Source: a virus
Reading direction: 5' to 3' (one strand)
IMG/VR virus record: IMGVR_UViG_3300036820_000015
Coordinates: 1 to 64,000 of that record
DNA length: 64,000 nucleotides
The translations under genes were made by a program, and so were the position numbers. Below are positions 1 to 64,000 of this stretch, piece by piece. The notes under the pieces were generated by a model. It saw nothing but the letters and a program-made list of their open reading frames with translations. It searched no databases and was not told where the DNA came from. How positions within the stretch are numbered: position 1 is the stretch's first letter; each line of letters opens with the position of its first letter.

Positions 1-101
1 GCACTCGATGGCGACGAGGCCGAGGTCTGAGCATGCACCCGAACACCCGAGCGAGTGGGGGACCTGGGTGCTGGAATCGAAACGCTCCCTATACGCACGC
101 A

Positions 102-126
102 GGGGGGAGGGGGGGGGTACGGGGGG
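102..126 (+). other. G-tract, possible G-quadruplex
   Basis: Three runs of 6, 9 and 6 guanines are separated by single A and TAC spacers. Runs this long can form a G-quadruplex on this strand. They also cause sequencing slippage, so the run lengths may be wrong. There is no coding support in this stretch. Confidence 0.5.
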
Positions 127-150
127 TGCTGATGACTTACAGACTCATCG

Positions 151-238
151 ACTTACAGTCCTGTCAAACAGAAGGACTTACGTATTGTCATTCCTAGTGA
201 CTAGACCCCAAGTCCTTCTGTTTGACAGGACTGTAAGT
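151..238. repeat. 29-bp perfect inverted repeat
   Basis: Arms at 151-179 and 210-238 are exact reverse complements, with a 30-nt spacer. The sequence TTTGACAGGACTGTAAGT near each outer end gives divergent TTGACA elements that look like -35 boxes. A second short pair (198-206 with 262-270) extends the symmetry to the next gene's start codon. It could be an operator, a replication or recombination site, or a mobile-element end. Nothing in the sequence decides between these. Confidence 0.8.
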
Positions 239-257
239 ACATGTTTTGTGCCTGGGG

Positions 258-263
258 TACTGT
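258..263 (+). promoter_or_regulatory. -10 box of leaderless-type promoter
   Basis: TACTGT lies 6 nt before the ATG at 270 and there is no Shine-Dalgarno sequence. This matches the TANNNT spacing of leaderless actinobacterial transcripts. Confidence 0.5.
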
Positions 264-269
264 CTAGTC

Positions 270-875
270 ATGGAGCCTATCGAGTCACGGACATGTCCGA
301 CATGCAAACAGTCCCGGATCTGGAATGCTGCCGAGAAGGGTGGTGCCTGGTATCAGCGGAGGATGATCCGCGACGGGGCCGAGGTTTTCGTCCCGAGTAG
401 TGAGTGCCGGATCTGCTCGAACAAGAGGACGACCCGGGGGAGGCGTGATCGGACGAAGCGTCGGAAGGATGCCGCCCTCAACCCGACGGCGGCGGCTATT
501 GCCGAAGGGGGCTATCTCGGGCCTTGCGATGTGTGTGGCCGCCGGACACCCCGAAATCTCATTCTGGTGCCCCGGCCCGCCCTGGCCTGCGTAGCGTGCT
601 CGAACGTTCTGAAGGGGACTGCAGCGGACTCTCGGACCATCACCGAGGGCTGGCGGTTCTTCGTCCAGCACATAGCCCAAGAGCGAGCGCTCGACCAGGA
701 GTGGAACTCGACCCGGCGGCGCCATCCTCATCAGGGCAATCATCATCTTGAAGACATCCCCCCCGACCACAACGACTGCATCCTTTTCGAGGAGACCTAC
801 CGGTCGGTGCTCACTTTCGTGCTCCGCCCAGAGAGGCCGGTGAAGTCACTGGCACGACTCATTACCCTCGCCTAG
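270..875 (+). CDS. Cys-rich protein resembling phage recombination endonuclease VII
   Basis: A 201-residue protein with four CxxC pairs, at C9/C12, C46/C49, C86/C89 and C107/C110. The N-terminal pair of knuckles and the later C-x2-C...C-x2-C-S-N arrangement follow the layout of actinophage endonuclease VII (HNH) proteins. However, the usual DHxH and RGLLC catalytic segments are not clear, so activity may be lost or the family call may be wrong. I chose ATG 270 over 246 because a TACTGT box sits exactly 6 nt upstream. The gene stands alone and is followed by a hairpin. Confidence 0.65.
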   Translation: MEPIESRTCPTCKQSRIWNAAEKGGAWYQRRMIRDGAEVFVPSSECRICSNKRTTRGRRDRTKRRKDAALNPTAAAIAEGGYLGPCDVCGRRTPRNLILVPRPALACVACSNVLKGTAADSRTITEGWRFFVQHIAQERALDQEWNSTRRRHPHQGNHHLEDIPPDHNDCILFEETYRSVLTFVLRPERPVKSLARLITLA

Positions 876-885
876 TGTGCCTACT

Positions 886-907
886 GGTGGTTGAGGAATC
901 AGCCACC
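886..907 (+). terminator. hairpin after the Cys-rich gene
   Basis: GGTGGTTGA pairs with TCAGCCACC (one G-U pair) beginning 10 nt after the stop codon. There is no T-tract, as is common in high-GC hosts. Confidence 0.5.
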
Positions 908-1000
908 TAGCACCGCCCTCGGAGTGTGGCTGGCCTAGCGCATGTAGAACGCGGTCAGCAACCCATCCGGGGGCGGTTCTACGCCCGGGCTCAAGCTCAT

Positions 1001-1049
1001 GGGAGCCGGTCGGCGTCTAGGTGTAGGGACCACGGGCCGACCGGCTCCC
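1001..1049. terminator. 14-bp perfect inverted repeat
   Basis: Arms 1001-1014 and 1036-1049 (GGGAGCCGGTCGGC and its complement) are separated by 21 nt. It is a strong hairpin on either strand, likely a terminator or a structured RNA. Confidence 0.45.
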
Positions 1050-1292
1050 ACCTTCTCCATCGGCCATTCCCCCGCCACCTTGAACAACACCCACACAACA
1101 GCCCCTGTGCGCTAACCTGTCATCCAGGGACCACGGGGAGAGGGCTATGTGCTCCACCCGTTCATCTTCTTCACCCAGCACCTCATCGTTCTGTTCCCGC
1201 GATTCTGGTGAGGGAGTACAGCGATTGGCTCACTGCGCGCGCGGCAGCTGAACGCATGGGGGACGCGCGGATACGCGAACGCGCGAACGCGA

Positions 1293-1324
1293 AACTACCT
1301 CGGGCACTGGAACCCGAGGTAGTT
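1293..1324. terminator. 12-bp perfect hairpin
   Basis: AACTACCTCGGG pairs with CCCGAGGTAGTT across an 8-nt loop. It is a compact factor-independent-type stem without a T-tract. Confidence 0.5.
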
Positions 1325-1499
1325 GTCGCCTCAGCGATTCACCCGATTGGTCGCAGCTGAGTAGCCACACTCTGACATCACCGGGCTGACGCCGGGGGAC
1401 TATCCGATTCGCCTCCCCGAAGAGATACCGGGTGACATCGTCGCGGGAGCGAAGACGGCGCCAGGTCGGAATCTCGCAGTACCGGTGAGCCTACGCGAA

Positions 1500-1527
1500 G
1501 ACTCCCGGGGCTGCAACCCCGGGAGTC
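1500..1527. terminator. strong terminator hairpin downstream of the DUF932 gene
   Basis: GACTCCCGGGG pairs with CCCCGGGAGTC across a 6-nt loop. It lies about 100 nt past the stop of the minus-strand gene at 1626, so it probably stops that transcript and any plus-strand read-through. Confidence 0.65.
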
Positions 1528-1625
1528 TGCTTGCCCTCCGCCCTACTTGTCACGGTGCGAGTGGTGGGCTCCTTACCACACTACCCATTAGGCGGTAGTC
1601 AGCAAACACCGCCAACGGTGCTGAT

Positions 1626-2642
1626 TCAGGCAGCTGCCCGAGTTGTCAGCCAACCGGTGGCCCGATCCCTGACCTCAGCCACGGGGCCGCCGAACACCGT
1701 GCTCAGCATCCTCCGCTCGGCCTTCGGCACCCGCGAGTCCTGCCGGGGGGCCTTGCTGTGCTCGGCCCACTCGGTGACCCCATTGAGTGCTCCCCAGCCG
1801 GTGAACCGCAGGCTCTCGGGGATGGTCTCAGACCTCAACCAACTCCCCTTCATCTGTGCCTGGTTCTCCTTGGCCTTCTTCGCCGTGCGCTCAGGCTTCT
1901 TCTCGCTCGGGAAGAGGAACTCCCCAAGCTCGTCAAACTCCTCGACGGCCAGCTTGCTCTCGGCCAACTTCTGGGCCGTCTCGACGAAGTCAGCCTGGGC
2001 CTGGGTGGCCAGTCCGATCAATCGGTGGGCCTCCTTGGCCTTGGCCACCAGGTCGCCCGTGTGCCGGATCTTCCAACCGGCTTTGGCCCGTGCCTTGCCC
2101 AGCTTGAAGGTGTTGGCACACACCGTCCGCACGTTCACGATGTCACCTTCGAGCCCACTCGACCCGTCCTTGGCATCGCTCAACAGGAACCAGCTGAACC
2201 AGTCGCTGTCGTCCAACTCGGCCAGGCCACGCCCGGCCTCACTGACGACGTCCAAGCGCAAGGTAGCGAAGACCAGCCGGTCGTTGCGCAGGCTGGCCAC
2301 CGTGTCCCACTTGGCGCCCCAGTCATCGACCAGCACGCTGCCCAACTCGATCAGGTCATCGTTCTGGAAGGGGACGTACTTGTTGCCGACGGTGGCGATC
2401 TCCTTCACCGCTCGCCCGTTGACGATCTTCACCACCTTCTGGCTGTCGTGACCGTGGACGAAAATGCCCTCGTCGTTACGCCAGAAGTCAGGCCTCAACT
2501 CGACCTGCCAGTCGAGGGCCTTCTTCGCTTCCTCATCGGTCAGCCAGCCATCGTGGGCCTCTCCCAATCCATGCCAGGGGGTGCCCGTCTTGGCTAGCCG
2601 CTCGTTCTTCACGTAGTGGATGGTCTCCACTTCATGAGCCAT
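1626..2642 (-). CDS. DUF932 phage/plasmid-like protein
   Basis: A 338-residue protein of the DUF932 (TIGR03299) family, found widely on phages and plasmids with no settled biochemical role. Recognisable segments are the N-terminal GTPWHGLG, the VGNKYVPFQNDDL segment, the FATLRLD core and VRTVCANTFKLG in the second half. I start at MAHEVETIHY (2642), behind an AG-rich GAGAGAGA stretch that recurs before other early genes. A longer in-frame start at 2771 has a GAGGAG ribosome site, but its extra 43 residues do not look like the family. Confidence 0.85.
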   Translation of the reverse strand: MAHEVETIHYVKNERLAKTGTPWHGLGEAHDGWLTDEEAKKALDWQVELRPDFWRNDEGIFVHGHDSQKVVKIVNGRAVKEIATVGNKYVPFQNDDLIELGSVLVDDWGAKWDTVASLRNDRLVFATLRLDVVSEAGRGLAELDDSDWFSWFLLSDAKDGSSGLEGDIVNVRTVCANTFKLGKARAKAGWKIRHTGDLVAKAKEAHRLIGLATQAQADFVETAQKLAESKLAVEEFDELGEFLFPSEKKPERTAKKAKENQAQMKGSWLRSETIPESLRFTGWGALNGVTEWAEHSKAPRQDSRVPKAERRMLSTVFGGPVAEVRDRATGWLTTRAAA

Positions 2643-2692
2643 TTTGGATCTCTCTCTCTGTCCAGTCCTGGGCTGTCCAGGAACTCCAGCAG

Positions 2693-2721
2693 ATTCTACA
2701 GTACCCCACAGTAGTGTGCAA
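2693..2721 (-). promoter_or_regulatory. sigma70-type promoter for the DUF932 gene
   Basis: On the minus strand TTGCAC is followed by 17 nt and then TAGAAT, about 50 nt before the ATG at 2642. Both hexamers and the spacing fit a housekeeping promoter. Confidence 0.55.
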
Positions 2722-2816
2722 ACTACCGCCTGACCTGGGGCTACCTTGACGGCAATCCCCCGAGGCCCCATAATCTCCTCGATGTAACTCAGCGCTATAC
2801 CGCAGGAGGTACCAGG

Positions 2817-3218
2817 ATGGGGGGACTCAACCGATGGGTGGAGCAGGCCAGTTGTCTCCAGCTGCGTCGCTCCGGCCAGCTATCGCGAGCCGACACCGAG
2901 CGCCTGTTCTTCCCGGTGCGCGAGAACTCGAAGTTCGATCTGCAGGAGGCCCAGGACATCTGTGCTGAGTGCCCGGTGCTGCGGCAGTGTGGCGAGTTAG
3001 CTCTCTCGCGTAATGAGGAGGAGCACGTCTATGCCGGAATGGCCGGGGCCACGCGCCGCGTGCTACGGCGCCGGGTCCGCAAGGGGGAGGTGACCGTCGA
3101 TGGTGGCTTCTGGGCTAGCCATAGGGCACTGCTCCGGGTGGCGGCCGCTCATCGTCGGGCTCAACGCGCGGCAGCTGCAGAGGCTGCCCGCGCCATGGAA
3201 TCGGCGGTGGCCGTTTAG
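2817..3218 (+). CDS. whiB: WhiB-like Fe-S transcriptional regulator
   Basis: A 133-residue WhiB-family protein. Four cysteines (C13, C49, C52, C58) follow the family spacing for a [4Fe-4S] cluster. DTERLFFP and CAECPVLRQC are standard, and YAGMAGATRRVLRRR takes the place of the G(V/I)WGG turn and basic DNA- or sigma-binding tail. WhiB proteins are restricted to Actinobacteria and their phages, where they redirect host transcription. AGGAGGT sits 7 nt before the ATG. The C-terminal Ala/Arg-rich tail overlaps the convergent gene at 3115. Confidence 0.9.
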   Translation: MGGLNRWVEQASCLQLRRSGQLSRADTERLFFPVRENSKFDLQEAQDICAECPVLRQCGELALSRNEEEHVYAGMAGATRRVLRRRVRKGEVTVDGGFWASHRALLRVAAAHRRAQRAAAAEAARAMESAVAV

Positions 3219-3420
3219 ATCGCTTCACCTTCATCGGTGGACGGCACTTCTTACCGGTGGGACTGACCATCACCTCGTACTTGCAGACCTGGCAGATCCA
3301 CTCAATGGGATCGCGCGATAACTGATCCGAGTTGAGTATGGCCCCCCCTCCGCAGCGCGGACATTGTGGTGTATACGCCGCGCGCGCGGAGAGGATGGCC
3401 GGAGTTTTAGGGAGCCGCAT
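3115..3420 (-). CDS. small zinc-ribbon protein
   Basis: A 101-residue protein with a CPRCG...CQVCK zinc ribbon (C20, C23, C43, C46) followed by a basic, proline-rich tail. It overlaps the 3' end of convergent whiB by about 100 nt, so part of the tail may not be needed. It is the last gene of the minus-strand operon that begins near 5391. Function is unknown. Confidence 0.6.
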   Translation of the reverse strand: MRLPKTPAILSARAAYTPQCPRCGGGAILNSDQLSRDPIEWICQVCKYEVMVSPTGKKCRPPMKVKRSKRPPPIPWRGQPLQLPRVEPDDERPPPGAVPYG

Positions 3421-3432
3421 AACGCGCGGAGG

Positions 3433-3786
3433 TCACGGCTTCCAGTTTCCCTCATCCATCCACTCCGCCACCCGCTCACCATCGAACACCAAGATCCCAT
3501 CGTCCGTACTTCTCATCCCCGGGAACTTCTTCTGATAAGCCGCATCCAACTCCACGGCCTCGGTCAGCAAATGATCGTCCCACTCGGCTTCGGTCATGTA
3601 CCCGTTGTCGATCAGCACACGCGTGAGCGCACTGACCTCCACGCGCAGCAGCATGCTGAGTTCGCGGTGGTCTCTCAGCGCATCACTCTCGGGCTCCCCC
3701 TTTGGCCGTGTACCCAGCTGCCAACCGGCGAATACCGTGCGCCACTTGGCCAGCTTGTTCAGCGCCTCCAGCGTCTTAGCCCTCAT
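3433..3786 (-). CDS. conserved phage protein, unknown function
   Basis: A 117-residue, mostly helical soluble protein rich in charged residues, beginning MRAKTLEALNKLAKWR. Its ATG overlaps the stop of the upstream gene (ATGA at 3783-3786), so it is translationally coupled. It resembles small hypothetical proteins common in actinophage early regions. No catalytic motif is visible. Confidence 0.8.
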   Translation of the reverse strand: MRAKTLEALNKLAKWRTVFAGWQLGTRPKGEPESDALRDHRELSMLLRVEVSALTRVLIDNGYMTEAEWDDHLLTEAVELDAAYQKKFPGMRSTDDGILVFDGERVAEWMDEGNWKP

Positions 3787-4175
3787 GATCCGGTCGCTGA
3801 ATCGAACATGTCCTGGAACCGCTTCGCATCGTCGGGACTTATCTGCTCAACTTGAGCAATCAGGTCAGGAATCAAGGTTGCCGACTTCTTACTGGCGGCC
3901 TTTTCGATCTTGAGAATGACTTCAGTGGCTGATTGCCCAGTCCCCTCACTCAAGAGAGCGACAGCTGTGCCGAGGAAGATGAGCAACGGCTGCACGGCGT
4001 CACTGTCGTATAGGGATGAGATAAGCGTATGGCCTTCTTGCCAGTCTCCCTCAGCCATGGTCTGAACGGCCGCACACACTACGGTCCGGACAAAGATCGC
4101 CCATTCCTCATAACTCAACAGCCCATCGCGATAGCGTTGGACTGTCTGTAGAATCCTTTCACCCTCCTCATTCAT
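3783..4175 (-). CDS. hypothetical helical protein
   Basis: A 130-residue acidic, helical protein (MNEEGERILQTVQRYRDG...) without recognisable domains. I chose ATG 4175 rather than 4196 because it forms an exact ATGA overlap with the stop of the upstream 55-residue gene and has a GAGGAG-like site about 12 nt upstream. It is coupled downstream to the gene at 3786. Confidence 0.75.
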   Translation of the reverse strand: MNEEGERILQTVQRYRDGLLSYEEWAIFVRTVVCAAVQTMAEGDWQEGHTLISSLYDSDAVQPLLIFLGTAVALLSEGTGQSATEVILKIEKAASKKSATLIPDLIAQVEQISPDDAKRFQDMFDSATGS

Positions 4176-4339
4176 TTCGCTGCACACTCCTCGCATAGAG
4201 CCTCAACCATCATTGGTCGCGGACTGGTGAACAACCACTCTTGGCACACTGAGCAGAACACGTCATAGGCAGTAGGCGGCACTGTCTCCGATGCCTGCAT
4301 CTTGGGGAGATCGCGGAAGATAATCATGCCATCAGGCAT
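4172..4339 (-). CDS. 55-residue zinc-ribbon microprotein
   Basis: It begins MPDGMIIFRDLPKM and carries CSVC...CEEC, a four-cysteine zinc ribbon. Its ATG overlaps the end of the interrupted gene 4332-4640 and its stop overlaps the next ATG, so it sits inside a coupled operon. Only the last 55 residues of a longer open frame look coding. Function is unknown. Confidence 0.7.
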   Translation of the reverse strand: MPDGMIIFRDLPKMQASETVPPTAYDVFCSVCQEWLFTSPRPMMVEALCEECAAK

Positions 4340-4640
4340 TGTTCTTCGCCCTGGTCTCATCCAATAGAGCCGACTTCTCTTCCGCCACTTTGTTGAAATC
4401 AATCCCGAAATACTGAGCCAGCACGCGTTCAATGTTCTTCCGTACCGGCCACAACTGATCGCTGTGGTATCAGTCGCTCCCCGGCTCACACTTAGGAATG
4501 ACCTCACCTTCAACCGAAGCATCCCAGTCGATATGGACCCACTCAGCGAGGACGTGGCCAGCAGTATCAAGAAACTCACCGATGGCTTGGCTCTGTTCGT
4601 GGGCAGCATGCATCTTGTCGCACTCGGGGGTCTTAAGCAT
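4332..4640 (-). pseudogene. conserved actinophage protein interrupted by in-frame TGA
   Basis: Reading from ATG 4640 gives MLKTPECDKMHAAHEQSQ... for 56 codons, then TGA at 4472-4470, then 45 further codons in the same frame (...VLAQYFGIDFNKVAEEKSAL...) ending at a TGA that overlaps the next gene's ATG. The TPECDK start and the YFGIDxxKVxxEKxALL end are, from memory, the two ends of one small conserved actinophage protein. The frame is therefore intact except for one nonsense codon. Options are a point mutation, a base-call error, or read-through. Confidence 0.7.
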
Positions 4641-5088
4641 CGGCCTTCACTCCGGCCTTCACTCCGGCCTTCACTCCTCGCGCCGCCAACAGCTTCATCC
4701 AGGCCTCCTGCAGATCGTCAAAGGTGATGTACGCCGTCGACTTGCCCTGTCTCCAAACTAAACCATCGGAGAAGCCAAGGTGCTCACTTACTCTGACAGC
4801 CCTGGCCGTGTTGTATTTGTCCGGGCGCAGACCACCAATCAGTTGAGTGATCCAGCTATTGGCTTCACCGAACAGGTTATTGACAGCATAGGTATAGCCA
4901 TACTCCTCCATTGGACGCGCCGCCTCAGCGAACACCTGCCCGCAAATGCAGTATTCGCCATCAGAGAGTCGCAAAGTCTCGGGATCGATTCTCTTCTCCC
5001 AACCCTCGAAGTTCTCGTCCAGCCATTTAGCGCCCAACCGCACGCGCCTATTGGCTTCTTTCTGCGTGTCTGTCAGCTTGGTAGTCAT
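4633..5088 (-). CDS. hypothetical protein with C-terminal GVKA repeats
   Basis: A 151-residue protein starting MTTKLTDTQKEANRRVR. It contains an EYCICGQVF segment and ends in three four-residue repeats (AGVK). The ATG at 5088 overlaps the TGA that ends the upstream gene in its corrected frame, and GGAG lies 7 nt upstream. As sequenced, the upstream gene runs into this one without a stop because of one extra base, giving an artificial 252-codon frame from 5391. Function is unknown. Confidence 0.75.
   Translation of the reverse strand: MTTKLTDTQKEANRRVRLGAKWLDENFEGWEKRIDPETLRLSDGEYCICGQVFAEAARPMEEYGYTYAVNNLFGEANSWITQLIGGLRPDKYNTARAVRVSEHLGFSDGLVWRQGKSTAYITFDDLQEAWMKLLAARGVKAGVKAGVKADA
4641..4676 (+). 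repeat. 12-nt tandem repeat, three copies
   Basis: CGGCCTTCACTC is repeated three times. It encodes the C-terminal GVKA repeats of the minus-strand gene at 4633, a likely slippage site. Confidence 0.8.
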
Positions 5089-5391
5089 AGGTACTCCACC
5101 CCATCCCACGTGTTCTCGGCCACCGTGTACCCGGCCCCGGTGCTCCTCGTGCAGCAGCACCAACGGCCGACGGTTCACCGTACCGATCCTGACCCCAGCC
5201 CCGTGCAACCGCGCGCGGAACTCCCCATCCAGCCCCTTCAACTCCTTCCTCAGATCCCGTTCCTCGGCGCCGATCACCGACAGCCGCGCCTTGATGGCCC
5301 GGGCCCGCAGTACCTTCTCGGCGGCCCCCCGGCCCAAGCCGACGGTCCCCCTGTGCCCGGTCTCTCTCTCCAACGAACTCACCGTGACCAT
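5085..5391 (-). pseudogene. conserved early protein with a one-base frameshift
   Basis: The start at 5391 follows a doubled GGAGAGAGATG-type ribosome site. The frame encodes a coiled-coil-like stretch (RARAIKARLSVIGAEERDLR...) and VNRRPLVLLHEEHRG. Just after this, shifting one base at the CCCC run (5135-5138) gives YTVAENTWDGVEYL and a TGA overlapping the next ATG. The interval is 307 nt, exactly one base more than a multiple of three. As read, the product fuses to the downstream gene. Confidence 0.7.
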
Positions 5392-5474
5392 CTCTCTCCC
5401 ATCTCTCTCCTGATCGTGTGTTTGCTAACAGCCACTCTATCCGATGGCTGTAACGCCCGCTACGGTTGCCACCC

Positions 5475-5606
5475 ATGCTGATCCGGTTCCTCGAACGCCG
5501 TACCGCCCGCCGCCGACGCCGTCGCTGCATCCGGCTCAACCTCCACATGGCCACCCAGATAACTACTCCCAGTGGCCAAACATGCGCTTGGTGTAGTTGC
5601 CCATAA
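5475..5606 (+). CDS. possible 43-residue basic peptide
   Basis: A short frame (MLIRFLERRTARRRRRR...) with an arginine run and a CAWCSC end. TACGGT lies 8 nt before the ATG, giving leaderless-type spacing, and there is no ribosome site. It lies in the divergent region between the early operon and terminase. Composition alone could explain it. Confidence 0.3.
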   Translation: MLIRFLERRTARRRRRRCIRLNLHMATQITTPSGQTCAWCSCP

Positions 5607-5714
5607 CTTGACGCCCAGCCCACCTACCACTTGGTAGACGCCCTGGTCCTTACCTATAACCACTCCCGGTAACCACCCAGTAGGCTCACTACCGCAATCC
5701 CTGGTCCGCCCTCC

Positions 5715-5720
5715 TACCCT
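5715..5720 (+). promoter_or_regulatory. -10 box for the terminase operon
   Basis: TACCCT lies exactly 6 nt before the ATG at 5727 in the divergent intergenic region, with no Shine-Dalgarno. It is the probable leaderless start of the packaging operon. Confidence 0.5.
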
Positions 5721-5726
5721 CCCTCG

Positions 5727-6404
5727 ATGCCACCATGGCCCTCTATGACCGGCCCTGGCCGCCCTGGAGGCGCTACCCGCTCCCCTGCCGTCCAGGCCCA
5801 GCACCAGCGGGTCTGGCTGCTCTGGTCGGTCATGGGGAAGCGCTCATATGTCGACCTGGCCGCCGCCACCGGCTACTCCTATGACCATGTGCGAGAGATC
5901 ATCCGCGAACAGATCCTGTTGCAGGCTGAAGAAGAGGATGTCGTGGAGTACCGGCGCCAGCTGTGGGCCGACCTGGAAGAGGTCAAGCTCACGCTCGCTC
6001 CGGCGTTGTTCCCCCGCTCTCTACCTGACGGCACGCCATTGCCCGAAGGTATCGGTGTCATCCCGGCCGACAAGGATGCTGCGGCCACCTTCCTGAAGTT
6101 CTGCCATGAGCAGGCTCTGCTCGTCGGTGCCCACGCTCCGAAGCAGACCACCACCACCCACAAGGTGGAAGAGAACGCTCAGGCCGATCAGTTCGCCAAC
6201 GATCTCACCGAGTGGATGGACCTGGCCGACAAGCTCGGCATGTCCGGCTACGGCAGTGGACGCGAGGAACTCTCCCACGAGGATGCTGAGTCGGTGCTCG
6301 ATGCTGACATCGTGCCCACGCCGCGACCGCCGCTACTCGAACAGGTGGAGGAAGCGGCAAGCAAGACCAACGGCCACACACCTTCGGCACCGATCAATCT
6401 ATGA
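5727..6404 (+). CDS. terS: terminase small subunit (inferred)
   Basis: A 225-residue protein whose first part contains a helix-turn-helix-like stretch (RSYVDLAAATGYSYDHVREI), as expected for a subunit that recognises packaging sites. It is followed by charged helices. Its stop overlaps the ATG of the large terminase (ATGA at 6401-6404). The assignment rests on position, size and the DNA-binding segment, not on a signature motif. The start at 5727 is supported by the -10 box; ATG 5745 is an alternative. Confidence 0.7.
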   Translation: MPPWPSMTGPGRPGGATRSPAVQAQHQRVWLLWSVMGKRSYVDLAAATGYSYDHVREIIREQILLQAEEEDVVEYRRQLWADLEEVKLTLAPALFPRSLPDGTPLPEGIGVIPADKDAAATFLKFCHEQALLVGAHAPKQTTTTHKVEENAQADQFANDLTEWMDLADKLGMSGYGSGREELSHEDAESVLDADIVPTPRPPLLEQVEEAASKTNGHTPSAPINL

Positions 6405-8062
6405 CCGCCACAATGGATGGCGTGGACCTACAGTCCATCCGCGATCGTGCTGTCATTGCTGAAGATCGCCCCTCGGCCAAGCTCACCACCGACGAACAAG
6501 AGCGCTTCGCTGAGCTGACACAACGCCTGCTCACTATTCCGTACTGCCCATGGACGCCTAACGCCGGGCCGCAGACTCTCTTCCTGCTCGATCAATCGCG
6601 CGAGTCCCTCTACGGTGGCGCCGCTGGTGGCGGCAAGTCCATCGGTCTGCTCATGGCCGCCTCCATGAACCTGTACGTGCCCGGGTACTCAGCCCTACTC
6701 CTGCGTAAGACTTTCGCTGACCTCGGTCGCCCGCTGGCCTTGATGGACCTGGCCGAGCAGTGGTGGGGTGGAGTACCGGGCGTTAAGTACGACGCGCAGA
6801 AGCACACCTACACATTCGACTGTCCTGGTGGTGGCCACTCGCGTATTGAGTTCGGAGGTCTCGACAGTGTCAACGACAAGCTCAAGTACCAGGGCGGTGG
6901 CTACAACTTCGTCGGCTTCGATGAGCTTACCCAGTTCCGCGAGTCCGATTACACTTACCTGTTCTCCCGAATGCGTCGTCAGTCCTATGCTGCTATCGCT
7001 CGTATCCCGATACGCATGCGCGCTGCTACTAACCCCGGCGGCCCCGGACACGAATGGGTCTATCGACGCTTCATTGCCAACTGGCTGGCGTGGCAAAAAG
7101 GCCTTGCTCAGCCTCCGAAACGTCGCTTCCACCCGGCTCTCCTAACCGATAACCCCGGTCTCGACTGGGAGGACTACGTCGGCAGCATGATGGAGCTAGA
7201 TCCCATCACGCGCGCGCAGCTGCTGCGTGGTGATTGGAACATTCGACCCGATGGCCGCATGTTCTCACGCAAATGGTTTACGCCTATTACGCGCGATGCT
7301 GTTCCCGGTAACTGTGTATGGGTGCGCTTTTGGGACATGGCGGCCGCCGAACCCACGCCCGGTCATGACCCCGACTACTTCGTCGGTGCTCTCCTCGGTC
7401 GTTCACCCGACGGCCGAACGTTCATCTCGGATATCCGTCGTTGGAGAGAAGAACCGGGCATGAGTGACCTGCGCTGCAAAGCAACAGTCCTGCATGACAC
7501 GGGTCGCGTGACCCAGGTGATGGAGAAGGACCCAGGCGCCGCTGGCAAAATAGCGATACGCCATTTCCGCAACGGCCCGTTTGCTACTGCCACTTTCCAT
7601 TCTGTAGATAGCACTGGGAAGTCGCGTGGCCGCACGACGACAATCCAAGCAGGGAAGAACACGCCTACCTCCAAGATCATCGCTGCAGGGCCATTGGCCT
7701 CGCACGCAAATGCGGGCGAAGTATTCGTGGTAATCGACGGTAGCTGGGACCATGAGGCCTTCCTCTCTGAGATCGAGATTTTCCCCGACGGCGAACACGA
7801 CGACCAGGCTGACGCCGTATCGGGAGCGTACAACTACCTGGCTGGTCATGACCTGGCTGTACCATCATCCATGGCTGACGGTGAGGAGCAGTTGGAGCAA
7901 CAGAACTACTGGGCGCCGAGTCCGATGTCCTGGGGCTTCGACACGGCTGGTGGATACGAGGGTGAGAGGATCAGTCGCGCTGTGGCCAATGTCACGCAGG
8001 AGGCAGCGCGCGCGGCAACGGGACGCGTGATGGCGGAAACGATGGCGGCCTTCGATGTCTGA
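6401..8062 (+). CDS. terL: terminase large subunit
   Basis: A 553-residue DNA-packaging ATPase/nuclease. Walker A is GGAAGGGKS (residues 72-80) and Walker B is VGFDEL (171-176), followed by the coupling segment with RAATNPGG. The C-terminal RNase H-like nuclease shows FWDMAAAE with its catalytic aspartate near residue 310, and HDDQADA near 467. It is coupled by overlap to the genes on both sides. Length and motif order are complete, so it should be functional. Confidence 0.95.
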   Translation: MTATMDGVDLQSIRDRAVIAEDRPSAKLTTDEQERFAELTQRLLTIPYCPWTPNAGPQTLFLLDQSRESLYGGAAGGGKSIGLLMAASMNLYVPGYSALLLRKTFADLGRPLALMDLAEQWWGGVPGVKYDAQKHTYTFDCPGGGHSRIEFGGLDSVNDKLKYQGGGYNFVGFDELTQFRESDYTYLFSRMRRQSYAAIARIPIRMRAATNPGGPGHEWVYRRFIANWLAWQKGLAQPPKRRFHPALLTDNPGLDWEDYVGSMMELDPITRAQLLRGDWNIRPDGRMFSRKWFTPITRDAVPGNCVWVRFWDMAAAEPTPGHDPDYFVGALLGRSPDGRTFISDIRRWREEPGMSDLRCKATVLHDTGRVTQVMEKDPGAAGKIAIRHFRNGPFATATFHSVDSTGKSRGRTTTIQAGKNTPTSKIIAAGPLASHANAGEVFVVIDGSWDHEAFLSEIEIFPDGEHDDQADAVSGAYNYLAGHDLAVPSSMADGEEQLEQQNYWAPSPMSWGFDTAGGYEGERISRAVANVTQEAARAATGRVMAETMAAFDV

Positions 8063-8441
8063 CTCCACTCAGCGCGCGCGTACTGATCGTGAACGTGCCA
8101 CCGATCGATACTGGGCCCTCAAAGCCAAGGCCGACAGCACCAACTACCAAGCTGAACGCGAGCTACTCATCGCCAAAGCCGAGGAACTCCGCCATCGCTT
8201 CCAACTCACCAATGCCGACTTCATCCGCCGTGGGCTCATCCGCGAACGCGGACCGGCTCATGCTCAGCCACCCCCTCAACAGCAAGTCATCGTGGTCATC
8301 AACGGTAAGGGTTATCCGGTCCCCCTTGGCATGGACCCGCAGGTCTACGCTCAACAACTGCTGGCTCAGATGATGCAGCCGCGCGTCTACACCTCGACCG
8401 GTAATGCATCCTGGGCCCAGTGGACCTTCACCGTCCAATAA
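8055..8441 (+). CDS. hypothetical protein downstream of terminase
   Basis: A 128-residue protein: a charged helical N-terminal half (RERATDRYWALKAKAD...), a PPPQQQ linker and a short beta-type segment (VIVVINGKGYPVPLG). It overlaps the end of terL by 8 nt. It could be a packaging accessory protein or a head protein; nothing decides. No family is recognised. Confidence 0.75.
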   Translation: MSDSTQRARTDRERATDRYWALKAKADSTNYQAERELLIAKAEELRHRFQLTNADFIRRGLIRERGPAHAQPPPQQQVIVVINGKGYPVPLGMDPQVYAQQLLAQMMQPRVYTSTGNASWAQWTFTVQ

Positions 8442-8449
8442 GGAGGACA

Positions 8450-9544
8450 ATGACTAGACTCACGCGCCGACAGAAGATTGCTGCTACCACTGCGGCCGCT
8501 ATCGCCGTAGCCGGTACCGCTATCGGTCTGACCGTCTCGCAGGTCACCTCACCATCCTGCGCCGCCCCACCCACCTTTGTCTCGGGCGAAACGTTCAACG
8601 CTCCACCTAACGCCTGTTACACGCTCACCGCTCAGTCCATCAATCTCACCCAACTCTCCAATGTCACCATCAACGGTGGCACCTGGAACGATCCCAACAA
8701 ATCTCCCGGCCCTCATCCGAACGCCAAGCCGACAGAACGCGGCCGTCCTGCTTTCTACTTCGGCCAAGGCGCTAACGACATTCTCGAAAACGCCACCATC
8801 AACGGCGTCAACAATCCCGGTGGCTACAACGCTCACCTGGCTTTCAATGCTGGCATTCTGGCCGTCGGCACTCCCGATCTCACCATCACCAATGTCACCG
8901 TCAACCATGTCTTCGGTGACTGCCTCGAACTCCTGCCGCGACGCGGTCTCCATGGCGTCATCGAAGCAGCGGTGAACACTCTTACTGTCACCAAGTTCAC
9001 GGCCAATGTCTGCGGCCGCCAGGGCATCTCTCCGGTCTCACTGCACAACGCCACCTTCACCAATGTTTCGGTCAAGGGCACTGGCTTCGACTCAGTGGAC
9101 GATGAGGCGGATCAGTCTGCGGGCGAAGGTGCCAAGTCCGTCACCTTCAACGCTCCCTGCATGTTCTCCAAGACAATCGTAGAGAAGTCCGGGGGCTCAG
9201 CCAGTGGTCCGATCACCTTCAATGGCTGCTCGATCAACACTTCAGCCACCGGTGAAGCCATCCTGGTCACCAACCTCGACGGCTCGATACCAGCTGGACC
9301 CATCACGCTCAACAACTCGATCATCCAATGCGGATCATCCATCTATGTCGCCTGCCTCAATCTCAACGGCGCCAATGCCGTTCTCTCCGGTTCCACTCTC
9401 TCAGCTGCCCGCAATGGCAGTAAGGAGAAGCTCTATACCGCTACTCACGCCACCTCACTCACCTTCTCATCGACCACGACTACCGGTGGCTTCAAGGCCG
9501 GAACACACGACGCAACATCGACCGTCATAGGAGTACCCTCATGA
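8450..9544 (+). CDS. secreted right-handed beta-helix protein
   Basis: A 364-residue protein with an N-terminal signal peptide (MTRLTRRQKIAATTAAAIAVAG), then many short beta-strand repeats of the NATINGV / LTITNVTVN / VTFNAPC type. These are typical of right-handed parallel beta-helix (pectate-lyase-like, PbH1) folds. AGGAGG lies a few bases before the ATG. The stop overlaps the next ATG. Such folds bind or cut polysaccharides. A Sec-type signal is unexpected for a virion protein and suggests export from the infected host. No catalytic residues can be assigned. Confidence 0.75.
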   Translation: MTRLTRRQKIAATTAAAIAVAGTAIGLTVSQVTSPSCAAPPTFVSGETFNAPPNACYTLTAQSINLTQLSNVTINGGTWNDPNKSPGPHPNAKPTERGRPAFYFGQGANDILENATINGVNNPGGYNAHLAFNAGILAVGTPDLTITNVTVNHVFGDCLELLPRRGLHGVIEAAVNTLTVTKFTANVCGRQGISPVSLHNATFTNVSVKGTGFDSVDDEADQSAGEGAKSVTFNAPCMFSKTIVEKSGGSASGPITFNGCSINTSATGEAILVTNLDGSIPAGPITLNNSIIQCGSSIYVACLNLNGANAVLSGSTLSAARNGSKEKLYTATHATSLTFSSTTTTGGFKAGTHDATSTVIGVPS

Positions 9545-9882
9545 GACAAGCCCGCTTCACCTGGATCGCTCTGTGCGTCCTATTGGGCGCACTTCTGTTC
9601 CCGTCCTATGCAGCAGCGTCCCCACTCCCGCGCGTCTCCCACCTCTACTCTGTCGAGTCCGGGCCATACTCCCATCCCGACCAAGTGGAACTCGAATGGA
9701 CTGATAACGCTGCCGTGACCGCCATCGCCGTGCATGAACCGAGTGGCCTGGTCGCTCATTACCAGCGCATCCAAGGTCTCGGCCAGTATCAGCCCCCTGG
9801 CACCTACCGTTACTGCATCACGCCGTCCTCGGCCACCGCCACCGGGCACACTCATTGCATCCGCGTTACGGTCCCCTCATGA
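9541..9882 (+). CDS. small secreted beta-rich protein
   Basis: A 113-residue protein with a clear signal peptide (MRQARFTWIALCVLLGALLF...AAASP). The short domain behind it contains two cysteines (YRYCITP and HCIRV) that could form a disulphide, and it may be a fibronectin- or Ig-like fold. It is coupled by ATGA overlaps to both neighbours and is probably co-expressed with the exported beta-helix protein. Function is unknown. Confidence 0.7.
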   Translation: MRQARFTWIALCVLLGALLFPSYAAASPLPRVSHLYSVESGPYSHPDQVELEWTDNAAVTAIAVHEPSGLVAHYQRIQGLGQYQPPGTYRYCITPSSATATGHTHCIRVTVPS

Positions 9883-11027
9883 CCAAACTCCTCATCGACG
9901 TTGATATCTACGATTGCTTCACGCGGGCCCAGCGCCAGGAGTGGGGCACTTTTCTGAAGACCGAAGGCATTTCGGCTGTCTGGATGTCCAGCGCCGAGAT
10001 CGACACGGTGGCCCGGACCATCACCACCACTACCTTCGTGGTCGACTTCGAGGGTGATGCCAAAGGCGTCGTCGTATTGGACGAGGCCCAGCAGCCCCAG
10101 AAAGAGACCGCCGTCCACCAACTGAAACCGGATACAGTGGTCCCTGAGTTCCTCAAGCGCTACCCGGTCGGAGTGCGTTTGGTGGTATTGCAGTCTCTTC
10201 CGATCAACCCCAATCCAGCATTCATCCGACCTTTGGAGGTCACAGTCATGGGTAGTTACACGGTCCTCGAAACCGACAAGCCGGGCACACTGACGGCGGT
10301 CTACAAGAACGAAAACGGCGAAGTCGTCCCGCCGGACGACATTCCGGTATGGACGACCTCGAACGCCACCGCCGTCTCGATCTCGTCCACCTCACCGGAC
10401 GGCACGAGTGTGACGCTGGCCTATGGTGTCGAGGGACAGGCGTCCATCGTCTCCGCCTCGACCGACAAGGACGGCCAGAAGCTCTCCTCGCAGGACACCA
10501 TCACCGTGCTTCCGGGCGAGCCCACTACGGTCGAGACCGTCTTCACCCCTGGTGGCCCGCAGGACGTCCTCGACCCCGGTGACTCGCTGCCGCTCTACAC
10601 CTGGGATGGCACGACCGCGCCCGCCACGGGCACCTACGTCCAGGTGCTCGATGTCACTGCTGCCGACGGCACGGCTCTGTATACCTTCTCGGGTGACACG
10701 GCTAGCACCACCAACGCTCCGGCGGGCATCCAGCCCGGCTACTCGCTGTACGAGGGCACCGTGGAGGCCGTCACCCCTCCGCCACCTGCCGTCGTTACCG
10801 ACACGGCCTCGCTCCTGCCGCTCTACACCTGGGATGGCAGCACTCCGGCCGCCACAGGCACGTTCACGGCCGTCACTGACGTCGGTGGTGCATCGGGAGC
10901 CGATGGTGTCACTCCGGCCACGCTGTATACCTTCAGCGGCGACACCGTTGGTTCGGCGCCCACCGGGGTGCAGGCCGGGTACGCCCTGTTCGCCGGGACG
11001 CCGGTACCGCTCACGCCTGCCAGCTGA
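9879..11027 (+). CDS. Ig-like protein with two C-terminal LPLYTWDG repeats
   Basis: A 382-residue protein. Residues 1-120 form an alpha/beta region of unknown type. About 130-210 resembles a bacterial Ig-like (Big) domain (GTLTAVYKNENGEVV...). The last 160 residues hold two repeats of roughly 65 residues, each starting LPLYTWDG and containing LYTFSGDT and GYxLxxGT. It is probably a head-surface decoration or adhesin-like protein. GGAGGT precedes an internal ATG near 10249, so a shorter second product is possible. Confidence 0.7.
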   Translation: MTKLLIDVDIYDCFTRAQRQEWGTFLKTEGISAVWMSSAEIDTVARTITTTTFVVDFEGDAKGVVVLDEAQQPQKETAVHQLKPDTVVPEFLKRYPVGVRLVVLQSLPINPNPAFIRPLEVTVMGSYTVLETDKPGTLTAVYKNENGEVVPPDDIPVWTTSNATAVSISSTSPDGTSVTLAYGVEGQASIVSASTDKDGQKLSSQDTITVLPGEPTTVETVFTPGGPQDVLDPGDSLPLYTWDGTTAPATGTYVQVLDVTAADGTALYTFSGDTASTTNAPAGIQPGYSLYEGTVEAVTPPPPAVVTDTASLLPLYTWDGSTPAATGTFTAVTDVGGASGADGVTPATLYTFSGDTVGSAPTGVQAGYALFAGTPVPLTPAS

Positions 11028-11077
11028 GGTAGCCTGACGCCAGCGGGCAGGTCTGGCTTCCCAATCAGAGAAAAGCA

Positions 11078-11111
11078 AAGAGCCCGGGGCCGACAGTGAC
11101 CCCGGGCTCTT
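11078..11111 (+). terminator. terminator hairpin before portal
   Basis: AAGAGCCCGGGG pairs with CCCCGGGCTCTT across a 10-nt loop, about 50 nt after the stop of the Ig-like gene. It separates the terminase operon from portal. Confidence 0.7.
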
Positions 11112-11116
11112 GCGCG

Positions 11117-11188
11117 TCCAGAGAGCGAGCTTCGATTCCCCGCAACTCCTCCCTTGTCGGGCCGCCTCTCCATTGGGCTACCTCTGGA
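11117..11188 (-). other. tRNA-like element, probably degenerate
   Basis: The minus strand folds with a perfect 7-bp acceptor-like stem (TCCAGAG/CTCTGGA) exactly 72 nt apart, a D-arm-like GTAGCCCAATGGAGAGGC and a TCGAA-containing T-loop region. The anticodon arm has no proper 5-bp stem with a 7-nt loop, and the T-loop is two bases too long. It is therefore not a working tRNA as sequenced. It could be a tRNA remnant or a different structured RNA. Confidence 0.35.
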
Positions 11189-11257
11189 CTAGCGCCCGGC
11201 TGCTGCGCCGCAACCTAGTCCACCCTTCCACCGCGCGCGCGGACCATGCTGGCCACA

Positions 11258-13321
11258 ATGCCCGACGACTCTCCCACCGCGTCCGCTCTCGAAGACGCCA
11301 ACATGACCAAATGGGCGGGCGAACCCTCAGCCTCCTCCGGTCTGGCAGGCACTTCCACCGATCCGGCTGACCTGAACTACGACGCCCAGAAGAAGCCGAC
11401 ACCGTTCACCGAGGTCGGTGCCACCGGTCTCGCTCAGTACGGCGGGTTCATCCGCGAAGAGTTCCTCATCCAGCTGAGTGGTGACGCCGCCCTCAAGACC
11501 TGGCGTGAGATGTACGACAACGACGCCATCGTCGGGGCGTTCATGTACGCCGTGACGATGATCTGTCGGCAGGTCGAATGGCGCGTCGAGCCGCCCGAAG
11601 CAGCGACAGTGGACGATATCGTCGAGGAGAGGATCGCTGAGCGGCAGGCGAAGATTCAGGAGGCACAGCAGGCTCAGCAGCAGAAGCTGGCGATGACACA
11701 AGCAGGCCTTGCTGCCAACTCCACCAATCCCCGTGGGGCTGGTCCCGGTGGCAAGCCCGCTCCAACTCAGCCACCAGGGATGGGTCGGGCGGGACTAGCC
11801 GGGGCGGCGGGGGGAGCGCCCGGTCTCCACGAACCCATTGGCGGACATCCCACAGCAGGCGCAACACCTCCTGGTTCACCCGGTCCGAATCCACGTACCC
11901 AGGCTACCCTCCCCGGCACCAACGCCCCCGGCGAGTCCAATACCCCCGGCACCAATCCCGGTGGTGGCCCGGCTCAAGCTGCCGCCCTCGGTGGCCTCAC
12001 CGGTCTTCCTGGCGCTGGTTCACCGAAGAAGAAGCTCTCCAACCCGAACGATCCACCGTTCGCTGCCTCGCGCGACACCGATCCCCCGGGCTGGGTGCGC
12101 AACGTCCTCACGCGTCTCCGTAAAGCCGGTTCCGGTGGCGGCATGGTTGGTGGCATTGATGAAGGCTCAGCCGATGCCAACGCTGTCGACCCCGAGACTG
12201 ATGAACCTCTCATCTACCCAACCGGTGCCGGGCCCGAGGACATAACGCCCGAAGCGCGCAAAGCCCTCGAACTCGCTGTCCTGGTCGAGACCGCCCTGCA
12301 CGACATGTCCAACTCCTGGGCCGAGACGGTGGCCGAAGTCTTCACCATGATCCCCTTCGGCTTCGCTTTCCACGAGATCGTCTACAAGAAGCGCAACGGG
12401 CCGAATCCTGATTACCCGGAGCAGGGCTCGAAGTTCTCCGACGGCCGCATCGGTTGGGCCAAGTGGGCCGGGCGTGCTCAGGAGACACGTTTCCGTTGGG
12501 AGTTCGGTGACCACGGTGAAGTGCTCGGCATGTGGCAGCTGGCGCCCCCGAAGTTCCAACTGCGCTATCTGCCGCTCTCCAAAGCGCTTCTCTTCCGCAC
12601 CACCGGCTACAAGGGCAACCCGGAAGGCAAGTCCTCTCTGCGCTCCGCCTACCGCTCCTGGTACTACCTGAAGCGCATTCAGGAGACCGAGGCCATCGGT
12701 GTCGAGCGCGACCTGGCCGGTCTCCCTGTCTTCAAGGTCCCAGCCAAGATGATGTCGGCCAACGCCACGCCGGAAGAGAAAGCCGTTCTGGCTGCCATCA
12801 AGAAGCTGGTACGCAACATCCGGCGCAACGAGCAAGAGGGTGTCGTGCTCCCCATGGAGTACGACGACGATGGCAACGAGATGTATACCTTCGAGCTTCT
12901 CGCTTCGCCCTCGCGTCGGCAGTTCGACACCAACCAGATCATCACGCGCTACGAATCGCGCATGGCCATGACCCTGCTGGCTGACTTCATCCTCATGGGT
13001 CATGACGCCGTCGGAGCGCGCTCGCTCGGTGAGACGAAGACCGACATGTTCACCACGGCCTTGGAGGCCTTCCTCGACATTGTGGCTGACGTGGCCAACA
13101 CCTTTGCTGTACCGCGACTCATGCAGCTGAACGGTGAGGACCCGGCTATGTCGCCCATCATCAGCCACGGCAAGCTGGAGACGGTCACGCTGGAGCAGAT
13201 CGCTGCGATCATCACCGCACTGAGCGGGGCTGGGGATGACCTGTTCCCGGACACGAGTCTGTCGGACTGGGTGCGGGATAAGTTCGGGGCGCCACCGAAG
13301 GCAGCATCACCGGACCTGTAG
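11258..13321 (+). CDS. portal protein
   Basis: A 687-residue portal (ring at the head vertex through which DNA passes). The N-terminal TWREMYDNDAIVGAFMYAV and the later YLPLSKALLFRTTGYKGNPEG, RSAYRSWYYLKR and FILMGHDAVGARSLGE are typical of the family. Residues about 150-250 are a Pro/Gly/Thr-rich low-complexity insert that makes it longer than usual. I prefer ATG 11258, which has a CATGCT box 7 nt upstream; ATG 11246 is in frame. It starts a new transcription unit after a terminator. Confidence 0.9.
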   Translation: MPDDSPTASALEDANMTKWAGEPSASSGLAGTSTDPADLNYDAQKKPTPFTEVGATGLAQYGGFIREEFLIQLSGDAALKTWREMYDNDAIVGAFMYAVTMICRQVEWRVEPPEAATVDDIVEERIAERQAKIQEAQQAQQQKLAMTQAGLAANSTNPRGAGPGGKPAPTQPPGMGRAGLAGAAGGAPGLHEPIGGHPTAGATPPGSPGPNPRTQATLPGTNAPGESNTPGTNPGGGPAQAAALGGLTGLPGAGSPKKKLSNPNDPPFAASRDTDPPGWVRNVLTRLRKAGSGGGMVGGIDEGSADANAVDPETDEPLIYPTGAGPEDITPEARKALELAVLVETALHDMSNSWAETVAEVFTMIPFGFAFHEIVYKKRNGPNPDYPEQGSKFSDGRIGWAKWAGRAQETRFRWEFGDHGEVLGMWQLAPPKFQLRYLPLSKALLFRTTGYKGNPEGKSSLRSAYRSWYYLKRIQETEAIGVERDLAGLPVFKVPAKMMSANATPEEKAVLAAIKKLVRNIRRNEQEGVVLPMEYDDDGNEMYTFELLASPSRRQFDTNQIITRYESRMAMTLLADFILMGHDAVGARSLGETKTDMFTTALEAFLDIVADVANTFAVPRLMQLNGEDPAMSPIISHGKLETVTLEQIAAIITALSGAGDDLFPDTSLSDWVRDKFGAPPKAASPDL

Positions 13322-13426
13322 GGGCACGGTAGGGCCGAAGTCACCGGCTGGTATCTCAGCAGCAGTAGTGGCGACTTTAGGGCAGCTATCCAAGGAACCC
13401 AGAACAGTCCACCGTGCCGTCCGCCC

Positions 13427-13432
13427 TACAGT
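13427..13432 (+). promoter_or_regulatory. -10 box for the small-gene cluster
   Basis: TACAGT lies 7 nt before the GTG at 13440, with no ribosome site. This is leaderless-type spacing. Confidence 0.5.
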
Positions 13433-13439
13433 ACCACCT

Positions 13440-13697
13440 GTGGGCACACCGTTCGACGGACACATCCATCTCACCCCTCTCATCACCACCAAATGGGGTG
13501 AGCACCCTTGGGGCTGGGGAGCGGATCGCACGGCCACCTGGCCGGTCGCCAAAGGGCAGCTACCCTGTTGCGGCTCGAAGATCACGCCGGACTCAGCGCG
13601 CGGGCTGCAGTACCCGGATGGCAAGTTCCGTTGTGCTGACTGCGCGCGCGCGTACTGCTTCATAGTGGAGGAGTTCGTGGAGTCGATGGGGCTGTGA
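13440..13697 (+). CDS. small zinc-binding protein
   Basis: An 85-residue protein from GTG 13440 (GTPFDGHIHLTPLITTKWGE...). CC near residue 43 and CADCARAYC later suggest a zinc site. It is the first of a run of tiny overlapping genes (13440-14873) between portal and the HNH/MuF genes. Its stop overlaps the next GTG. Function is unknown. Confidence 0.6.
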   Translation: MGTPFDGHIHLTPLITTKWGEHPWGWGADRTATWPVAKGQLPCCGSKITPDSARGLQYPDGKFRCADCARAYCFIVEEFVESMGL

Positions 13698-13867
13698 CCT
13701 ACGGCCAGACTGTTGCTGCCATCGCGCGCGCTTTCCCCGGCACCACTCTCGTGCGTCCGTATCCCCTGCACTACGTCGGCCTCCGCTCCTGCATTGCCTG
13801 TGGCGGCGCCACGATCTACGAGGACGATGAGGGGTATGCTTGGCATCGGAGGTGTGTACCTACATGA
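13694..13867 (+). CDS. 57-residue zinc-knuckle protein
   Basis: GTG start overlapping the previous stop (GTGA). The product contains CIACGG and HRRC, a CxxC...HxxC zinc pattern, and its stop overlaps the next ATG. It is part of the coupled small-gene run. Function is unknown. Confidence 0.65.
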   Translation: MTYGQTVAAIARAFPGTTLVRPYPLHYVGLRSCIACGGATIYEDDEGYAWHRRCVPT

Positions 13868-14121
13868 CTGACCACCTGGACGTGAAGACGTATAGCGCTC
13901 TCTCTAATGAGGATCGTCAGTCTGTCGACGACTGGTTCTTGCAAGAGGTCGGCAAACCGATCAACCGCGAGATGGCTACTGACATGCGGATTGGGGACGA
14001 TTGGATGCTGGTGGTGGAGCGCTACGTCACGGACGAAAAGGGGATATGGAAGCCGCCCGCTCGGCAGGTGACCGTGGCTTATGGGCCGGTCAAGACGGCT
14101 CCGCCATGGGGTGATTGGTGA
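13864..14121 (+). CDS. hypothetical protein
   Basis: An 85-residue soluble protein (MTDHLDVKTYSALSNEDRQ...) with a beta-type middle (DWMLVVERYVTDEKG). ATG overlaps the previous stop. No domain is recognised. Confidence 0.65.
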   Translation: MTDHLDVKTYSALSNEDRQSVDDWFLQEVGKPINREMATDMRIGDDWMLVVERYVTDEKGIWKPPARQVTVAYGPVKTAPPWGDW

Positions 14122-14128
14122 CACCGAC

Positions 14129-14309
14129 ATGACTGAACTCAGCGACGCCACCGATCAGGAGATAAGTCGAGGAACTCACCCGGCGTGGCTCTCTCCCTCG
14201 TTGCAAGTGCAGCAGATGGTCGACTTACATCGGGGTCTGGGACCGAGACGGAAATACTCTTCGGTGTCAGGGATGCCGCAAGGCTGTAGCGAAATGTCAG
14301 TGTCGATGA
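14129..14309 (+). pseudogene. zinc-ribbon gene with a one-base frameshift
   Basis: From ATG 14129 the frame reads MTELSDATDQE. After about codon 11 the coding signal moves one base over to VEELTRRGSLPRCKCSRW, then CQGCRKAVAKCQCR and a stop at 14309. That second part is a clear CxC...CxxC...CxC zinc protein but has no start of its own. The interval is 181 nt, one base too many. The extra base lies near ATAAGT (about 14162-14167). Confidence 0.5.
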
Positions 14310-14334
14310 TGACCGACTTTGAGCTAAATCCGAC

Positions 14335-14550
14335 ATGACTGAGCCGATCCCCCACTGGACCAGTCGGAAGTTCCGTGGCGGCCAGATGTTTACTCTCCGG
14401 GTCCAGCGAAGGACGTTGGCTCGGGTGGCGGTCCAGGACGAAGTTCTCTACCGGACGTTTTGGGAGACCAAGCTTCCTATCCGTGTAGGCAAGCACTCTT
14501 ACGACGCGTCCATCCGCTATGGGTTGCCGCGCGTGGAGCAGGTGTCGTGA
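14335..14550 (+). CDS. hypothetical basic protein
   Basis: A 71-residue basic, beta-rich product (MTEPIPHWTSRKFRGGQMF...). Its ATG sits in an ATGA with a short preceding frame, and its stop overlaps the next GTG. Function is unknown. Confidence 0.55.
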   Translation: MTEPIPHWTSRKFRGGQMFTLRVQRRTLARVAVQDEVLYRTFWETKLPIRVGKHSYDASIRYGLPRVEQVS

Positions 14551-14873
14551 CTGTCCATCCTCTGACTGATGATGACGAGGCCATCTATCAACGTTTGTGC
14601 ATGCTCATCTCTGAAGCGGGGTACTCTTCGGAATGGGTGAATCGGGTCGGACGATTGACTGACTGTCTGACGGTTACAGCTACCGATCATGGCAAAGAGG
14701 TTATTCCTGCTGAAGTGTGTTGGAAGGCCTTCGATCTCGCATACGGCCGGACGCTTGGCGAAACTGAAGGCATCGTTGAGGGGAAACTCCACTGGGGAGT
14801 CGACCGAAGGACGGGGCTCATTTTCGCTGAGGTCTATGGGAATCGCCAAGAAGATGACGACGCATCCTCCTAA
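14547..14873 (+). CDS. hypothetical protein
   Basis: A 108-residue protein from GTG 14547 (TVHPLTDDDEAIYQRLCMLISEAG). The N-terminal half is helical and acidic and the C-terminal half beta-rich (GKLHWGVDRRTGLIFAEVYG). It overlaps the HNH gene downstream. No family is recognised. Confidence 0.65.
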   Translation: MTVHPLTDDDEAIYQRLCMLISEAGYSSEWVNRVGRLTDCLTVTATDHGKEVIPAEVCWKAFDLAYGRTLGETEGIVEGKLHWGVDRRTGLIFAEVYGNRQEDDDASS

Positions 14874-15318
14874 GTTCGACATGAGCGGAAGCGTGCTATG
14901 GCAGAACTGTGTGGAGTGGGAACTCTCGTGTGACAGGTACGGATACGGACAGGTAATGATTACCGTGGCCCCCAAGCAGCGGCGTCTCATGCGTGTCCAT
15001 CGTGCTGCTTGGGTGGCTATCTTTGGTGAGATTCCACCTGAGGTCCATCTGCTCCATCGCTGTGATAATCCACCCTGCTATAACCTGAAGCACTTATTCA
15101 TTGGCGACCAGGCAGGCAACATGGTCGACAAGATTCGCAAAGGTCGCCAGCCGATTGCTTACAAGTTCAAGGAACGCGAGGGTCCACTGACAGCAGAGGA
15201 GATGCAAGAAGCCGAGAAACTAATAGCTCAAGGACTCTCGCAGGCCGTTGTGGGAAATATATTCAATGTCAGTCGGAGTTATATTGCCAAACGATTTAGA
15301 ATATCGGCGCTCCGATGA
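14836..15318 (+). CDS. HNH homing endonuclease
   Basis: A 160-residue HNH_3-type endonuclease. The motif LHRCDNPPCYNLKHLFIGD with NMVDKIRKGR matches the H...N...H core of phage free-standing homing nucleases. The last 40 residues (GLSQAVVGNIFNVSRSYIAK) form a helix-turn-helix likely to choose the DNA target. GAGGT precedes ATG 14836. It sits between portal and the MuF gene, a frequent landing place for such elements, and its stop overlaps the next ATG. Confidence 0.88.
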   Translation: MGIAKKMTTHPPKFDMSGSVLWQNCVEWELSCDRYGYGQVMITVAPKQRRLMRVHRAAWVAIFGEIPPEVHLLHRCDNPPCYNLKHLFIGDQAGNMVDKIRKGRQPIAYKFKEREGPLTAEEMQEAEKLIAQGLSQAVVGNIFNVSRSYIAKRFRISALR

Positions 15319-16397
15319 TTCGTCCGCCTCGCATGGACATTCCCTATCTCGGCGGCCCCGAAGACCGCATCTTCGCCGCCTTCCACGACTCCTACTCCTC
15401 AGCCGCTCACGTCTGGCGCACCATGGCCAGCCGCGTCTTCGCTCTCGACGATCCATTGGCAGTAGCCCACACTGCAATGGACGGTGACGCTCTCAAGTTC
15501 TACGAGGCCCTTGTCCCCGAGCTCGAACTAGCCCATCGCACGGGAGCGGCCCGAGGCCGCAAGCAAGTTGCCGCAGTACACGACTGGACTTGGCCGACGG
15601 CGACTATCAAAGCGGCTATGCCCGCCTACTCCGATCCCATCTACCCCATTCGCGAACTCCACCTCCCCCGCTGGCCATCCTCCATCCGCATCCCCCCAGT
15701 GCCGCGCGCGCATCGCACCTTCGGCCACGCTCCTCTCTCCCACATAGACGCCGCCCGCGACCTCGCCCTCAACCTCGTCACCCAGGTCGACCAGACTCAA
15801 CGCGACACCATCGCCGCCATGATTACCGAGGCCATCACGCGCGGCTTCGATGCCGATCTCACCGGGCTCCGTATAGCCAATGTCGTTGGCCTCTTCCCCC
15901 GCTGGCAGCGCGCCGTCGATAATCTCTTCACCAACATGCTGAGCAACGACGTGCCGCTCAGGATCGCCCAGAAGCGCGCTGACGACTATGCCGACTCACT
16001 CCGCGAGAAGCGTGGGCGGATGATCGCGCGGACCGAGCTACTCAGAGCTATGAATAGCGGGCGGCAGGCGGGCTGGCAGAGCATGGCGGATAAGGGTCAG
16101 CTGGACCCCGAACGCTCAATCAAGGAGTGGGTAAGTGCATCCGTTGGTGCTTGCGAGGAGTGCGACTACCTTGGTGATGTTCAGGGTAGTGGGCACGGGT
16201 ACCGCGTACGCGGTATCGACGGTCTGTTCCCTACCGAGTGGGGACCGATTCCGCATCCGCCAGCGCATCCGCACTGTCGTTGCGCGTGTATCCTCCATCC
16301 GGTGTTCGTCTCCTTAGAGCGCGACTCCGATCAGGAAGCTATGGACGACGCTGATCTCAACAACCCGGAGATGGCTCAGATTCTGCATCTCGTCTGA
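15315..16397 (+). CDS. MuF-like minor head protein
   Basis: A 360-residue protein. The C-terminal domain carries the Mu gpF signature: ARTELLRAMNSGRQAG, then GACEECDYL and PHPPAHPHCRCACILHP. These proteins sit inside or at the portal vertex, are needed for head assembly and may be ejected with DNA. It is coupled to the HNH gene by ATGA. The C-terminus overlaps the convergent minus-strand cassette by about 40 nt. No extra toxin domain follows the MuF core. Confidence 0.88.
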   Translation: MIRPPRMDIPYLGGPEDRIFAAFHDSYSSAAHVWRTMASRVFALDDPLAVAHTAMDGDALKFYEALVPELELAHRTGAARGRKQVAAVHDWTWPTATIKAAMPAYSDPIYPIRELHLPRWPSSIRIPPVPRAHRTFGHAPLSHIDAARDLALNLVTQVDQTQRDTIAAMITEAITRGFDADLTGLRIANVVGLFPRWQRAVDNLFTNMLSNDVPLRIAQKRADDYADSLREKRGRMIARTELLRAMNSGRQAGWQSMADKGQLDPERSIKEWVSASVGACEECDYLGDVQGSGHGYRVRGIDGLFPTEWGPIPHPPAHPHCRCACILHPVFVSLERDSDQEAMDDADLNNPEMAQILHLV

Positions 16398-16614
16398 GCA
16401 CTCGCATTGGTGCCATGTCTGGCCAATCTTCGTACACGGTGGCGTTATGCCAGACCCTTGTGGGTGCTCGCATAGGCTTCAGGCTTCCGGGGGGACAGAA
16501 GACGAGTACCCATACTTGACTGTTGTAGTTCTGATGAGCGACGACAAGTTCGCCCTCCTCACCTTTGACGTCACCTAACTCCAACTCATGGGGGAACAGG
16601 TTCAGAAAGCTCAT
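16357..16614 (-). CDS. hypothetical protein, last gene of reverse cassette
   Basis: An 85-residue protein (MSFLNLFPHELELGDVKGEE...) with a beta-strand core (VWVLVFCPPGSL). ATG overlaps the upstream stop as ATGA. It converges on, and slightly overlaps, the MuF gene. Function is unknown. Confidence 0.65.
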   Translation of the reverse strand: MSFLNLFPHELELGDVKGEEGELVVAHQNYNSQVWVLVFCPPGSLKPMRAPTRVWHNATVYEDWPDMAPMRVLRRDAESEPSPGC

Positions 16615-16907
16615 GAGCGTGGTGGCATCCCGATTGGCAGCTGGACGACACCCTCCTCGATGCAAGCGTGAGCCAGCAACTCTTGGTACTTCCGAGGGTG
16701 TCGCCGCTTGAGTTCAGTGATGGCACCGGAGTAGGTGGCTCCGTCATAACGGACGCCGGAGTGTCGAGCGCCAATAGGAGCCAGAAGGAAATACTCGGAG
16801 TGGTAATACTTGAGCAGTCGATGTCGAGCCTTCTGTCTTGCCCGGCTTCGGGCCTTCCTGTTCTCCATGCCAGCAGGTGTTCTGTGCCGCTGCTCGGACT
16901 CACGCAT
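16611..16907 (-). CDS. small basic protein
   Basis: A 98-residue Arg/Lys-rich protein; the segment RKARSRARQKARHRLLKYY suggests nucleic-acid contact. I chose ATG 16907, which overlaps the previous stop and has GGAG 7 nt upstream; ATG 16868 is an alternative. It resembles short basic hypothetical proteins of actinophages. Confidence 0.65.
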   Translation of the reverse strand: MRESEQRHRTPAGMENRKARSRARQKARHRLLKYYHSEYFLLAPIGARHSGVRYDGATYSGAITELKRRHPRKYQELLAHACIEEGVVQLPIGMPPRS

Positions 16908-17313
16908 GTCGGATCTCCACCTTCACTGGTCTCCCTAAATCCTCATTGTACGAACACTGCGGTGGCAACAGTACCTGCGGATTCGGCTCCCCAATCCACG
17001 GATACTCACGGCACAACGTCGGCCGATTCTCCCAGTTCGTACAGCGCATCGCCACCGGGTCGTGGAAATCGCAGAGGTAGTAGTACGCCGTCGGACTCAA
17101 CTGCCCATCGATGTCCTTCACGATCAGCCCAGCCTCCTTCAGCCAGGGCTGGATCTCGATGGCCTCGCGCCGCGTGATCGGTGTCAGGTGGTCGAGGATG
17201 TGTAGCCAGTTGTCTTCAGTGAAGCGCTCCGGGCGTGAGGCAACATCGGCTTGGGAGTAGCCAAGGGAGACGGGGCGGCAACAGGCGCCGCACCCATTAC
17301 AGGTGGCTGGCAT
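16900..17313 (-). CDS. YkgJ-family CxxCxxCC metal-chelating protein
   Basis: A 137-residue protein starting MPATCNGCGACCRPV, the CxxCxxCC signature of the YkgJ (UPF0153) family. It is followed by C...CTNW.NRPTLCREYP, the usual second half of the cluster. Members bind zinc or iron and their reaction is unclear. The start at 17313 removes 48 residues of non-coding-looking sequence. It overlaps the neighbouring genes on both sides. Confidence 0.85.
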   Translation of the reverse strand: MPATCNGCGACCRPVSLGYSQADVASRPERFTEDNWLHILDHLTPITRREAIEIQPWLKEAGLIVKDIDGQLSPTAYYYLCDFHDPVAMRCTNWENRPTLCREYPWIGEPNPQVLLPPQCSYNEDLGRPVKVEIRHA

Positions 17314-17464
17314 CGTCCGGCTTCGCGCGTACCAATGGCCGATACGCGATACACAAACACTGCGACGGCCCCTCCTGCACCTGACAGTACCCACTCCGAT
17401 TCTGCCAGTGCCCTTCGCGCGGATCATGATTGCACTGGCAGACCACGACCTCATCACTCGCCAT
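17297..17464 (-). CDS. 55-residue Cys-rich protein
   Basis: It begins MASDEVVVCQCNHDPREGH and has five cysteines (CQC, YCQV, QCLC), likely a small zinc or Fe-S knuckle. GGAGG lies 9 nt before the ATG. Its start overlaps the upstream gene and its end overlaps the YkgJ gene in another frame. Confidence 0.65.
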   Translation of the reverse strand: MASDEVVVCQCNHDPREGHWQNRSGYCQVQEGPSQCLCIAYRPLVRAKPDDASHL

Positions 17465-17687
17465 TAGCCGCTGCCTCCATCATGCTCTTCAGGTCCTCTA
17501 CGGTCAGAGACTTGGTAGCGAAAGCGTGTGCAGCAAGGAAGGCAATCAACTCGGCTGATTTCCTCTGGTAGAGGAGCACCTCGCGCTGCATGATCTGGTT
17601 GAAGGCGTCGTCATCCCGCGCCGCGAAGGTCTCCAGCAATCGGATGACGACGTCGAAGGTCCAGAGTGGTGGGGCTTCAGATGCCAT
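17454..17687 (-). CDS. hypothetical helical protein
   Basis: A 77-residue, almost entirely helical protein (MASEAPPLWTFDVVIRLLET...). AGGAG is placed well before ATG 17687. It overlaps the membrane-protein gene by 11 nt. No family is recognised. Confidence 0.7.
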   Translation of the reverse strand: MASEAPPLWTFDVVIRLLETFAARDDDAFNQIMQREVLLYQRKSAELIAFLAAHAFATKSLTVEDLKSMMEAAANGE

Positions 17688-17880
17688 CTCGCCACTCCTG
17701 TTCGCGTCGCGGCCTGCGCATGGGGCCGTAGTAATACTTCCGCTCATAGTGTCGGTTGATAAGCACCCACACCCCAACCGATCCCCCGACAGTGCCGATC
17801 CAGAACGGTGTCGGCCATTCAATGGCCAGCAGAATGAAGATCACCGTTGGGATCAGCGTGACCAATCTCCATCTATCCAT
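17677..17880 (-). CDS. small membrane protein, first gene of reverse cassette
   Basis: A 67-residue protein with two hydrophobic segments (about 6-24 and 27-43) followed by a basic tail (YERKYYYGPMRRPRR). Likely topology is a hairpin in the inner membrane. It is preceded by TAGGCT at 6-nt spacing, so it probably heads the six-gene minus-strand transcript. Confidence 0.7.
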   Translation of the reverse strand: MDRWRLVTLIPTVIFILLAIEWPTPFWIGTVGGSVGVWVLINRHYERKYYYGPMRRPRREQEWRDGI

Positions 17881-17886
17881 CCCGGC

Positions 17887-17892
17887 AGCCTA
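17887..17892 (-). promoter_or_regulatory. -10 box for the reverse cassette
   Basis: TAGGCT (minus strand) ends 6 nt before the ATG at 17880, without a ribosome site. This gives the cassette its own leaderless-type start. Confidence 0.5.
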
Positions 17893-17920
17893 CCCTGTCA
17901 GCCAACAGCCTCCAGTGATC

Positions 17921-17954
17921 CCTCCCCCACTCTTCTCGCCACCCCTCCTACGCT
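17921..17954 (+). promoter_or_regulatory. late promoter, variant motif plus -10 box
   Basis: CCTCCCCCACTCTTC is a variant of the recurrent late motif and is followed by TACGCT (17949-17954), 6 nt before the ATG at 17961. Confidence 0.5.
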
Positions 17955-17960
17955 CGGGCT

Positions 17961-18320
17961 ATGTCCCCGACCCGCGAGGCCCTCCCCCTCGGCTCCTACG
18001 GCATGCTCGCCACCGAGCAGTGGTCCCTCTCCTTCGACTTCACCCCGACCATCACCCTCCTGAACATCGGCACGCCCCCTACCGCCATCGCCATCGCCGC
18101 CATCGATCTGGCTACCGGGCAGCCCATCGACCCCCTGCCGACCATCACCCAGGATGGCAACCTGGTCCTGGTCGAGGTGGTGGGCAGCGGAGCCACGCCC
18201 ACTCCGGGCCCGCTCGAAGCCGAGCACTCCTACATGCTCTTCGTCTCGGCCGTGCTGGACGCCAACAACACCCAGACGCTGACCAAGCAGGTCACGGTGG
18301 ACGACCCCACCGGGAACTAG
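17961..18320 (+). CDS. beta-rich virion-type protein
   Basis: A 119-residue protein with beta-strand/turn composition (WSLSFDFTPTITLLN...) and no charge clusters, as in small phage structural proteins. Its start is set by the TACGCT box at 6-nt spacing. It heads the second late unit. Exact role unknown. Confidence 0.7.
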   Translation: MSPTREALPLGSYGMLATEQWSLSFDFTPTITLLNIGTPPTAIAIAAIDLATGQPIDPLPTITQDGNLVLVEVVGSGATPTPGPLEAEHSYMLFVSAVLDANNTQTLTKQVTVDDPTGN

Positions 18321-18364
18321 CCCTCCCGGCATAGAACTCGACTGGGAACTAGCCCTCCTCGACC

Positions 18365-18390
18365 AGGTCCCCCACTCCCGCGCGTACCCG
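18365..18390 (+). promoter_or_regulatory. recurrent late motif with -10 box
   Basis: AGGTCCCCCACTCCCGCGCG is directly followed by TACCCG, 7 nt before the ATG at 18398. It is one of the best copies of the repeated intergenic motif. Confidence 0.55.
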
Positions 18391-18397
18391 CTCAATC

Positions 18398-18751
18398 ATG
18401 GGCCCTATGTCCGACACGGCCACACCGGCTCCCACCGACTCCACCGCCTCCTCGGTCGTCGATCCCATCTCCAAGTGCGGAGCCTGTGGCCAGTCGGACG
18501 ATCACCCCAAGCACCAGGTCCTGGTGGGCTACAACAACGAGCACACCGAAGGCCAGATGTTCCATCCGCACGACTTCACGCGTGACGGGATGGTCTACTA
18601 CCACTTCGACTGCGACACGCCCTTCCACGCGATGTCGGCTCATGTCCGCAAGCATCAGGCCCTCATCGATCAGGGCTTCCACGGGGCCGAGCTTCGAGCC
18701 AAGATCCTGGAAGCGACAAAGGCTGCTGACGCAGCAGAGGTGGCGGGCTGA
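18398..18751 (+). CDS. small Cys/His protein
   Basis: A 117-residue protein with CGACGQSDDHPKH and later HFDCDTPFH, suggesting a zinc-stabilised core between a Ser/Thr/Ala-rich N-terminus and a helical C-terminus. Start 18398 fits the promoter spacing; ATG 18407 is possible. The stop overlaps the next ATG (TGATG). Role unknown. Confidence 0.7.
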   Translation: MGPMSDTATPAPTDSTASSVVDPISKCGACGQSDDHPKHQVLVGYNNEHTEGQMFHPHDFTRDGMVYYHFDCDTPFHAMSAHVRKHQALIDQGFHGAELRAKILEATKAADAAEVAG

Positions 18752-19158
18752 TGGCCGGAGGCATTGACCAGACGCTGGCCGGGAAAGTCCTCGCCCTCCT
18801 CACCACGAACTCTGGTGGTCCGAGCGTCTCGGGGACGGTGAAGGTCAAGCTCTGTACCACCATTGGCTCGGACACCTCAGCCGGGACCGAACTCTCCTCC
18901 TCTGGATACACCACCGGTGGTCAAGTCGCTGCCGGTTGGTCATCTCCATCTGCCGGTGCCACCAACCTGACCACCACCGCTCTCTCCTGGACGGCTGGCG
19001 CATCTTGGACCCTGGAGAGTGTCGAGTTGGTTGACACCACTGGTTCCCCGGTGCGGCTCTTCTGGGCGCCTCTCACCGGCCAGCCCATCTCGGTCGCTTC
19101 GAGCAACGTCTTCACCATCCCCACGGGTGTCTCGGGCCTCGTCGTTACGCTGAGCTAA
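18751..19158 (+). CDS. beta-rich minor virion protein
   Basis: A 135-residue Gly/Ser/Thr-rich beta protein (GTVKVKLCTTIGSDTSAGTE...), resembling small fibre-associated or decoration proteins of actinophages. It is coupled to the upstream gene and lies 4 nt before the repeat protein. The precise role cannot be assigned. Confidence 0.7.
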   Translation: MAGGIDQTLAGKVLALLTTNSGGPSVSGTVKVKLCTTIGSDTSAGTELSSSGYTTGGQVAAGWSSPSAGATNLTTTALSWTAGASWTLESVELVDTTGSPVRLFWAPLTGQPISVASSNVFTIPTGVSGLVVTLS

Positions 19159-19162
19159 ACCA

Positions 19163-20623
19163 ATGGCGCGGTTCGGGCGCTCCTTCCCGGTTCCCCACCA
19201 CCCGGCGTCTATCGCCGCCCTCATCCCCTCTGGTGGCACCACCACCGGGGCAGCGACCGCCGCTTGCTCTACCTCGGTCTCCTGTGGTGGCAGCCTCTCC
19301 GTCGTTGGTGCTGCCTCCGTGGGAGTCGCCACGGCGGTAACGGCAGCAGGAACCGTATCGATTATCGGAGCAGCGACAGCTGCCTGCGCCACCTCAGTCT
19401 CCGCTGCGAGTACGGTCACCATCCTCGGTGCGGCCACGGCCTCCTGTTCGGTCTCGGTCGCCGCTACCGGCACTCTCACCATCCTCGGTAGCGCTATCGC
19501 TGCTTGTGTCACCTCCATCTCGGCGCCCTCTGTCCTGACCGTTTACGGTGCCGCTGAGGCTGACACCGTCACCTCCGTCACCGTCGGTTCTGTCCTCTCG
19601 ATCGTCAGTGCCGCCACTGCTGCCTGCACCACCTCAGTGACGAGTACCGGAACGATCACCATTTTCGGCTCAGCCACTGCTGCGGCTGTGACCTCTCTGA
19701 CGGTCGCCTCATCGCTCACCATCCTTTCGGCAGCGACGGCAGCCTGTACCACCTCAGTCTCGGCCACAGGAGTCCTCACTATCTTGGCGGCGGCCGAAGC
19801 TGACTCCACCACTTCCATCACCGCCTCCCCCTCTCTTACCATCCTGGCTGCAGCGACAGCTGCCTGCTCTACCAGTGTCGTCGCTACCTCGACCGGGGAG
19901 GTCAATGGTTCAGCTGAGGCTGACACCACCACCTCAGTCTCTACTGCTGGCATCCTTTCCATTATCGGGGCGGCTGAAGTCGATGCCGTGGTGTCGGGCT
20001 CGGCTACTGGGGTCATTACACAGTTCGCTTCGGCCTCAGTCGGTTGCGTTGTCTCCACCACCGTCACCGGAACGATCACTATCTACGGCGCCGCCGAGTC
20101 GGACGTTGTCACCAGTGTCTCGGCAGCTGGCACTCTCTCAATCATTGGTGCTGCCGAGAGCGATCTAGTGACATCGGTCTCGGCCACTGGCATTCTCACA
20201 ATCTCTGCCAGTGCCGAAGCGGACAGCACTACTTCGATCCTCGCTTCCCCGATCGGACAGGTCTCTGGCTCGGCTGAAGCTGACTCCACGATCGACGTCT
20301 CGGCGTCCGGCACCATCGTCGTGCCTGGATTCGCTGAGGCTGATTCCACCGTCTCCATCACCGCTTTCGGGAGCATTCTCGGTGGTGGTGCTGCTGAAGT
20401 CGATGCCGTGGCCTCCATCACTGTCTCCCCCTCCCTGAGCATCATCGCTGCCGCTACGGCCGCCTGTGTCCTCTCCGTCTCTGTTACCGCTACTCCGAGC
20501 GCCACGACCCAGTCCGTCCTCTTCACCGCCAATCCGCCGAACACCCTCTTCTATGCTCCGGTCCCCTCCCCCTTCTTCACCGCCAATCCGCCGATCACCA
20601 TCTTCTTCTCCCCAATCCCTTAG
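19163..20623 (+). CDS. protein of 21 tandem 20-residue repeats
   Basis: A 486-residue protein. After a 28-residue leader, residues 29-448 are 21 back-to-back repeats of exactly 20 residues with no insertions. The consensus is close to GAAxADxxTSVSAxGxLTIL. A 38-residue tail holds two FTANPPxTxFxxPxP motifs. The strict period with alternating small and beta-branched residues predicts a beta-solenoid rod. It is probably a fibre or surface filament of the virion. A few repeats carry cysteines (TAAC), which could cross-link. Confidence 0.8.
   Translation: MARFGRSFPVPHHPASIAALIPSGGTTTGAATAACSTSVSCGGSLSVVGAASVGVATAVTAAGTVSIIGAATAACATSVSAASTVTILGAATASCSVSVAATGTLTILGSAIAACVTSISAPSVLTVYGAAEADTVTSVTVGSVLSIVSAATAACTTSVTSTGTITIFGSATAAAVTSLTVASSLTILSAATAACTTSVSATGVLTILAAAEADSTTSITASPSLTILAAATAACSTSVVATSTGEVNGSAEADTTTSVSTAGILSIIGAAEVDAVVSGSATGVITQFASASVGCVVSTTVTGTITIYGAAESDVVTSVSAAGTLSIIGAAESDLVTSVSATGILTISASAEADSTTSILASPIGQVSGSAEADSTIDVSASGTIVVPGFAEADSTVSITAFGSILGGGAAEVDAVASITVSPSLSIIAAATAACVLSVSVTATPSATTQSVLFTANPPNTLFYAPVPSPFFTANPPITIFFSPIP
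19247..20506 (+). repeat. 60-nt coding tandem repeats, 21 copies
   Basis: These are the DNA of the 20-residue repeats. Codon identity varies between copies while residue positions are kept, so the repeats are old and under protein-level selection rather than a fresh amplification. Confidence 0.75.
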
Positions 20624-20656
20624 GTCCCCCACCCCGCGCGCGCTGCCTGCTATCTC
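20622..20656 (+). promoter_or_regulatory. recurrent late motif with -10 box
   Basis: AGGTCCCCCACCCCGCGCG is followed by TATCTC, 7 nt before the GTG at 20664. The motif begins at the stop codon of the repeat protein. Confidence 0.55.
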
Positions 20657-20663
20657 TGGACTC

Positions 20664-20945
20664 GTGCCTCCCGCCCCAGCCAGTCCGACGCCGGACCCGC
20701 CCATCGTGGCTCTCACTCCTCCTGTGGCCCCCGTTCCGGTTACGAAGAAGTCGTTCTGGTCCCGCTTCGACCTCAGTGACGCCTGGCACTTCATCGTCCT
20801 CTACGGCGCCACCCTCATCTCCACCGGCACCATCACCTCGATCCCGAAGACGAAAGACGCCCTCCTGGCTCTGATCCCCGGGGCTGTCTCGGTGCTCGTC
20901 CATCAGATCACCAAGCAGAACCAAGCGAGCCAGCCAGCCCCATGA
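20664..20945 (+). CDS. small membrane protein, holin candidate
   Basis: A 93-residue protein from GTG 20664. A proline-rich N-terminus is followed by one or two hydrophobic segments (WHFIVLYGATLISTGTITSI and LLALIPGAVSVLVHQI) and a short polar tail. Size and topology fit a holin, but it lies far from the Rpf-like lysin, so this is tentative. The stop overlaps the next ATG. Confidence 0.65.
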   Translation: MPPAPASPTPDPPIVALTPPVAPVPVTKKSFWSRFDLSDAWHFIVLYGATLISTGTITSIPKTKDALLALIPGAVSVLVHQITKQNQASQPAP

Positions 20946-21172
20946 CCACGGTCGCCAACCTCCATTCCGTGTTAGCCAGTGATGGAGCGATTGGTGGGAT
21001 GACGCTCACCGGAGGCCGCGCTCCGCGCACCGCGCGCGCGGGGAGAGTGTGCGAGCACCCAAGTTGCAGCACCGTTCTCTCGATCTACAATCAGTCGGAG
21101 GGGTGTGCCGAGCACTCGAAGCCGGTGGATCTCCGACGGACACTCGGGGTTCAGGTACCCTCAGCGCGGTAG
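20942..21172 (+). CDS. small CxxxxC...CxxH protein
   Basis: A 76-residue protein with CEHPSC and CAEH, a zinc-finger-like arrangement. ATG overlaps the membrane-protein stop. Its TAG stop overlaps the -10 box of the next gene. Function is unknown. Confidence 0.65.
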   Translation: MTTVANLHSVLASDGAIGGMTLTGGRAPRTARAGRVCEHPSCSTVLSIYNQSEGCAEHSKPVDLRRTLGVQVPSAR

Positions 21173-21175
21173 CGT
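21170..21175 (+). promoter_or_regulatory. -10 box for the Nudix/ART-like gene
   Basis: TAGCGT lies 6 nt before the GTG at 21182, with no ribosome site. Confidence 0.5.
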
Positions 21176-21181
21176 GTCGGG

Positions 21182-24100
21182 GTGCAGGCGCTCCCGATCA
21201 GGCTGAGGAAAGACGGTCCCTCTCAGTCAGATGTCCACACCGACGGTCCCGGCACCATCGGCCCCGTCTGCACCTTCTCTCCCGGCCCTGGCTTCAAGAC
21301 GTGTCCGAAGTGTGGTGGCGACCCGAGCACGCACATGGCGCCCCCGAGTATTGCTCAGCTGGAGAAGGACAGAGCAGTCGCTCAGCCCCTCCGTTGCCCG
21401 AAGTGTGGGAGCACAGATACCGGCCTCCTCCCTCCCGACTTCGAGACACTGAAGTGCCATGCGTGTGAGAGGAATTCTCCTTTCATCAAAGCGGCTATCT
21501 CTGTCGCTGGCCTCTGCGTCAAAGCTATTGACACCGGCCGCGTCCTACTCATCGAGCGAGGAGTTGACCCCAATGACCCAGCCTCCGAATGTTTCGAGTT
21601 CCCCGGCGGCCACCTCAACCCCGGAGAATCCCCCGCTGACGCAGCACTCCGCGAGTGGGCCGAAGAGGTCGGCGTCCATCCTCCACCCGGTTACTTCCTC
21701 TCAACTTGGACCCATGGGATCTATCGAGGCTTCATTTATCTCACTGCTACCGAGACCATTTCACCCGAGCACTGGCACGCTCACAGCAATCCCGACAATC
21801 CTGACGGGGATGTAGTCGAGAGTGCGATGTGGGTCGATCCGCGCGCTGCGCGGAGTTTCACTGATCTACGCGCTGAGCTAAAGGGGGACACTGCTCTCTG
21901 GGACCAGATTGAACGAGCCGGGACACCGTATGCATTACTCCCCATCTCGCTCTACAAGGAGGCTGCTGGCCACCCCTTTCGCGGCAACCAGTACACCGGT
22001 GGTGTCGCCTCCGCCCAGATGGGCTCCAACTCCGAACTCGAACGACACGCTCACGCCTACTCCAACTCCATCGGCCTTTCGCGCCCCACCGACATCGATT
22101 ACTCCAAAGTGAAAGTCGACACGCCCACGGCCAAGTCCATCGCGCGCGCCTATGACGCTCTCCCCAAACGCGATCCCGAGGCCTCTCCCGCCTTCGCCCA
22201 GATGGCCAAGGAGATCGAGCAGCAGTACGCCTATCTGACCGGGCCCATGGGCATCAAGGTTGATGTAACGCGCGAAGACCCTTACGCCACGGTCCAGGAG
22301 ATGCAGCACGATGTCACGCAGAACCACCACATCTCGGTGCTCTCGACTGCCCTCACCGGTCATCACCCCTACTTCACCGACGAGCAGAACGATCACTTCC
22401 GGGCCGTCCACGACACCTTCGGACATGCAGCCACCGGTCGTGGTTTCGACCGCCATGGCGAGGAGGCAGCCTGGCTATCCCATTCTCTGATGTTCTCTCC
22501 CCTGGCGCGTCGCGCTATGACCACTGAGACACGCGGCCAGAACTCCGTGCTCACCCAAGAGCGTCACGGCTTCCCCGAGCAGAAGGTGGCACTGCTGCCG
22601 GACAAGTTCTCTACCATCCCTAACTCAATCATCCGCAAGATGATGAGGAAAGCATTAGTGGCGCAGTCGACTCTGCGGCACTGTATTGCTGGGCGCGCTC
22701 AGTTGGACCGGATGCAGTGGCAGCCACCATTCGCCAAAGGATTCTTCCCATTCCTCAAGTTGGGTAATGTCACTTGGGACGAACAGAAACACCCGCGCGG
22801 CCAGCCCACCAACGCTGGAGAGTTCGCATCAGACCCCGGTGGTGGGAGTAAGAAGCCAAAGGGGATTGGCAGAAAGACTATGGGCTCAGCCACTCCCGTC
22901 ACCGACGATGATGTCCCCGGCGACAACATTCAGAACCATGAGGGCACAGCCACTCTCAACGAGGCTATGCAGGATCAGGAGGCTAAAGCTGGAGGTTCGG
23001 GACAGGCTAAAGCTCAGGTGGCCCATCTGGTGTCGGCCGATATGGTGGATAACTGGGGGGACAGGTTCGATGCCAACTTTATGAGGTCTCGGAGCATCAG
23101 CCCGGAAGACCTGAAGATTCCAGGGGCACTCGTTGTGAAGAACCTCAACGACGGCTCGGTGAACGTCTGGAAGCCAAGTAAGCACACGGGTGGGATTGGC
23201 TCCTTTTCGATAAGTTTCAATGAGCGCAAGCAAGCTGTCCCGGCCAACTCCCCCGAAGCCCTCACCGCTATCCGCGAAGGCGGAGTCTCCTCCCTCATCT
23301 CCCTCTGGGCCGGTTCCTCCAACGACTCCTCCGACAAGTCCCTGGCCATCCAAGACGCCGCCATCGCTGAGTTCGGACTCAAGAACACCTCCGAGTGGAC
23401 CGAGTACCGTAACCCTGACTCCGTCAAAGAGGAGTTCGACAAGAACGGTGACATGTACCGAGCCTTCCTCCGCTCCCAGTACAACGTCACCCAGAAGGAC
23501 CTGGCTGCACGCGGCGTCACTACCGTCATGTTGGAGCGCGGCGTCAAAGACGACCCTGAGACCAACGACGCTGAGGACAATGGTGATGGCACGGCCACGG
23601 TCAAGATGCGGCCACTCTCCTCCTGGTCAGTCAACCCCGACACTGCTGAGAACTCCTTTGGCAGTGGGGGGACGACGTATCGCGCTGAGTTTCCGGCCAA
23701 CCGGATTCTTTCCACCACCCTGACCGGATTTGGCTGCCTGGGTGAGAGTGAGGTGGTGCCGCTGGGGGATCAGGAGACGGTGGGTCTCGTGGGTGGGCAG
23801 TGGAATGGTGAGAGTCAGTCCTCTATCAATGAGGAGTGGGCATCTAATGGGCCGCAACAGGAGTGGGCTGACAACATCACCGAGGGATCTGATGAGACCT
23901 ATAGCGAGGATGATCTCAGCAGTATGTGGGCTGAAGAGATGGAGTCGCAGAACTCTGATGCCGTTGCCGCTTGGCTCTCAGGCCAGGACGATATAGAGAA
24001 TCTCACTACCAAACAGGAATGGGCTGAGAGCTATACCTCCGACTATGACGCAGCCTCAGCTGAAGGCCCTGTCACTTCGGAGGAGCTTGATGACGGTTGG

Positions 24101-24661
24101 ACTGGCCATGTTGACGATGAGAACGTCGACACTCTGAACCAGTTCCTTGGCCCCCACCCCGAAGCGAAGGACTGGACGCTCCAGTGGGCGAAGACACAGG
24201 GTGCCGGGTTCTTCAACTATGCCGGGCCAACAGTCGGAGTGCTCATTGACCCGAAGCTGATTGGTGACGGCGTGATGCTGAATGCAGGGGAGTTGGATAA
24301 AGCGTGGGAGAACCACCTCGAAGGCCTCGATAAGCTGAACGAGGGACCATCCGCAGATCAGGACCAAGGACAGAAGCCCTCACTCCCGGGCATGGCTCAG
24401 TTTGCTGGACCTACTGGCGGCAACACATACAAGCCGGTCGGCCCCGGCGTCCTCCCTCTCGGCCTGAAGCTAGGGAAGCCGACACCATCAAAGGATGGAC
24501 CGAAGCTCCTCGACGTGGGCCAGGACAAGTTCCTTAATGCTGATGACCAACCACCCTCCTTCGGCATCGGATGGCAGAAGATCGGTCCGCACAAGTACAA
24601 AGCAGCTTCGGGAGTCATCGCTACCCAGGACCCAAAGACGAAGAAGTGGAGCGAGGAGTAA
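21182..24661 (+). CDS. zinc-ribbon / Nudix hydrolase / ADP-ribosyltransferase-like giant protein
   Basis: 1,159 residues. Two zinc ribbons at 41-95 (CPKCGG, CPKCGS, CHACE). Residues 105-235 form a Nudix domain with a perfect box from G143 to V165 (GX5EX7REUXEEXGU; E161, E162). At 263-274 is HPFRGNQYTGG, and at 380-455 a His-rich conserved block (HDTFGHAATG, GEEAAW, TTETRGQNS) I cannot name. At 532-549 is a WDEQKHPRGQPTNAGEF linker of the kind found next to phage head-protein effector domains. Residues about 740-862 look like an R-S-E ADP-ribosyltransferase: R786 in MLERGV, SSWS at 813-816, ExE at E855-E857. The rest is acidic with EWA repeats. It lies in the head module, so it could be packaged and injected. 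The Nudix call is strong and the ART call is by motif. Confidence 0.8.
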   Translation: MQALPIRLRKDGPSQSDVHTDGPGTIGPVCTFSPGPGFKTCPKCGGDPSTHMAPPSIAQLEKDRAVAQPLRCPKCGSTDTGLLPPDFETLKCHACERNSPFIKAAISVAGLCVKAIDTGRVLLIERGVDPNDPASECFEFPGGHLNPGESPADAALREWAEEVGVHPPPGYFLSTWTHGIYRGFIYLTATETISPEHWHAHSNPDNPDGDVVESAMWVDPRAARSFTDLRAELKGDTALWDQIERAGTPYALLPISLYKEAAGHPFRGNQYTGGVASAQMGSNSELERHAHAYSNSIGLSRPTDIDYSKVKVDTPTAKSIARAYDALPKRDPEASPAFAQMAKEIEQQYAYLTGPMGIKVDVTREDPYATVQEMQHDVTQNHHISVLSTALTGHHPYFTDEQNDHFRAVHDTFGHAATGRGFDRHGEEAAWLSHSLMFSPLARRAMTTETRGQNSVLTQERHGFPEQKVALLPDKFSTIPNSIIRKMMRKALVAQSTLRHCIAGRAQLDRMQWQPPFAKGFFPFLKLGNVTWDEQKHPRGQPTNAGEFASDPGGGSKKPKGIGRKTMGSATPVTDDDVPGDNIQNHEGTATLNEAMQDQEAKAGGSGQAKAQVAHLVSADMVDNWGDRFDANFMRSRSISPEDLKIPGALVVKNLNDGSVNVWKPSKHTGGIGSFSISFNERKQAVPANSPEALTAIREGGVSSLISLWAGSSNDSSDKSLAIQDAAIAEFGLKNTSEWTEYRNPDSVKEEFDKNGDMYRAFLRSQYNVTQKDLAARGVTTVMLERGVKDDPETNDAEDNGDGTATVKMRPLSSWSVNPDTAENSFGSGGTTYRAEFPANRILSTTLTGFGCLGESEVVPLGDQETVGLVGGQWNGESQSSINEEWASNGPQQEWADNITEGSDETYSEDDLSSMWAEEMESQNSDAVAAWLSGQDDIENLTTKQEWAESYTSDYDAASAEGPVTSEELDDGWTGHVDDENVDTLNQFLGPHPEAKDWTLQWAKTQGAGFFNYAGPTVGVLIDPKLIGDGVMLNAGELDKAWENHLEGLDKLNEGPSADQDQGQKPSLPGMAQFAGPTGGNTYKPVGPGVLPLGLKLGKPTPSKDGPKLLDVGQDKFLNADDQPPSFGIGWQKIGPHKYKAASGVIATQDPKTKKWSEE

Positions 24662-25002
24662 TGGGCAATCGCACTCTCTCCGAAGACTGGATCAAGCTCA
24701 AGACCTGGGACCTCCCCACCACTCTCTCCTCTCTCCTCTCCATCCTCAACGTCTCCTCCTCGCCCCCCTACACCCAACGCCAAGCCCTCCGGCGTCTCAC
24801 GCGCCAGCCCGCTTTCCGTGCCTGCCCTCCTCAACTTCGTCAGGCCATCACTCACTTCATCGGTGCTCAGCCCAAACCGAAGACCCCTGGTGTCCATCAG
24901 TCCCCCACCGCTGACGACCGTCCCCCTCTGCTCCACATGCCTGCTCCCACCACCAAATCCCTCCTCTCTGTCTTCCTGAAGCGACTCAACGAGGATGGCT
25001 AG
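24661..25002 (+). CDS. hypothetical protein
   Basis: A 113-residue protein (MGNRTLSEDWIKLKTWDLP...) with leucine-rich helices and many prolines. Its ATG uses the last base of the preceding TAA and has GAGGAG just upstream, so it is coupled to the giant protein and may be its partner or chaperone. No family is recognised. Confidence 0.7.
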   Translation: MGNRTLSEDWIKLKTWDLPTTLSSLLSILNVSSSPPYTQRQALRRLTRQPAFRACPPQLRQAITHFIGAQPKPKTPGVHQSPTADDRPPLLHMPAPTTKSLLSVFLKRLNEDG

Positions 25003-25039
25003 CCCTCAAGTTCCGCGCGCGCGGTGCCGATACCCAGGC

Positions 25040-25159
25040 ATGAGATATGCCGCCCACCAACACGACCAGTCCCGCCTCGACCGTTTCCTCCTAATCACCA
25101 CCATCTCCATTGCAATCGTGGCAATCCTGCTGCTCCCCTCCGTCGTCCTGCTACTGTGA
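25040..25159 (+). CDS. 39-residue single-pass membrane peptide
   Basis: A polar N-terminus (MRYAAHQHDQSRLDRF) is followed by one 22-residue hydrophobic helix rich in Leu, Ile and Val, running to the stop. GC-rich CCGCGCGCGCGG lies upstream and resembles the recurrent late motif. It could be a holin, antiholin or other membrane modulator. Confidence 0.5.
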   Translation: MRYAAHQHDQSRLDRFLLITTISIAIVAILLLPSVVLLL

Positions 25160-25395
25160 GCCGTCTTGGGAGGGGGTGGGCGGGATATGCGACCACTAAC
25201 AGCCAGCCAGCCGTTATGGAGCCGTCCACTTCCTCCCACCTAGGTCGGGGCCCGGAGGCTGGAGTCATGGAACCAGCTGGTCGGCTTACGAGGTGTCTCC
25301 TGCTGCGGATGGTGGCTTCAGGCCCAACTGACGTCGGCTACCGGGTCCCGACCTAGTCCATCCCCCGCTCCCCCACCCGTGCCATCCTGGGTGCT
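25160..25395 (+). other. intergenic region with structured RNA and promoter
   Basis: No gene was seen. It holds the long stem at 25240-25356 and, at 25361-25388, a variant late motif (TCCCCCGCTCCCCCACC) with CATCCT 7 nt before the ATG at 25396. Confidence 0.5.
25240..25356 (+). ncRNA. putative structured RNA closed by a 16-bp stem
   Basis: CTAGGTCGGGGCCCGG (25240-25255) pairs with CCGGGTCCCGACCTAG (25341-25356), with a single G-U pair, enclosing 85 nt. That interior contains further short complements such as CCAGCTGG. It lies between a membrane peptide and the intein-bearing protease, directly before a promoter motif. It may be a terminator-like leader element or a small RNA. No known riboswitch or tRNA pattern is evident. 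Confidence 0.45.
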
Positions 25396-27468
25396 ATGAC
25401 CACCCTTCTCGATGCCGCTGAGTCCACTGCCTTTGCCGAGATGCCGGACGACCGGCTCATTTCGGCTGAGGATGGACTGCACAAAATGTTCGCCGTGAAG
25501 AAAGCAGCTGGGCTCGACACCGTCGAACTCCAGTCGGCTCACACTCTGCTCGCCCGGCAGATGTTCAAGCGGGGCCTCTTCTACGAGCCCCTCACCGCCG
25601 AGCCTGCTCCCCTGGCCCCGGCTCCCGAGACCCAGGTGCGCAAGGACATCGGGCCGCACTCCTACTTCTCGGGCTGTTGTGACTTCTCTGCCACCGATCA
25701 CATGGCCAAGGCCGTCGGCACCGATGGCTCTCTCGGCAAGGCTCTCGCCTCCACCACCGAGGACCGCCAGCAGGGAGCCGAGAACGGCCTCGCTCTGCCC
25801 GATGGGTGTCTGGCTGCCGAGACACTGGTCACCACTTTGGATGGCCCCCAGCGGATCGACTCCCTCCTCGGCCCCTGCACCGTCCTGACCGATCAGGGCT
25901 GGGTGGAGGCTGAGGTCCGAGACTTTGGTCTCGGGACCCTCTTCGAGGTGGTGCTTCGACGTGGGTCCGAGGAACGGACAATCAGCGCCACTCTCAACCA
26001 CCGCTGGGTTACAACCGATGGCACCTTCGTGACGACCGACCAACTCAGGGATGTGGAAATCCCCTTCGTCGATATGGCAAACTTTGCCAATGTCATCACG
26101 TCGCGTCCCGCCCGATCAACGCAAGCACTTGCCAGCATTGGTGGTGGGAGGGCCGGAGACGCATCAGGTCTGCTCGAAGTGCGGGAAGAAGAAACCGGTA
26201 GCGGAGTTCTACGTCCGCAAGATTGTCCAGCCCAACCGGTATCGCCGAGACTGCATCAAATGCTGTCTCAAACGGACGACCGAGTACGGGCTGGCGAATC
26301 CCGAGAAGAGTGGACGCAATGCTCGACGGGCGAAGCTCAGGACCTTCGGTCTCACAGAGGATCAGTACGAAGCATTGCTCGACGTTCAGGCCGGGGTCTG
26401 CGCTCTTTGCGGACACTCCGAACGGGACTCGACTCGAAAACGCCTACCAGTGGACCATTCGCATCGGCTTGGGCATGTGCGCGGGCTCTTGTGCGCTTAC
26501 TGCAATCGGCAGTTGGGATGGATCGAATCCATCGGGGTGGGTCGCGTCATCGGATATCTCCTTGGCGAGTCGTTGCTGTTGCAGCAACCTCCCGCACCGA
26601 AACCGTCTACTGCGCTGTAGTCCCTGGGCTCCAGCGTTTCGTCCTGGCTGACGGCATCCTCACCGGGAACTCCTTCTACATCCCCGACGAGGCCCATCTC
26701 CACGCCTGCATCCGTCTCCTCGACCAAGCTCCCGACCCCCAGTCGGCCATGAACCACATCATCGAACGGGCTAAAGCCATGGGGCTCGAATCGGCACTCC
26801 CTCCGGCTTGGCGTACCGGTGACGGCACTCCCGACGCCACCGATCCAGCCATCAGTGACGGTGCCCACTCCATCGCTCCCGGCACCGCCCCCACTGCCTC
26901 TGGCCCACCGCGCGCCGGAGCTACCCAGCCCGCCAAGGCCAAGCCCAAGCCCACCTCGGCTCTCATGAAGGCCATCGCCAAGTCCGTCGTCAACGGCGAG
27001 TTCTCCGAAGACCTCTTCGCCAAGGCGGCCGAGGAGATCACCCTGGACGAGAACATCCCGACCTACTTCGTCATGAAGTCGGCCAACACCACCGAGCGCT
27101 ACACCTTGGGCCCGCTCTACATGCCCAACACCCTCGACGCTCATGGCGAGTGGGCCTCAGCCACCGACCTCTTCAAGGCCCGGCTCGACTATGTGCGCGA
27201 GGGGGACCGGACGATCTACCTCCAGCACTCCACCCACCCGGCCGGGGAGTGGGTCGACATCGTCCAGTGGCCCCAGGAGGTCCGCTCCACCATGCAGGTC
27301 ATGGGAGCCGGTGGCGTGAAAAAGGCCGAGGCCATCACCTTCCCGGCCGACACCGTCTACCTGGGTGTCGTCTGGGAACCGTGGGCCCACACCGAAGTCC
27401 TGAAGGGCAATATCCAGGGCTTCTCCATGGGCGGTTGGGCTCACCGCATCGAGGGTCTGCCCGCCTGA
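25396..27468 (+). CDS. XkdF-type prohead protease, intein-containing
   Basis: A 690-residue precursor. Extein residues 1-137 plus 426-690 join at LPDG/SFYIPDEAHLHACI, giving a 402-residue mature protein. Its C-terminal 150 residues (SANTTERYTLGPLYMPN...YLQHSTHPAGEW...FSMGGW) match the phage XkdF putative serine protease domain, which matures the prohead. The following gene is the scaffold, as expected. Residues 138-425 are an intein. The start ATG has CATCCT at 7-nt spacing. Splicing should be required for activity because the intein breaks the extein. Confidence 0.85.
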   Translation: MTTLLDAAESTAFAEMPDDRLISAEDGLHKMFAVKKAAGLDTVELQSAHTLLARQMFKRGLFYEPLTAEPAPLAPAPETQVRKDIGPHSYFSGCCDFSATDHMAKAVGTDGSLGKALASTTEDRQQGAENGLALPDGCLAAETLVTTLDGPQRIDSLLGPCTVLTDQGWVEAEVRDFGLGTLFEVVLRRGSEERTISATLNHRWVTTDGTFVTTDQLRDVEIPFVDMANFANVITSRPARSTQALASIGGGRAGDASGLLEVREEETGSGVLRPQDCPAQPVSPRLHQMLSQTDDRVRAGESREEWTQCSTGEAQDLRSHRGSVRSIARRSGRGLRSLRTLRTGLDSKTPTSGPFASAWACARALVRLLQSAVGMDRIHRGGSRHRISPWRVVAVAATSRTETVYCAVVPGLQRFVLADGILTGNSFYIPDEAHLHACIRLLDQAPDPQSAMNHIIERAKAMGLESALPPAWRTGDGTPDATDPAISDGAHSIAPGTAPTASGPPRAGATQPAKAKPKPTSALMKAIAKSVVNGEFSEDLFAKAAEEITLDENIPTYFVMKSANTTERYTLGPLYMPNTLDAHGEWASATDLFKARLDYVREGDRTIYLQHSTHPAGEWVDIVQWPQEVRSTMQVMGAGGVKKAEAITFPADTVYLGVVWEPWAHTEVLKGNIQGFSMGGWAHRIEGLPA
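25807..26670 (+). mobile_element. intein (288 residues)
   Basis: It begins CLAAETLVTT (block A, nucleophile Cys1). Block B is TISATLNHRW (TxxH). Block F is ETVYCAVVPGLQRFVLADG, and it ends GILTGN before Ser+1. The penultimate residue is Gly rather than His, a variation known among phage inteins. The roughly 185 residues between B and F are not a homing domain in this frame. They are the shadow of an endonuclease gene in the +1 frame. Confidence 0.88.
26090..26620 (+). CDS. endonuclease VII-family HNH nuclease nested out of frame in the intein
   Basis: A 176-residue protein in the +1 frame of the intein. The N-terminal zinc ribbon is CSKCGKKKPVAEFY...CIKCC. The core is CALCGHSERD, then PVDHSHRLGHVRGLLCAYCN, the endonuclease VII motif with DHxH and RGLLCxxCN. 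Start ATG 26090 is the last sensible one; upstream residues look non-coding. Its TAG stop overlaps the codons of intein block F. It should be the homing enzyme of this intein, but made from its own frame rather than as part of the intein. Confidence 0.82.
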   Translation: MSSRRVPPDQRKHLPALVVGGPETHQVCSKCGKKKPVAEFYVRKIVQPNRYRRDCIKCCLKRTTEYGLANPEKSGRNARRAKLRTFGLTEDQYEALLDVQAGVCALCGHSERDSTRKRLPVDHSHRLGHVRGLLCAYCNRQLGWIESIGVGRVIGYLLGESLLLQQPPAPKPSTAL

Positions 27469-27530
27469 TGGTGGGGCCATCTTCCGCCTGAGGTAGCCTC
27501 CTTCCGAGGACATCTCTCTCCTCTGTCCAA

Positions 27531-27573
27531 GCGCACCGCCCACGGCCCCGGCTCACCACCGGGGCCGGTGCGC
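27531..27573 (+). terminator. strong two-part hairpin after the XkdF gene
   Basis: GCGCACC pairs with GGTGCGC outside, and GGCCCCGG with CCGGGGCC inside. It lies 60 nt past the protease stop and before the scaffold promoter. Confidence 0.65.
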
Positions 27574-27601
27574 GTCTGCTCCCCAAAGCGTGCGCTTCCA
27601 T

Positions 27602-27630
27602 AGGTCCCCCACTCCGCGCGGGCCTAGTTC
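27602..27630 (+). promoter_or_regulatory. recurrent late motif with -10 box
   Basis: AGGTCCCCCACTCCGCGCG is followed by TAGTTC, a few bases before the scaffold start. Confidence 0.55.
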
Positions 27631-27634
27631 CACG

Positions 27635-28558
27635 ATGGCACCAATGCCACCGCAGCAGATGACGAGGATTCGTCTCAAGGAGAACTCAGGGGTCGACCAT
27701 CCGGCGCACCTCGTCGAGGGTTGGATGTTCACCAAGGCCGCCACCGATGGGATCTCCGAAGAGATGGCCCTCCTGCTGGCCAAGGCCGAAGCCGTTTCCA
27801 TCGGGATCGACCCCGAGACCATCACCATCACGAAGGGAACCACTCCCATGCCGAAGCTGCCCGACGAGGTCTTCAAGTCCCTCGATCCTTCCGTTCAGGC
27901 CCACATTACGGCCATGGAGAAGGCGGCTGCCTCCCACGCTTGGGCCGACTCGAACTCCGACGGCAAGTGTGACGTCGAGGGTTGCTCGATGGCCAAGTCC
28001 GAGCACATGTCCAAGGCGGCTGACCCCGCTCCGGCTCCCACCGGTCCCGAGGCCGAGCGTCTGGCCTTCGAGAAGGCGGTCAACGCCATGGACCCGGCCG
28101 TCCGCGAGATGTTCAAGGCTCAGCAGAAGGAGACGGCCGCCGCCACCGCTCTGGCCAAGGCCCTGTGGGACGACAAGCAGGACGCCCACTTCGAGACCAT
28201 GGCCAAGGAACTCGTCAACCTGCCGGGCATTCCGCCCACCGGTTACGGCTCGGTCCTGCGCAAGGCCTCCGAAGCTCTGGGCGACGAGACCTTCGAGGAA
28301 CTCTTCAAGTCCATGAAGGGGGCCGACGCTGCCGTCAAGATGTCCAAGGCCTTCGAGGAGGTCGGCTCCGGTCACGGTGGTTCCGGCAATGCGGGTGAGT
28401 CGCTCGAAGCGCTGGCCAAGGAACTCCAGACGGCTGACCCGAACATGACTCTGGCCGAGGCCATGGTCAAGGCAGCCACCTCGCGGCCGGATCTCTACAC
28501 CCAGCACCGCGAAGAGAACATCGCCATCAACCGTGGCGCCACGATCACAGGAGACTGA
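27635..28558 (+). CDS. capsid scaffolding protein (inferred)
   Basis: A 307-residue Ala/Lys/Glu-rich, largely helical protein between protease and capsid genes, the usual place for scaffold. Near the N-terminus RIRLKENSGVDHPAHLVEGW resembles XkdF-linked head proteins. A short CDVEGCSMAKSEH segment could bind metal. The last 60 residues are again helical and basic, as in coat-binding ends. Two close ATGs (27635, 27644) are possible starts. Confidence 0.75.
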   Translation: MAPMPPQQMTRIRLKENSGVDHPAHLVEGWMFTKAATDGISEEMALLLAKAEAVSIGIDPETITITKGTTPMPKLPDEVFKSLDPSVQAHITAMEKAAASHAWADSNSDGKCDVEGCSMAKSEHMSKAADPAPAPTGPEAERLAFEKAVNAMDPAVREMFKAQQKETAAATALAKALWDDKQDAHFETMAKELVNLPGIPPTGYGSVLRKASEALGDETFEELFKSMKGADAAVKMSKAFEEVGSGHGGSGNAGESLEALAKELQTADPNMTLAEAMVKAATSRPDLYTQHREENIAINRGATITGD

Positions 28559-28561
28559 CGC

Positions 28562-29047
28562 ATGTCCCTCGAAGCCACCCAGCCCTACAAGGTCTCCATC
28601 CCGGTCTCCGCTGCTCTGGCACAGGCCTTGTGGAACGAGGTCCACGCTGCCGGGGCCGCCACGCAGTACACCTTCGTGGCACTCAACTCCTCGGGCCAGG
28701 CCGACCTGCCCGCTTCGGCCACCGACTTCTTCATCGGGGTCATCCAGAACCGACCGGTCGTGAACGCTCAGGGCGCTTCGCAGGCAGGTGGTGTGCCGGG
28801 TGAGATCGTGGTCATGGGTGTGACCAAGATCGTGGCCGGTGGCACCATCACGCCGGGCGAGTACATCGGTCCTCTCTCGACCGGCAAGGCCCAGGCCGTC
28901 ACCGCTCAGGGCTTCGGTGCCTCCTATGTCCAGGCCACCAAGAAGATCCTCGGCCAGGTCTACCCGGCGGCCGGGATCACCTCGTTCGCCTCCGGTGACA
29001 TCGCTTCCGCCATGGTCAACTGCCTCCAGCCCATCCCGGGCACCTGA
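28562..29047 (+). CDS. DUF2190-like capsid decoration protein
   Basis: A 161-residue beta-rich protein (PVSAALAQALWNEVHAAG...GGTITPGEYIGPLSTGKAQAV) with the pattern of DUF2190-type head-fibre or decoration proteins that lie just before the major capsid gene. AGGAG precedes the ATG at 9-nt spacing. Confidence 0.75.
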   Translation: MSLEATQPYKVSIPVSAALAQALWNEVHAAGAATQYTFVALNSSGQADLPASATDFFIGVIQNRPVVNAQGASQAGGVPGEIVVMGVTKIVAGGTITPGEYIGPLSTGKAQAVTAQGFGASYVQATKKILGQVYPAAGITSFASGDIASAMVNCLQPIPGT

Positions 29048-29067
29048 TCGACATGACCACTTCCCTC

Positions 29068-29730
29068 CTACAGCATGATGCCGATGTGGTGCTGACGCAT
29101 CCATTGACGAACGCGCTTGAGGTCGGGATGGGCAGCCAGCAGGTGAACGAGCTTGTGGCAGTCGTGGCAAAGGCAGACCATGTTCTCGACCGCGGAGTTG
29201 TTGGGGTCCTCGTCAATATGGTGGACACAGATCCTGGATTCCTTTCGGGTCCCTCCGCAGAGAACGCAGGTATCTCCGTCCCGTTGGACGACCAGGACAC
29301 CGGCCTCTCCGTAACTCGTCCTGACGTTTCGGAGACGCTGCCTTTCAGCCCGTTCTCCGTCGGTGAGGGCCTGTCGAGTCCGCCCTTCCGAGGTTGCTCG
29401 ACGCCTAATGGCCGTGTCGCGATGGGCAGCGCAATAAACCGGAGAAGGAGCTTCAACCGGGTTGTCGCACTCAGCGCAGACTCCTCGCCTTTGGCGTTCC
29501 TTCCGTTGCTGCTTGCGCCACTCAGCACCTTGGGTGCGGCAGTCGACACAGTTCGTCTCTCCGGGGTTGACCGGAGTCCCGCATCGGAGACAGAGCCCTT
29601 TAGCCCGCTTGATGGCGGCATAGACGGTGTTCTCATGGAGACCGAGGATGCGAGCGGTCTCCCGCCCATTTCCGGTCTGCACGAAGACCTCAAGGATCTG
29701 TCCCTGATCGGCTCTCATCCGGCGTGGCAT
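29068..29730 (-). CDS. HNH endonuclease on the opposite strand
   Basis: A 220-residue protein. The N-terminal helix-turn-helix (GRETARILGLHENTVYAAIKRA) is followed by two zinc ribbons (CLRCG...CVDC; CAECDNPV...C) and a C-terminal HNH core: CVLCGGTRKESRICVHHIDED, then NMVCLCHDCHKLVH. It lies between the decoration and capsid genes, against the direction of transcription, as a self-contained homing element would. Its start nearly touches the capsid ribosome site. Confidence 0.9.
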   Translation of the reverse strand: MPRRMRADQGQILEVFVQTGNGRETARILGLHENTVYAAIKRAKGLCLRCGTPVNPGETNCVDCRTQGAEWRKQQRKERQRRGVCAECDNPVEAPSPVYCAAHRDTAIRRRATSEGRTRQALTDGERAERQRLRNVRTSYGEAGVLVVQRDGDTCVLCGGTRKESRICVHHIDEDPNNSAVENMVCLCHDCHKLVHLLAAHPDLKRVRQWMRQHHIGIML

Positions 29731-29773
29731 GGCTGCAACCTAGCAGCTTCCACATGTACAAGGAGAAAGTGAT

Positions 29774-30733
29774 TTGCCACAGCCATCGCAATCGGACGTC
29801 CACGTAGACGCCATCATGACGCAGTTCTCGGTCGCCTACATCCAGAAGGCCGAGGACTTCATCGCTCAGCAGGTCTTCCCTGTCGTGCCCGTCGACAACC
29901 AGTCTGACCTGTACTACATCTACAACAAGGCCGACTGGTTCCGTGACGAGGCCGAGAAGCGGGCTGACGCCACCGAGTCGGCCGGGTCCGGCTACACCCT
30001 GGCGCAGGGGAACTACTTCTGCGAGGTCTACGCCTTCCACAAGGACGTGGGCGACCAGGTGCGTAAGAACACCGACTCGCCGCTCGACGCCGACCGTGAC
30101 GCCACCATGTTCGTCACCCAGCGCATGATGGTGCGCCAGGAACGCCAGTGGGTGACGGACTACTTCAAGACCGGCGTCTGGGGCACCGACGTCACCGGAG
30201 GAACCAACTTCACGGTATGGTCCGACTTCGCTGGCTCGGACCCCATGGAGGACATCGAGCTTGGCAAGGAGACCGTCCTCGGCACCACCGGATTCATGCC
30301 CAACACCCTCGTCCTCGGCTATCAGGTCTTCCGCAAGCTGAAGAACCACCCGGACCTGGTCGACCGGATCAAGTACACGTCGGACAAGGTCGTGACCAAG
30401 GACGTCATGGCCAAGTACTTCGACGTCGACCGTATCCTCATCGCCCGGGCCATCTACAACTCCGCCCATGAGGGTCAGGCCGGGTCGTACTCCTTCATCT
30501 TCGGCAAGTCGGCGTGGCTCGGCTACGTCAACCCGTCGCCCTCCATCATGCAGCCCTCGGCGGGCTACGTCTTCACCTGGAAGGGTGTGTCGGACGGCCT
30601 CGGCACCAACATCGGTATCACCCGCTTCCGCATGCAGCACCTGCGGGCCGACCGCATCGAAGCCCAGATCGCCTGGGCCAACAACATCATCGGAAGCGAT
30701 TTGGGATATTTCTTCAGCGGGGCTGTTGCCTGA
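29774..30733 (+). CDS. major capsid protein
   Basis: A 319-residue protein of typical coat size. It has an N-terminal arm with FPVVPVDNQSDLYYIYNKADW and E-loop-like charged stretches (HKDVGDQVRKNTDSPLDADRDA). The alpha/beta core follows with MPNTLVLGYQVFRKLKNHPDL, and the C-terminus has WKGVSDGLGTNIGITRFRMQ. It starts with TTG; AGGAG lies 8-9 nt upstream. It follows the protease, scaffold and decoration genes. The TTG start is unusual for such a highly made protein. Confidence 0.9.
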   Translation: MPQPSQSDVHVDAIMTQFSVAYIQKAEDFIAQQVFPVVPVDNQSDLYYIYNKADWFRDEAEKRADATESAGSGYTLAQGNYFCEVYAFHKDVGDQVRKNTDSPLDADRDATMFVTQRMMVRQERQWVTDYFKTGVWGTDVTGGTNFTVWSDFAGSDPMEDIELGKETVLGTTGFMPNTLVLGYQVFRKLKNHPDLVDRIKYTSDKVVTKDVMAKYFDVDRILIARAIYNSAHEGQAGSYSFIFGKSAWLGYVNPSPSIMQPSAGYVFTWKGVSDGLGTNIGITRFRMQHLRADRIEAQIAWANNIIGSDLGYFFSGAVA

Positions 30734-30736
30734 GTC

Positions 30737-31009
30737 ATGACCACCACCGCCCTCGACCTCGACCACGTTCACATCTTCCTGCGCGGCACCAACTGGGTGT
30801 CCGACGGGGTGACCCGCGAACGTGGTGAGGTCTTGGACACCTCGGCCTGGCGAGCCACCCGCATCACCAGCCTGATCGAGAACCGCACCATCGGGAGGGT
30901 CCCTTACTCTCTCCCCGAGACCATCGAGACCTGTTCCTGCGGCCGCATGTGGCTTGATGCCGAAGCCGCCGCTCGACACACCTGCCCCGTCACCGAGGAG
31001 AGCGACTGA
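30737..31009 (+). CDS. small head protein with zinc site
   Basis: A 90-residue protein with CSCG...HTC near the C-terminus (ETCSCGRMWLDAEAAARHTC), a zinc pattern. It directly follows the capsid gene with a 3-nt gap. Probably a head accessory protein. Confidence 0.65.
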   Translation: MTTTALDLDHVHIFLRGTNWVSDGVTRERGEVLDTSAWRATRITSLIENRTIGRVPYSLPETIETCSCGRMWLDAEAAARHTCPVTEESD

Positions 31010-31010
31010 G

Positions 31011-31439
31011 ATGTCTACCGCACAGGGCACCAAAGCCAGGTTCCACGTCGGTGGTCTCTACATCGGCAACGCTGTCTCCGCCGGTGCTTCCGAGACGGCC
31101 GTCGGCTCACCGCGCGACTTCCTCGGCTTCCTCGATGTCATCACCACCGGTACTATCACGCCGGGAGCCATCGCTGCTGGGGCTACCTACACCACCACTG
31201 TCACCTACGCCGGGGCCGAGGTAGCCGGGTCAGCCATCAGTTCTGAGCTTGCTGCTCCCCCGGGCGACTTTGTGCAGGTGCTCTACGTGCCGCCCTCGGC
31301 CGAATACGGGATCATCATCCAGGCCTTCGTCTCGGCGGCCAACACCATTCGGCTCGTCTTCACCAACGCTTCCGGCTCCTCGATCACCCCGACGGCCCGC
31401 GCCTACAACCTCCTGTTCCTCGCCATCAACCACGACTGA
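31011..31439 (+). CDS. beta-rich head protein
   Basis: A 142-residue protein, Ala/Gly/Thr/Ser-rich with alternating beta strands (TGTITPGAIAAGATYTTTVTYAG). It lies between the capsid and connector genes. Likely a capsid decoration or head-surface protein. Confidence 0.7.
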   Translation: MSTAQGTKARFHVGGLYIGNAVSAGASETAVGSPRDFLGFLDVITTGTITPGAIAAGATYTTTVTYAGAEVAGSAISSELAAPPGDFVQVLYVPPSAEYGIIIQAFVSAANTIRLVFTNASGSSITPTARAYNLLFLAINHD

Positions 31440-31443
31440 TCCC

Positions 31444-31905
31444 ATGGCGGCAGCAGTAACTCTCCTGTCGGGAGCCCAGACAGCCAGCGGGACCCTCCGA
31501 CTCGGAGAGGCAGGCTTCCTCGGCTCAGCCGCTCCCGGCACCACCAAGACTCCCGAGATCCATCTCAACTCAGGTGCCGTCTTCCAGTTGGCGGTCACGG
31601 CCGCCACCGCTCTCACCTCGCTCGACGTCAAGCTGCAGCACTCGGTCGACGGCGGAACCACCTGGGACGACTTCGTGCGTTTCGCTCAGGTCACCTCGGC
31701 CCCACTGGCTGCTCCCCTGATCGCTCAGTGGCTCCGCGAAGGCTTCGCTCCGGCGGCTGGGGTCCATGCCTCCTCCACCTCGACCCTGGCCTCCAATGCA
31801 GTGCTCCAGGGTCCGCTGGGCGACGACTGGCAGATCGTCTGGACCCTGGTCGGCACCTCTGTCACCTTCTCCGTTCTAGGGCGGTACTTCAAGCGAGTGA
31901 GGTAA
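31444..31905 (+). CDS. beta-rich head protein
   Basis: A 153-residue protein with SLDVKLQHSVDGGTTWDDFV, a beta-sandwich pattern seen in decoration and minor head proteins. It forms a pair with the preceding gene and lies 7 nt before the connector gene. Confidence 0.7.
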   Translation: MAAAVTLLSGAQTASGTLRLGEAGFLGSAAPGTTKTPEIHLNSGAVFQLAVTAATALTSLDVKLQHSVDGGTTWDDFVRFAQVTSAPLAAPLIAQWLREGFAPAAGVHASSTSTLASNAVLQGPLGDDWQIVWTLVGTSVTFSVLGRYFKRVR

Positions 31906-31912
31906 GGCAGCC

Positions 31913-32422
31913 ATGAGTTACACCTACACCGGCCGCCCCTTCGCAGTCCCCTACGGCACTCCCGGTGTCGTTCCCACCGTTCAGCAGAACCGTGACTCCG
32001 TCCGCTTCCTCCTGATGGACACCGATCCCAACGACTGGCAGCTGCAGGACGGGGAGATCGACGGCCTCCTCTCTCAGAACACCGGCGCCTATCCGTCGGT
32101 CTACCAGGCGGCCATCGAGGGCTGCATCATGCTGCAGGCCCGTTACACGCGCCGCGCCAACATGTCGGTCGGTGACCTCTCCATCTCGGCCAACACCATC
32201 GCCAAGCAATACGTCGATCTGCGGAAGTCCATCGAGCAGCAGTCCCAGCGTCACGACCCGCCCATGCCCTACGCTGGGGGCACCTCGCGCGGAGACATGG
32301 ACAGTGTCCGCGAGGATGACGACCGGCCGGACAACTGGGCACAGCTGGGCCAGGACGATGATCCGGCTAACGCTCCCGACTTCGGTAACTCCCAAGGGTT
32401 TTCTCAGGTTGTGCCAGGGTAG
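31913..32422 (+). CDS. head-tail adaptor (gp6-like), inferred
   Basis: A 169-residue protein starting with RFLLMDTDPNDWQLQDGEIDGLLS and with helical repeats (AIEGCIMLQARYTRRAN, IAKQYVDLRKSIEQ). This is the usual pattern of head-tail connectors that bind beneath the portal. The C-terminus is acidic and disordered. Position in the connector cluster supports it. Confidence 0.8.
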   Translation: MSYTYTGRPFAVPYGTPGVVPTVQQNRDSVRFLLMDTDPNDWQLQDGEIDGLLSQNTGAYPSVYQAAIEGCIMLQARYTRRANMSVGDLSISANTIAKQYVDLRKSIEQQSQRHDPPMPYAGGTSRGDMDSVREDDDRPDNWAQLGQDDDPANAPDFGNSQGFSQVVPG

Positions 32423-32425
32423 CCG

Positions 32426-32776
32426 ATGCCCTTCGACCCCTCTTTCCTCATGCTCATGTCCCAGACCGCCTCCCAGATGTCGGAGGAGGCCGACGACGGC
32501 TTCGGTAACCGCACCTACTCCTCCTCCATCTCCTTCCCGTGCCACATCACCTACAAGCGCAAGGTGATCCGCGGTGACACCGAGGAGAATGCCGTCTCCA
32601 CCGCTCAGATCCAGCTGCCGCCCGCTGGCTACATCGCCAACGCTGTCACCGTCCCGCAGCTGGCGGTCGATGACATCATCACTCTGCCCGACGGCATCTT
32701 CCGCCGCGTCCTCGACATCACCACCTATACCGATAACACCGTCGGTACCCACCACCAAAGCTGTGCCCTCACCTGA
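32426..32776 (+). CDS. head-tail stopper, inferred
   Basis: A 116-residue, mainly beta-strand protein (FGNRTYSSSISFPCHITYKRK...VDDIITLPDGIFRRVLDI), matching stopper proteins that close the connector after DNA packaging. It is in the standard position after the adaptor. Confidence 0.75.
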   Translation: MPFDPSFLMLMSQTASQMSEEADDGFGNRTYSSSISFPCHITYKRKVIRGDTEENAVSTAQIQLPPAGYIANAVTVPQLAVDDIITLPDGIFRRVLDITTYTDNTVGTHHQSCALT

Positions 32777-32795
32777 TGGGACCGAGGGCGGTCTG

Positions 32796-33446
32796 ATGGC
32801 CGAAACAATCGAGTGGCAAGGCCTCGACACTCTGCAGGCCCTCATCCGCGACCTTCCTCAGCGCGCTCAGCAATGGACGGTCGACGAACTCGGGCAGGTG
32901 GCCTTCGAGGTCTTCAACGAGTCCCAGCGCGAAGTCCCCGTCCGCTATGGCGTGCTCCGCGCTTCAGGTGACCTGGAGGAAGACGCCGACGGCAAGGGCT
33001 GGTCCATCGGCTATGGCGGTGCCGCTGCTCCCTATGCACTAGCCGTCCATGAAGACCTCTCGGTCCCCCACGCCCCACCGACCAAAGCCAAGTATCTGGA
33101 AGATCCGGCCAACGCCGCTCTCTCCGGCTTTGAGGGTCGCCTCCAGGGCACAGTAGAGGCAGCCATTGTCGGCCAACTGCCCGGCTCCCCGGGGGCGGCC
33201 CACGGCGAGAGAATCCGACGCGCTGTCCGTCAGGCGCGCTCCTCCTCCTCTGCCGTCCGTCACGCCCACGGTATGTCCGATGCCGAGATCCAGTCCGCTC
33301 TCCGGCAGATCCAGCACATGACCGGTGAAGACCTGCACCGCGCCCGTTCGGCCACCCACGCTCGCACCATCTCTTCCGCCATCGCGCGCGCCCGCAAGAC
33401 TCCTGACCAGTTCTACCGGGCCCCGACGCGCCGGAGGCCCATGTGA
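32796..33446 (+). CDS. HK97 gp10-like neck or tail-completion protein
   Basis: A 216-residue protein. The first 120 residues (GLDTLQALIRDLP...FEVFNESQREVPVRYGVLRASG...YALAVHEDL) match gp10-type proteins, including the VPVxxGxLRxS motif. The C-terminal 95 residues are a basic helical extension not usual in the family (RRAVRQARSSSSAVRHA). The stop overlaps the next GTG. Confidence 0.8.
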   Translation: MAETIEWQGLDTLQALIRDLPQRAQQWTVDELGQVAFEVFNESQREVPVRYGVLRASGDLEEDADGKGWSIGYGGAAAPYALAVHEDLSVPHAPPTKAKYLEDPANAALSGFEGRLQGTVEAAIVGQLPGSPGAAHGERIRRAVRQARSSSSAVRHAHGMSDAEIQSALRQIQHMTGEDLHRARSATHARTISSAIARARKTPDQFYRAPTRRRPM

Positions 33447-33850
33447 GCATCCTCCAAGACCTCTGCATCTACTTCCTCCCGACCTACAACTCCGGCTCCC
33501 TCGACCTCGCCCTCGGCACCAACCTCTTCGCTGGCACCCTCCCCGACGAACCGGACGATTGTGTGGCCCTGCTCGAATACCCCGGGGGTCCCGTCGATCA
33601 CGTCTTCGGCCAAGGCACGCCCGAGCAACACAAACCGCGCGTCCAAGTCGTTGTCCGCAATACCGACTACCTCACCGGCCGCGACCAGATCGATGCCGTA
33701 ACCACCGCCCTGGAGTCCATCGTCAACCAGACCATCAACTCCGTCCTCTACCTCCGTGTCGAACAACAGCAGGACCCCTTCGCCCTTCACCGCGACCCGG
33801 CCCGGCGTTTCTTCTTCGCCTGCAACTTCGAGTGCAACCGCGTCCAGTGA
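33443..33850 (+). CDS. tail terminator protein, inferred
   Basis: A 135-residue alpha/beta protein from GTG 33443 with YPGGPVDHVFG, RVQVVVRNTDYLTGRDQIDAV and RRFFFACNFECNR. These are typical of minor capsid/tail terminator proteins that cap the tail tube. It completes the connector cluster. Confidence 0.78.
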   Translation: MSILQDLCIYFLPTYNSGSLDLALGTNLFAGTLPDEPDDCVALLEYPGGPVDHVFGQGTPEQHKPRVQVVVRNTDYLTGRDQIDAVTTALESIVNQTINSVLYLRVEQQQDPFALHRDPARRFFFACNFECNRVQ

Positions 33851-33876
33851 ACCAGTGAGAGAGAACGGGGGGGACC

Positions 33877-34119
33877 ATGGACCATGTACGGATCGTGGTG
33901 ACGCTAGGGGACCTGTCGGCCAAGGTCTGGAGCGCTCACCCCATGGCTGACGACGCCACGCCGATCTGCTCCGCCTTCTCGCGCGAGGGCCTGGCCACTC
34001 AACTCCGCGACCTCTACCCGGCCGGGTACACGGCTCACTACCACCCCTCCACTCCGCCCCGGACTCCTCCCCCGCGTCCCCCCCAACGCGACCCGGGCCA
34101 CCCGACTCGGACCTGGTGA
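33877..34119 (+). CDS. hypothetical protein with Pro-rich tail
   Basis: An 80-residue protein: a small alpha/beta part (MDHVRIVVTLGDLSAKVWSAHP) and a PPRTPPPRPPQ tail. A purine-rich GGGGGG stretch precedes the ATG. It is coupled to the next gene. Role unknown. Confidence 0.6.
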   Translation: MDHVRIVVTLGDLSAKVWSAHPMADDATPICSAFSREGLATQLRDLYPAGYTAHYHPSTPPRTPPPRPPQRDPGHPTRTW

Positions 34120-34430
34120 TGATCGACTCCCTGCTCGTCTCCATCAGCGAGTCCCTCGAAGCCGCCCAGAGCGCTCTCGAAGCCGATCAACCGGACATCG
34201 CCCTCCCGGCCGTCCGTTCCGCCCGTGCGGCCCTCAGGGCGGCTGTCACCGGCATCCTGGGGCCGGAATCGCTCGACCCGGACGACCAGCTGGACGGGGA
34301 ACCCCGGGGGGCCACGCTCGATCCTGAGACCTGTGGGCACCCGGAGACCTTCGACCCTCCGGCCGACCGGCTCTGTCGGACCTGTGGCAGCACCAAACTC
34401 CCTGACGGGACATGGCAGGTACTGGGATGA
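34119..34430 (+). CDS. small helical protein with zinc knuckle
   Basis: A 103-residue protein with a helical, Ala-rich N-terminal half (SLEAAQSALEADQPDIALPA) and CGHPE...CRTCG near the end, a C-x-H/C-x2-C zinc site. ATG 34119 overlaps the previous stop; GTG 34116 is possible. Confidence 0.65.
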   Translation: MIDSLLVSISESLEAAQSALEADQPDIALPAVRSARAALRAAVTGILGPESLDPDDQLDGEPRGATLDPETCGHPETFDPPADRLCRTCGSTKLPDGTWQVLG

Positions 34431-34732
34431 CATCAGCAGCCTCCTCCACTCCAGCAGCTGCTGCAATCGCCGCCGGGTTCGTCTCCGATCGGGCCACCCC
34501 CATCGACCCCACCTTCCACCCGGTCACCGAGGGCCACCCCGTCGAGACCCATCACCAGCTGGCCAAGAAGACGGTCACCGATGCCGATATCCGCTGCACG
34601 GGCCAGGTGGCCATCCAGCGGACCCAGACGACCAAGGTGTGCGGGAAGCTGCTGGCTATCAAAGCGGGACGGCCGTGGGCCATCCAATGCCCGCGTTGCC
34701 ATACCGTCAACACCTCGCCGCCGATCCCCTGA
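34427..34732 (+). CDS. Com-like zinc-finger protein
   Basis: A 101-residue protein. The last third reads IRCTGQV...KVCGKLLAIKAGRPWAIQCPRC, closely resembling the Com-type zinc ribbon that in phage Mu binds mRNA to activate translation of mom. Here it may bind RNA or DNA. ATGA overlap with the preceding gene. Confidence 0.65.
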   Translation: MTSAASSTPAAAAIAAGFVSDRATPIDPTFHPVTEGHPVETHHQLAKKTVTDADIRCTGQVAIQRTQTTKVCGKLLAIKAGRPWAIQCPRCHTVNTSPPIP

Positions 34733-34749
34733 CTCCGCGCTCCGCGCGT

Positions 34750-34781
34750 AGGACCCCCACTCCGCGCGCGCGCGGTAGGAC
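34750..34781 (+). promoter_or_regulatory. recurrent late motif with -10 box
   Basis: AGGACCCCCACTCCGCGCGC extends into a CG alternation and is followed by TAGGAC. The next gene's ATG is at 34794. A shorter CTCCGCGCG copy lies just before it at about 34735-34748. Confidence 0.55.
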
Positions 34782-34793
34782 GATGGGGACACC

Positions 34794-35261
34794 ATGGCCG
34801 CCAAGTTCGTCGTCACCACTGCTCCTGCCGCACTGACGACAGCGGCTACCAAATCCCTTTGGCTCCTCGATCCGGTCACCAACAAGATCACCATCTTCGA
34901 GATGGATGTCTCGATGGACGCAGTCACCCCCCTCCAGGCCGTGCGTTTCGATCTCTACCGAGCCACCTCCCTCGGTACGCCAGCGGGTACGTCAACCACT
35001 CCTGCGCTCATCGATCCCGGTGACGACCAAGCTTCCACCACCACCACCCTCACCAACCTGACCACCGAGCCGACGACAGCTACTGTCCTGTGTTCCTGGT
35101 ACGTCCAGCCCTGTGGGGGCCTTCTGCCTCTCCAGCTACCACTCGGACGCGAGGTGACCGTTCCGGCTGGAGCGACAACGACGGGGCGTATTGGCTTGCG
35201 GTATACGACGGTTACAGGGGTAACGCCCAACTGTGTAGCCAATGTCTGGTTCGATGAGTGA
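34794..35261 (+). CDS. beta-rich virion protein
   Basis: A 155-residue Thr-rich beta protein (AKFVVTTAPAALTTAATKSL...). It opens a block of four consecutive fibre or surface proteins (34794-39870) of similar composition. Specific role unknown. Confidence 0.7.
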   Translation: MAAKFVVTTAPAALTTAATKSLWLLDPVTNKITIFEMDVSMDAVTPLQAVRFDLYRATSLGTPAGTSTTPALIDPGDDQASTTTTLTNLTTEPTTATVLCSWYVQPCGGLLPLQLPLGREVTVPAGATTTGRIGLRYTTVTGVTPNCVANVWFDE

Positions 35262-35275
35262 GTGGTCAGTGAACC

Positions 35276-36112
35276 ATGGCGATCGCTCTAGCCGGTAGCG
35301 CTGAAGGGACGGCCACCGGGTCCGGGCTGACCCTGATCCCCGCCTCCCCGTTGTCGATCATTGGACAGAACCCCGGCCCAGGTCAGCTGATGGTTGTCGG
35401 AGCGAGGACAGCGGGTAACTCTCCGGCTCCGACAGCGGTCTGCTACAGCGCTTCCTACTCTTCCACTAGTCCGGACTTCACCTACATCGGGCAAGAGAAC
35501 AACACGGGAACGACGTATATCAGCCTCTTCTGGAAAGTGGCTACGGGCTCAGAAAGCTCCGTCCAGGTTTCCTACAACAACAGCGGGCAAGGGACGGGGC
35601 AGAACGCATCGGTCATCGGATTCCTCGGATTCAATGGCTTCGTAGGGTCACCGACGCTGGACTCCTTCGCCGTAGCGAATGTGTCTGGCAGTACGGCCGT
35701 CGAGACGGGTGCCCTGCCGGTCGCTGTCAATCCTGAACTCTGGGTCGGTTTCGCTGCCCTAAGCAACACCTATTCAGGGTCTCCCACCTTCAAGGTATCT
35801 GGCGTCCTGTCGGGGACTATCGTCACAGCGGCAGGAACGACCCAGATGCTGGCTGGGTATTACCTCAACTCGACCACGCCTGCCGGTGGAACCACCATTT
35901 CTAACTTCACCTGGGGGACATCCCGCAACACCGGAATGGTGGTGGCGACCTTCTACGACCCCGCCAGCATCGTGATGCCGTCCCCTCCCATCCGTCCCCC
36001 CACCGCCGTCATGCGTGCCTCCAACTGGCTCATCGATAAGCAACCCTGGAAGCGCTCGCGCGATGGACTCATCCTTCCTGGCTTCGCTGACAAACAACTG
36101 GTGCTCGCATGA
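35276..36112 (+). CDS. virion surface or fibre protein
   Basis: A 278-residue Gly/Ser/Thr-rich beta protein (jelly-roll-like strands, no helices) with a basic Pro-rich C-terminal region (PSPPIRPPTAVMRASNW). ATGA overlap with the next gene. The composition is typical of fibre or host-binding subunits. Confidence 0.7.
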   Translation: MAIALAGSAEGTATGSGLTLIPASPLSIIGQNPGPGQLMVVGARTAGNSPAPTAVCYSASYSSTSPDFTYIGQENNTGTTYISLFWKVATGSESSVQVSYNNSGQGTGQNASVIGFLGFNGFVGSPTLDSFAVANVSGSTAVETGALPVAVNPELWVGFAALSNTYSGSPTFKVSGVLSGTIVTAAGTTQMLAGYYLNSTTPAGGTTISNFTWGTSRNTGMVVATFYDPASIVMPSPPIRPPTAVMRASNWLIDKQPWKRSRDGLILPGFADKQLVLA

Positions 36113-36750
36113 GTGTCCCCATCCTCGGGCAGTCCTTCCTCCACGCAGCGCAGGCGGACGTCTCCCAATGGGCCACTGTCGGCCAGTTCAAGGCTGCCCT
36201 CTTCACTGGCCCTACTCCCCCAGACCCGACCGCCCTGGCTTTCACCTCTCTCACCGGGGAACTCCCAACCGACTATGGCTACACCCGTGGTGGACAAGAC
36301 GTCTCCTCCTTCTCTCCTTCCATTGTCGAGTACAGCGCTCTCGGCAGCTGGCCGCTCGGTTGGGCTTCCGGTGCCACCTATGGCCTCGGTGCCATTGTCA
36401 CCACCACTGTCTCCGGTGCTTCTCAGTGCCTCTTTCAGTGTTGCACTCCAGGCACTGCTTCCGGTTCCTCTCCCAGCCAAGCCAATGTCGGGCAACTCGA
36501 TACCTCTTCCGTCGGGGCCCAGTTCATCAACGTCGGTAGCTCGATCATTGTGCTGCAGTCCAGTCCCATCTACTGGCTAGCTTCGGTCAGTGACATCGCC
36601 AATGCCTGGTTCATGGTCCTCTACGACGTCATCAATAACATCAATCTCGTTTCCTTCGATATGGGTGCGGCTCAGAATGCTGGACCCGGCAACCGGATCA
36701 CCAATAACCCGGACTCGAACTACGGGTGGTACTGGGCTCTCCCGAGGTAG
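36109..36750 (+). CDS. virion surface or fibre protein
   Basis: A 213-residue protein starting MSVPILGQSFLHAAQADVSQW, with Gly/Ser-rich strands and four cysteines (SQCLFQCCTP). It is coupled with the preceding fibre gene and lies 6 nt before the large fibre gene. Confidence 0.7.
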   Translation: MSVPILGQSFLHAAQADVSQWATVGQFKAALFTGPTPPDPTALAFTSLTGELPTDYGYTRGGQDVSSFSPSIVEYSALGSWPLGWASGATYGLGAIVTTTVSGASQCLFQCCTPGTASGSSPSQANVGQLDTSSVGAQFINVGSSIIVLQSSPIYWLASVSDIANAWFMVLYDVINNINLVSFDMGAAQNAGPGNRITNNPDSNYGWYWALPR

Positions 36751-36756
36751 ACGACG

Positions 36757-39700
36757 ATGCCTGCCGGTACCGATCTCGTCGGGAAGTTCAACTCGGGTGA
36801 TGCCTTCACGCCTGGTTCCACCGGGGGCACCTTCACTGTCACGCCAGCCTTTGCGATAGACGACCTCCTCATCTTCACGATTGCCACCTTCGTCAATCCG
36901 ACTATCGCCGCCCCCTTCACCATTACTGATAACGGCAGCGCCAACTGGCAAGTCCTGACTCCGCCGGTCACCAACTCAGGCATCCGCACTCTTGTCCAGT
37001 GGTATAAGTTCGCTACCGCTGCTGATCTCGCTACCGGGAGCCTCACGACCGTCACTCTCACCTGGGGCGGCTCCGGCGGTGGTAACGGCTGGTGGATAAT
37101 GGACGACTTCACCAACTCGTCCAACGTCCCATTGATCGACTCCAACTGGGTGCCCAACTCGACCACGATGTGGACCTCGACCGCTCAGGTGAGTGCCACT
37201 GGTTCTATCCCGACCGTCCCCGGCAACCCGCACGGTAGTGGCCAATCCCCTGTGGGCACCGGGCTTTCCCAGCAGGCTTACGAACTCATCTACATCGTCT
37301 GGTTCAACCAGAAGGGAGCCAAGGGTAACCCGAACTTCGTCTCTAACTCCCCGAGCATCACCACGCCGACTCAGTTCAACACGATCAATGGAGGCAACCC
37401 CTCCAACCTCATTTCTGCTTACGCCACCTCAGACGGCACCGCTCCCTTCTCCACTCTCGACAACGTCTTCGCTCAGTGGACTCAACTTCCCTCTCAGCCA
37501 AGCCCGGCCATCATGGTGGTCAGCTCCTTCTACGACCCAGGCATCGCTGATCTCTCGGTAGCGCCACAGGGCTCTGTCACGATCACTCATGTGGCCGTGG
37601 CTTCAGACGTAGCCACACTGACCTCTGCTCTCTCTCTCCCCCCCCAGTTCGCTGTTGGGTCGACCATTGTCGTCGCTGGGCTCAGCCATACAGCGCTCAA
37701 TGGAACGTGGACAATCACTAGTCTCGGCCCCACCGGCAACACGCTGACCTTCAGCGTCACGACCGGCAATGTCTCAACGACGACAGACAGCGGTACCGCT
37801 ACTGGTCCTCCCTCCAACCAGGTGACCGGAGGTGCCATCTACGGCGCCGGGCAGATGACCTTCAGCATCGGTCTCGCCCCCGCCGGACGCCTTCTTCTCC
37901 CGGGCACCTTCATCGGCCCCCAAGGTGTGGGCGCCAATGGCTCGACCGCTTACGCCTACCGCCTCTATCGCTTCGCTGGTAACTATCCGGTCCAGGGCCA
38001 AGCTCTCCCCTCTGGTTCCCCGGACTCAATCGGTGCGGTCACCACCGGAGATTCCTTCGGTTCCGACGGCGCTTACATGCTCAACGTCCCCGTAGTTGAC
38101 GACTACCTGGTGGCCGTTGTCTACAGCGGCGGCAGCGGCACCACCATCGACTGGCGGCTGTTCTCAGCGGGTTCTGTGGCCGGGCAAGGCTCACCGCAGA
38201 TCACCCTCGACGGCATCACTGGCGACATGGGCGGCCCGGACGGCAAGAGCGTCGACCTCACGACCGCCAATGCTGGAGACACCTCGGATGGGAACGCTGC
38301 CTCCATCCACCACAAGCACAAGTTAGCTGACGCCTATTTGCTTCCTGGTGAGATCCATATCGGCATGGGAGACGGGGCGGCAGCGCGTCTGCAGCTTCCG
38401 TCCACCGATGGCTGGGTGCCCACCTCGTTGCCAACCGCTACACCTGGCACGCCACCTATCGTCTGGGCGGCACCCACCTGGCTCTTCAATATCCTCCCCA
38501 AAGCCGTCTCCGCCACAACGGTCACCGGTCCTGGTGAGATCCCATTCGATGGTAGCGGCGGAGGGTTTCCCTTCAACCTCCCGTTGGCGGCTACGGCACC
38601 ACCGGGGTACTACGCCTTCCATCGCGTCCCCACCGACCTCTCCGGTAACTTCGTCGGCCTGATCCCATACCCAGGTTCGGGCGACACTATCGATGGTGCC
38701 CTGCAGTGGGGATCAGTCAACGCCGGAGATGAACTCGTTATCGCTCCATTTGCCACCGGCCCGTCCACTGGCTATTGGATGGTCGTCCGGCAGCCAGAGA
38801 CGCTCGGTTACCTCTACGCTGACATCAAGTACATGGGCCCCTATGGCTACCCGACTAACAGCGGCTTCATTCTCATGCTGGGTTCTCCAGGGCCTTATGG
38901 AGCGTCGAGTGGAGGGCCGACCGGTGGTGAGCCTTACTTCGTAGCCTCGGTTGGTTCTGGTTCAACTTGGCAGGCCATCATCGAGGTAGGCGATGGCTCT
39001 AACACTCCCTATTACCAGTTCACCGGACGCGATGTCACTCAAGTCATAAAGCCCTGCGCCGCCAACGGCTCGGGTGGTGGCACGATGACGGGGACATCAG
39101 CTGTCATCCTTGCCGTCGGTGCTCTCGGTCATCCACACAACCCGACATCGGCCTGGAGCAACCTGTGGTCATCCCCCTATCCGACCGACTTGGGCCCCAA
39201 CCAAGCCTTAGTCGGCTACAACGGGAACACTGTTCTTGGCGGTACCGGACAAGTCGGATTCCCGGCCCGTGAGTCCTTCATTGATGACCAGTATCCTGCC
39301 TCCAGTGTGACCATCAACAGTGGTGGTCAGCCGGAGACTGGCACGCAGAAGGCTTACGGTGACGGCCGTTACGCCTACCACAACATGGTGACGCCACCCT
39401 CTGGCCTCTTCGATACCTACATGTCGGTCAGCTGGAAATACAACAACAGTGGCAATCCAAAGACCTACTTCGCTCTGGCCGCTGCCTTCCCTTACTATCT
39501 CGACAACACCCGCAGCGGACTCTTCACTCCCGAAGCCTTCAACATCCAAGACCTGGTAGCTATCGGTTCCTCCGAGACGGAAGCCATCCCGGCCCAATCG
39601 ATTGTCGCTTCCGACTACAACCGTTGGGAGACACACCGCATCGGCCAGACACTCGGGACGGCCCTCGATGGCAGTGCTGGCCCCGTGCTCATCCCGGCGG

Positions 39701-39870
39701 GCTATCCCATCCGGCTGTACTGGCGGGTCTTGCAGGCATGGCCGGTTGGCAGCGGCGGCCAGTTGGGTGACGGTACCGGCTGGCAGATCGAGGACGTCTA
39801 CTACCACATGGTGACCAAGCGACTCCCGGGCGGCCCGACCGTCTACCCGGTGCCCAACGGGCTCCACTGA
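36757..39870 (+). CDS. large tail fibre-like protein
   Basis: A 1,037-residue beta-structured protein. The N-terminal 250 residues resemble the preceding fibre proteins (FNSGDAFTPGSTGGTFTV). About 265-350 contains one copy of the VASDVATLT...FAVGSTIVVAGL...NGTWTITS domain that recurs in other tail proteins here. Later regions look lectin-like, with aromatic and Gly-rich loops. Probably a receptor-binding or head/tail fibre, encoded well upstream of the tape measure. Confidence 0.75.
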   Translation: MPAGTDLVGKFNSGDAFTPGSTGGTFTVTPAFAIDDLLIFTIATFVNPTIAAPFTITDNGSANWQVLTPPVTNSGIRTLVQWYKFATAADLATGSLTTVTLTWGGSGGGNGWWIMDDFTNSSNVPLIDSNWVPNSTTMWTSTAQVSATGSIPTVPGNPHGSGQSPVGTGLSQQAYELIYIVWFNQKGAKGNPNFVSNSPSITTPTQFNTINGGNPSNLISAYATSDGTAPFSTLDNVFAQWTQLPSQPSPAIMVVSSFYDPGIADLSVAPQGSVTITHVAVASDVATLTSALSLPPQFAVGSTIVVAGLSHTALNGTWTITSLGPTGNTLTFSVTTGNVSTTTDSGTATGPPSNQVTGGAIYGAGQMTFSIGLAPAGRLLLPGTFIGPQGVGANGSTAYAYRLYRFAGNYPVQGQALPSGSPDSIGAVTTGDSFGSDGAYMLNVPVVDDYLVAVVYSGGSGTTIDWRLFSAGSVAGQGSPQITLDGITGDMGGPDGKSVDLTTANAGDTSDGNAASIHHKHKLADAYLLPGEIHIGMGDGAAARLQLPSTDGWVPTSLPTATPGTPPIVWAAPTWLFNILPKAVSATTVTGPGEIPFDGSGGGFPFNLPLAATAPPGYYAFHRVPTDLSGNFVGLIPYPGSGDTIDGALQWGSVNAGDELVIAPFATGPSTGYWMVVRQPETLGYLYADIKYMGPYGYPTNSGFILMLGSPGPYGASSGGPTGGEPYFVASVGSGSTWQAIIEVGDGSNTPYYQFTGRDVTQVIKPCAANGSGGGTMTGTSAVILAVGALGHPHNPTSAWSNLWSSPYPTDLGPNQALVGYNGNTVLGGTGQVGFPARESFIDDQYPASSVTINSGGQPETGTQKAYGDGRYAYHNMVTPPSGLFDTYMSVSWKYNNSGNPKTYFALAAAFPYYLDNTRSGLFTPEAFNIQDLVAIGSSETEAIPAQSIVASDYNRWETHRIGQTLGTALDGSAGPVLIPAGYPIRLYWRVLQAWPVGSGGQLGDGTGWQIEDVYYHMVTKRLPGGPTVYPVPNGLH

Positions 39871-39873
39871 CCC

Positions 39874-39890
39874 AGGTCCCCCACTCCCCC
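39874..39890 (+). promoter_or_regulatory. recurrent late motif
   Basis: AGGTCCCCCACTCCCCC starts 3 nt after the fibre stop codon. It lacks the CG-alternating end. The downstream gene starts at 39987. Confidence 0.45.
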
Positions 39891-39986
39891 CTCTCCTCGG
39901 CCCACCATGGTGCCAACAAACCAAGCCCAGTAGCCATCGAGTGCTCGCGCGGCGTCAAGTGGCCCACCCAGTGCCCGAGGTGAACA

Positions 39987-40286
39987 GTGGAACATCGCGT
40001 AGCGGATCGAATCGTCAGCTTCCTCGACCTGTGGGGCAATCGCCGTACCGCCCAACCTAACCAGGTCATCTCGAATGTCCACCCCGAGGAGCTAGCCAAG
40101 CTCCAGGAGTCAGGCCAGGTCATCTCGACCCCTGACGAGGTGGACGAAGAGAATGCCCGAGAGGACGCTCGGATCGCAGCCAATGAAGCGACTGCCGGTA
40201 ACGCTCCTCCGCCTCCGCCCCCGGCCTCACTCGGTGGCAAGTCCGACAGCGATCCGTCCACTTCCTCCACCTCAGGAAAGGCCTAA
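39987..40286 (+). CDS. small acidic protein before the tail tube gene
   Basis: A 99-residue protein from GTG 39987. A compact N-terminal part (MEHRVADRIVSFLDLWGNRR...) is followed by an acidic, Pro- and Ser-rich disordered tail. GAGGTGA precedes the start. It directly precedes the major tail protein and may be a tail assembly or adaptor component. Confidence 0.65.
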   Translation: MEHRVADRIVSFLDLWGNRRTAQPNQVISNVHPEELAKLQESGQVISTPDEVDEENAREDARIAANEATAGNAPPPPPPASLGGKSDSDPSTSSTSGKA

Positions 40287-40291
40287 CCCCG

Positions 40292-41239
40292 ATGGCTTTC
40301 GTACACGGCAAGCACTCAGTCTTCCTCCTCCGCGACTCGACCAACGTCTGGCGTGACATGACCCCGTTCCTGAACGAGGTCACCCTGCCGACCAAGGCCG
40401 GGACCGCTGAGACCACCGTCTTCGGCCGGGGCGCCAAGACCTACATCTCGGGCCTGCTCGAAGGCCAGATGACCATGAAGGGGTTCTACGACCCCAACAC
40501 GGTGGCCGGTTCCGGCGACTCCTCCCCCTACCTCGGCTCGGACTACATCCTGGCCGGACTCCTCGGTCAGCAGCCCGCCATCGGCCTGACGGTGGTGGCC
40601 CAGGTGGCGGCCCAGTCGAACTACGGCCAGTTCATCCTCATTCCGGCCGGGTCCCTGACCGGTGCCACCTGTTCCTTCGGTGACATCGTGATGACCGACT
40701 ACAACACCTCGGACCCGGTGACCGGCGTGGTGAGCTTCACCGCCTCGTTCCAGCTGTCCGGTGCGCCGGTCACGGCCGCATCACCCACGCCTCACCTGAC
40801 CTTCGCTTCGGCCAACCAGACGGCCTACCAGGCGTCCCTCTACGGTCTGCAGATCCTGCGGGCCCCGGCGGCCAACATGTTCACCGCTGGCTGGCTGGTG
40901 GGTGGTACGGCCAACACCATCGCCACCATCCCTATCTCCTCGGGGGGAGCGGCCTCTGTCGTCACCACCACTACCGCTCACGGTCTTTCGGTCGGCCAGG
41001 TTGTCACCATCGTCATCACCACCGACTTCACCACCCCTGAAGTCCCGACCATCGCCGGTACCTGGGTGGTGCTCTCCGTGCCCTCCAGCACCTCGCTGAC
41101 ACTGGGCGCCGTCACCAACACCGGCATCGTCCCCTACGTGGTCACCACAGGTGGCACCGGGGGTAGCCAGTCCATCGCCATCACGCCCAACGCTGGCGTC
41201 ACGCCGAACTACGGGGCCCTGGTCGGCACCACGTCCTGA
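40292..41239 (+). CDS. major tail tube protein
   Basis: A 315-residue protein. Residues 1-200 fit a tail tube protein (HGKHSVFLLRDSTNVWRDMTPFLNEVTLP, then FGRGAKTYISGLLEGQMTMKG and a conserved GDIVMTDYNT part). Residues about 205-280 form an added surface domain with TTAHGLSVGQVVTI...GTWVVLSVPSSTSLTL, the same domain type seen twice in the 1,403-residue tail protein. Position before the chaperones and tape measure is standard. Confidence 0.85.
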   Translation: MAFVHGKHSVFLLRDSTNVWRDMTPFLNEVTLPTKAGTAETTVFGRGAKTYISGLLEGQMTMKGFYDPNTVAGSGDSSPYLGSDYILAGLLGQQPAIGLTVVAQVAAQSNYGQFILIPAGSLTGATCSFGDIVMTDYNTSDPVTGVVSFTASFQLSGAPVTAASPTPHLTFASANQTAYQASLYGLQILRAPAANMFTAGWLVGGTANTIATIPISSGGAASVVTTTTAHGLSVGQVVTIVITTDFTTPEVPTIAGTWVVLSVPSSTSLTLGAVTNTGIVPYVVTTGGTGGSQSIAITPNAGVTPNYGALVGTTS

Positions 41240-41290
41240 CCCTAATCATCCTGGGCCCAGACCCCTGCCTAGACAGCATGGAAGGCGAGA

Positions 41291-41587
41291 GTGAGTGCCG
41301 ACGTCGTATGGGTTGCCCTCGGAGTCGGGTTTACGGCGGTCGGCGCTGGGTCTGCTAGCTACCCCGTTGTCCGTAAAGGCTTCTCCCGCCGCCGCAACGC
41401 TCAGCGATGGGAGGACCGCCTTCGTGGATGGTACGACGATCAGGGAGTTTGGCACAAGGGTACCGTTGACCGGTTCGACGATCACGTTGCCGAGGAGTGT
41501 CCCCCTGCTCACGGGCGGCCTGCCCCGATCGTGCCGGACGTGTCGAGAGCGGGGGAGAGACTGCGCGAGGTGTCCCGTGACCATTGA
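41291..41587 (+). CDS. small membrane protein
   Basis: A 98-residue protein from GTG 41291. One N-terminal hydrophobic segment (VVWVALGVGFTAVGAGSA) is followed by a basic and then acidic soluble part. Type III topology is likely. It lies in the lysis-like cassette between tail tube and chaperones. Confidence 0.6.
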   Translation: MSADVVWVALGVGFTAVGAGSASYPVVRKGFSRRRNAQRWEDRLRGWYDDQGVWHKGTVDRFDDHVAEECPPAHGRPAPIVPDVSRAGERLREVSRDH

Positions 41588-42020
41588 CACAGAACGCACC
41601 ATCAAAGAGGAGAAGTCCGATACGCGGAAGTCGGTGGTTTGGACTGTCGCTATCGTGCTCGCCGTTGTGGCTATCAGCCTCCTTATTTTCAACTCCTTTG
41701 AGGCTAGATTGCAGACTGAGAACACGGCCAAGGTGGCTGCGAATACAGCCAAGGTAGCGAAGAGCACGGCCAAGGTAGCGAAGAGCACCTCGAAGACGGT
41801 GTCAGCTATTCGCTCAACACAAAAGGACACCCACACCTCAGTTTCTGATATCCAGGCGCAGACGTTGATTATCACCAATGCCATCACGGCACTGAACCGG
41901 GCGTATGCCAACATTCAACAGGGAGCCGACGCGATCGTAGCCAATCAGGCTGCTATCTGTAACGCTCTAGCCCTGGATCACGTCATTCCCAAGTGCGTGC
42001 TGCCGTCACCGACGGTATGA
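41577..42020 (+). CDS. membrane-anchored coiled-coil protein, spanin/holin-like
   Basis: A 147-residue protein from GTG 41577, with GAGG 5-8 nt upstream. A basic N-terminus is followed by one transmembrane helix (TVAIVLAVVAISLLIF), three AKVAxST heptads encoded by a 21-nt direct repeat, and a coiled coil to the end. Single-pass coiled-coil proteins in lysis cassettes act as holins or membrane-fusion spanins. The host is Gram-positive-like, so the exact role is open. Confidence 0.7.
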   Translation: MTIDTERTIKEEKSDTRKSVVWTVAIVLAVVAISLLIFNSFEARLQTENTAKVAANTAKVAKSTAKVAKSTSKTVSAIRSTQKDTHTSVSDIQAQTLIITNAITALNRAYANIQQGADAIVANQAAICNALALDHVIPKCVLPSPTV

Positions 42021-42023
42021 GTG

Positions 42024-42398
42024 ATGACCGCCTTCTGGCACTGGCTCCTTCAGGTCACCGGCAACATGACGGCCGGTACGCGTTGGAACCTGGCTTGGGC
42101 GGGCTTCCTCTCCGCTGGCGTCATCTCCACCGGCATCTTCACCGGCACCTTCCACAAGATGCGCCAGGCCAACTGTCACAACAAGGGCTGTTGGCGGATC
42201 GGCCACCACCTGACGCCTGAGGGTTACAAGCTCTGCAAGAAGTGCGTGGCCAGGCCCGTCGATGATCTGGAGCTTCATCCCATCCACCCTCACCACCGTT
42301 TGCATCACGTGGGCTCAGCTACTACGGTGCCCGAGTCCGCAACCGGACCCGAGTCCGCGATCGGACCTGAGTCCGCAACCACAGGAGACAGCCCTTAG
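42024..42398 (+). CDS. membrane protein with zinc knuckle, holin candidate
   Basis: A 124-residue protein. Hydrophobic segments (WHWLLQVTGNM, and NLAWAGFLSAGVISTGIFTG) are followed by CHNKGCW...CKKC and a tail of three six-residue ATGPES-type repeats. It may be the holin paired with the Rpf-like lysin downstream. GTG 42021 is an alternative start. Confidence 0.65.
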   Translation: MTAFWHWLLQVTGNMTAGTRWNLAWAGFLSAGVISTGIFTGTFHKMRQANCHNKGCWRIGHHLTPEGYKLCKKCVARPVDDLELHPIHPHHRLHHVGSATTVPESATGPESAIGPESATTGDSP

Positions 42399-42500
42399 CT
42401 CACACCGCTCGTCGTGCCCTCGTACCGCACGGCTTGCACACCGAGACCACCGAAGAACGACGGCATCGAGACCTGGTGCCGCACGACCAAGGAGTCGAAG

Positions 42501-42968
42501 ATGCGAGCTTCCCGCGTCCTCTCTGTTTCGACCCTGGCACTCCTGGTGTCAGGGTTTTGTATTGTGGCCCCCCATGGCCCACTGTCGGCACAAGCACCTG
42601 GAAAACGTACCGTCCTATCCGCGAATAGCTTGCCAGGACTGTGGTCGCGAGTTGACCTTCTGGTGCTGGAAACGACCACCACGACTGTACCGAAACTCCC
42701 GCCGCCACCGTTGACGACAACTACGACATCAGCACAAGTTCCTGACGCGACTATCTACCAAGAGTGGACGCGCGTAGCCAACTGTGAAGAGGGTGGCTGG
42801 GTAGGCTACTCCGGGCCCGCTTACCCTGACTCCCTCGGCATCTCAGCCGCCAACTGGTACGCCAACGGCGGTGGCTCCGACCTCTCTCCGGCGGCCCAGA
42901 TCGCTGTAGCCCAGCGCATCGAGGGGTACTCATACGTCCCCGATCAGTATTCCTGCCACTCCTGGTAG
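42501..42968 (+). CDS. Rpf-like secreted cell-wall hydrolase
   Basis: A 155-residue protein. A signal peptide (MRASRVLSVSTLALLVSGFC) and a Thr/Pro-rich linker lead to a C-terminal resuscitation-promoting-factor/transglycosylase-like domain: WTRVANCEEGGW with the catalytic Glu after Cys, then YPDSLGISAANWYANGGG and AQIAVAQRI. AAGGAG precedes the ATG. It probably cleaves the glycan of peptidoglycan for lysis. The 40 residues before the linker have weak coding character, and a competing frame lies there. Confidence 0.85.
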   Translation: MRASRVLSVSTLALLVSGFCIVAPHGPLSAQAPGKRTVLSANSLPGLWSRVDLLVLETTTTTVPKLPPPPLTTTTTSAQVPDATIYQEWTRVANCEEGGWVGYSGPAYPDSLGISAANWYANGGGSDLSPAAQIAVAQRIEGYSYVPDQYSCHSW

Positions 42969-42998
42969 GTCCCCCACTAGCCCCGCGCGCGCGCGGGA
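42966..42998 (+). promoter_or_regulatory. recurrent late motif before the tail chaperone gene
   Basis: AGGTCCCCCACTAGCCCCGC runs into a CG alternation ending GGGAGA. It begins at the stop codon of the lysin gene and is about 70 nt upstream of the chaperone start. Confidence 0.5.
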
Positions 42999-43064
42999 GA
43001 CTGGCCTCTCGAAGTAGCCCGCCGAACGGCATCCGCCACGGCCCAGTGCTCAAGGGAGAAGCCA

Positions 43065-43511
43065 GTGTCCAGAATCACCGATCTTGCCTCGAAGGCCAAT
43101 GACATCAAGACGGTCTTGGAGCCGATTCCAGAATGGACACCTCCCGGCGATCCCCTCGTCCATATCGGTATCCGCAGCATGACGGGTACTCAGCGCTCTC
43201 AGTATGTTCAGGAACTCATCGAGCGCGACAACGAGGGTGGTGACCGCACCGAGACCGAGTACAAGATCATGGTGCTTTGCTGCTTCGACCCTGAAGACGG
43301 CCTTCCCTGTTTCACTGAGGCCGACATCCCAATGCTCAAGACCAAATCGGGTGCTGTCCTATCGCGCCTATCCATGCAAGCGGTCATCATCAACAACCTC
43401 GACAACAAGGCTGATGAGCGCTTGGGAAAAGACTCCTCGGTATTGGTGAAGCTACCGGTACCGGCGGCTTCACCCGGGGCCACCCAGAGCGGAGATTCTA
43501 TTTCGAGCTAG
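43065..43511 (+). CDS. tail assembly chaperone, short form (gpG-like)
   Basis: A 148-residue protein from GTG 43065 with AAGGGAGA upstream. It is mostly helical with acidic stretches (SQYVQELIERDNEGGDRTET). It lies between the tail tube and tape-measure genes, where the gpG chaperone is encoded in siphophages. A slippery site near codon 121 allows a longer product. Confidence 0.85.
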   Translation: MSRITDLASKANDIKTVLEPIPEWTPPGDPLVHIGIRSMTGTQRSQYVQELIERDNEGGDRTETEYKIMVLCCFDPEDGLPCFTEADIPMLKTKSGAVLSRLSMQAVIINNLDNKADERLGKDSSVLVKLPVPAASPGATQSGDSISS

Positions 43512-43678
43512 CCCGTGAACTAGGTGGCATGACGGTGGGGGAAATGCTTGAGCGCATGGACTCATCTGAGTTGTCGGAATGGATGGCTCTGTACCGGATA
43601 GAGACAGCCGAACGGAAGAGCCGTGAGCCCGGTGGCGGTTCCACCACCACCTTCGGATCAGGGAAGGGGACGCCATGA
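43065..43678 (+). CDS. tail assembly chaperone, -1 frameshift product (gpGT-like)
   Basis: After slipping back one base at GGGAAAA, the frame continues RLLGIGEATGTGGF...GHPERRFYFELAREL...MLERMDSSELSEWMALYRIE and stops in an ATGA with the tape-measure gene. That C-terminal part is typical of the T half of G/GT chaperones. It has no start of its own, so frameshifting is the only sensible way to make it. Confidence 0.82.
43424..43430 (+). promoter_or_regulatory. -1 ribosomal slippery heptamer
   Basis: GGGAAAA is read as G GGA AAA in the zero frame, matching X XXY YYZ. The overlap between the two frames extends about 80 nt past it. Confidence 0.8.
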
Positions 43679-46600
43679 CGGTTGTAGCCGACGTACTGGC
43701 CCGCTTCCGCACTGAAGGTCTGACTGACGTGAGCAGTCAGGCCACTGCCACCGCTGACAGCCTGGGCCGAATGGGTGATCCGGCCCAGGCTCTCCACGGG
43801 CATCTCTCCAACGCTGGCGATGCTGCTTCAGGGCTGAGTGGGAACCTGGGGGCGGCGGGTGGTGTCCTCGACAGCATCACCGAGAAAGCTCATAGTGCCG
43901 GTGGTGCTATCAAGGAGATCGCTGCTTCCTTTGCTGGAGCCGCTTCCTTCGGTGCCCTGCTCGATATGGCCACGCGGACTACGGCCGAACTCCAGACTCT
44001 AGGGGTCCAGTTCAACTCGACCTTTGGCGCTAACGGGGCCGAAATGCTGCAGAATGCTGTGACCTATGCCAATAACTTCGGGCAGTCCATTGCCTCGGCG
44101 GGGGCAGCCTTCTCGACATTCGGTCAAGCCACCCGGGGCGGCGTAGAAAACATCAGCAAGGACATGAAGGACTTTGCCGACATTGCTGCCGGGACCGGCT
44201 CCACTGTCGACCAAGTGTCGTCCTCTATCTCGAACTACTACCAGTTGGTGCAGAGGCTAGGCGGTTCTGGCGGTTCGGCTTCGCGTTTCGCCACCACTCT
44301 GCTGGAGCAACACATCATCGATCCGGCGACCTACAACGAGTTGCGCATCCAGGCCAATAAGGGAGCGACGCCGAACCAACTGCTGAACGACATCTTGGGT
44401 GATGCCGAAAAGGAGTATGGCGGGGCTGGGAAAGCGGAGGCCAATACCTTCAGTGGTCGACTGCAGACCTTCAAGAACATTTTCTCCGAGAGTGCTTCTG
44501 GGGCACTGTCGCCCATCACTGGCGGCATAGGCAACATCCTTGGTGACCTGAGCAAGGGGATGCAGACTTCGAGCTTCAAGACGGCTGAGACCGATGTCGC
44601 CTCATTCATCAGCACCATAGGTAGAGGCGCCGAGATCCTGTTGCCCTTCGTGAAGAGCATGGCTGACATCGGGCTGGCTCTCGGTGAAGTGGTGAGCAAG
44701 AGTTCGATACTACGTCCGGTGATTGAAGCTCTGGTCGCTGCCTTCATTGCTTTCGAGGCCATCAAGATCGGCAGCAGCTTGGCGATGTGGGTAAGTAGCC
44801 TCGCTCAAGGCACCACGTCCGGTATGGCCATGCGCCAATCCACCATCTCTCTCACCGATGCCATTCTGGCGCTGAACGAAGCTCTGGCCCAGAACGCCCA
44901 ACTGATGAGTATTGATGCTGGGGTCAGTAGTGCCGCCGTGGAGGCCAACGTGGCCAAGACGGCGAGCGTCAGCACCCTAGCGGCCGGTGAGGTGGGGCTG
45001 GCTCCGGCGACAGCGCTCGGAGGGGAAGAGGGAGCGACGGTCGGCGGTAGCGCACTACTCAACGGGGATCTCCTCGGCGGAGGAGTGGCCGGGGGTCTTC
45101 TGGCTCGCGGTACCGGTAGCCTCCTGACGGCGTCACCTCTGGCCGTAGGGGCCGGAATAGGTATCGGAGGGATGCTTCTCTCCGACGTGGTCGGCGGTGC
45201 CGTTGGTGGCTCGTCCGGCTCGACCATCAAGACCGTCGGTTCGGATGTCTCGATAGGGGCTGGAGTCGGCGCCATCGCCGGTAACGCCATTCCCATTCCT
45301 GGAGTGGGCATGGCGGTTGGTGCCGCTGTGGGCGCTGCTCTCGGTGGTGTCGTCGGCCTCATCACCAACCATCTTCAGAATGCTTCCAACGCCGTCGCCT
45401 CTTTCGCTGATGCCGTGAATGCTGCCGCCAAAGTGCAACAAGACTCCGGTGGGTTCTCTACGGGCACAACCGCTACCGATGTGACGGGCAACGTGAAGGC
45501 GGCTCGCTCAGAAGTCAGTGCCTCTTCAAGTGCCGACTATCAATACGCGCGTTCACACGGATACGCATCTGACCCGAGTAACTTCGAGATAGCCAATCTT
45601 CCTGAATCCCTCAGAGGATCTCGCACCGCTGCCAACCGACGACTCAGCAGCTACGAAGACCAGCAGTACAACGCCAACGCCAATCTCGGTGTGATCCAAG
45701 CCGAAACCGGACTCTCCCGGGGCCAAGCCAGTAGCTTCGCTCAGAGTAACGACATCAATATCACCCAGAATCTCAACGGCAACCTGCAGAACCTCACCGC
45801 TGCTATCCAAGCCTTTTCGGCCAAAGGTGGTCTCCAGCAGTTCAACGCCGAGCAGTACTCGAACATTCTCTCCACCACCGGCACGGTGGCTTCAGGAGCG
45901 GCCGGAGAGTCGAGCTTCAACCTGGACGCTGAACTCTCAAAGCTCACCGGGCTGAGTGGTCCGGCTGCCTACAGCCAGTTCTCCAAGCAAGCCTTTGCTT
46001 CAGGCATCAATCTCAGTGAGTACGGCATCAACCCTCAGTCAGCAGCCACCAACCAGATGACCTCAGGGCAAGCCGAAGAACTCAACTCGCAAATCGAAGC
46101 GACCCAGCAGTTGCGTGATGCCTACAACGCCTTAGGGCAGGCTGAGTTCGCCGCTACCCAAGCCGCCTTCGGTCTAGCCCAAGCCGAGTTCTCTCTCGGC
46201 CAAGCTCAGTTCCAACAGGGGGAAGCTGCCTTCCAGGCCGGTCGCGCCACTCTCTCCATGAGTGTGGCCATGACGACCCAAAGGGATTCTCTCTCAGCCG
46301 TCAACACGGCCATCACCTCTGGCTACCTTCCGGCCAACTACAACGTGGCCGCCACCATGGAGCAGATCACTTCTCTCTCTGCCGGGCAAAGAGACGCCAT
46401 CATGTCCGAGGTCTCGGCCTACAACGCCGTGGAAGCGGCTATGTATCAAGTCAACGCTGCCGGACAGTCTCTCTACTCGACCTACACGCAACTTTCGGGC
46501 AATGTCCAGGTCGCTCAGGCCAACATGCAGGGCTACCAGAACACACTGGGGCAGACGCTCCAAGGGGTGAAGGCTTTCCAGCAGGCCCAAGAATCCGAGT

Positions 46601-47778
46601 CGATGGCCAGTGCCGCCACCTCGATGGCTATGGCCCAACTCCAGTTGGCTGGCTACTCGACCTCGTCGCCCGAATACATCAACGCCCAACGCCAAGCGGC
46701 CATCGAGCAGGCCCAGTCCACTATCACCACTTCGCAGAACACCCTCGGGCTCGGTAACGAACAGTTTCAGATCAGCCAGGCCCAGATGCCGCCACCGCAG
46801 TCCTTCCAGGCCATGTTGGCGGCAGCCCAAGGTGTTGGTGCCCTGCAAGGCCCTCTCTACTCAGCCCAGCAGGCTCTGGCGGCCATCACCCCGGCTTACG
46901 ATTCAGCCAACACTGCTCTGCAAATCCAGAGCCAGCGTAACCAGGCCCTCACCTCAGCCCTGAATCAGCAGGCCTCAGCTGACCAAGGGGTCATCACTAA
47001 CTTCGACAACATGCGGACGGCCAACAATGCACTACTCACCTCCACCAACGGTATTGCTGTAGCCGAGAACGGGATCGCCACCGCCCAGAACAGTGTGAAG
47101 ACTTCGTCTCAAGGGATTGCCGATGCGGCCAACAACCTAACCACGGCGGCCAATAACTTTGAGGGGAACTTCTCCACCCAGGTGGTCAAGGCTTTCACGG
47201 CCATGACCACCAACATCAACACCATTGGCACCGATACCGCCAAACTCGGTACCAAGTTGGTCCAGACCTTCGCTCTGCTGAACGCCGAGGCTGAGGCGAA
47301 CGCCAAAGCAGCAGCGGCCCAAAAGCCCCAGTATCAGCAGTACTGGTCGTCGGTAGCGGCGGGGGAGAGTGCCCTTGTGGGATCGGCTGGCAGCCTCTCT
47401 CAATCTCAGTTGAACGCTGCCGTCGCTGTCGCCTTCGGCAACGCCCCCCACTTTGCCGAAGGTGGTCTCGTTCCGGGTTCTGGCGCCATGGTTGCTGTCG
47501 TCCACGGTGGTGAAGGGGTCCTGACACCGACACAGATGGGCAGTCTGAAGACAGCGCTCAGCAACATTGGAGTGACCATCACTCCAAGCATTGGGAGTAG
47601 TAGTAGTGCGATGTCTTCGGGCGGGGGTGGGGGAGTGACGGTGGCTGACGGCGCCGTCCAGGTCCGTATTGACGTCAACGGCTCCATGCTTGGTAGCGAA
47701 GGAGAACTCCAGCAGACAGTGGCCACGACCGTGAACGAGGCTTTTATTGAACTCATTAATCAGATGAACGGGAAGTAG
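43675..47778 (+). CDS. tape measure protein
   Basis: A 1,367-residue protein. Helical N-terminal and C-terminal parts flank a hydrophobic Gly/Ala-rich region (about residues 480-570, GAGIGIGGMLLSDVVGG...AAVGAALGGVVGLI) and long Ala/Gln-rich coiled repeats (AQAEFSLGQAQFQQGEA). The C-terminus has FAEGGLVPGSGAMVAVVHGGE, common in tape measures. At about 1.5 angstrom per residue it predicts a tail near 200 nm. The start overlaps the chaperone stop. Confidence 0.92.
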   Translation: MTVVADVLARFRTEGLTDVSSQATATADSLGRMGDPAQALHGHLSNAGDAASGLSGNLGAAGGVLDSITEKAHSAGGAIKEIAASFAGAASFGALLDMATRTTAELQTLGVQFNSTFGANGAEMLQNAVTYANNFGQSIASAGAAFSTFGQATRGGVENISKDMKDFADIAAGTGSTVDQVSSSISNYYQLVQRLGGSGGSASRFATTLLEQHIIDPATYNELRIQANKGATPNQLLNDILGDAEKEYGGAGKAEANTFSGRLQTFKNIFSESASGALSPITGGIGNILGDLSKGMQTSSFKTAETDVASFISTIGRGAEILLPFVKSMADIGLALGEVVSKSSILRPVIEALVAAFIAFEAIKIGSSLAMWVSSLAQGTTSGMAMRQSTISLTDAILALNEALAQNAQLMSIDAGVSSAAVEANVAKTASVSTLAAGEVGLAPATALGGEEGATVGGSALLNGDLLGGGVAGGLLARGTGSLLTASPLAVGAGIGIGGMLLSDVVGGAVGGSSGSTIKTVGSDVSIGAGVGAIAGNAIPIPGVGMAVGAAVGAALGGVVGLITNHLQNASNAVASFADAVNAAAKVQQDSGGFSTGTTATDVTGNVKAARSEVSASSSADYQYARSHGYASDPSNFEIANLPESLRGSRTAANRRLSSYEDQQYNANANLGVIQAETGLSRGQASSFAQSNDINITQNLNGNLQNLTAAIQAFSAKGGLQQFNAEQYSNILSTTGTVASGAAGESSFNLDAELSKLTGLSGPAAYSQFSKQAFASGINLSEYGINPQSAATNQMTSGQAEELNSQIEATQQLRDAYNALGQAEFAATQAAFGLAQAEFSLGQAQFQQGEAAFQAGRATLSMSVAMTTQRDSLSAVNTAITSGYLPANYNVAATMEQITSLSAGQRDAIMSEVSAYNAVEAAMYQVNAAGQSLYSTYTQLSGNVQVAQANMQGYQNTLGQTLQGVKAFQQAQESESMASAATSMAMAQLQLAGYSTSSPEYINAQRQAAIEQAQSTITTSQNTLGLGNEQFQISQAQMPPPQSFQAMLAAAQGVGALQGPLYSAQQALAAITPAYDSANTALQIQSQRNQALTSALNQQASADQGVITNFDNMRTANNALLTSTNGIAVAENGIATAQNSVKTSSQGIADAANNLTTAANNFEGNFSTQVVKAFTAMTTNINTIGTDTAKLGTKLVQTFALLNAEAEANAKAAAAQKPQYQQYWSSVAAGESALVGSAGSLSQSQLNAAVAVAFGNAPHFAEGGLVPGSGAMVAVVHGGEGVLTPTQMGSLKTALSNIGVTITPSIGSSSSAMSSGGGGGVTVADGAVQVRIDVNGSMLGSEGELQQTVATTVNEAFIELINQMNGK

Positions 47779-47786
47779 AGAGCGCG

Positions 47787-50700
47787 ATGAGCAATCAGGT
47801 AGTCACGCTCTGGCCTCAGGTCGATGTCTATGTCGGCAGTGGTGTCCTGTACTCCACCGCAACGATCACCGGGGATGGCTTTCCCTTTACTGCTCCTGAA
47901 GACAACCTTGTCATTCCGGGGACGGCTACCGCTCCTACTACAGGGCCCTTCCCGGGTCAGGGCTTCCATGACCTCCTGACTCCCCCCTCTTCGCGCAACC
48001 TCATGGCGATGGAGAACCATACCACCAACGGCGGGGATGGTCCCATCTGGTTCGTCTACGAAGGTGGCTTCAATCTCAACGGCATGACCTGGGAGGCTGT
48101 CCTCGGTCGGCAAATCCGTAGCGTGCAGACCAATCTCCTCTTCGGCTACGACGGTACTGACGCTTCCAACCCTGGCGGCCCCGGGAATCTATTCTTCCAA
48201 CTCTGCTTCGGCCAGTACAACAACTTCATTCAGATTAACGTCGACATTCCGAGTTCGAGTCTCATCGCTGACTCCACAGAGAATCCTCCGGTGGGGACAA
48301 CGGCTGGCTATGTCGGCAGTCTCTGTACCGCCAACGGCTCGCGTGGATTCCTCTACACCGACTTCATCCCTGCTGGACACGGAGGGGACCAGAGCATCTT
48401 TCTGAGTCTGGCTGTCTCCAGTGGTCAGCAGATCGACTTCACGAGTGCTGCTCTCAATGTTGCCTACAACGATCCTCCGAGCGCCCTACCTTCCATCCTG
48501 GGCCTGTCGAGTGGAGTGGTCCCTTCCCTAGCCCCCACTATCTCCTGGAACTACTCAGACCCCGAGAGCGATAACCAGGCCATCTACCGCGTCGTTATCT
48601 TCAAGGCCTCAACAGTGGCCGCCTCCTCCTTCCCCCAACTCTTCACCGCCGACGCTAGCCAGACTGTCCTCATCCCCTCTATTCCTAACCCTCTCGCCAA
48701 TCCACAGCTTCTCGGTAGCCCGATCACTCTCCCGCTCACCGTCGTCACGGGCACTAACGACACCTTCAACACCGTAGGCGAGCCCTGGACGATCGCTGCT
48801 GGCACTTATACGACAATGGCTGAAGTGGCGTTGGCTATGGCTGCTGCCCCCGGGGGTGGAGCGGACTTCGGTTATTACATCACCCCAACCATTTACGGCA
48901 ACCGTCTTCTCCTGGTCGGCACGGCTTCCTATACCCCAACCAGTCAGTCCGTCACAGCTGGGACAAATGATGTTGCTGCTGACCTTGGCTTCGGTGGCTC
49001 TGGCACCACGAACTTTAATAACACTCCCCAATCGCCTACCGGCATGATCTACGACTCCGGGCCCATTACTTCCTCCGTCACCGCCCTCACCGTCCCCACA
49101 GGCGTCCTCAACAACTACGCCGCTTACACTGTCTTCGTCCTCGTATCCGACACCGGTTCCTCCGGCCGCTACAACACCGTGCTCGGACGCGGCATCAACA
49201 CCACTCCGATCGCCATCACTGCTGTCTCTGTGGCCAACCCCACCCACATCACTGCTGCTGGACACGGCCTCATTACCGGAGATGCCGTTGTCATCGCCGG
49301 GACAACCACCACTCCTTCGATCAATGGCACGCAGGTCGTCACCGTCATTGACTCCTCCCACTTCACCATTCCGATTCATGTCACCGCCGTTTCGGTTGGT
49401 ACCGGCACTGTCACCAACCAGCCTCAAGCCAACGTGGGCCTCGACTTCCAGACCGCCGTCGAGCCCACCCTCATGCCCGCCATCGAGTTCCCCACCTCCC
49501 CAGGCTCCCCCTCCCTGGCCTTCGATCCCAACGCTGGGCGTATCGATGACATCGTTGTCCGCGCCCGTCTCAATCTCCTCACCACCACCGACGCCGACTT
49601 TGTCCTCTCCACCGGCAACTGGGCCATCACCTCCGACTCGACCGGCTCCCCCTCTGCTCCGGCCTGGACCAATGAGACTGTCCCCGGTGGCCTGACCGAG
49701 AGGGTCATGGTCATCACCGCTGTCTCCTCCGGCGGTACGGCTGGGAACTACTCCATCGGCGCCCACTCCGGTATCGTCACCGTCTCGGCCGGAGAAGTCC
49801 TCACCGCCGAGGCCAAGATCAAGAGTCCGGTCTCCACTCTCCCCTTCGCGCGCGTCGGCATCGAGTTCTTCTCTGACGCCATTGGCACCACCGCCGTCGG
49901 CCCGACCGTCTACTGCTCGCCCCAGTCCATGGCCCTCAACTCCTGGGTCAAAGACTTCGTCCAAGCGCGCGTGCCCAACGGGGCCATCACCGCCCGGCTC
50001 AAAGTCCTCGTGGCTGGAGCCAACGCCAGCGAGATGGCCTACATCTTCGAGGCCTCCATCGCCATGGGGGTCATCAACCTGCTGGACGATGCCAGCTTCG
50101 AGCAGTCCGGCTCCTCGAACGCCTCCTTCTGGGAGGACTTCAACGGGACCGTCACCTTCGTCGACATCCCGGGTGCCTCCTGGCCCTCAGGAGACCAGAG
50201 CGTCCAGCTGACCAACCCCGGGGCCGTCACCGCTCAGGTCATGACCACGGCCGCCCTGGGCGTCCTCACGGGCGGTATCAGCCTGCTCGGCTCCGTCGAC
50301 GCCCAGCTGGTCTCTGGCGTGGCCACGGCCTCTCTGGGGGTCATCTGGAACACCACCTTCTCCGTCCCGACCATCATCGCCCTGACCTCGGCCTGGAGCC
50401 GCCTGGCCTTCCCCTTGACCGGCTCGGCCATTGTGGCAGCTGCTGGAAGTGATCCGGCCCACATAGCCATCGAGTCAGCCACGACCGGGGCCTCGGTGGC
50501 CAACTTCGACAACATCCAGCTGGAGATGGCGTGGCCCTTCATAGGGGGCTTCCTGGTGCCGCTGGCGGGCAGTCCCATCCCGACCTCGGTGGCCCTCGGC
50601 TGGCCCACCGGGGTCGATCTCAGCTGCACCTCGGCCACCGGCTCGGGCACGACGGTGGTCACCACACCGACCGCTCACGGGCTCGTGAGCGGCACCCAGG

Positions 50701-51998
50701 TGACCATTGGTGGCATGACCGGCTCCGGGGCCACGCCGGTCAACGGCACCTGGACGGCCACCGTCCTCTCCTCGACCACTTTCTCGGTCCCCGTCACCAC
50801 GACCGGGAACGGGACCGCCGGTACCGTCACCTCCATCACCGGCCAGTTCTGGCAGCGCGGCGACTCCAATGGCGGGACCTGCACCATCGACAATGTCGTG
50901 CAGCAGCCCTCCGGGGCCCAGTCACTCAAGTCGGTGGTCAGCCCTACCGATGGCCCGGCGAGTATCGAGCAGATCTTCACCGTCTCCGGTTGGCTCTCCT
51001 TCCAGATCCAATGGTACGAATCGGTGCAGACGTGTGGGACCTCGGTCTGCCAGCTGGAGTTCCGCGACTCGGCCGGGGTCCTGCTCTCCCAAGCCTTTGT
51101 CTCGGACGCTGTTATCTCGCCGCTGACCATCGACACCATGACCGGTACCGCCGTGGGCGAGCGCGGCACCTTCACCATCAATGTTCCAGCCAACGCCCAA
51201 CGCTGCCGCATCTCGTTCATCAATACCAACGACGGCGGTGGGGTCAATACCTCGACGGTCTGGGTCAGTAATGTGGTCATCACCCCAACCGGGAACCTGG
51301 CGACCTCGACGCCATGGATGGACGGTGGTTGGTCGGCTGGCGGCTATTCACAGAACGGCACCGTCCAGGTGGGACTGCAACGTTCACAGGACTTGGTCAA
51401 CTGGGCCTTCGTGCGCCAGCCGCCAAACCCGGCCTCCCTCGACGTCGCTGTCGTCGGCCCCAACTTCGAGAATGACTTCACCGACTACGAATACCCGGGC
51501 GGCACGCGCTCGGTCCCGCAGTTCTTCTACTACCAGGCCATCGGGCTGTACTCGACCGGTAACGGGATGATCCAGTCCCCGCTCGGACAGATCATCGAAG
51601 TGACCAACCTGCAGTCCTTCGCTCCGACCGAATGGATACTCGGGGACCCGCTCTATCCGACCTCGAACATCTTGCTGCAGGTGAAGAAGGCTAGCTTCAA
51701 GACAGCGGAGAATCAGACGGTGCTGATGCCCGCTGGCCGTGGCCGCAAGGTAGTTATGGGGGACACGCAGATATTCGGTAACACCATCACTCTCGAACTA
51801 CTCACGATCACGCCCAACGACTACACCCTACTGCAGACTCAGTACCTGAAGGTGACGCCACTGATCCTGCGCTCGCCTGATGGTGAGTTCTGGTACGTGC
51901 GCCTGACTGACCGCTCGCGCGAACGCGTATGGACCGGACCGCGCAACGCCTACCGGACGTACTCGCTGACCATGGAAACGGTCGATATCGTCCCGTGA
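47787..51998 (+). CDS. large distal tail/tip protein
   Basis: A 1,403-residue beta protein directly after the tape measure, the place of the distal-tail or tip component. It contains fibronectin-like and galactose-binding-like sandwich stretches. It also has two copies of a HGLxxGDxVxI...NGTxxVTxxxSxxF domain (about residues 475-555 and 955-1025). The C-terminus (ASFKTAENQTVLMPAGRGRKV...RSPDGEFWYVRL) resembles phage Dit/tip parts. GGAAGTAGAGAG precedes the ATG. Confidence 0.8.
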   Translation: MSNQVVTLWPQVDVYVGSGVLYSTATITGDGFPFTAPEDNLVIPGTATAPTTGPFPGQGFHDLLTPPSSRNLMAMENHTTNGGDGPIWFVYEGGFNLNGMTWEAVLGRQIRSVQTNLLFGYDGTDASNPGGPGNLFFQLCFGQYNNFIQINVDIPSSSLIADSTENPPVGTTAGYVGSLCTANGSRGFLYTDFIPAGHGGDQSIFLSLAVSSGQQIDFTSAALNVAYNDPPSALPSILGLSSGVVPSLAPTISWNYSDPESDNQAIYRVVIFKASTVAASSFPQLFTADASQTVLIPSIPNPLANPQLLGSPITLPLTVVTGTNDTFNTVGEPWTIAAGTYTTMAEVALAMAAAPGGGADFGYYITPTIYGNRLLLVGTASYTPTSQSVTAGTNDVAADLGFGGSGTTNFNNTPQSPTGMIYDSGPITSSVTALTVPTGVLNNYAAYTVFVLVSDTGSSGRYNTVLGRGINTTPIAITAVSVANPTHITAAGHGLITGDAVVIAGTTTTPSINGTQVVTVIDSSHFTIPIHVTAVSVGTGTVTNQPQANVGLDFQTAVEPTLMPAIEFPTSPGSPSLAFDPNAGRIDDIVVRARLNLLTTTDADFVLSTGNWAITSDSTGSPSAPAWTNETVPGGLTERVMVITAVSSGGTAGNYSIGAHSGIVTVSAGEVLTAEAKIKSPVSTLPFARVGIEFFSDAIGTTAVGPTVYCSPQSMALNSWVKDFVQARVPNGAITARLKVLVAGANASEMAYIFEASIAMGVINLLDDASFEQSGSSNASFWEDFNGTVTFVDIPGASWPSGDQSVQLTNPGAVTAQVMTTAALGVLTGGISLLGSVDAQLVSGVATASLGVIWNTTFSVPTIIALTSAWSRLAFPLTGSAIVAAAGSDPAHIAIESATTGASVANFDNIQLEMAWPFIGGFLVPLAGSPIPTSVALGWPTGVDLSCTSATGSGTTVVTTPTAHGLVSGTQVTIGGMTGSGATPVNGTWTATVLSSTTFSVPVTTTGNGTAGTVTSITGQFWQRGDSNGGTCTIDNVVQQPSGAQSLKSVVSPTDGPASIEQIFTVSGWLSFQIQWYESVQTCGTSVCQLEFRDSAGVLLSQAFVSDAVISPLTIDTMTGTAVGERGTFTINVPANAQRCRISFINTNDGGGVNTSTVWVSNVVITPTGNLATSTPWMDGGWSAGGYSQNGTVQVGLQRSQDLVNWAFVRQPPNPASLDVAVVGPNFENDFTDYEYPGGTRSVPQFFYYQAIGLYSTGNGMIQSPLGQIIEVTNLQSFAPTEWILGDPLYPTSNILLQVKKASFKTAENQTVLMPAGRGRKVVMGDTQIFGNTITLELLTITPNDYTLLQTQYLKVTPLILRSPDGEFWYVRLTDRSRERVWTGPRNAYRTYSLTMETVDIVP

Positions 51999-52016
51999 GA
52001 GTCTGACCGATCTACC

Positions 52017-53492
52017 ATGTTTCCCTATCCCAGCGCGCGATTCGCGGCGGCTCTCCTCTATAGCCACAACGTGGCCATCAAGATGGAGATCTGGCAGTCC
52101 GGTGCCACCGCTCCCTCGTTCACCCTGGTCCAAGTGGACGACATGTTCTCGACCACGGCTCCACTGGTGCTGGTCGACGGCAGTGTCACCTATGACAAGA
52201 CCTCTGACCAACGCGGTCAGTGTACGGTCACCGTCGTCAGCCCGGATGGCTCCATGGTGCCGAAGCTACCCACCGACCTCATCACGCCTTGGGGCAATGA
52301 GATCCGCCTCTACCGCGGCATCTACTATCCGCCACAGAACGTCTTCGTCCCCTCTTCTCCCAACACCATCCCGGCCATCCTCAACCAGTCCGGCATCGTC
52401 ATCCCCTCTTTTGTCGACGGTATCTGGGAGGCCGGTGAGTTGGTCAACGGTGGCCTGCGGATCGAAGGCAGTCTCACCTACGACGGAGTCGTCTCGGTGG
52501 TGGATGACTACTCGGAGTACGTCCCCCTCGGCGTGTTCCGCATGTCCAAGGTGGAGATCGACGACCAGTCCGGCGTGCCCAAGATGACCATCACCGGCTA
52601 CGACCGCTCGCGCAACGTCTCGCGTAACGTGGTCCAGTACTACTGGCCGGACTTCAACACTCAGTCCCTCATCCTCAATCAGCCTTGGGCCAACATGATC
52701 CAGGTAGCACTGTCCGATCGTTGGTCACCCATTCAGTTCGACGGTACCGTCACCGAGTGGACTGCACTGCAGAACGATCCCACCAACCAGACCATCCCCA
52801 ACTTCCTACAGTCCTTCTCCGAAGGTAGTGACCTCTTCGATCAGATGCGCCAGTACGCTCAGGCCGCTGGCTGCGACCTCTCCATGACGCGCCAGGGGAT
52901 CTGCTCACTCTACAAGGACCCCAACTTCGTGAACATGCAGTCAGGGTCGGGACCCCCGGTCGCTACTTTCGTCGAAGGCGCCACCGCTACTTTCGAGGAA
53001 GCCAAACGTACGCTCGATGACTCGGTGGCCTACAACCAGGTCATCGTCTATGGTGCTGGCGACATCCTGGGTGTGCCGCTGTTCACCTATCCGCCGAACG
53101 GAACGCCAGCGGTCGACAACGACGAGAACTCACCCACGTACATTGGCGTGCCGACCCTCGACTCCTCGGGCAACTACTCGTACTCCGGTGGCAGCGCTTA
53201 CGGTGTCGTCACCCACATCGTGAACAACAATCTGCTGACGACCATCGAGATGTGCCAGAACTTCGCCAGCTTGCAGCTGGCCATCGATATCGGTTCCCAG
53301 GAGGCGGTCGACCTCCCGGCTTCGGCGGTCAATCCCTGTATCGACGTCGATGACCTGGTGGCCGTGCAGAGAACGCGCATCGGGATCTCGGCCTCGGTCG
53401 GTTATGTGGTGAGTAACACCCAGATCCCGTTGATGGCCACCGCTAAGCAGACCATGTCGGTACGCGAGAAGAGGAACCTGACCTTTGTGTGA
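52017..53492 (+). CDS. tail hub/minor tail protein (DUF5047-like)
   Basis: A 491-residue protein beginning MFPYPSARFAAALLYSHNVAIKMEIW. It has WGNEIRLYRGIYY, YVPLGVFRMSKVEI and MTITGYDRSRNVSRN, matching the DUF5047 type of hub protein found after Dit in actinophages. Probably part of the tail tip that contacts the cell surface. Confidence 0.82.
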   Translation: MFPYPSARFAAALLYSHNVAIKMEIWQSGATAPSFTLVQVDDMFSTTAPLVLVDGSVTYDKTSDQRGQCTVTVVSPDGSMVPKLPTDLITPWGNEIRLYRGIYYPPQNVFVPSSPNTIPAILNQSGIVIPSFVDGIWEAGELVNGGLRIEGSLTYDGVVSVVDDYSEYVPLGVFRMSKVEIDDQSGVPKMTITGYDRSRNVSRNVVQYYWPDFNTQSLILNQPWANMIQVALSDRWSPIQFDGTVTEWTALQNDPTNQTIPNFLQSFSEGSDLFDQMRQYAQAAGCDLSMTRQGICSLYKDPNFVNMQSGSGPPVATFVEGATATFEEAKRTLDDSVAYNQVIVYGAGDILGVPLFTYPPNGTPAVDNDENSPTYIGVPTLDSSGNYSYSGGSAYGVVTHIVNNNLLTTIEMCQNFASLQLAIDIGSQEAVDLPASAVNPCIDVDDLVAVQRTRIGISASVGYVVSNTQIPLMATAKQTMSVREKRNLTFV

Positions 53493-53504
53493 CAGAGGAG
53501 ACCT

Positions 53505-54149
53505 ATGAGCAACTTCCCCGCTATCAGACAGGTAGTGACGCTGCTCGACGACATGCGGCCACCGACCACGCAGAAGGGCAAGTCGCGCTCGGCGCCCGGC
53601 ACACTCGAAGTGCGCATGGGCTTCATCCCTTACACCGATCCCAAAGGGGTCATCAGTGGGCGCCCGATCAATACCAATGCTGCCGGGGAAGCGACCATGC
53701 CCCATTCGGTCAAGGTAACTGCCGGACAGGTGATGTCAGGGACCTTCACGCTGAACGTGGAGGCCAATGGGGATAGCCCGGCGACGAGTGCCTTCACCGG
53801 CTCGGGCAGTCTGACAGTGCCGGTAGCTGGCGGCCCGCCGGTCACCATCACCTATGGCACCAAGTCGGGGACGAGCTTCGGGGGCTGCACGGGCGGCGGT
53901 GGAGCGGTGACAGCGGCCGGACTGGTGGTCCAGGGGATTGGAGTGCCCCTGCAGTGCATCCTGGCTCCCGGGACCGCCCTGGTCGTCTTCGGGCCCACCT
54001 CGAACTACGGCGTCCCCTGGCCGGTGCAGTTCGGGCCACCGACCACCCAGAACGTCACCCCGCCGGGCTACACCTATCCGGGCTCAGCTGTGATCTGCCT
54101 CTCCCAGCCGCCCTATCTCTTCATCCTGGGGAACATGCCCGGGGCCTAG
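53505..54149 (+). CDS. minor tail/baseplate protein
   Basis: A 214-residue protein: an N-terminal basic part (QVVTLLDDMRPPTTQKGK) then Gly/Pro/Thr-rich strands. GAGGAGAC precedes the ATG. It is the last gene of the tail block. Role inferred from position. Confidence 0.7.
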   Translation: MSNFPAIRQVVTLLDDMRPPTTQKGKSRSAPGTLEVRMGFIPYTDPKGVISGRPINTNAAGEATMPHSVKVTAGQVMSGTFTLNVEANGDSPATSAFTGSGSLTVPVAGGPPVTITYGTKSGTSFGGCTGGGGAVTAAGLVVQGIGVPLQCILAPGTALVVFGPTSNYGVPWPVQFGPPTTQNVTPPGYTYPGSAVICLSQPPYLFILGNMPGA

Positions 54150-54207
54150 GTGGCACACGGTAGTGTGGACCTTACCAGTGTGCCTACTGATCTTGGAGGA
54201 CCGAGCG

Positions 54208-54435
54208 TTGAGCGTTGAGAGACTCTGTACCGATTGCCGAAGTCCAGGACCGTTCCCCACCCTGGCAGCGCTGAAGTGTACGCGCTGCCGGAAGAAGATC
54301 GCCAAAGGTCGGGGGGAGTATCTGCGTGGGTATGACAGGGCGCGTAAGAGGGCGATCAAGAGACTGATCGAGATGCACCCGCGCGTGTTCAGGAAGTTGA
54401 TGGCAGAAGAGAGGACGCGGGGGGAGAAGAAGTAA
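54208..54435 (+). CDS. small basic zinc-ribbon protein
   Basis: A 75-residue protein from TTG 54208. CTDC...CTRC forms a zinc ribbon, followed by a very basic helical part (RGYDRARKRAIKRLIEMHP). Likely binds nucleic acid. GGAGG is about 10 nt upstream. GTG 54163 would add 15 residues of poor quality. It ends the plus-strand block, converging on the early operon. Confidence 0.65.
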   Translation: MSVERLCTDCRSPGPFPTLAALKCTRCRKKIAKGRGEYLRGYDRARKRAIKRLIEMHPRVFRKLMAEERTRGEKK

Positions 54436-54456
54436 GGAGCACGCGGTGTTGATCTG

Positions 54457-54747
54457 TCATGACTCGGGTACCTCAATCTTGGGTGGGTCGAGCCGCCAAG
54501 ACACCAAGCGGCCTGGGAGTAGGACAATCTCCCCCGACTGCCACCAGCGGCGATAGAGCGCCGAGGTCATGATGGCGTTCTTCCGGGCAGCCTCCGCTGC
54601 CGTGTAGTGGTCGAGCCGGCGCCGGTGGCCTCGCAACTTGAACGTCCTCAGACGTAGGCGCCCTATTCGGACAGTCCGAGTCTTGACAGGGGCCAATGTG
54701 CCCGTTGCCATCTGAACTTCAGCTTCCTCACCTGGGTTGTCACTCAC
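54457..54747 (-). CDS. basic hypothetical protein
   Basis: A 96-residue protein from GTG 54747, with GGAGG about 6 nt upstream. The central part is Arg-rich (RTVRIGRLRLRTFKLRGHRRR) and the end beta-like with LLPGRLVSWRLDPPKIEV. It may bind DNA or RNA. It is the last gene of the early operon. Confidence 0.65.
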   Translation of the reverse strand: MSDNPGEEAEVQMATGTLAPVKTRTVRIGRLRLRTFKLRGHRRRLDHYTAAEAARKNAIMTSALYRRWWQSGEIVLLPGRLVSWRLDPPKIEVPES

Positions 54748-54748
54748 T

Positions 54749-55012
54749 TCACTCCTCCATCCAACACGCCGTAGGCCGTACATCTGCGGGGATCGGCCCC
54801 CATCCAGCCTGGTGGTTGTAGCCGGTCACAGTGCCCCCGGCGAGGCCGAGGTATTCGCCATTTGGTGCCCACCGAGCGAACGGGTTGTCCCTCATATCGT
54901 CTAGTCGTCGGACGCCGCACCAGTCACAAAGGCCGTCCTCCTGGGTTGCCTCTTTCGCACAGGCCACGCCGTGCCAGACGCATCGACATGCCACGGCTAG
55001 CGATTCACTCAC
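54749..55012 (-). CDS. small Cys-rich protein
   Basis: An 87-residue protein from GTG 55012. CRCVWHGVAC and CDWCG make a zinc site; the rest is a short globular part ending TACWMEE. It overlaps the upstream stop by a few bases. Function is unknown. Confidence 0.65.
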   Translation of the reverse strand: MSESLAVACRCVWHGVACAKEATQEDGLCDWCGVRRLDDMRDNPFARWAPNGEYLGLAGGTVTGYNHQAGWGPIPADVRPTACWMEE

Positions 55013-55247
55013 CCAGTGCCTCCAGAGCACAGTTGTCAGGGCAACAGAAGTGGAAGCCACGGAGTTTCCCGGTCACCTTGCAGAACGACCAGTAATGGCC
55101 CTGGTGGTTATTGCCGGTGTGCCGATGGCATCGGGAGCACACGTTGCTGTAACCGTCACATGGCCCTTCCTGGCACCACTCGCACCGTGTTTCTTCTGTG
55201 ATTGAATCCCCGCTCTCTACAGGTTCTTGATGTGTTTGGTCATTCAT
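55005..55247 (-). CDS. 80-residue multi-cysteine zinc protein
   Basis: Nine cysteines: CEWCQEGPC, CSRCH, FCK and FHFCCPDNC, with several histidines. This is enough for two zinc ions. It lies 3 nt downstream of the methyltransferase stop. Function is unknown. Confidence 0.7.
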   Translation of the reverse strand: MNDQTHQEPVESGDSITEETRCEWCQEGPCDGYSNVCSRCHRHTGNNHQGHYWSFCKVTGKLRGFHFCCPDNCALEALGE

Positions 55248-55250
55248 TGC

Positions 55251-55841
55251 TCATGGCTTTCTCAGCACCCAAAGAGTGCTGTGGTTACGGCGAGCGTGAC
55301 GCTGTGGCCCGGATTGCGGTCGGATGGACGAGAGGTGCTCGAAACGGTCAGCCACACGGAACCCAAGCGACAGGGCGGTCGTCAGGGTCAGATGCGAACC
55401 CAGCCACAGGGTGTCGTGGGTCCAGACGTAGTCCTGGCATTTCACCAGAACGACCCCTTTCCGCATTACCACCCGAAAGCACTCCATCAGGCCCTTGTCG
55501 ATGTTCGCTTGTACTTCTCCTGGTGTCGTGGGTGCATCGAATAAGCCATACCGCTCACGCACGTCGGGGAGGGTCGTTCCCCGGCGCATAGCGACGTAAG
55601 GCGGGTCGAAGGCAACGGCCTGGAACTCCTCTGGCCCGTACCACATCGCCCGAAAGTCCCAGCCATCAGCGGGGTCAGGGCGGTGGAGCGTCTTTGGCTT
55701 CCATTCCGTCCACCAGTTTCCCAGACCCCAGGTGGCGTCGAGCGTCTTATCATCGGGGCTCAGGTAGCCGAGTTGGGCGACGGCAGCAATCAAAGCACCG
55801 TTGCTCGTCCAGTGAAAGGCTCCGAGAACGTCAGCGCTCAT
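55251..55841 (-). CDS. DNA methyltransferase with DPPY motif
   Basis: A 196-residue protein. LDATWGLGNWW (34-44) fits SAM-binding motif I and DPPY (79-82) is the catalytic motif IV of amino-methyltransferases (N6-adenine or N4-cytosine). The order I then IV and the small size indicate a solitary phage enzyme without a target-recognition insert. It may protect phage DNA from host restriction. Sequence specificity cannot be read from the protein. Confidence 0.85.
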   Translation of the reverse strand: MSADVLGAFHWTSNGALIAAVAQLGYLSPDDKTLDATWGLGNWWTEWKPKTLHRPDPADGWDFRAMWYGPEEFQAVAFDPPYVAMRRGTTLPDVRERYGLFDAPTTPGEVQANIDKGLMECFRVVMRKGVVLVKCQDYVWTHDTLWLGSHLTLTTALSLGFRVADRFEHLSSIRPQSGPQRHARRNHSTLWVLRKP

Positions 55842-55870
55842 TGTGGCTCCCGTCGTCCTCTATGCGGAGT

Positions 55871-56152
55871 TCATACATCTTTGACCCCAGCCCCGATGAT
55901 GGTGGCGTTGTGGGCCGTTACCATGAAATCGTCATTCATACACTTGTCACCAGGGAGGGTCACCAGGGTCAATCCGACCTCTGACCGCATCCATTCGGTA
56001 AGAACAACATCCAGATAATCCTCGGGGGTGGGCTCGCCGTTCTCGGCCCAGATGGCGGCAGACTCGGGAAGGTCGTCGGCCCAGATGCCGTCTACCGCAA
56101 TCGTCAGTACCAGTTTTTTGGTCGGCTTCGGCTCAGTTGCCATTGCGGTCAC
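55871..56152 (-). CDS. hypothetical acidic protein
   Basis: A 93-residue protein from GTG 56152 with AGGAG 6 nt upstream. It has an alpha/beta pattern (KLVLTIAVDGIWADDLPES) and acidic charge. It overlaps the upstream 49-residue gene. No family is recognised. Confidence 0.7.
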   Translation of the reverse strand: MTAMATEPKPTKKLVLTIAVDGIWADDLPESAAIWAENGEPTPEDYLDVVLTEWMRSEVGLTLVTLPGDKCMNDDFMVTAHNATIIGAGVKDV

Positions 56153-56282
56153 TGTCCTCTCCTGGCTGGTCCGTGATGTTGACCATTTTGCGCGTGTGGT
56201 CCACAGTAACCACCCGTGCCATTTCAGCGCCTGGCACCTTTACACTTTCACCGAGTTGAGGGGCTCTGTCATCTGTTGCCAT
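56133..56282 (-). CDS. 49-residue hypothetical protein
   Basis: MATDDRAPQLGESVKVPG..., a small beta-type fold (ARVVTVDHTRKMVNI). AGGAG precedes the ATG. It overlaps both neighbours, which supports it as a real early microprotein. Confidence 0.6.
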   Translation of the reverse strand: MATDDRAPQLGESVKVPGAEMARVVTVDHTRKMVNITDQPGEDSDRNGN

Positions 56283-56517
56283 CGTGGCTCCTGTCCTCAT
56301 CTCCCACGCTTGTTGACCCGCCTTCCACCATCTGCCTCTGCTGTTTCAGGACCCACAGCTCCTCGTCGTAACGACAATCGCAGGGTGCGCCGGGGCTTTT
56401 TTTCGTCTTGCACCAGCCGTGGTGCTGGCCGTAGTTCTCTAAGACGCTGATCGCTTGATTGACGGTAGAAACAGCCAGAGCATGTTGGATCTTTAGTCCA
56501 TCCTCACGAGTGGCCAT
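56269..56517 (-). CDS. hypothetical helical protein
   Basis: An 82-residue protein with a helical N-terminal half (LAVSTVNQAISVLENYGQ) and WCKTKKSPGAPCDC, a possible metal site. AGGAG is placed well. Function is unknown. Confidence 0.7.
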   Translation of the reverse strand: MATREDGLKIQHALAVSTVNQAISVLENYGQHHGWCKTKKSPGAPCDCRYDEELWVLKQQRQMVEGGSTSVGDEDRSHDGNR

Positions 56518-56554
56518 CGTTGCTCCTGTCTTTCATCTCCTACGAGTTCTAACC

Positions 56555-57712
56555 TCATGGCTGATATGCGGCCACATTATTGGCGGTCGACCCTACAATC
56601 GTCGCCCCGCTCAGCACGTCCACCGGACTCAACACATTCCCTTTGCTGCTCCCATCACCAACGGCCCCCAGCCGGTCGCTCCCACAGGCCCACACGTTCC
56701 CGCTCGTATCGATCCCGTAGCTCGTATACCCACCGGTCGCCACACTACTCAACGTCACTCCGCTGGGCAGCGCCGTGAAAGCCTGCACCGGAGTCGAGTT
56801 GGTGGCCGACTGTGTCCCGTTGCAGAACTGGCCGAAGGAATCATTCCCCCAGATGTACGGCACTCCACTGCTCAGCATGGCGATGGCCTGACCGTTGGTG
56901 TTGATCGAGCCTCCGGTATACACCTGCGTGGCCACGCTTCCACTGGGCAGATTCACCTGCACCGGCACGTCGCTATTCGTCGTCGTCCCGTTGCCCAGCT
57001 GGCCCCACTCGTTTTGGCCCCAGTCCCACACTTGGCCACTGGTCAAGATGGCCGACGACGTTGTCTCCCCGGCCGAGATCTGAGTCACCCCCGTCAGCCC
57101 GGTCACACTCACCACCGTGGTGCTATTCGTCGTCGTCCCGTTGCCCAGCTGGCCGTTGCTGTTCCCGCCGCACGCTTCCACCGTCCCGCTGCTCGTCAGG
57201 AAGATCTCGTGGTCACTACCGCCTGCCGTCGCTGTGACCCCGCTCAATGGCAGCAGGGTCGGACTGTGGTGCTGGGCGGTGTTACCGAGACACAGCTGGC
57301 CACCGGCGTTGTAACCCCAGCCGTACACCGTGCCGGTACTACTGACAGCGAAGTTGGTGTCTTGGGATTCACCGATGCTCACGATGGTCGGCAGTCCCGG
57401 GACCCGAACAGCAGCGGCCACATGGTTGACCGTGTCGCCCTGGCCGAGAGCCCCGTGGGTCCCGAGGCCCCAGGCGAACACATTGCCGCTGGAGTCGAGA
57501 GCGATGCCACTGGCGTTACCGACGGCCATCTGCACGATGCCGCTGAGTCCACTGATCGGTGTGGGGGTGTCGCTCTCGTGTGAGTCTGAGACGCCAACGG
57601 TGACGAGTGCTCCCCAGCGTTGGCCGGTCGGTGTCTGGGCGCTGGCGATGCAGCTGGATAGCCCGATGACGGCCGTAGCCGCTAGGACAGCAGTGATGAT
57701 GGTCCGTTTCAT
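56555..57712 (-). CDS. secreted RCC1-repeat beta-propeller lipoprotein
   Basis: A 385-residue protein. The signal peptide has a lipobox-like LSSC (MKRTIITAVLAATAVIGLSSC). At least six RCC1-type blades follow, each with a WGxNxxGQLGxG core (for example WGLGTHGALGQG, WGYNAGGQLCLG, WGQNEWGQLGNG). It is predicted to be exported, lipid-anchored and to form a closed propeller. The ATG overlaps the stop of the upstream gene in its corrected frame, so it belongs to the early operon. It could be a surface binding or exclusion factor. RCC1 proteins are unusual in phage early operons. Confidence 0.82.
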   Translation of the reverse strand: MKRTIITAVLAATAVIGLSSCIASAQTPTGQRWGALVTVGVSDSHESDTPTPISGLSGIVQMAVGNASGIALDSSGNVFAWGLGTHGALGQGDTVNHVAAAVRVPGLPTIVSIGESQDTNFAVSSTGTVYGWGYNAGGQLCLGNTAQHHSPTLLPLSGVTATAGGSDHEIFLTSSGTVEACGGNSNGQLGNGTTTNSTTVVSVTGLTGVTQISAGETTSSAILTSGQVWDWGQNEWGQLGNGTTTNSDVPVQVNLPSGSVATQVYTGGSINTNGQAIAMLSSGVPYIWGNDSFGQFCNGTQSATNSTPVQAFTALPSGVTLSSVATGGYTSYGIDTSGNVWACGSDRLGAVGDGSSKGNVLSPVDVLSGATIVGSTANNVAAYQP

Positions 57713-58006
57713 GATGGTGTTGTCTCCTTGTTTTCCTGGTGGGGTTCTGAGTTTTCGAGTACGCGGTCGCGGTGCTTGGCGCAAAACTGAGCCTGGATCT
57801 CTTCTCCATCGGGTAGATGCAGCACGATGATTTTTGACGGCTTGGTTCTGGCAGGGCTCGGGGTCGTCAGGTCGGCCGATGACGCGGTCGTTGCCCCTGC
57901 CCCAGCCCCAGTGGCAGCCGATGAGGGTATGGATCATGTTCTGGGCCTCGGGGTCACCGTCAACAATCTGCTTCATCTCTTTGATGCCCATGCGCTTCTC
58001 GGTCAT
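57709..58006 (-). pseudogene. small Cys protein with a one-base frameshift
   Basis: From ATG 58006 the frame reads MTEKRMGIKEMKQIVDG...CHWGWG...PCQNQAVK. At a T5 run (57831-57835, A5 in the gene) the coding signal moves to IIVLHLPDGEEIQAQFCAKH, ending in a TGA that overlaps the next ATG. The interval is 298 nt, one base over a multiple of three. Corrected, it is a 98-residue C/H zinc protein. As sequenced the frame runs on into the lipoprotein. Confidence 0.7.
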
Positions 58007-58152
58007 GACGCACTCCTTTCGCGAGCAATCCTCAGTCCGTAGTAGTACCCATGCCGCAGCGAACAGAAGAAACCGTTCCCGTCGTAGCCGTAGCCCTTAA
58101 TGAAACGCGCTCTGGGGAGTGGGTGGCTGCAGTAGAGACAGTTCGGGATCAT
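58003..58152 (-). CDS. 49-residue zinc microprotein
   Basis: MIPNCLYCSHPLPRARF..., with NCLYC and FFCSLRH as a C/C/C/H zinc site; rich in Tyr and Gly. The stop overlaps the next ATG. Function is unknown. Confidence 0.65.
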   Translation of the reverse strand: MIPNCLYCSHPLPRARFIKGYGYDGNGFFCSLRHGYYYGLRIARERSAS

Positions 58153-58155
58153 CAA

Positions 58156-58347
58156 TCACCACTCCCCAGAGTGGGCCCAACGAGCGGTGGGAGCATGGCG
58201 CTTCTTCATGACCCGGTTGCCACACTCTTTGCACCATCCGAAGAGTTGATCCGACAACACTGACTCCTCGACCCGACCGGGATCTACTTTGGCCCAGTGG
58301 TCGAAGTCCAAATCGGATGCTTGCTCCCACGTCAAACGGATGGTCAC
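58156..58347 (-). CDS. 63-residue hypothetical protein
   Basis: GTG 58347 overlaps the upstream stop (GTGA). An acidic N-terminal half (TWEQASDLDFDHWAKVDPG) and CKECGNRVMKKRH, half of a zinc ribbon, are seen. Only this C-terminal part of a longer open frame looks coding. Confidence 0.6.
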   Translation of the reverse strand: MTIRLTWEQASDLDFDHWAKVDPGRVEESVLSDQLFGWCKECGNRVMKKRHAPTARWAHSGEW

Positions 58348-58505
58348 GGCACCACCAACGCGATCCGGTCGTCGTTGTAGTACTCGCCGTCCTCGTAGTA
58401 GTAGTCCTCGGCGGCGAAGGGGTCGGTGTCCCACCAGTCCCCCTCTTCGCGCGACTCGTACTCGATGGCGCTGAGGGGGTCGACGCCAGCGCGGAGCCGC
58501 GTCAT
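58344..58505 (-). CDS. 53-residue acidic Tyr-rich protein
   Basis: MTRLRAGVDPLSAIEYESRE then a run of Asp, Glu and Tyr (DYYYEDGEYYNDD). The strong negative charge is reminiscent of DNA-mimic or inhibitor peptides, but that is only a resemblance. Overlaps on both sides place it firmly in the operon. Confidence 0.6.
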   Translation of the reverse strand: MTRLRAGVDPLSAIEYESREEGDWWDTDPFAAEDYYYEDGEYYNDDRIALVVP

Positions 58506-58885
58506 GACTCCCCCCGCTCTTTGCGGCAAGGGGAGCATGAGCACCCACGCCCATCCGGGTCACCGTTGAGCACCCAGATGGCATGCCAAAGGCATTCGCC
58601 TGTCTTCCAGATCCGTCGAGCAATGCGCTCGACCTTGTAGTCACTCCAGCCCTGAACGCTGCACCTCACGAGCTTCTCAGTCTGCTCGAAGGGCACACCC
58701 TGCGACTCGGGTGACGGGTTCGCCTGGTTGGTGCTGCCGTTTCGTAGGCAGGCAGAGCGTCGATCAAGGTCATCGGCCAATACCTGATCCGACTTCTCGT
58801 CCCAACGAAACCGCGCCTCGAACAGCTTGGCTGCCTTACTTGCCTGATTGGCCTTGATCGAGGCCTCTCGCGTCGCGTCGCTCAT
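58502..58885 (-). CDS. hypothetical protein with Cys-rich end
   Basis: A 127-residue protein: helical basic first half (KANQASKAAKLFEARFRWDEK), mixed middle, and CSCSPC near the end. AAGGAGAGAG lies upstream. ATGA overlap with the downstream gene. No family is recognised. Confidence 0.65.
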   Translation of the reverse strand: MSDATREASIKANQASKAAKLFEARFRWDEKSDQVLADDLDRRSACLRNGSTNQANPSPESQGVPFEQTEKLVRCSVQGWSDYKVERIARRIWKTGECLWHAIWVLNGDPDGRGCSCSPCRKERGES

Positions 58886-58955
58886 AGTCACTTCTCTCTC
58901 CTTCGGCCGGGCCCATCCCGAACCTTCCCCCATGTAAGCACACAACCGCCCTCCT

Positions 58956-59387
58956 TTATTCCAGCATCTGCCCGAGTTCTGCCACCTCCCCCCACCCCCC
59001 GGTTGACCTGAATGCCACCCATGTGCTTTGATGGCCTCGCGTCCCGCCGACGCACCCCAGGCGATACCGTGACCATCGCACGAGAGAGCCCGGCCACCCA
59101 GCCCCGAGGGGGGACAGGGGAGCCGGGCTCTTCTCGTTCCTATCGCCAGGTGCCCAGGAGACCCGGCCCCCTGGCCGCCTCAGCCGGGCAGGCCCCCACG
59201 GATGGGCACTGACCCTCTCCCGGGTGCCTGGGGCCACAGGGACCGGTCTCCTCTGAATCCGCTCGCTCGGGCCGAGAGGGACCCAGTCCACCCACTTGGT
59301 CTTGTGGCTCGGGCAGATATGGCCGATCTGGATGGCGCCGCGCGCGTCGATCGTGGCCAGGCACTTCGGGCACTGCCAGGTGGTCAT
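58956..59387 (-). CDS. zinc-ribbon protein, 3' extent uncertain
   Basis: The first 40 residues (MTTWQCPKCLATIDARGAIQ...CPSHKTKWVDWVPLG) are a credible zinc ribbon coupled to the upstream stop. The following 100 residues are Arg/Pro/Gly-rich and run through the long hairpin at 59060-59147, so the real gene may be shorter, perhaps ended by an unseen frameshift. Confidence 0.5.
   Translation of the reverse strand: MTTWQCPKCLATIDARGAIQIGHICPSHKTKWVDWVPLGPSERIQRRPVPVAPGTRERVSAHPWGPARLRRPGGRVSWAPGDRNEKSPAPLSPLGAGWPGSLVRWSRYRLGCVGGTRGHQSTWVAFRSTGGWGEVAELGQMLE
59060..59147 (+). ncRNA. putative structured RNA or terminator
   Basis: An outer GGCGATA/TATCGCC stem, then CGAGA and AGAGCCCGGC pairing with GCCGGGCTCT and TCTCG, and an inner GCCCC/GGGG, form one long hairpin of more than 20 bp. 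TTGACC lies about 55 nt upstream on the plus strand. The element is antisense to the doubtful 3' part of the gene at 58956. Confidence 0.45.
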
Positions 59388-59554
59388 GGCAGGAGGCTCC
59401 TGAGGCCCTCGACCGGCGACCCGGCGACGTAGGTGTCATCGCTCGGGTCATCGCTCGGGTGCCACTCGTCGCCGCACCGTCGGCAGACCCAGGAGTCGTC
59501 CCGCCAATCGAGGATGCCGTCACAGTTGTCGCAGTGTGGCTTCCTCTTGGTCAT
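59384..59554 (-). CDS. 56-residue zinc-ribbon protein
   Basis: MTKRKPHCDNCDG...WVCRRCGDEWHP is a clean four-cysteine zinc ribbon, followed by a short acidic repeat (PSDDPSDD). ATGA overlaps on both sides. Function is unknown. Confidence 0.7.
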   Translation of the reverse strand: MTKRKPHCDNCDGILDWRDDSWVCRRCGDEWHPSDDPSDDTYVAGSPVEGLRSLLP

Positions 59555-60069
59555 GGCACCTCCAATCCGTGCTCGTAGCAGACCCAGGCCAATGTATGGT
59601 CACCGCGGCCAATGTGGAAATCTTTCTGTAGCCCATTGGTGAACCCTTCTTCGTGGGTGATACACCGCCAGTAGCCTTCGTTCAACTCGCACTTGGTGGG
59701 CTTGACGGCATAGGTCTCGCCACTGATCACTGACACCTCTCCCACGCGCGCTTTGCGGACTCTTCCGTGTTCTGTCGCTTCCCACTGTTCTGTGTCAGGC
59801 ATTCCCTCTCTCCGTTCCTTCGAGCCCAGCGTCTGCAGTCCAAACTTGAGCTTCTCGCACATCATCTCGGCACCGATCCGCGTACCCACCCAGAAGGTGA
59901 TGGCCGAGCGGTCATCGTCCTCATCGCTGTGGTGCAGGGCCGGGTGACTCTTCAGATAGAGCCGCGCACCGTAGAACACGCGCTCGCTGCCGTCCAGCTG
60001 GATGATCGGCTTGGTCTCGACGATCTCCGTCTCGTTCGTAAGCTCCTCGTGGTAGATGTTCAGGCGCAT
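59551..60069 (-). CDS. hypothetical early protein
   Basis: A 172-residue protein from ATG 60069 (MRLNIYHEELTNETEIVETK...). The first half is beta-rich (IIQLDGSERVFYGARLYL) and the second is basic/acidic mixed with CELNEGYWRCITHEEG. Similar small proteins occur in actinophage early regions without known function. It is coupled at both ends. Confidence 0.75.
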   Translation of the reverse strand: MRLNIYHEELTNETEIVETKPIIQLDGSERVFYGARLYLKSHPALHHSDEDDDRSAITFWVGTRIGAEMMCEKLKFGLQTLGSKERREGMPDTEQWEATEHGRVRKARVGEVSVISGETYAVKPTKCELNEGYWRCITHEEGFTNGLQKDFHIGRGDHTLAWVCYEHGLEVP

Positions 60070-60311
60070 CAGACAAACCTGCCCCATACCAGTTTTCCCT
60101 CACCGTCATGGATGTAAGCCGCCATATCAGTACCGTCCTCATCGGTGTCCTCGGTGAAAAGAGTGAGGTGATCGATGCAGACGTTGGGTCGCTCGGTGGT
60201 AAATACCTGCATCCTCTTGCCGTCTAACTCACCGTCGACGAAATCGTAGGTAATACACCATGGCCCCGTCTCTTCATCGAAACCTCTCTCTTTGCTTTGG
60301 AACTCTCTCAC
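60069..60311 (-). CDS. hypothetical protein
   Basis: An 80-residue alpha/beta protein from GTG 60311 with AGGAGGAAA upstream (MREFQSKERGFDEETGPW...). The stop overlaps the next ATG. It could be a partner of the following protein. Confidence 0.7.
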   Translation of the reverse strand: MREFQSKERGFDEETGPWCITYDFVDGELDGKRMQVFTTERPNVCIDHLTLFTEDTDEDGTDMAAYIHDGEGKLVWGRFV

Positions 60312-60964
60312 TATGGCTTTCCTCCTCTTCCGATCCTCACTGCGATCACCTCTCGATCCATCTCTCCGCGTAGCACGCGCGCGAAGTCACTCAGCCCACT
60401 ACTGATATCCCGCTGCCTCCTCCCACTGTTGTCGCGCAGTGCCGCCGCCGGATGGTACAGCGGGAAACACCAGCGCCCTTTGCCTACTCCAGCTGGTATG
60501 GCGAAGGGCTTGCCCTGGATATCCGACACCTTGGCCTTCACCGTCTGCAGACTCTTCAGCGCCGTGTTGCCCAAGGTGACGATCCACTCCGGGTCGGCCA
60601 AGGTAATCTGCGCTCGGAGGTTAGGCATGCAGGCCATGATCTGTGCATCCTCCGGCGGCCCTTGCGCCCGGCAACAGCAGACATTGGCGATGAACATCTC
60701 ACTGAAGGTCGGCAGTCCGACGTCACGCATGAGACGCGCCAGCAGCTGGCCGCTGGGTCCGATGAACGGCTGCCCACGCGCGTTCTCCTCGTAGCCGGGA
60801 GCTTCACCGAGGAGCATGATGGTGGCCGGAGCGCGACCGCGAAATGGAACCGGGGCTTTGGCAGACGCGCGGAGACCACAGGCGGTACAGTCGATGATCT
60901 GGTTGCGGACGCGGTTACGCTCAGCGGCCTGGAGAGCGAGGTCGGTCAAGGCAGTGGACCCCAT
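60311..60964 (-). CDS. uracil-DNA glycosylase, family 4/5 (Fe-S)
   Basis: A 217-residue protein. GEAPGYEE (53-60) and GQPFIGPSGQLL form the uracil pocket, and HPAAAL (171-176) is the DNA-intercalation motif. Cysteines C26, C29, one of C96-98, and C112 fit the [4Fe-4S] cluster of family 4/5 enzymes. It removes uracil from DNA in the cytoplasm. Its start overlaps the ParB-like gene. The C-terminal 40 residues are basic. Confidence 0.9.
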   Translation of the reverse strand: MGSTALTDLALQAAERNRVRNQIIDCTACGLRASAKAPVPFRGRAPATIMLLGEAPGYEENARGQPFIGPSGQLLARLMRDVGLPTFSEMFIANVCCCRAQGPPEDAQIMACMPNLRAQITLADPEWIVTLGNTALKSLQTVKAKVSDIQGKPFAIPAGVGKGRWCFPLYHPAAALRDNSGRRQRDISSGLSDFARVLRGEMDREVIAVRIGRGGKP

Positions 60965-61857
60965 ACTGACCCTGGATCTTTCCGCTCCACTCCAGCAATC
61001 TCTGGATACGCTTCGTTGGCTCCCATCTTCAGGACAGATAGAGGCTTAGCGAAATAAGTCGCATTCCAGGCCTTAGTGATGTAAGCCTGCATGAGCGGGG
61101 GTTCGAGATGCCGTGTCCCTGAAGAGTTCACCATAGCGGTGGCTCTCAATGTGTGGGCTGGATCGCCCTTCGTTAGTCCGGTACCTTCAATCACTTGGTT
61201 AACGAATAGATCAGCCAGTCCACGATTAGCCCACGCCCCGAGGTAGAGAACAGCAGCGAAGCGAGATTTCTGGAAGTAACGGAATGGGATGCGGCGAGCA
61301 TCATTGACATAGATCCCGAGATCGGGATGCCGCCGATAGATGTCCTCTATCTCGGAGCCCACGACTTTCCCGTGACGGCCCATATCGTTCTCCCACCGGA
61401 ACACCTCAGCTGCCGTAGCACTAAGCCGAGAAGGTGCAGCGAGAATGGGAGTGCCTGTTTCCGTAGCCTCCATCGCTAAGACATCAGCACCGTTCCGAGG
61501 TGCCACCTGGTCTAAGTACTTCCTATCATCTGGGTCTATCCCCCACGTCACTGTCACAACAAAGCTGCGTTTGGTTGCCACGCAACTCTTTAGACGATGT
61601 TGACCGTCCCTCAGGATTCCGTCCCAGTCGTAGATAATAGGCTGACCAGTGAGTGCCCAGGTACTGAGGATCATTGCTCGTGCGTAGATGGCCACTATAT
61701 TTGTTCTGACGTTACGATTGTGGATGTTGTATTCCTCAAGATGTTGAGCCGCCATCTCTGGGGTGATGGTGACTTCGGCATGCCATAGCTTCCCTGAAGA
61801 TACGAACACCGCATCAGGGAACATGGCTTTGAGCTTTGCAGGATATGTAGGTGACAC
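60946..61857 (-). CDS. ParB/Srx-like domain protein
   Basis: A 303-residue protein. YDWDGILRDGQHRLKS matches the ParB-type nucleotide-binding box (G-x-HR), followed by a helical region with WGIDPDDRKYLDQVAPR and a long C-terminal part. It may be a ParB-like nuclease or CTPase of phage DNA metabolism. I chose GTG 61857, preceded by GGGAGAGAGAA; ATG 61896 would add 13 residues and overlap the upstream gene. Confidence 0.78.
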   Translation of the reverse strand: MSPTYPAKLKAMFPDAVFVSSGKLWHAEVTITPEMAAQHLEEYNIHNRNVRTNIVAIYARAMILSTWALTGQPIIYDWDGILRDGQHRLKSCVATKRSFVVTVTWGIDPDDRKYLDQVAPRNGADVLAMEATETGTPILAAPSRLSATAAEVFRWENDMGRHGKVVGSEIEDIYRRHPDLGIYVNDARRIPFRYFQKSRFAAVLYLGAWANRGLADLFVNQVIEGTGLTKGDPAHTLRATAMVNSSGTRHLEPPLMQAYITKAWNATYFAKPLSVLKMGANEAYPEIAGVERKDPGSVWGPLP

Positions 61858-61876
61858 TTCTCTCTCCCTCTCTGTC

Positions 61877-62308
61877 TTAGGTGAAGCTGTGTCCATCCGG
61901 TTCCGGTGTCTTCACCGGACTACCCCTCCGCGCGAACTCCTCATCACTGACCTCACACAACTCCGTCAGCGCTGACTGCATGCTCCGCCCGCACTTCCGA
62001 CAGCCAGGGCCCTCCATGGCCACGCCCTCACGCACCAGCAGCACGTTGACCATCGGCTTGCCCTCGTCGTCCTTCTCTACCTCACCCTCGCCGTCCTCCC
62101 CCTTTACCCTCTCTCCCGCTTCATCCAGCACCCAACGGAAGTCAATGACACACGGAATGTTCTGGACCATGATCCACTGGTGCCGGTACTGATCCTTCTG
62201 GCGGAACTTGGCCAGGTCGACGGCACCGTACAGCGGGACCACCGGTTGATCGGGTACCGGGAAGCCGACACCGATCGGGATGACGTTACTCTCTTCGTCC
62301 ATGTCCAT
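61877..62308 (-). CDS. hypothetical protein with zinc knuckle
   Basis: A 143-residue protein from ATG 62308 (MDMDEESNVIPIGVGFP...). An acidic Lys/Glu stretch (GERVKGEDGEGEVEKDDEG) and GCRKCGRSM near the C-terminus are visible. ATG overlaps the upstream stop by one base. Function is unknown. Confidence 0.7.
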   Translation of the reverse strand: MDMDEESNVIPIGVGFPVPDQPVVPLYGAVDLAKFRQKDQYRHQWIMVQNIPCVIDFRWVLDEAGERVKGEDGEGEVEKDDEGKPMVNVLLVREGVAMEGPGCRKCGRSMQSALTELCEVSDEEFARRGSPVKTPEPDGHSFT

Positions 62309-62595
62309 CAGTCTGCGGTCCAATCTGTTCCCTTGAGGCTCTCGGCACAGTCGAGACACACCCACTCACCGTTACGTCGGAACACCCAGTCCCCCTCGTC
62401 GATCGCTCCATCGCATCGCTTACAGTCACTCTCGAAACCTGACTGAGTGCGTGGTCCCTGTGGCAGATCGTGCTGGTTCTTGGCGAGCGGGCTACCCCAG
62501 CCGACGCCAGCTGGCTTGGCCTTTTGGGTGTTGCAGATAGCGCAGAACCCTTTGGTCATCTCGTGTATGCAGAGATCGGCTACCTCACCCATCAT
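62308..62595 (-). CDS. zinc-finger protein with two sites
   Basis: A 95-residue protein. CIHEMTKGFCAIC near the start and CKRCDGAIDEGDWVF...CLDC near the end form two zinc sites. The latter resembles small host-derived zinc ribbons. Tight overlaps on both sides. Confidence 0.72.
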   Translation of the reverse strand: MMGEVADLCIHEMTKGFCAICNTQKAKPAGVGWGSPLAKNQHDLPQGPRTQSGFESDCKRCDGAIDEGDWVFRRNGEWVCLDCAESLKGTDWTAD

Positions 62596-62893
62596 CCATC
62601 ACCAGTCCTCCAGCCTCTTCGGCCGTCTCGCTGACCAGCGGACCGTAGGACGGTGGCTGCAGCGGAACGTGGCCGATGATGGTGATGACGCGTACGCCGG
62701 TGTCCACGAACCGTTTGGCATTCGGCATCCGGTTGTGGGGATTGCCCGTGTGGCCTTTGATGTCGATGTAGACGTTCCGGTCGAAGCGGGCCGGGGCGTC
62801 CAGGGTGATGTTGGCTACCTTGAAGTCCGGGGCGTTGACGATTTCGAGGACGGCGTCGAGGGCGGCGCGCTCTTCTTCGGGGGTGAGGATCAT
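62585..62893 (-). CDS. hypothetical alpha/beta protein
   Basis: A 102-residue protein (MILTPEEERAALDAVLEIVNAPDF...) with a helical start and beta segments (VANITLDAP, VRVITIIGHVPL). No motif allows a function. It overlaps both neighbours. Confidence 0.72.
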   Translation of the reverse strand: MILTPEEERAALDAVLEIVNAPDFKVANITLDAPARFDRNVYIDIKGHTGNPHNRMPNAKRFVDTGVRVITIIGHVPLQPPSYGPLVSETAEEAGGLVMDDG

Positions 62894-63207
62894 CCACCAA
62901 ACTCCTTTGTCTCACTCATGAAAAGAACCCCTTTACCCTTGGGGCTGAAGTCAGCCTTGTAAGGAGGAATGGGTGGGCACTCCTCTTCACTATTAACCCC
63001 ATCATGATGCCGAGCGTTAAGGTAATCGTTCAAGTCGATTCCACACACGAGGGAATGGTCTGATAACTGAGCACAGTAAGCGGCAGCGCAGAGAAGACCA
63101 CAGAACTCTTCGGTCATGTCGATCTCGTCGGCAGCAACGACCCAATGGATAACGAGTCCACGATCGGCTACATCGAGAGGAGCATGGCAGTGAGCGCATT
63201 GGTTCAC
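62890..63207 (-). CDS. small protein with zinc site
   Basis: A 105-residue protein from GTG 63207, which overlaps the thyX stop as GTGA. CAHCHAPLD is followed by FCGLLCAAAYC, a treble-clef-like arrangement, then an acidic end. Function is unknown. Confidence 0.68.
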   Translation of the reverse strand: MNQCAHCHAPLDVADRGLVIHWVVAADEIDMTEEFCGLLCAAAYCAQLSDHSLVCGIDLNDYLNARHHDGVNSEEECPPIPPYKADFSPKGKGVLFMSETKEFGG

Positions 63208-64000
63208 AGTCCGACCTCGTGACGCATTTGATCCCAGCCGGTGAAGTTCCCTTTGTGCCCAAGGTGCTTCACTGCACCGTTTGGCCAATGGTCGCACGGT
63301 GTGGCCACATGCTCCAACGGACTGGCATGGGCCGGAACCGCGCTAGTCAGCCGGTCGTACAACTCCAAATCCTTCTCGATGTCGCGTACGCCGTCATGAG
63401 TCAGGTAACTCACGCGCGCGCACCGAGCGGCCGACACTTGCTTCAACTCCTCCCAGTCGACATTCTCCCCATGGCGCATTGCTGAGTCCCTATAGTCCAT
63501 AGGTTGAATAAACGGTAGGTGCCATAATGTCGGTTCGAGCAACTTAGGCTCTGACTGCTCGTAGGCATCCCGCATTGCCTCCGCCGCAGCGCGGATCTCC
63601 GGTTGCGCCATCGGGTTACACCGAAGGGCAAAGAAGTTCGAGAAATCTGTGGCGGATACGATGACTGTGTGCCACATGAACGGCTCCAGCAGCCGATTGG
63701 TCACTGACTTGTGGACTCCGAGCCTCGACAGCTTCTCGGCGTAGTCAGTGGCAGCATCCCGCGCCTCGATCCACACCGCTTTCGGGCCGCTCCAGTATGT
63801 GCCATCAGGACCCTGTAGCGGAATCTCATCACCGCCCTGCATCCCTGGTTGCTCAGTGGGCCACGACAACGGGATTGCCGGATCTGATCGGACACGTTCC
63901 AGTTGTTTCTTCACCGGTATAGCCCGGCTGCTCGCACTGTTCCGCGAGAATATCCGATGCGTGTTGAACTCAGCCAACACGAACCGGTGAAGCGTGACCT
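63204..64000 (-). CDS. thyX: flavin-dependent thymidylate synthase ThyX (5' end outside window)
   Basis: About 265 residues are visible, continuing past the window edge: VTLHRFVLAEFNTHRIFSRN, then SASSRAIPVKK, the ThyX signature in the Arg/Ser variant used by phages. Later come TNRLLEPFMWHTVIVSATDF, with the residues that position FAD and dUMP, and RCARVSYLTHDG. It makes dTMP with FADH2 and methylene-tetrahydrofolate, supporting phage DNA synthesis. The internal GTG at 63980 is not a start. The downstream gene is coupled by GTGA. Confidence 0.9.
   Translation of the reverse strand, partial: VTLHRFVLAEFNTHRIFSRNSASSRAIPVKKQLERVRSDPAIPLSWPTEQPGMQGGDEIPLQGPDGTYWSGPKAVWIEARDAATDYAEKLSRLGVHKSVTNRLLEPFMWHTVIVSATDFSNFFALRCNPMAQPEIRAAAEAMRDAYEQSEPKLLEPTLWHLPFIQPMDYRDSAMRHGENVDWEELKQVSAARCARVSYLTHDGVRDIEKDLELYDRLTSAVPAHASPLEHVATPCDHWPNGAVKHLGHKGNFTGWDQMRHEVGL

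Follow-up and report, generated by a model that had tools for sequence, protein, structure and literature searches.

How can a single stretch of phage DNA hold an intein and, in another reading frame, a nuclease gene? The question is raised by a head protease gene in the window, as we call the whole 64,000 nt stretch analysed, which comprises positions 1-64,000 of the 77,651-base IMG/VR virus record IMGVR_UViG_3300036820_000015. Our answer is that one DNA segment at this locus, the features of which are listed in Table 1, probably serves both a splicing-competent intein and a homing nuclease that is translated separately.

Table 1. Features of the protease locus in the window.
Feature	Position	Strand	Evidence
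Host gene for a head maturation protease of the XkdF / S78_2-like type; 690 aa with the intein	25396..27468	+	PF14550, phrog_3017, homology across empty site
Intein, 288 aa; Cys1 at 25807, Asn288 at 26668-26670, then Ser+1	25807..26670	+	Splicing residues, AlphaFold2 fold
N-terminal splicing half (residues 1-96)	25807..26094	+	Block pLDDT mostly 91-98
Intein-frame linker (residues 97-248), predicted disordered, overlapping the nuclease gene	26095..26550	+	pLDDT <50 almost throughout
C-terminal splicing half (residues 250-288; blocks F, G)	26554..26670	+	pLDDT >90; conserved WxV...ExVYCAVVP...LTGN
Endonuclease VII-family gene, +1 frame; ATGs in frame at 26051 and 26090, the former opening the longest ORF (189 aa)	26051..26620	+	PF02945, phrog_2633, stop avoidance, G+C by codon position
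N-terminal zinc-ribbon CxxC...CxxC of the nuclease (C41, C44, C68, C71)	26171..26263	+	Invariant in alignment with antisense nucleases
Endonuclease VII HNH domain (CxxC, VDHSH, CxxCN)	26336..26560	+	PF02945 match, residues 96-170
TAG stop of the nuclease, inside intein block F (VYCAVVP)	26618..26620	+	Sequence

The interrupted protein matches the XkdF/S78_2 family weakly (PF14550, E=3.4e-4, below the Pfam cut-off) and the head maturation protease family phrog_3017 with E=3e-6. Across the empty site it is homologous to the capsid maturation protease (gp30) of Gordonia phage ChisanaKitsune, and the full host protein used as query against viral contigs gave matches to the protease domain only. 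The insertion splits a conserved LPDG-S[FY] motif of the head protease directly after its G (LPDG^S). Homologues with an uninterrupted LPDGS-type site were found in 16 phage records, from Gordonia, Microbacterium and other phages, so that the element sits at a conserved site with intein-free homologues, as is typical of inteins. Elsewhere in the window, a 1159-aa ORF at 21182-24661 (plus strand) encodes a fusion of a Nudix domain with a conserved phage domain (phrog_3170, E=5e-50).

A preliminary description of this DNA had placed a 288-residue intein with blocks A, B, F and G at 25807-26670 in an XkdF-type protease, and both the splicing residues and the AlphaFold2 model agree with these coordinates. 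The four blocks are present together with Cys1, the B-block T..H, a terminal Asn and Ser+1. In an alignment of ten inteins (the window and nine relatives) Cys1, T62, H65 and W67 of block B, C269 (F:4), T286 (G:5) and N288 are invariant. AlphaFold2 predicted the splicing (HINT) fold with confidence for residues 1-96 and 250-288 (pLDDT mostly >90), and the predicted disordered stretch is the nuclease region as read in the intein frame. Foldseek searches with the predicted fold returned DnaB, DnaE, gp41-1 and class 3 DnaB inteins as top matches (best E=5e-5), and the intein profile retrieved gp41-1 and DnaB inteins by sequence. Rfam gave no match to a group I or group II intron in 25300-27000, even at E up to 1. 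From its residues and its model the intein looks splicing-competent.

All three residues of the class 3 signature, Trp B:12, Cys F:4 and Thr G:5 (PMC5222942), are present as W67, C269 and T286. With class 3 inteins such as Msm DnaB-1, Mle DnaB and MchDnaB1 (PMC5222942, PMC7664689) the window intein further shares His B:10 and the splicing fold, and His65 and Trp67 carry identical numbers in the Msm and Mle DnaB inteins. Unlike these, it has a Gly before the terminal Asn, an out-of-frame nested nuclease gene and Cys1, the latter found in all ten aligned members. A nucleophile at position 1 is lacking from class 3 inteins according to one paper (PMC7664689) and is not required by them according to another (PMC5222942); because Cys1 is also present, we did not file the intein as class 3.

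By its sequence the nested gene belongs unambiguously to the Endonuclease VII family, with E=4.6e-20 against PF02945 (71.7 bits vs a cut-off of 23.6) and E=1.7e-27 against phrog_2633. All eight Cys of the two zinc-binding sets as well as the DHxH and CN residues are intact. Family, +1 frame and a stop inside block F had been recognised correctly in the preliminary description; its start at 26090 needs to be qualified, as the ORF begins as early as 26051. With the window nuclease as query against viral contigs no relative was retrieved. The PF02945 domain and the zinc and HNH residues are shared with T4 Endonuclease VII and with phage Endonuclease VII-like HNH proteins, and the nuclease fold matches 1e7l/1en7, but with a weak model and an E above 0.01. 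T4 Endonuclease VII is a structure-selective resolvase, whereas the context of the window nuclease points to homing. A second, free-standing HNH endonuclease gene is located at 14689-15318 of the window (plus strand, phrog_1872, E=5e-21).

Is this DNA really coding in both frames? A stop codon arises in the intein frame where a nuclease codon ending in T precedes a codon starting with AA, AG or GA. None of the 34 nuclease codons at which T would create such a stop ends in T, compared with 30 of 154 elsewhere (Fisher p=0.0014), which argues that selection holds the intein frame open through the nuclease gene. The other ORFs of the same window, used as control, show no such avoidance (16.4% vs 18.0%). 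When the nuclease protein and the host codon usage were held fixed over the 189 codons, only 0.15-0.29% of random synonymous recodings left the intein frame free of stops. In the nuclease core the G+C content at the three codon positions is 0.61/0.46/0.69 in the nuclease frame and 0.69/0.61/0.46 in the intein frame, the pattern being host-like in the nuclease frame only, while in the flanking intein DNA of the N-terminal half it follows the intein frame. The earlier proposal that one segment encodes intein linker and nuclease in two frames is thus upheld by two open ORFs and by the stop avoidance. The same signature makes paired sequencing errors unlikely, a concern that had been raised at the outset and that is natural for a single record. 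From two compensating indels that shifted an originally in-frame nuclease domain one would expect neither an intein frame without stops across 189 codons (P 0.0015-0.003) nor the avoidance of T before AA, AG or GA; moreover, the nuclease is out of frame in relatives too, and we regard such an assembly or sequencing artefact as extremely improbable.

These relatives were found by screening viral contigs with a DNA pattern (LPDG followed by the intein start), which led to L022, L031, L038 and L039. The same LPDG^S point is occupied by related inteins in four viral contigs of three lineages (L022/L042, L031/L043, L038/L044 and L039/L045). Homologues with the nuclease simply in frame, which according to the preliminary description would speak against the dual-frame layout, were sought and not found; the comparison with related phages that it had suggested yielded empty sites and same-site inteins with an antisense nuclease. 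A recognisable in-frame nuclease is absent from all four same-site relatives, and the opposite strand of the linker carries an ORF in each. One of these ORFs from each lineage was tested, and all three match PF02945, with E=8e-18 to 5e-17. Two further C-terminal scans gave no additional LPDG-site intein, and the window is the sole example found of a nested nuclease in sense orientation. Between the antisense lineages the nuclease frame is 43-57% identical and the intein frame 25-30%, with divergence greatest at position 3 of the nuclease codons. As the antisense overlap is codon-aligned and intein stops correspond only to the nuclease codons TTA, CTA and TCA, the open intein frame of these relatives (chance 0.06-0.42) is not improbable by itself. 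The inteins of L043 and L044 differ at 1 of 933 bases (99.9% identity) and the 2400 bases downstream at 51 (97.9%), as would be expected from recent spread or from strong dual constraint. This difference from the downstream flank, the common site and the empty alleles are the context from which a homing role of the nuclease is suggested. In L045 the host ORF (1138-5205) has, besides the occupied LPDG site, an MPDGSY motif further upstream that is empty, so that occupied and unoccupied copies of the motif are present within a single gene.

How the nuclease might be translated is less evident from the DNA. No Shine-Dalgarno match was found at ATG 26051 or at ATG 26090, some neighbouring genes being weak in this respect as well, and there is no sigma-70-like promoter near the nuclease, where signals of the host phage's own may differ. 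The absence of recognisable signals would suit a decaying relic of an invading gene, the intein frame alone now being of importance, and homing cycles do end in nuclease decay (PMC3229294). However, the zinc and catalytic residues are all intact without any stop, the G+C content by codon position follows the nuclease frame, and it is this frame that is conserved in the relatives; we consider a relic unlikely. The lack of a Shine-Dalgarno match for an independent start would equally suit programmed +1 frameshifting, by which the nuclease would be joined to the N-terminal half of the intein as an alternative fusion product. Upstream, the nuclease frame extends without a stop to about 26033, and a +1 shift between that point and 26168 would bring about this fusion, but no strong slippery motif was seen by eye. 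Since the antisense relatives cannot use frameshifting, it is ruled out as a general mechanism, and the nuclease evidently works unfused there; also for the window we think that a fusion of this kind is unlikely. We retain the reading of a nuclease translated separately from the intein, presumably from a start of its own.

In the tree of splicing domains the four LPDG inteins group as a single clade (97/96), with the window beside L042 (85/77, not starred), and the other members are 17 in-frame LAGLIDADG inteins at other sites and one mini-intein. A 149-aa mini-intein of the same splicing family, L046 (3001-3447), has no ORF of at least 60 aa in any other frame. In the nuclease tree with 16 rows sense and antisense nucleases are sisters (97/95); in that with 23 rows the antisense genes, three in number, form a group (98/97), while the placement of the window has values of only 58/89. 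The difference in strand implies a flip of the nuclease or its exchange for another one, and as the smaller tree supports the sister relation and the larger one leaves it open, we claim neither inversion nor replacement. A block F scan yielded 48 further contigs, and none of the 14 inteins delimited by script contains an HNH-like ORF in another frame. In actinobacterial chromosomes we found inteins with an in-frame LAGLIDADG domain and also Endonuclease VII genes of the ordinary, free-standing kind. The long antisense ORFs there were judged by eye to look like a by-product of high G+C content. In Morganella phage MP1 (L053, 2300-5544) a free-standing Endonuclease VII gene is followed directly by an anaerobic ribonucleotide reductase gene that bears an intein.

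Among known systems, the in-frame LAGLIDADG inteins of the same splicing family (e.g. L048-L051) resemble the window intein in their splicing blocks and in the linker position of the nuclease. In contrast, their nuclease is of another family and lies within the intein polypeptide, and they mostly have Cys+1, whereas the window has Ser+1. Fractured genes, in which, as Dassa reportedly described in 2009, the two parts of a split intein flank a free-standing endonuclease, likewise have a nuclease that is made separately though inside intein DNA; there, however, the intein is split into two genes, whereas the window intein frame continues without a break across the nuclease gene. Group I introns carry homing endonucleases as free ORFs, sense or antisense, in DNA that does not become part of the host protein. 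As in the window, the nuclease is a separate product whose frame can be independent of that of the host gene, but there is no dual-coding demand, and an intron was not found in the window locus.

The nearest published parallel is the ShiLan element (Arsenault, Gosselin, Gogarten 2025, PMC11855218), an out-of-frame HNH insertion in phage DNA methylases in which the authors could identify neither intein nor intron; a mycobacteriophage methylase with an out-of-frame HNH has also been described (PMC12613952). Like the window element, ShiLan is a homing-type insertion in a phage gene with the host frame open, the HNH in another sense frame and no ribosome-binding site found. It is no intein, lacking intein splicing motifs and fold; its HNH was not placed in Endonuclease VII, and no antisense variants were reported. 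The out-of-frame HNH and the open host frame of the window could thus belong to an insertion of this type that is never spliced, its resemblance to an intein being incidental or vestigial. Against this, the window intein has all splicing residues and the splicing fold and groups in the tree with 17 ordinary inteins, which leaves such an insertion very unlikely. The layout had been called rare at best. For out-of-frame HNH genes in phage insertions as such ShiLan is a published case, though not in an intein; among inteins, our literature searches gave none with an out-of-frame or antisense nuclease. In one model paper (PMC3229294) the nuclease is presented as belonging to the intein itself. We state this novelty with reserve because a preprint on non-canonical actinobacteriophage inteins (10.1101/2025.01.02.630785) may contain an earlier case.

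Our preferred reading is that of a splicing-competent intein at LPDG^S of a phage head protease, with an Endonuclease VII homing gene nested in its linker DNA in another frame. Ribosomes translating the protease frame would read the nuclease DNA into a disordered linker, after which the intein would excise itself. The nuclease would be made alone by internal initiation and would cut intein-free LPDG alleles, whereupon repair would copy the whole intein. In this clade of inteins with the class 3 signature, the in-frame LAGLIDADG domain retained by relatives elsewhere is replaced by an out-of-frame nuclease gene, in sense orientation in the window and antisense in the sister lineages. It seems fairly likely that this clade of phage inteins uncoupled the homing nuclease from its own polypeptide by means of an overprinted gene, once in the sense +1 frame and in antisense in the sisters, with selection acting on both readings in the window.

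Splicing and cutting appear here as two proteins from overlapping frames or opposite strands, as in intron-borne elements, and an intein could thereby acquire, swap or flip its nuclease in an intron-like manner. In searches for in-frame nucleases only, mobile inteins of this sort would be taken for long-linker mini-inteins. The locus also offers a compact natural test of overprinting, in which a permissive disordered linker is paired with a conserved enzyme.
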